DNA of 11,426 nt. Origin: Frankiales bacterium. GTDB lineage: Bacteria; Actinomycetota; Actinomycetes; Mycobacteriales; Jatrophihabitantaceae. A program made the translations under genes and the position numbers. The number at the start of each line of letters is the position of its first letter. The stretch's first letter is position 1. The stretch spans positions 1 through 11,426 of the forward strand of contig JAOPUY010000101.1 of the NCBI GenBank assembly GCA_025963265.1. Direction: 5' to 3'. Positions 1-11,426 of the stretch are shown one piece after another. The notes below the pieces were generated by a model. The model searched no databases. It was given only the letters and a program-made list of their open reading frames with translations, and was not told the origin of the DNA.

Positions 1-1
1 G

Positions 2-130
2 CAGATGTTCATCAGCCCGAGCACGGTCGAGTATCACCTGCATAAGGTGTTTCGCAAGCTTGGCGTTAAGTCTCGGACGCAGCTGGCGAAGCGAGTGCTC
101 GAGTCCTCCCAGGCGGACGAGACCGGATAG
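2..130 (+). CDS. LuxR-family transcriptional regulator, C-terminal end (5' truncated by window)
   Basis: Only the last 42 codons and the TAG stop are inside the window. They encode the second half of a LuxR/GerE DNA-binding domain: the recognition-helix stretch ISPSTVEYHLHKVFRKLGVK is followed by SRTQLA, which is the family's usual pattern, and a short polar tail. In this family the domain is the C-terminal helix-turn-helix and ends the protein, so the missing part upstream would hold the sensor or ATPase module. The very conserved STVEYHL wording is common in the large LAL-type regulators, but the N-terminus is needed to say so. It ends 12 bp before the 3' end of the convergent metallo-beta-lactamase-fold gene. 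It may regulate the neighbouring operon; that is inference from position only. Confidence 0.85.
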   Translation, partial: QMFISPSTVEYHLHKVFRKLGVKSRTQLAKRVLESSQADETG

Positions 131-142
131 CGCGTCGGCCCG

Positions 143-1000
143 CTAGGACGGGAACTGGGTTTGGGCGGCGAGGAACAAGCTGTACCGGTTGCCGTAGCCC
201 GGGTACTTCGCGTGCATGGCCTCGATCAGCTCGTGCGGCGCGGCGGAGCGGGCCAGCGACTGTTCGAAGTCCTCGATGTATCGGCGCGACTCATCCAGCA
301 CCCGAGTCGCGTCGTCGTCGGGCGCGTCGGGATCCTGGTGCCCGGTGATGATGGTCCTCGGCTTGAGGGCGGCCACCAGGTCCAGGCAGGCTAGCCACGC
401 GGCTCGCGACTGCGCCGTCGAGTCGCGCAGCCACAGATGGATGTTGTTGTAGACGATGTCGCCCGAGCAGACGGCCTGCAGTTGCGGCAGGTGCACGATC
501 GTGGCGAGCGCGCCCGCGTCGGCCCGTCCGATCGTGTGGAATGCGAGTGAGCTCCCCTCCAGGTCAAACTCGTGCGAGCTGGTCAGTGCGGGCACCACCG
601 GCGAGGACGCCAATTGCCCGGCGAACATGGAGTTCCAAAACGCCATGTGTTGCGAGGAAGTGCTGGCCTGGGCCTCGGCCACGACCGTCTGATCGCTCGC
701 TATCAGCTGGGCGTCGGGGAACCTGTCCAACAGCGGTCCGGCCCCGAAGAAGTGGTCGCCGTGACCGTGGGTGATGAAGATCGCGCGGAGCCGCCGGCCG
801 GAGTTCTGCACCCAGGCCGCCAACCGCTCTCCCTCAGCCACGGTCAGGAGCGCATCGACGAGCAGCGCGTCTCGGCGGCCGGAGATCAGCGTCGAGGTGC
901 TGGCGGGCCAGGTGGCCGGGGTGCCGTCGTCCCAGCCCGGGCCGGCCGGTATCGGCTTGTACCCGCTGTTGAAAACGTCAATCGTCAACGGAGTGGTCAT
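143..1000 (-). CDS. MBL-fold metallo-hydrolase with a substituted metal ligand
   Basis: This 285-residue cytosolic protein of the metallo-beta-lactamase superfamily has no signal peptide. The hallmark HxHxDH motif is present as THGHGDH (His78, His80, Asp82, His83). The later bridging Asp lies in CSGDIVYNN (Asp181) and the last His in ITGHQDP (His221). The third-motif His, normally in a GH(T/S)D context, reads TIGRADAG, so Arg159 stands where a metal ligand is expected. The C-terminal region resembles the subfamily with a YIEDF helix. The start is supported by GGGAGGA about five bases upstream of ATG. The gene is divergent from the SRPBCC-led operon and convergent with the truncated LuxR gene. 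The reaction (ester, lactone or thioester hydrolysis, or none) cannot be assigned; loss of a ligand suggests an altered or mononuclear site. Confidence 0.9.
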   Translation of the reverse strand: MTTPLTIDVFNSGYKPIPAGPGWDDGTPATWPASTSTLISGRRDALLVDALLTVAEGERLAAWVQNSGRRLRAIFITHGHGDHFFGAGPLLDRFPDAQLIASDQTVVAEAQASTSSQHMAFWNSMFAGQLASSPVVPALTSSHEFDLEGSSLAFHTIGRADAGALATIVHLPQLQAVCSGDIVYNNIHLWLRDSTAQSRAAWLACLDLVAALKPRTIITGHQDPDAPDDDATRVLDESRRYIEDFEQSLARSAAPHELIEAMHAKYPGYGNRYSLFLAAQTQFPS

Positions 1001-1129
1001 AGCGTCCTCCCGCGATCGGCTGGCGCGGGCTCACTCCCCGGGCCGTTCACTGCCAGATCTCCTCATCGAGCCTATCCCCGGTCTTCGGCTAATCGAAAAG
1101 CTCGCTCGCGAGATATTTCGGTCGTCCTC

Positions 1130-1156
1130 TCATCGGATTACCATTGAGACCGATGA
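1130..1156. promoter_or_regulatory. Inverted repeat in the divergent MBL/SRPBCC intergenic region, candidate operator
   Basis: TCATCGG at 1130-1136 is matched by its reverse complement CCGATGA at 1150-1156, with a 13-bp spacer, giving a 27-bp dyad. It lies between the two divergent genes. A TANNNT motif (TACCAT, 1139-1144) sits inside it and could be a -10 element for the rightward operon, with a poor TTTCGG at 1116-1121 as -35 and a leader of about 100 nt. The arms and location fit a regulator site, but a 7-bp match is only modestly unusual at this GC content. The regulator is unknown; the adjacent LuxR-type protein is one candidate. Confidence 0.3.
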
Positions 1157-1249
1157 CCGGGGATTCAGTTCGTGGGTCGGGGAGCTCGTACGGACGTGGT
1201 TCGGAGCGCGCTCCTTGTTGCAGAGCACTTCGCCCCCCGAGGAGGAGCC

Positions 1250-1708
1250 ATGTCAACCATCCGCTTCACGCAGAGCACCAGCCTGACGCCCGCGCAGTAC
1301 ATCGCCGGCTTGACTGATTTCGGGCCCGGGCGTTCCAAGATCTTCAGCAACAGCGCCGACAGCTATTTGAAGGTGCACCACGTCGGACCAGCGGACGCCG
1401 ATGTCACCGAAGGCTCCGGCGGTGTGTGGGAGCGCCTGCGATACGACTGGGCCAATCCCGACCGCGTCGTACTCACGACAACCGATTCGAACACCTGGGG
1501 CGGCCGCTCGGGCTACACCTACACGTTCACGCCCTCGCCTGGGGGCGCGACCGACGTGCACGTGGTCATTGTCCGGGAGGGCAAGAACCTCAAGGGCCGC
1601 ACACTCGCCCTTGTCGTCGGCAGCGTCGGCAAAGGCGTCCTCAAGAAGTCGTTCGTGAACAGCGTCCGGGCGATCGAGGCCCGCAATAACCAAGCCCCGC
1701 AACGATAA
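1250..1708 (+). CDS. SRPBCC family protein (START-like ligand-binding fold)
   Basis: This 152-residue protein is of the size and pattern of actinobacterial SRPBCC (Bet v 1/START-like) proteins. A short N-terminal strand (IRFTQSTSLTP) is followed by the central region WERLRYDWANPDRVVLTTTDSN, then paired strands YTYTFTPSPGGATDVHVVIVREG and a long C-terminal helix GKGVLKKSFVNSVRAIEARN. Such proteins bind hydrophobic ligands in a helix-grip cavity; some are cyclases or aromatases, many have unknown ligands. I chose the ATG at 1250 because GAGGAGGAG ends two bases before it and the homology-like part begins there. An upstream in-frame ATG at 1172 would add 26 residues that look like leader DNA. 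It is first in a five-gene run, 15 bp before the VOC gene. Confidence 0.8.
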   Translation: MSTIRFTQSTSLTPAQYIAGLTDFGPGRSKIFSNSADSYLKVHHVGPADADVTEGSGGVWERLRYDWANPDRVVLTTTDSNTWGGRSGYTYTFTPSPGGATDVHVVIVREGKNLKGRTLALVVGSVGKGVLKKSFVNSVRAIEARNNQAPQR

Positions 1709-1723
1709 ATCCAGGAGGTCCTC

Positions 1724-2404
1724 ATGACCACTAGTCGTGTCAGCGCAGAAAGCGCGACCCGCGAGACGAGTCCGCTGCAGGTCGATCTGAAGCTCGAGGT
1801 CGTCGTCATTCCCGTAGCCGATGCCGACCGTTCGAAGGAGTTCTACGCCAGCCTCGGGTGGCGTCTGGATGCCGACTTCGCTTTCGACAATGGCTTCCGC
1901 GTCGTTCAATTCACGCCGCCCGGGTCGCCCGCCTCGATTCAATTCGGGTCGAAGATCACCACCGCGGCACCGGGGTTGGCGCGCGGGCTCTACCTGGTGG
2001 TCTCCGATGTGCGGGCCGCGCGGGACCGGCTCGCCGGACTCGGCGTGGGAATCAGCGAGGTCTTCCACCCCCGATCGCCGGGCGCGCAGTTCGCGCAGGA
2101 CGCCGCCGAGCGCGACAGCGGGCCGGCACCCGACCGCGCGACCTACAGCTCTTTCGCGACCTTTAGCGACCCTGACGGCAATGAGTGGCTCTTGCAGGAA
2201 GTCACCCAGCGCCTTCCCGGCCGCGTCGACAGCGCCGAGACCGCGTTCACGTCGGCGACCGATCTGGCGAACGCGATGCGACGCGCGTCGATCGCCCACG
2301 GCGAGCATGAGAAGCGTCAAGGCGGCGAGTTCGACGTGAACTGGCCCGATTGGTACGCCAGCTACATGGTGGCCGAGCAGAAAGGCGCCGAGCTGCCGAC
2401 CTGA
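1724..2404 (+). CDS. VOC family (glyoxalase/bleomycin-resistance fold) protein with C-terminal extension
   Basis: This 226-residue protein carries a single vicinal-oxygen-chelate domain, roughly residues 22-162. The first beta-alpha unit is KLEVVVIPVADADRSKEFYASLGW, the mid strand is GLYLVVSDV, and the closing strand is FSDPDGNEWLLQE. The usual metal ligands are only partly kept: Glu25 stands where His is common, Gln73 is near the second position, and Glu159 is retained. Metal use is therefore uncertain. Residues 178-226 form an extra helical tail (ANAMRRASIAHGEHEKR, then NWPDWYASYMVAEQ) that is not part of the VOC fold. The start has a very good AGGAGGT at 1713-1719 with four bases of spacing. 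It lies 31 bp upstream of the hydrolase gene. The role could be a dioxygenase-like, isomerase or binding function; the sequence does not decide. Confidence 0.85.
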   Translation: MTTSRVSAESATRETSPLQVDLKLEVVVIPVADADRSKEFYASLGWRLDADFAFDNGFRVVQFTPPGSPASIQFGSKITTAAPGLARGLYLVVSDVRAARDRLAGLGVGISEVFHPRSPGAQFAQDAAERDSGPAPDRATYSSFATFSDPDGNEWLLQEVTQRLPGRVDSAETAFTSATDLANAMRRASIAHGEHEKRQGGEFDVNWPDWYASYMVAEQKGAELPT

Positions 2405-2435
2405 GCGAGCCGAACCAGACCCGAAAAGAGTTGCG

Positions 2436-3269
2436 ATGAACACCTCGCAGACCGCAACGATCACGCCCCAGTTCCGGACGATCGACGGAGTGCGGATCCG
2501 CTACGCCGACAGCGGCGGCCCCGACGAGCCGGTGATACTGCTGACCTGCCCTTGGCCGGAGAGCATTTTTGCCTTTGCGCGGCTGTGGAACACGCTCGCC
2601 GAGCACGCTCGCCTGTTCGCCGTCGACCTCCCGGGCTTCGGCGCCTCCGACCGCCGAGACGACCTGCTGTCGCCGCGGGCGATGGGAGAGTTTTTGCTAC
2701 GGCTGACCGGGGCGGCTGACCTCGGGCGGCCGCATATCGTCGCCCCCGACGTGGGCACCTCCGCCGCCCTGTTCGCTGCCGCCCGGCAGCCGGCGCCGTT
2801 TGCCGGCGTGGTCGTCGGGACCGGCGGAGCCGCCGTCCCGATCCAGCTCGGTGAGCCGCTCCGGTCCTGGGTGCTCGATCCGGACTTGGACAAGTACCGC
2901 CGGATCGACCCGCGGGTGATCGTCGACGCCGCGATGCAGACGATCGCCGGCGGAGTGCCCGATGAGGTTCGCGCCGACTACGTCGCCTGTTACGCCGGCG
3001 ACCGGTTCGTCGAGTCGATGCGTTATGCGCGCAGGTATCCCGAGGAATTGCCGGAGCTCGCCACACTGCTGCCGAGCATCACGACGCCGGTCACGATCAT
3101 CAACGGCCGCCACGACCGGGTCGTTCCGCTCGCGAACGCGGAGTTTCTCGACGAGCGGCTCCCCCACAGTCGTCTGGAGATCATCGACGCCGGCCACTTC
3201 GTCTGGGAGGAGGCGCCGGCGGAGTACGCCTCGATCATTCTCGACTCACTCACCCCGGGGTGGTCATGA
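2436..3269 (+). CDS. Alpha/beta hydrolase with Asp nucleophile (epoxide hydrolase / haloalkane dehalogenase-like)
   Basis: This 277-residue alpha/beta hydrolase has a complete apparent triad. The nucleophile elbow is APDVGTS with Asp105 as nucleophile, the acid is Asp227 in INGRHDRVVP, and the His is His254 in DAGHFVWEEAP. An Asp nucleophile is typical of epoxide hydrolases and haloalkane dehalogenases rather than esterases, which use Ser. The oxyanion-loop HG(x)P motif is replaced by LTCPWPES (residues 36-43), and VDLPGFGASD follows as usual. The residue after the nucleophile is Val rather than the Trp of dehalogenases, so an epoxide hydrolase or C-C hydrolase-like role is as likely. No signal peptide is seen. 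The stop overlaps the next ATG by four bases (ATGA at 3266-3269), implying translational coupling. Confidence 0.88.
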   Translation: MNTSQTATITPQFRTIDGVRIRYADSGGPDEPVILLTCPWPESIFAFARLWNTLAEHARLFAVDLPGFGASDRRDDLLSPRAMGEFLLRLTGAADLGRPHIVAPDVGTSAALFAAARQPAPFAGVVVGTGGAAVPIQLGEPLRSWVLDPDLDKYRRIDPRVIVDAAMQTIAGGVPDEVRADYVACYAGDRFVESMRYARRYPEELPELATLLPSITTPVTIINGRHDRVVPLANAEFLDERLPHSRLEIIDAGHFVWEEAPAEYASIILDSLTPGWS

Positions 3270-4180
3270 GGCAGCTGAGCGCGGACCCGGCGCCCGCAAT
3301 CGACACGCTCAACCTGACCGCCCATCGCGGCGTTCTGGTCGCGGAGATAGCGGCGCCGCCGATGAACCTTCTCGGGCCAGAGCTGGTCCGCGACCTCGTG
3401 TCGCTCATCCAACTCGCTGAGGCCGATGAGTCCGTGCAGGTGGTCGTGTTCAAAAGCGCCGACCCCGACTACTTCATCTCGCACGTCGACTTGACCAAGG
3501 TCGCTGAATATCGGGCCGAGGCGGTCCGCCTGACCGGCGAAGCGTCGATTGCCAGCCTGTTCCGCCGCCTGAGCGACAGCCGGCTGATCACGATCGCGCA
3601 GATCGAAGGGCGGGCCCGTGGCGCCGGCAGCGAATTCGCGTTGGCCTGCGACCTGCGTTTCGCCGCCCGTGAAAAGGCGATCTTCGGTCAGTTCGAGCCC
3701 GCGTTCGGACAGCTCCCCGGCGGCGGCGGCGCCCAGTACCTCACGCGGCTGATGGGTCGGGCGCGGGCGCTCGAGGTGATGCTGACCGCCGAGGACTACG
3801 ACGCCGATCTCGCCGAGCGATACGGCTGGATCAACCGGGCGCTGCCGGCCGACGCGCTCGATGAGTTCGTCACGGCGCTCGCCCATCGGATCGCGGCGTT
3901 TCCGGCCGCCGGGCACCTCACCGTGAAGCAGCGGGTCAACGCGATTTCGCTCGCCCCGATCGAGGATTTCCGGCGCGACTCCGATCTGTTCCGCGACAGC
4001 GTGGCCGGGGCCGAGACGCAGCGCTTGATCCAGGCGGCGATGAAGCACGGACTGCAGACCCGCGACGGAGAACTGGACCTCGCGGCGATGCTCGGCGTGT
4101 TGACCGACCAGGGCGACGAACCGGCAGGTCAGGTCGATCAGATCGGCTCGGCAGCCATCCCGACCGAGGAAGCGACGTGA
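3266..4180 (+). CDS. Enoyl-CoA hydratase/isomerase (crotonase) family protein
   Basis: This 304-residue protein is of the crotonase superfamily, which stabilises CoA-thioester enolates. The oxyanion-hole region is GRARGAGSEFALACD with Glu123, and the second acidic residue is Glu144 in FGQFEPAFGQLPGGGGAQYLTR. Both positions match the two catalytic Glu residues of hydratases, so hydratase chemistry is plausible. The first CoA-pocket loop, usually A-G-A-D, reads ISHVD (71-75), an atypical variant. It is longer than the usual 260 residues because of a C-terminal tail of about 40 polar residues. I chose the ATG at 3266, which overlaps the hydrolase stop as ATGA; a GTG at 3260 would add two residues. 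The 3' end overlaps the SDR start as GTGA. Confidence 0.9.
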   Translation: MRQLSADPAPAIDTLNLTAHRGVLVAEIAAPPMNLLGPELVRDLVSLIQLAEADESVQVVVFKSADPDYFISHVDLTKVAEYRAEAVRLTGEASIASLFRRLSDSRLITIAQIEGRARGAGSEFALACDLRFAAREKAIFGQFEPAFGQLPGGGGAQYLTRLMGRARALEVMLTAEDYDADLAERYGWINRALPADALDEFVTALAHRIAAFPAAGHLTVKQRVNAISLAPIEDFRRDSDLFRDSVAGAETQRLIQAAMKHGLQTRDGELDLAAMLGVLTDQGDEPAGQVDQIGSAAIPTEEAT

Positions 4181-4914
4181 GCGGGCCCGGCACCGGCGAG
4201 CGGAGGCTCGCGGGCCAGTCCGTGGTGGTGCTCGGCGGCACCGCGGGGATCGGGCTGGAGACCGCTCGCCGCGCGCATGAGGCGGGCGCGGACCTGATCG
4301 TGACGGCCCGCGATCCGGACCGCTTGAGTCGAGTCGGACGCGAGCTTGGTGCGCGGACGTTTGCCTTCGACCTCAATGACGCTGACCAGCTCGCGCGGTT
4401 CTTCACCACTCTGCCCGGCCAGGTCGACCATGTCCTGGTGTCAGGGGCTGGTCCGCGCTATCTGCCCTTTGCCGAGCTGGACATCGGCACGATCCGTCAT
4501 GGGGTCGAACGGATCGTGCTGTCCGTGCAGATCGCCCAGCTGGCCAAAGCCGCGTTGCGCCCGACCGGGAGCCTGCTGCTGATCGGCGGAACCGGCGGGC
4601 GACGTCCCTCGGCCGGGCCCCTCATCTCCGCCGTCACCGCCGCCCTGCCGGCCCTGGTGAGAAGCCTGGCCCTCGAACTCGCGCCGGCTCGCGTCAATCT
4701 GATTGCCCCGGGGTTCGTCGACACGCCGTTGTCGGCCACGCTCCTGGGCGACGGGCTCGACGAACGACGCGAACAGCTACGGGCAACCCTGCCGATCCAG
4801 CGCGTCGTCGGCCCGGCGGACGTCGCCGCGCTGGCCGTCGACCTGATGACGAACACCGCCGTCACTGGAGCAACCTTCGACATCGACGGCGGCCAACAAC
4901 TCGTCGAGGGCTGA
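4177..4914 (+). CDS. Atypical SDR-fold oxidoreductase lacking the catalytic YxxxK
   Basis: This 245-residue Rossmann-fold protein of the short-chain dehydrogenase/reductase family has the cofactor motif GGTAGIG at residues 20-26. A TAR(D) sequence after the second strand (43-46) would favour NADP(H). The family ending is kept: SLALELAPARVNLIAPGFVDTP, then TGATFDIDGGQ. Aligning back from LALELAP, the stretch that is normally YSASK reads ISAVT (150-154), so both catalytic Tyr and Lys are missing, and the catalytic Ser position lies in IGGTGG. This suggests a non-classical reductase, a binding role, or loss of activity. The start is GTG, overlapping the upstream stop as GTGA. It is the last gene of the run; a hairpin region follows. 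Confidence 0.88.
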   Translation: MSGPGTGERRLAGQSVVVLGGTAGIGLETARRAHEAGADLIVTARDPDRLSRVGRELGARTFAFDLNDADQLARFFTTLPGQVDHVLVSGAGPRYLPFAELDIGTIRHGVERIVLSVQIAQLAKAALRPTGSLLLIGGTGGRRPSAGPLISAVTAALPALVRSLALELAPARVNLIAPGFVDTPLSATLLGDGLDERREQLRATLPIQRVVGPADVAALAVDLMTNTAVTGATFDIDGGQQLVEG

Positions 4915-4920
4915 CCGCGG

Positions 4921-4974
4921 CCGGGCCACCGGAGCGGGCCGGGCCACCTGATAGCGCCCGGCCACCTGATCGCT
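4921..4974. repeat. Three-copy 18-bp tandem repeat between convergent genes
   Basis: Three consecutive 18-bp units start at 4921, 4939 and 4957. They share CCGGGCCACC (third copy CCCGGCCACC), and copies two and three continue with CTGAT. The array fills nearly all of the 59-bp gap between the SDR stop and the permease stop. Unit two and unit three also form the hairpin listed separately. Confidence 0.7.
4937..4963. terminator. Strong GC hairpin between convergent genes, possible bidirectional terminator
   Basis: GGCCGGGC at 4937-4944 pairs perfectly with GCCCGGCC at 4956-4963 across an 11-nt loop. The all-GC 8-bp stem is stable and is placed between the 3' ends of two convergent genes. There is no T run on either side, so it is not a canonical intrinsic terminator; actinobacteria often use such U-less hairpins, but whether this one terminates is inferred from position. 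Confidence 0.45.
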
Positions 4975-5753
4975 CAGCGCGAGGTGCGATGCCGGAACAG
5001 CCACGATGCCGCCGCGACCGACCCGACCAGGATGGCGGCGCAGTAGCCGATGGCCACCACGGCTTCCCGCCCCACGCTCGCCCCGGTGGAGGTGTGGCCC
5101 ATCCAGAGGCCGCGCATCGTTTCGATGATCGGGGTGAAGGGTTGGTGCTCGGCGACGCCGCGAAGCGCGGCGGGCATGGTGTGCGCCGGGACGAACGCGG
5201 TGCTGACGTAGGGCAGGAACATCAGCACGAACGTGAAGGAGTTCGCCGCCTCGACGGTGCGCGCCAACAGCCCGACGGCCGCCGCCAGCCACGACAGGGC
5301 CAGGACGAACGTCACGATCATCGCGACCGCGCCAAGCCAGGGCAGGACCGAGGTCGTGGGACGCCAGCCGACGCCGAGTCCCACCCCGATGACCAATGCG
5401 GTGGCGAGCAGGTTGCGGGCCAGACTGGCCACGATGTGCCCGAGCAGGATGGACGAGCCGCTGATCGGCATGGACCGGAACCGGTCGACGATGCCATTGC
5501 TCATATCGGTCGCAACCGCGACGGCGGTCGTCCCGGCTCCGAATCCGGCGCAGAGCACGATCAGCCCGGGCACGACGTAATCGACGTACGCGCCGCCGGT
5601 GTTCAAGGCGCCGCCGAAGACGTAGACGAACAGCAGCATCAGCACGATCGGCAGCATGAGCGCGGTGAAGAAAGCCTCGGGATCGCGGCGCGAGCGACGC
5701 AGGCAACGCGCCACCATGACACCGGAGTCCTTGACGGCGTGGGCAATGCTCAT
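4974..5753 (-). CDS. ABC-2 type transporter permease (DrrB-like)
   Basis: This 259-residue integral membrane protein has about six hydrophobic segments, near residues 29-48, 57-80, 104-128, 137-163, 170-190 and 231-252. The N-terminus with a cytoplasmic RRSRRDPEAFF helix, the DMSNGIVDRFRSMPIS loop after the second helix, and AEHQPFTPIIETMRGLW before the last helix are typical of ABC-2/DrrB exporters of drugs or lipids. It pairs with the ATPase encoded just upstream; the two overlap as ATGA at 5750-5753, and AAGGAG lies about eight bases before the ATG. The complex would sit in the cytoplasmic membrane and export an unknown substrate, likely under the divergent TetR regulator. Confidence 0.92.
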   Translation of the reverse strand: MSIAHAVKDSGVMVARCLRRSRRDPEAFFTALMLPIVLMLLFVYVFGGALNTGGAYVDYVVPGLIVLCAGFGAGTTAVAVATDMSNGIVDRFRSMPISGSSILLGHIVASLARNLLATALVIGVGLGVGWRPTTSVLPWLGAVAMIVTFVLALSWLAAAVGLLARTVEAANSFTFVLMFLPYVSTAFVPAHTMPAALRGVAEHQPFTPIIETMRGLWMGHTSTGASVGREAVVAIGYCAAILVGSVAAASWLFRHRTSR

Positions 5754-6694
5754 CGGACGAGCTCCTTCGATTCGGGCCCGGCGCTGGTCAGGGCGAGAAA
5801 GACCTCATCGAGGCTTGGGCGGTGACTGGTCACCTTCGAGGCCGCCACGCCCGCGTCATCCAGTCGACGCAACACGGCCGACACCTCGGCCGCTGATCCG
5901 TCCGTGGCGACCTCGAGGGTGCGCAGCCGGTCGGGTGTCGGTTCGGCCGCCAGGCACGCGAGCGCGCCCTGATAGCTGGCGGCGTCGGCGAACTGCAGGC
6001 GCAGCACCTCGGCCCCCAAGTTCGCCTTGAGCGCCTCGGGTGTGCCGCGGGCGACGACGCGGCCCCGATCGAGCACCGCGATCGTGTCAGCGAGTTGGTC
6101 TGCCTCCTCTAGATACTGCGTCGTCAGCAGGAAGGTGACGCCGTCGGCGACGAGGCGGCGGACCGTGGCCCACAGCTGGTCGCGGCTGCGTGGGTCGAGC
6201 CCGGTCGTCGGTTCGTCCAGGAACATCAGTTGCGGGTGACTGATCATGCTGACGGCCAGATCCAGTCGGCGTCTCATTCCGCCGGAATAGGTTCCGGCCC
6301 GCCGGTCGCGCGCGTCGGCGAGGTTGAATTCGGCCAGCAACTCCCGGACCCGCGGTCCGACCGCGCGGCGTGGAAGGTGCCGCAACCGCGCCATCATCTC
6401 CAAGTTCTCCTGACCGGTGAGCACGTCGTCGATGGCCGCGTACTGCCCGGTCAGGCTGATCGAACGCTTCACCCCGACCGGGTCGGTGAGCAGGTCGCGG
6501 CCGGCGACGGTGGCGGCGCCGACGTCGGGTCGCAGCAGGGTGGCCAGAATTCGCACCAGCGTCGTCTTGCCGGCACCGTTCGGACCGAGCAACGCCAGCA
6601 CCGATCCGGTGCTGACCTCGAGGTCGACCTGGTCGAGCACCGTGCGCGCCCCAAAGGACTTGCTGAGTCCACGGGCTATTACTGTGTATGTCAT
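5750..6694 (-). CDS. ABC transporter ATP-binding protein (DrrA-like)
   Basis: This 314-residue ATPase has a Walker A at 37-44 (GPNGAGKT), Q-loop Gln84, signature YSGGMRRR (136-143), Walker B LMFLDEP (156-162) and D-loop TTGLDPRS. The switch His is Gln193 in TTQYLEEADQLAD, a wording typical of the DrrA drug-exporter subfamily. The C-terminal 80 residues form the usual DrrA tail, ending VTSHRPSLDEVFLALT. I chose the ATG at 6694 because the conserved part (TYTVIARGLSKSFG) starts there. No Shine-Dalgarno is present, but TACTCT ends six bases upstream, which fits a leaderless transcript. A TTG at 6730 would add 12 residues encoded by the operator DNA. The gene is probably repressed by the divergent TetR protein. 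Confidence 0.92.
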   Translation of the reverse strand: MTYTVIARGLSKSFGARTVLDQVDLEVSTGSVLALLGPNGAGKTTLVRILATLLRPDVGAATVAGRDLLTDPVGVKRSISLTGQYAAIDDVLTGQENLEMMARLRHLPRRAVGPRVRELLAEFNLADARDRRAGTYSGGMRRRLDLAVSMISHPQLMFLDEPTTGLDPRSRDQLWATVRRLVADGVTFLLTTQYLEEADQLADTIAVLDRGRVVARGTPEALKANLGAEVLRLQFADAASYQGALACLAAEPTPDRLRTLEVATDGSAAEVSAVLRRLDDAGVAASKVTSHRPSLDEVFLALTSAGPESKELVR

Positions 6695-6720
6695 ATACAA
6701 AGAGTATGTGCCATACACAG
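6682..6720. promoter_or_regulatory. Dual palindromic operator for the TetR regulator in the divergent exporter/tetR promoter region
   Basis: CTGTGTATGTCATATAC at 6682-6698 pairs with GTATGTGCCATACACAG at 6704-6720 with 15 of 17 matches around a 5-bp centre; the outer nine bases are a perfect match. Inside, each arm is itself a near-palindrome of the form GTATG-N3-CATAC: 6686-6698 (five of six pairs; the match continues one pair outward) and 6704-6716 (five of six). The two are in tandem, centres 18 bp apart, and identical at 10 of 13 positions. This fits two TetR dimers side by side. The left site covers the ATG of the ABC ATPase gene, and the right site lies just before the tetR -10 element, so occupancy should repress both genes. 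Confidence 0.85.
6701..6706 (-). promoter_or_regulatory. Candidate -10 element of the ABC exporter operon
   Basis: On the minus strand TACTCT fits TANNNT and ends six bases before the ATG at 6694, so transcription would begin at or next to the start codon. It lies inside the operator. No convincing -35 is visible. Confidence 0.5.
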
Positions 6721-6721
6721 A

Positions 6722-6727
6722 TATAGT
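6722..6727 (+). promoter_or_regulatory. Candidate -10 element of tetR
   Basis: TATAGT fits the actinobacterial -10 consensus and ends six bases before the ATG at 6734, placing the likely transcription start at the start codon (leaderless). It begins two bases after the operator. No clear -35 is visible. Confidence 0.6.
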
Positions 6728-6733
6728 CAAGGG

Positions 6734-7534
6734 ATGCCGCGACGATCCGACCCGCCCGCCGAACCGGTTCCGCCGTCCTTCCCGCTGCCGCCGGGCCTGG
6801 ACCTGCTCTGGGGTCGACGCGAACGCGGCCAGCGCGGCCCCAAGCCGGGGCTGTCACTCGATGCCATCGTCGATGCCGCAGTGGCCATCGCCGACGCCGA
6901 CGGACTCGATGCCGTCTCGATGGCCCGAGTGGCCAAGGAACTCAACTTCACGACGATGTCGCTGTACCGCTACGTGAGCGGCAAAGACCAGCTGCTGCAG
7001 CTGATGTGGAATGCCAGCGCCCGGGGCGCGAGCGACGTCGTCCTCGAAGGCGAAGGCTGGCGGGCGCGGCTGCGAAGCTGGGTCCTCATTCAACGCGACG
7101 TGATCGACAGCCATCCGTGGATCACCCAGATGCCGATGGCCGCGCCGCCGGTCGCGCCGAACTCGTTGACCTTCGTCGAGCGCGGGCTCGAGACCCTGGA
7201 AGGCACCGGTCTAGCCGACGGCGACAAGCTTCGACTCATCGGGCTCCTCAGCAGCTACACCCTGAGCGAGGCCCGGATGGCCAATGACACCAAGCGGGCC
7301 GCCGCCGCGGCCGCGGCGGCGGGAGCCCAAGCCGGCGCCGGTTGGACGTTCGAGATGCTGCTGCGCCAGCTCGTCGATGAACCGACCTATCCGCTGCTGC
7401 ACCGCATCGCGTGGACCCAGGACGTGGGCGGCGGCGCCGCCGGCGCCAGCGAGCGCGCGGAGTTTCTCTTCGGCGTGGAACGAATACTCGACGGCATCCA
7501 GTCCTTCATCGATCAGACGGGCTCCTCGGGCTGA
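6734..7534 (+). CDS. TetR/AcrR family transcriptional regulator
   Basis: This 266-residue repressor-type protein has a 40-residue Pro-rich N-terminal arm. The TetR N-terminal domain follows (about 41-90), with the helix-turn-helix VSMARVAKELNFTTMSLYRY followed by VSGKDQLL. The rest is a large ligand-binding domain of the type with WVLIQRDVIDSHPWI and a final FLFGVERILDGIQSFI helix. A run of nine consecutive Ala (189-197) in a flexible stretch separates helices. The ATG at 6734 starts six bases after a TATAGT -10 and has no separated Shine-Dalgarno box (only AAGGG touching the ATG), so leaderless translation is likely. It is divergent from the DrrAB-like exporter and should control it and itself through the shared operator. 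The inducer is unknown, possibly the exported compound. Confidence 0.92.
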   Translation: MPRRSDPPAEPVPPSFPLPPGLDLLWGRRERGQRGPKPGLSLDAIVDAAVAIADADGLDAVSMARVAKELNFTTMSLYRYVSGKDQLLQLMWNASARGASDVVLEGEGWRARLRSWVLIQRDVIDSHPWITQMPMAAPPVAPNSLTFVERGLETLEGTGLADGDKLRLIGLLSSYTLSEARMANDTKRAAAAAAAAGAQAGAGWTFEMLLRQLVDEPTYPLLHRIAWTQDVGGGAAGASERAEFLFGVERILDGIQSFIDQTGSSG

Positions 7535-7547
7535 CCTCGGCCTGATT

Positions 7548-7631
7548 CCCAGCCACCGACCCCCAGTCGCGGATCCCCAGCCACCGACCTCCAGCCGCCG
7601 ATCCCCAGCCGCCGATCGCCAGTCGCCGAGC
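7548..7631. repeat. Six-copy 14-bp tandem repeat downstream of tetR
   Basis: Six head-to-tail 14-bp units start at 7548, 7562, 7576, 7590, 7604 and 7618. The consensus is CCCAGCCGCCGATC; units one and three are identical (CCCAGCCACCGACC), and units four and five differ only in the first base. There are no spacers, so this is a minisatellite and not a CRISPR array. It begins 13 bp after the tetR stop and has no open frame of its own that I can support. Function unknown. Confidence 0.85.
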
Positions 7632-7644
7632 GAGCGTCGCTCGC
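7630..7644. repeat. Perfect 15-bp palindrome after the tandem repeat
   Basis: GCGAGCG, one T, then CGCTCGC. As RNA it could form a six-pair stem with a three-base loop. It directly follows the 14-bp repeat array and could end tetR transcription, but no T run follows. Confidence 0.4.
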
Positions 7645-7753
7645 GACCGCCGGCGTGCCAGCTAGCGGTAAGTCCAAGCCCCGGCGACCCGGAAAGACAG
7701 TTGCCTGCCCGCTGCGATGACAGTCACAGCCGGGCTGCGACATCGTGAGAGGC

Positions 7754-9064
7754 ATGTCAATCGTCTTATCAAAAACCCCATCCCCGCACAGGTTGAAGCC
7801 AGGCCGTGGCGTGGCCGCGACGGCGTTCGCGCTCTCGGTTGCGATGCTCGGCACGACCCTGCCCACCCCGCTGTATGACCTATACCGGGTGCGCTTCGGC
7901 TTGTCGGAGCTGACGATCACGGTCATCTTCGCGACCTACGCCGTGGGCGTGATCGCATCCCTGTTCTTGTTTGGCCGGCTGTCGGACCAGCTCGGACGGC
8001 GCCCGGTGATGCTGGCCGGGCTCGCCCTGTCCGCGCTCAGTGCGGTGACGTTCCTCCTCGCGGCGGGTTTGCCCCTGCTGATCGTGGGCCGCGTCCTCTC
8101 CGGACTGTCGGCCGGCATCTTCACCGGCACCGCCACGGCCACCCTGGTCGACCTCGCGCCGCCGGAGGGCCGGGGGCGGGCCACCTTCCTCGCCGCGCTC
8201 GCGAACATGGGCGGCCTGGGCTTCGGACCGCTGCTGGCCGGGGTGCTGTCGCAGTGGGCCGGCTCGCCGTTGCGAGTGACCTTCTGGGTCGACCTCGCCC
8301 TGCTGGTTCCGGCGGCGATCGGCATCTGGGCCATGCCGGAGCCGGTCCTGGCCAGGAGCCGTCCGCGGCTGCGGCCGCACGCGCTGCGGATCCCCGCCCA
8401 GATGCGCGCGATATTCATCCGCGCCGCCCTGGCCGGCATGGCCGGGTTCGCCGTCCTCGGCCTGTTCGCCGCGGTCGCGCCCGCCTTCCTGGCCGCCGGC
8501 CTCGGGGTGACCAATCGCGCGGCCATCGGACTCGTCGTCTTCGCCGTCTTCGCGTCCTCCACCGCCGGTCAGGCCGCCCTCGGACGGGTGCGCGAGGCTG
8601 CGGCCCTGCCGGCCGGCTGCCTGGCGCTCATCGTCGGAATGGGTGTGCTGATGCTCGGTTTGGCGGTGTCCAGCCTGGCCCTGCTGATCCTCGGGGGCGT
8701 GATCGCCGGCTTCGGCCAGGGGCTGAGCTTCCGAGCGGCGTTGACCATGGTCAATGCCAACGCGCCGGCCGAAGCGCGCGGCGAAGTGGCCTCGAGCTTC
8801 TTCGTCACGATGTACGTCGCTATCTCCCTACCGGTCATCGGCGAGGGCGTGCTGGCCGAAGCGATCGGGCTGCGCCTGGCCGGGATCACGTTCGCGGCCA
8901 TCGTCGCCGCGCTGGCCGCGGCCGTGCTGGTGTTGACCGGCCGCCAGCCCGTTCAACATCAGCCCGGTGCGCCCGCCGGGTCTCCGAAGCTGCGCCTGGT
9001 GCTCAACCAGGTCCACGAACACGTTGTCCATAACAGTTCGCGATCACCGTCATCGTCCCGATGA
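7754..9064 (+). CDS. MFS transporter, drug-efflux type
   Basis: This 436-residue major facilitator protein probably has 12 transmembrane helices. The loop 2-3 motif A is FGRLSDQLGRRP, after the first helices (FALSVAMLGTTLPTPLY, then LTITVIFATYAVGVIASL). Charged cytoplasmic linkers (PVLARSRPRLRPHALRI) separate the two six-helix halves. The first-helix TLPTPLY pattern is common in actinobacterial multidrug or sugar efflux MFS proteins; the substrate is unknown. The polar tail after the last helix is Ser/His-rich. I chose the ATG at 7754 over an in-frame GTG at 7745; GAGAGG lies very close upstream, so the start is not certain. It is 219 bp from tetR, so it may or may not belong to that regulon. 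Confidence 0.9.
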   Translation: MSIVLSKTPSPHRLKPGRGVAATAFALSVAMLGTTLPTPLYDLYRVRFGLSELTITVIFATYAVGVIASLFLFGRLSDQLGRRPVMLAGLALSALSAVTFLLAAGLPLLIVGRVLSGLSAGIFTGTATATLVDLAPPEGRGRATFLAALANMGGLGFGPLLAGVLSQWAGSPLRVTFWVDLALLVPAAIGIWAMPEPVLARSRPRLRPHALRIPAQMRAIFIRAALAGMAGFAVLGLFAAVAPAFLAAGLGVTNRAAIGLVVFAVFASSTAGQAALGRVREAAALPAGCLALIVGMGVLMLGLAVSSLALLILGGVIAGFGQGLSFRAALTMVNANAPAEARGEVASSFFVTMYVAISLPVIGEGVLAEAIGLRLAGITFAAIVAALAAAVLVLTGRQPVQHQPGAPAGSPKLRLVLNQVHEHVVHNSSRSPSSSR

Positions 9065-9105
9065 GGTTCGCGGCGATGATCGCCCGAGTTCCCAGGAGGA
9101 ACACC

Positions 9106-9300
9106 ATGAGAATCCACGCCCACGACCTCGCAATCGGCGACGTCCTGCAACTGCACGATTGGCGCCTGCACATCACGGCCGTCGAGCACGAGCGGGCGAC
9201 CGCGGTGCTCACCGCTGAGTTCGCGTCCCTGCTCCATTTCACCCGAGACGACTGGGTGGAAGTCGTCGGCGACCACCACCAGGCGCCCGCTGCCGCGTGA
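9106..9300 (+). CDS. Small conserved-looking protein of unknown function
   Basis: This 64-residue acidic, His-rich soluble protein starts MRIHAHDLAIGDVLQLHDW and continues with alternating strands (RLHITAVEHERATAVLT, then FASLLHFTRDDWVEVVG), suggesting a small beta-barrel-like fold. I do not recognise the family. The ATG at 9106 has a near-perfect AGGAGGA at 9094-9100 with five bases of spacing. An in-frame ATG at 9061 overlaps the MFS stop (ATGA) and would add 15 residues that look non-coding. It is 41 bp after the MFS gene and probably co-transcribed. Five His residues could bind metal, which is speculation. Confidence 0.7.
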   Translation: MRIHAHDLAIGDVLQLHDWRLHITAVEHERATAVLTAEFASLLHFTRDDWVEVVGDHHQAPAAA

Positions 9301-9428
9301 GCTAGTGGATCACCTGCGTTCGGTGACGGCCGGTGCGGGGGTGAGCCGATGAGCTCGCCGTCCGCGACACCACTTATATCGTCTGGCCAAAGCGGGTGAC
9401 ACGGCATCACCTGGTACACGTGCTTTTT

Positions 9429-9450
9429 CGGCTAGCGACCCGCTCAGCCG
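9429..9450. repeat. Hairpin overlapping the S53 peptidase stop codon
   Basis: CGGCTAGCG at 9429-9437 pairs with CGCT(C)AGCCG at 9441-9450 with one bulged base and a three-base loop. The peptidase stop (9444-9446) lies in one arm. On the minus strand an A run rather than a T run follows, so a classical terminator is not supported in that direction. A T5 run (9424-9428) precedes it on the plus strand. Confidence 0.4.
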
Positions 9451-11258
9451 GGTGGGGGCAGGGCGGCGGGCAGGGTGGCCCAGTTCGGGACGCCGAGGCC
9501 GCTGGCGAGGTCGTAGCCGGTGCTCGCTTGGCAGCATCCGACGTCGGCCAGGTCGTTGTCGCCGGTGACGACGTCGTAGAACGCGCCCGGCCTTTCCGCG
9601 GCGGGGTAGAACCAGCCGTTGGCCAGCCCGATTCGGGGTCGGCCCGCGGCGCGCTCGGAGGCGTCGACCAGCGCCGTGGCCGCGGCGGTGAACGGCGTCG
9701 AGCCGCTGGTCCCGCCGACCGGCTGGACGGTGGAGTCGAGGATCACCGGCCAGCCGGGCACGATGTCAGCGAGCGCGCTGACGTCGGGCACGGCTCGGTG
9801 GTCTTGTGGGTTGGCTTTGGCCTGGTAGGACGGCCGGGCCTCGCGGCGGCTGAGCGCGCCGCCGCCGGCGGCGCTCTCGCCGTAGGCCGAGTCGTTCCAG
9901 ACCGTCTCCGACACGCGCGTGTTCCCCGGGCCGAGCGTCAGCCGGGTGCCGCCCACCGCGGTGACGAAGGGCGAGACGGCCGGGTAGGACAAGGTGGTTC
10001 CGCTGACGGTCGTGCCGCAGCTGGTCGAGCCGGAGTCGCCCGCGGCCACGAACGAGGACACGCCGGTGAGCGCGGTCATGGCCAGCACAGAGTCGACGAC
10101 GGCGGTGAAGGCCGGAGTGGCGGTGTTCTCCGCGATCGCGCAGCCGCCGTAGGACAGCGAGATGACGTCTGGAAGCCCGCTCGGACCGCCGATCGCCCGG
10201 CTGAAGCCGTCCAGGATGCCGCTGCCGCTGGCCGCGCTCTGCACGAGCTGGACCCGCGCGCCCGGGGCCACCGCGGCGGCGGTCTGCAGGTCGAGCGACG
10301 TCTCGGGGTCGGCGTTGGCGATGGCGGTGGCGACCCCGTCGCCTTGCGTCTGGTCCACGGGCGGCGGGGTGTATCCGAAGCACCGCCCGGCGAGCTGGAG
10401 GTCGCTCGACAGCCAGCCGCCGCCGAGGTCCAGGATGGTGATCAGCGGCGTGCCCGAGGCGTGGGCCCGCAGGGTGTCGACGCCGTAGGCGGTCTGGACC
10501 TGCTGCTCGGTGTAGGCCTGGCCTTGCTGCAGCGGAGGCGACGAGCAGCCGGCGGTGAACGGGGTGCCGTCGTTGCTCGGCCACGGCTGCGGCGCAGCGG
10601 TGCTGCTCGCGGCGTCGGCCGGGCCGTTGACGCTGGCCGGGCCGTTGCCGGCGGGCGGATGGCGCCCTTCGGCCGTCGGGGAGTACACCTCGGCCGTCGG
10701 CAGCAGGATCGCGGCGCCGGCGGGGTGCAGCGCGCCCGGGGTCTGAGCCGGCAGGGTGTAGGTGATGAACGGGTTCGACGCGGTGGCGGCCTGCACGGTG
10801 AGCGGGGCGCCTAACGCGCTCTGCCACTGCTGGACCGATCCAGTGACCCGCGAGAACAGCCGGGTCGGGTCGGCGGCGAATCGCAGGCCGAGCGAGTCGA
10901 CCGATTTGGCGATGCTGTTTATCTGCGCGTCGCTCGCGCCGAACTGATCGGCCGCCGCCGCCAACGGGCTGAACCGCCGGTAGTCCGAGGTCCCCGCGGT
11001 CGCCACATTGGCCGCGGCGTCGCTGAGCGCGGCGGCCGAGGCCGGCAGCGACAGGTAGAAAGTGACCTCGCCGGCCCTCGGACTCGGCAACGACACCGGC
11101 GCCGACGCCGCCTTCGACGTGCAGCCGCTGAGAACCGACCCGGCCAGCGCCACGGCCGCCGCCAGCGCAACGCCGGTGGGCGCCTTCCGCCGGGCGTCCG
11201 CAGCGCCGCGCCAGGCCCGCCTTGGGGGCCGGCTCAACCGGGCTGGAACTCCGATCAT
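9444..11258 (-). CDS. S53 family (sedolisin/kumamolisin-like) serine-carboxyl peptidase, predicted lipoprotein
   Basis: This 604-residue secreted protease has a basic N-terminus and a hydrophobic stretch (30-42) leading to the lipobox LSGC with Cys46, so it is predicted to be lipid-anchored outside the membrane. Residues about 60-190 look like the pro-kumamolisin activation domain (VTFYLSLP, then DYRRFSPL and the LPTAEVYSP end). A Pro/Ala/Ser linker follows, then the catalytic domain from about 245. All catalytic residues are seen: Glu319 and Asp323 in DPETSLDLQ, Asp408 in VAAGDSGS, and Ser518 in GGTSGSTPFTAA. The Ca-site segments FYDVVTGDND and GYDLASGLGVPNW close the domain. Such enzymes are active at acidic pH after prodomain removal. 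The ATG overlaps the stop of a short upstream frame as ATGA; GGTGAG abuts it. Confidence 0.93.
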   Translation of the reverse strand: MIGVPARLSRPPRRAWRGAADARRKAPTGVALAAAVALAGSVLSGCTSKAASAPVSLPSPRAGEVTFYLSLPASAAALSDAAANVATAGTSDYRRFSPLAAAADQFGASDAQINSIAKSVDSLGLRFAADPTRLFSRVTGSVQQWQSALGAPLTVQAATASNPFITYTLPAQTPGALHPAGAAILLPTAEVYSPTAEGRHPPAGNGPASVNGPADAASSTAAPQPWPSNDGTPFTAGCSSPPLQQGQAYTEQQVQTAYGVDTLRAHASGTPLITILDLGGGWLSSDLQLAGRCFGYTPPPVDQTQGDGVATAIANADPETSLDLQTAAAVAPGARVQLVQSAASGSGILDGFSRAIGGPSGLPDVISLSYGGCAIAENTATPAFTAVVDSVLAMTALTGVSSFVAAGDSGSTSCGTTVSGTTLSYPAVSPFVTAVGGTRLTLGPGNTRVSETVWNDSAYGESAAGGGALSRREARPSYQAKANPQDHRAVPDVSALADIVPGWPVILDSTVQPVGGTSGSTPFTAAATALVDASERAAGRPRIGLANGWFYPAAERPGAFYDVVTGDNDLADVGCCQASTGYDLASGLGVPNWATLPAALPPPG

Positions 11259-11350
11259 CTCACCGCCACATGTTCGGGGCCGAGATTGCGACGGGGGCCG
11301 CCCACCATCGCCTCAGGATCGACGATACGGTCGAACAGATCGGCGGTCAC
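11255..11350 (-). CDS. Short overlapping frame upstream of the S53 peptidase gene, 31 codons
   Basis: A GTG at 11350 opens a 31-codon frame with high G/C third positions, encoding VTADLFDRIVDPEAMVGG then PRRNLGPEHVAVR. Its TGA overlaps the peptidase ATG as ATGA, and its GTG overlaps the stop of another frame upstream as GTGA. Either it is a real small coupled gene, or it is the C-terminal part of the upstream gene put out of frame at a run of six G (11350-11355). No family recognised. Confidence 0.35.
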   Translation of the reverse strand: MTADLFDRIVDPEAMVGGPRRNLGPEHVAVR

Positions 11351-11424
11351 CCCCCGTGGCGAGGGCCGCCACCTCCCCCGGGGATCACCACATCCGGGTG
11401 ACGCTGGCTGACCTCAAGACTGGC
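11347..11424 (-). CDS. C-terminal end of an unidentified upstream gene (5' part outside window)
   Basis: An open minus-strand frame enters from the right edge and stops with TGA at 11349-11347. The visible residues are ASLEVSQRHPDVVIPGGGGG followed by PRHGG, and the codons look coding. The stop overlaps the next GTG as GTGA. Too little is present to name a family; a Gly-rich tail on a longer protein is the simplest reading. Confidence 0.35.
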   Translation of the reverse strand, partial: ASLEVSQRHPDVVIPGGGGGPRHGG

Positions 11425-11426
11425 CA

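Follow-up and report, generated by a model that had tools for sequence, protein, structure and literature searches.

The dyad between the regulator and exporter genes

In the genome of a Frankiales bacterium, a gene for a TetR-family regulator and a gene for a DrrA-like exporter ATPase stand back to back with a 39-bp palindrome between them, which raises the question of what this palindrome is and what would recognize it. The stretch of DNA that was analysed, called the window in the following, comprises 11,426 nucleotides (contig JAOPUY010000101.1) and contains these elements at the locus:

6682..6720, no strand: composite dyad of 39 bp with its centre at 6701, a candidate tandem operator, identified by its palindromic symmetry and its conservation
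6734..7534, plus strand: TetR-family regulator with a TetR_N HTH and a TetR_C_1 domain; nearest solved structure SimR
5750..6694, minus strand: drrA-like ABC ATPase (TIGR01188, PF00005), with a start that is conserved in relatives
4974..5753, minus strand: DrrB-like ABC-2 membrane subunit (PF01061), whose start overlaps the drrA stop

The sequence at 6682-6720 is CTGTGTATGTCATATACAAAGAGTATGTGCCATACACAG. A recount about the centre at 6701 found 15 of 17 arm pairs matched, the 5-nt centre excluded, and thereby bore out the imperfect palindrome that an earlier, sequence-only reading of the window had described. The same reading had regarded the position between tetR and a DrrAB-like exporter as suited to autoregulation and exporter control, and the divergent layout supports this. 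The dyad sits between both genes and runs into the drrA start, and the two start codons are 39 bp apart, placing a divergent exporter gene within 200 bp of the regulator. A TetR regulator closer than 200 bp to a divergent gene is considered a likely repressor of that gene in one published account (PMC3511530).

The regulator matched both of its Pfam domains (PF00440 with 34.1 bits, cutoff 24; PF02909 with 51.3 bits, cutoff 21) and the ATPase matched the NCBIfam model for DrrA (TIGR01188, 329 bits, cutoff 312.45). The membrane subunit stayed under the cutoffs of the DrrB models TIGR01247 (46.3 bits, cutoff 223.05) and TIGR00025 (81.1 bits, cutoff 146.9); by its domain match it is an ABC2_membrane protein and is hence termed 'DrrB-like' only.

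Chance and conservation

As a bare palindrome within an 11.4-kb window, the dyad is neither exceptional nor significant. In Markov simulations of the whole window, 15 of 60 reached 15 of 19 arm pairs somewhere, and another centre in the same window, at 9773, likewise reaches 15 of 19. None of 2000 simulations of the local 65-nt region with its own composition reached 15, the region having been picked afterwards. The strong evidence for the dyad is its conservation across loci and not its palindrome statistics.

Loci with the regulator or a relative of it were gathered (74) and 65 were kept; nine duplicates were dropped, of which three repeated the window. The 65 loci consist of 38 with a divergent drrA homologue, including the window, and 27 without a drrA hit, while one additional locus, L075, stands outside this set. 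The 26 loci with a regulator identity of at least 47%, again including the window, are referred to as the near set. For scoring conservation, CTGYGTAYG and CRTACRCAG served as the two arms, sought at any gap up to 69 within the 300 bp ahead of the regulator match. Scores of at least 16 of 18 were obtained in 35 of the 38 loci with a divergent drrA and in 26 of the 27 without, as expected if orthologous intergenic regions keep the palindromes, a point on which the sequence-only reading had staked its proposal. Control stretches of 300 bp from the same loci never reached this score (0 of 643; maximum 15), although the arm motif was derived from these very loci and the control therefore measures motif chance only. 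As the relatives are phylogenetically clustered, all such counts describe a pattern and not independent trials. The 6682-6720 dyad is a genuine feature and is conserved.

Among the 38 loci with drrA, 32 had their best arm gap at 20-22; among the 27 without, 23 had it at 22. Best arm pairs with other gaps occurred in six of the former (L007, L053, L055, L057, L058, L059) and four of the latter (L005, L006, L033, L061). In L007 the site was mispicked by the scoring script, and a weaker dyad is visible at its drrA start; this locus was kept in the near-set register averages and excluded from the codon counts and half-site pairing counts. No site was apparent in the arm scoring of the upstream region of L033. 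L006, L053 and L061 have a best arm gap of 1-3 nt, apparently a single symmetric site and not a tandem. Inspection by eye of the region upstream of the tetR relative in L036, L059 and L060 found seemingly three palindrome copies and not two, which suggests that the number of sites varies within the family.

The repeating unit

The sequence-only reading had divided the dyad into two tandem GTATG-N3-CATAC palindromes, 18 bp apart. This motif is exact in the right half only (6704-6716), the left half reading GTATG-N3-TATAC. The window alone does not separate the possible registers: 1-nt centres at 6691 and 6711 give 7 + 5 of 8 pairs and 3-nt centres at 6692 and 6710 give 6 + 6, a tie at 12 of 16 pairs each. 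Across the near set, a 1-nt centre averages 6.50 pairs of 8 in the left site and 4.85 in the right, against 3.54 and 4.62 for a 3-nt centre, so that the left site distinguishes the registers clearly and the right site hardly at all. In the 23 scored loci without drrA, the averages are 6.17 (left) and 6.00 (right) with a 1-nt centre and 1.91 and 3.00 with a 3-nt centre. On these register scores, GTATG-N3-CATAC was rejected as the unit. Because the relatives favour 1-nt over 3-nt centres, the unit is, as judged from sequence comparison, a 17-bp palindrome of the form TGTGTATG-N-CATACACA, present in two copies:

6683..6699, no strand: predicted left 17-bp operator, TGTGTATG-T-CATATACA, 7 of 8 pairs, shared in part with drrA codons 1-4
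6703..6719, no strand: predicted right 17-bp operator, AGTATGTG-C-CATACACA, 5 of 8 pairs, in the drrA -35/-10 region

Each half of the dyad thus does hold a near-palindrome of TetR size, as had been claimed, yet the distance of 18 bp gives way to 20 bp between centres in the window, with 3 bp between the two copies. Most relatives show 21 bp, namely 17 of the 26 near loci and all 23 scored loci without drrA. Two adjacent 17-bp sites of the GYGTAYG-N-CRTACRC type with centres 20-21 bp apart are therefore found here, the right one being weak in the window (5 of 8), with a strong outer and a weak inner half-site. In the near loci generally, the left halves are good palindromes and the right halves fair ones. 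A search of the window's own genome (63% complete) for the 17-bp pattern with up to three mismatches returned no other match.

Two dimers bound side by side or on opposite faces had both been envisaged. A centre distance of 20-21 bp, about two helical turns, favours a side-by-side arrangement on one face of the DNA. The opposite arrangement would be an interleaved dimer-of-dimers site of the QacR/CprB type, in which two dimers occupy opposite faces of the same 22-32 bp. The overall dyad symmetry does resemble such composite operators, and QacR, CgmR, Ms6564 and CprB bind as two dimers (PMC4150764). The predicted 17-bp palindromes are, however, non-overlapping, with 20-21 bp between centres, and the same paper describes SimR, the closest structural relative of the regulator, as a single homodimer on a 17-bp site. 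We therefore regard the interleaved arrangement as improbable.

Overlap with the drrA start codon

The left site includes the drrA ATG (6694-6692); of its 17 bp, 12 belong to codons 1-4. By script, the same register of start and operator was found in 25 of the 26 near loci, and the start in L007 has the same context. Codon 2 in the 25 loci is ACA (12), CCA (4), GCA (3), ACG (3), TCA (2) or AGA (1); its last base is A in 22 of 25, the window included, while the residue varies between T, P, A, S and R. At the palindrome centre lies the first base of this codon, the one that varies. Of the 25 loci, 23 have ACA as codon 4. In the rest of drrA (26 loci), ACA accounts for 15 of 642 Thr codons, and 258 of 7449 codons end in A. 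Read from these sequences, the pattern at codon 2 is the reverse of normal coding constraint, and the retention of its last A under a changing residue indicates that selection acts on the DNA site and not on the peptide.

This bears directly on the idea that the element is conserved DrrA N-terminal coding sequence (MTYTV) which is palindromic by accident. The left site does overlap codons 1-4 and conservation of the peptide is good across the near set, but besides the behaviour of codon 2, the right site is non-coding, and the dyad persists with an unchanged gap in 23 of the 27 loci that have no drrA hit. In addition, 13 script-picked starts in more distant loci lack MTYTV, L017 having perhaps MAYTV at another codon. 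Such an accident is extremely unlikely to account for the dyad.

In the 13 other loci (12 more distant ones and L075), where the starts were likewise script-picked, 6 of 52 of codons 2-5 end in A. The script-picked start also falls within the operator in L043 and perhaps in L017. In L043, a more distant locus with 40% regulator identity, it is the left operator that contains the drrA start, and the overlap may thus have arisen more than once. The start-codon overlap is a mildly unusual feature of this operator.

Promoters and a probably leaderless exporter gene

The predicted promoter elements coincide with the dyad and its flank:

6725..6730, minus strand: putative drrA -35, TTGACT, from a promoter scan
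6701..6706, minus strand: putative drrA -10, TACTCT, ending 6 nt before the ATG
6722..6727, plus strand: putative tetR -10, TATAGT, ending 6 nt before the ATG at 6734, proposed from its sequence

A stricter promoter scan gave the same drrA -35, but with CATACT (6708-6703), two bases upstream, as the -10. The putative tetR -10 overlaps the drrA -35; no clear -35 was seen for the tetR promoter of the window, and the stricter scan does not report its -10. A TACnnT ends 6-7 nt before the drrA start in all 26 near loci (counted without a chance control), with TTG- or TGG-type -35 elements at a spacing of 16-18 (18 in 23 loci); in six of the 26, the -35 matches TTGACA at only three of six places. 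A Shine-Dalgarno-like 4-mer at -20 to -5 of drrA is absent from all 26. With a TACnnT this close to the start and no Shine-Dalgarno sequence throughout the near set, drrA is probably leaderless. Among the 13 other loci, a Shine-Dalgarno-like sequence precedes the script-picked drrA start in eight, and in several of the loci further removed, whose regulator is of the same kind, a separate Shine-Dalgarno leader lies downstream of the operator.

The transcript starts also matter for an RNA hairpin, acting as riboregulator or attenuator, that the dyad might encode. The plus strand folds at -19.6 kcal/mol (z -5.84) and the minus strand at -15.9 (z -4.85), although folding is expected of any such DNA palindrome. 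In 25 near loci, outer half-sites pair with each other at 6.76 of 8 positions and inner half-sites at 5.04, the outer ones being the better conserved. The inner arms match each other as closely as the right site matches itself (5.00), and this measure taken singly is compatible with a hairpin. In the 23 loci without drrA, on the other hand, the two sites self-pair at 6.17 and 6.00 positions against 5.00 for the inner arms. With transcripts starting at the predicted promoters, neither mRNA would hold both arms, and in a published relative, SGR3979, a protein binds this motif (PMC3511530). A function as RNA hairpin is accordingly very unlikely.

The regulator and its published relatives

By sequence, the closest solved structure to the regulator is SimR (E 5.9e-20), and SimR entries also lead the fold search (3ZQL, 2Y31, 2Y2Z; 31-33% identity in the fold alignment). 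The regulator model has a pLDDT of 76.5 and a pTM of 0.66, with residues 12-15, 20-31, 136-142 and 231-236 below 50. Forty relatives, chosen from 120 listed and each at least 66% identical, were aligned and share a conserved stretch ahead of the HTH: residues 18-24 in at least 90%, and L25, W26, G27, R28, R29, G35 and P36 in all. As the N-terminal extension of SimR enters the minor groove, according to the title of a paper cited in PMC5812520, this conserved stretch makes a DNA-binding N-terminal arm likely in the regulator too, in a region where the model is not confident. The group to which the regulator belongs may be large, 3552 of 7996 scored candidates lying at E <= 1e-20 by sequence.

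The most informative comparison is that with SGR3979 of Streptomyces griseus. As described in PMC3511530, this TetR-family regulator is divergent to the ABC pump SGR3978/3977 at a distance of 144 bp. It produces two shifts in EMSA and one footprint, close to the pump gene, and acts as a repressor of the pump; TGCGTAATGCTTACGCA and CGCGTATGGCATACGCA are its putative operators. Compared with GYGTAYG-N-CRTACRC, CGCGTATGGCATACGCA fits at 14 of 14 positions and TGCGTAATGCTTACGCA at 11 of 14. SGR3979 thus resembles the window in combining a TetR repressor divergent to an ABC pump with two related operators. The exact operator pair occurs once in 392 genomes (taken to be Streptomyces), at locus L075, with a 4-bp spacer and centres 21 bp apart; it is flanked there by a regulator 45% identical (246 columns) and a DrrA 53% identical (313 columns) to those of the window. 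The operators of L075 lie upstream of a Shine-Dalgarno sequence and the drrA start, whereas in the window the left site covers the start codon and there is no Shine-Dalgarno sequence. The half-site is TGTGTATG in the window and of the GCGTA type for SGR3979, and the spacing is 20 bp in the window and 21 bp in L075. Judging by the L075 proteins, the window element is likely a homologue of an experimentally characterised operator.

SimR of Streptomyces antibioticus (3ZQL, 2Y2Z) shares with the window the 17-bp operator, the presence of two operators, which lie between simR and the divergent simX (PMC5812520), and the divergent exporter. It differs in that SimX is an MFS pump and in that its operators are described as separate and not as one tandem dyad.

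Proposed mechanism

By analogy to these systems, the dyad very probably serves the neighbouring TetR regulator as its operator and offers it two sites of dimer size, binding being argued from SGR3979. We hold with considerable confidence that the regulator encoded at 6734-7534, which is SimR/SGR3979-like, has its tandem operator in the 39-bp dyad, and that its side-by-side dimers would repress exporter and regulator and be released by a ligand. Each 17-bp site would take one regulator homodimer, and the two dimers would lie adjacent on one DNA face, about two helical turns apart. Protein on the left site would cover the start point and start codon of the presumably leaderless drrAB operon, and protein on the right site the core of the putative drrA promoter. 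As the bound protein would also cover the overlapping putative tetR promoter, exporter and regulator would be repressed together. A ligand, probably an exporter substrate, would then free the dimers and the pump would be induced. Binding and its side-by-side stoichiometry are inferred here, as are a leaderless transcript, the repression and the release by ligand.

Operators at the start of a gene

Two of the features proposed here are already described: a TetR operator over the start of an ABC pump gene (MSMEG_3762) and TetR control of a leaderless operon (AcuR). MSMEG_3765 is a TetR repressor of the ABC efflux operon MSMEG_3762-63 (PMC5660060, PMC10663510), and the MSMEG_3762 operator, palindromic over 36 bp, runs on into the pump coding sequence and overlaps a TATA box lying 10 bp before the start (PMC5660060). 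This system is like the window in having a long TetR operator over the coding start of an ABC pump, but has another operator sequence and a regulator gene within the pump operon instead of divergent to it. AcuR of Rhodobacter sphaeroides is a TetR-family repressor of a leaderless operon with its operator in the promoter region (PMC3017554). As with the window, where drrA is putatively leaderless, a TetR-family operator in a promoter region is thus combined with a leaderless operon; unlike in the window, the operon is catabolic, the operator is another one and the regulator is the first gene of the operon. A literature search found no account of this group's operator fused with a start codon, which is weak evidence as subscription papers were mostly outside its coverage, and a text search for exact 11-mers of the motif together with TetR returned only papers with unrelated titles.

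The chances seem to us evenly balanced that in this actinobacterial clade one element of about 40 bp has arisen by fusion of a two-dimer operator with two divergent promoters that overlap each other and with the opening codons of a leaderless exporter gene. In such an element, the repressor site would dictate the N-terminus of the ATPase, a switch between led and leaderless genes would be traceable under a fixed operator, and the same-face spacing of 20/21 bp would point to cooperative side-by-side dimers. What is gained is a specific operator consensus of the CTGYGTAYG-N-CRTACRC type, in two copies with centres 20-21 bp apart, that allows target prediction, and an example of an operator that constrains what a gene, presumably a leaderless one, can encode at its start. 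What is generally understood about TetR-family efflux control does not change.

Exporter types and gene neighbourhood

In the loci examined, the regulator group often adjoins ABC exporters, with MFS exporters in the two other cases scanned. The divergent gene of L035, a locus with a canonical dyad and no drrA hit, encodes an MFS transporter (Pfam), which indicates that the dyad follows the regulator and not the type of pump. The divergent gene of L005, also without a drrA hit, is likewise of the MFS type; its dyad is atypical, with a best arm gap of 17. Upstream ORFs were listed for 12 of the 27 loci without a drrA hit, several of the longest being spurious antisense frames, and Pfam was run on two (L035 and L005). 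By eye, the divergent ORF of L033 is not an MFS gene, and that of L061 resembles an ABC membrane subunit.

Elsewhere in the window, the minus-strand gene at 9444-11258 encodes a kumamolisin/sedolisin-like protease (Peptidase_S8, 32.3 bits, cutoff 21.8; Pro-kuma_activ, 25.2 bits, cutoff 23.5) with no NCBIfam family match. Right after the tetR stop, at 7544-7629, lies a tandem repeat with a 28-bp unit (GATCCCCAGCCACCGACCCCCAGTCGCC) in 3.1 copies at 86%. Small enzyme genes on one strand occupy 1250-4914 (glyoxalase/VOC, alpha/beta hydrolase, enoyl-CoA hydratase and SDR, together with an SRPBCC/polyketide-cyclase match under its cutoff), and by these domain matches the run resembles a small cluster for catabolism or tailoring, convergent with drrAB.
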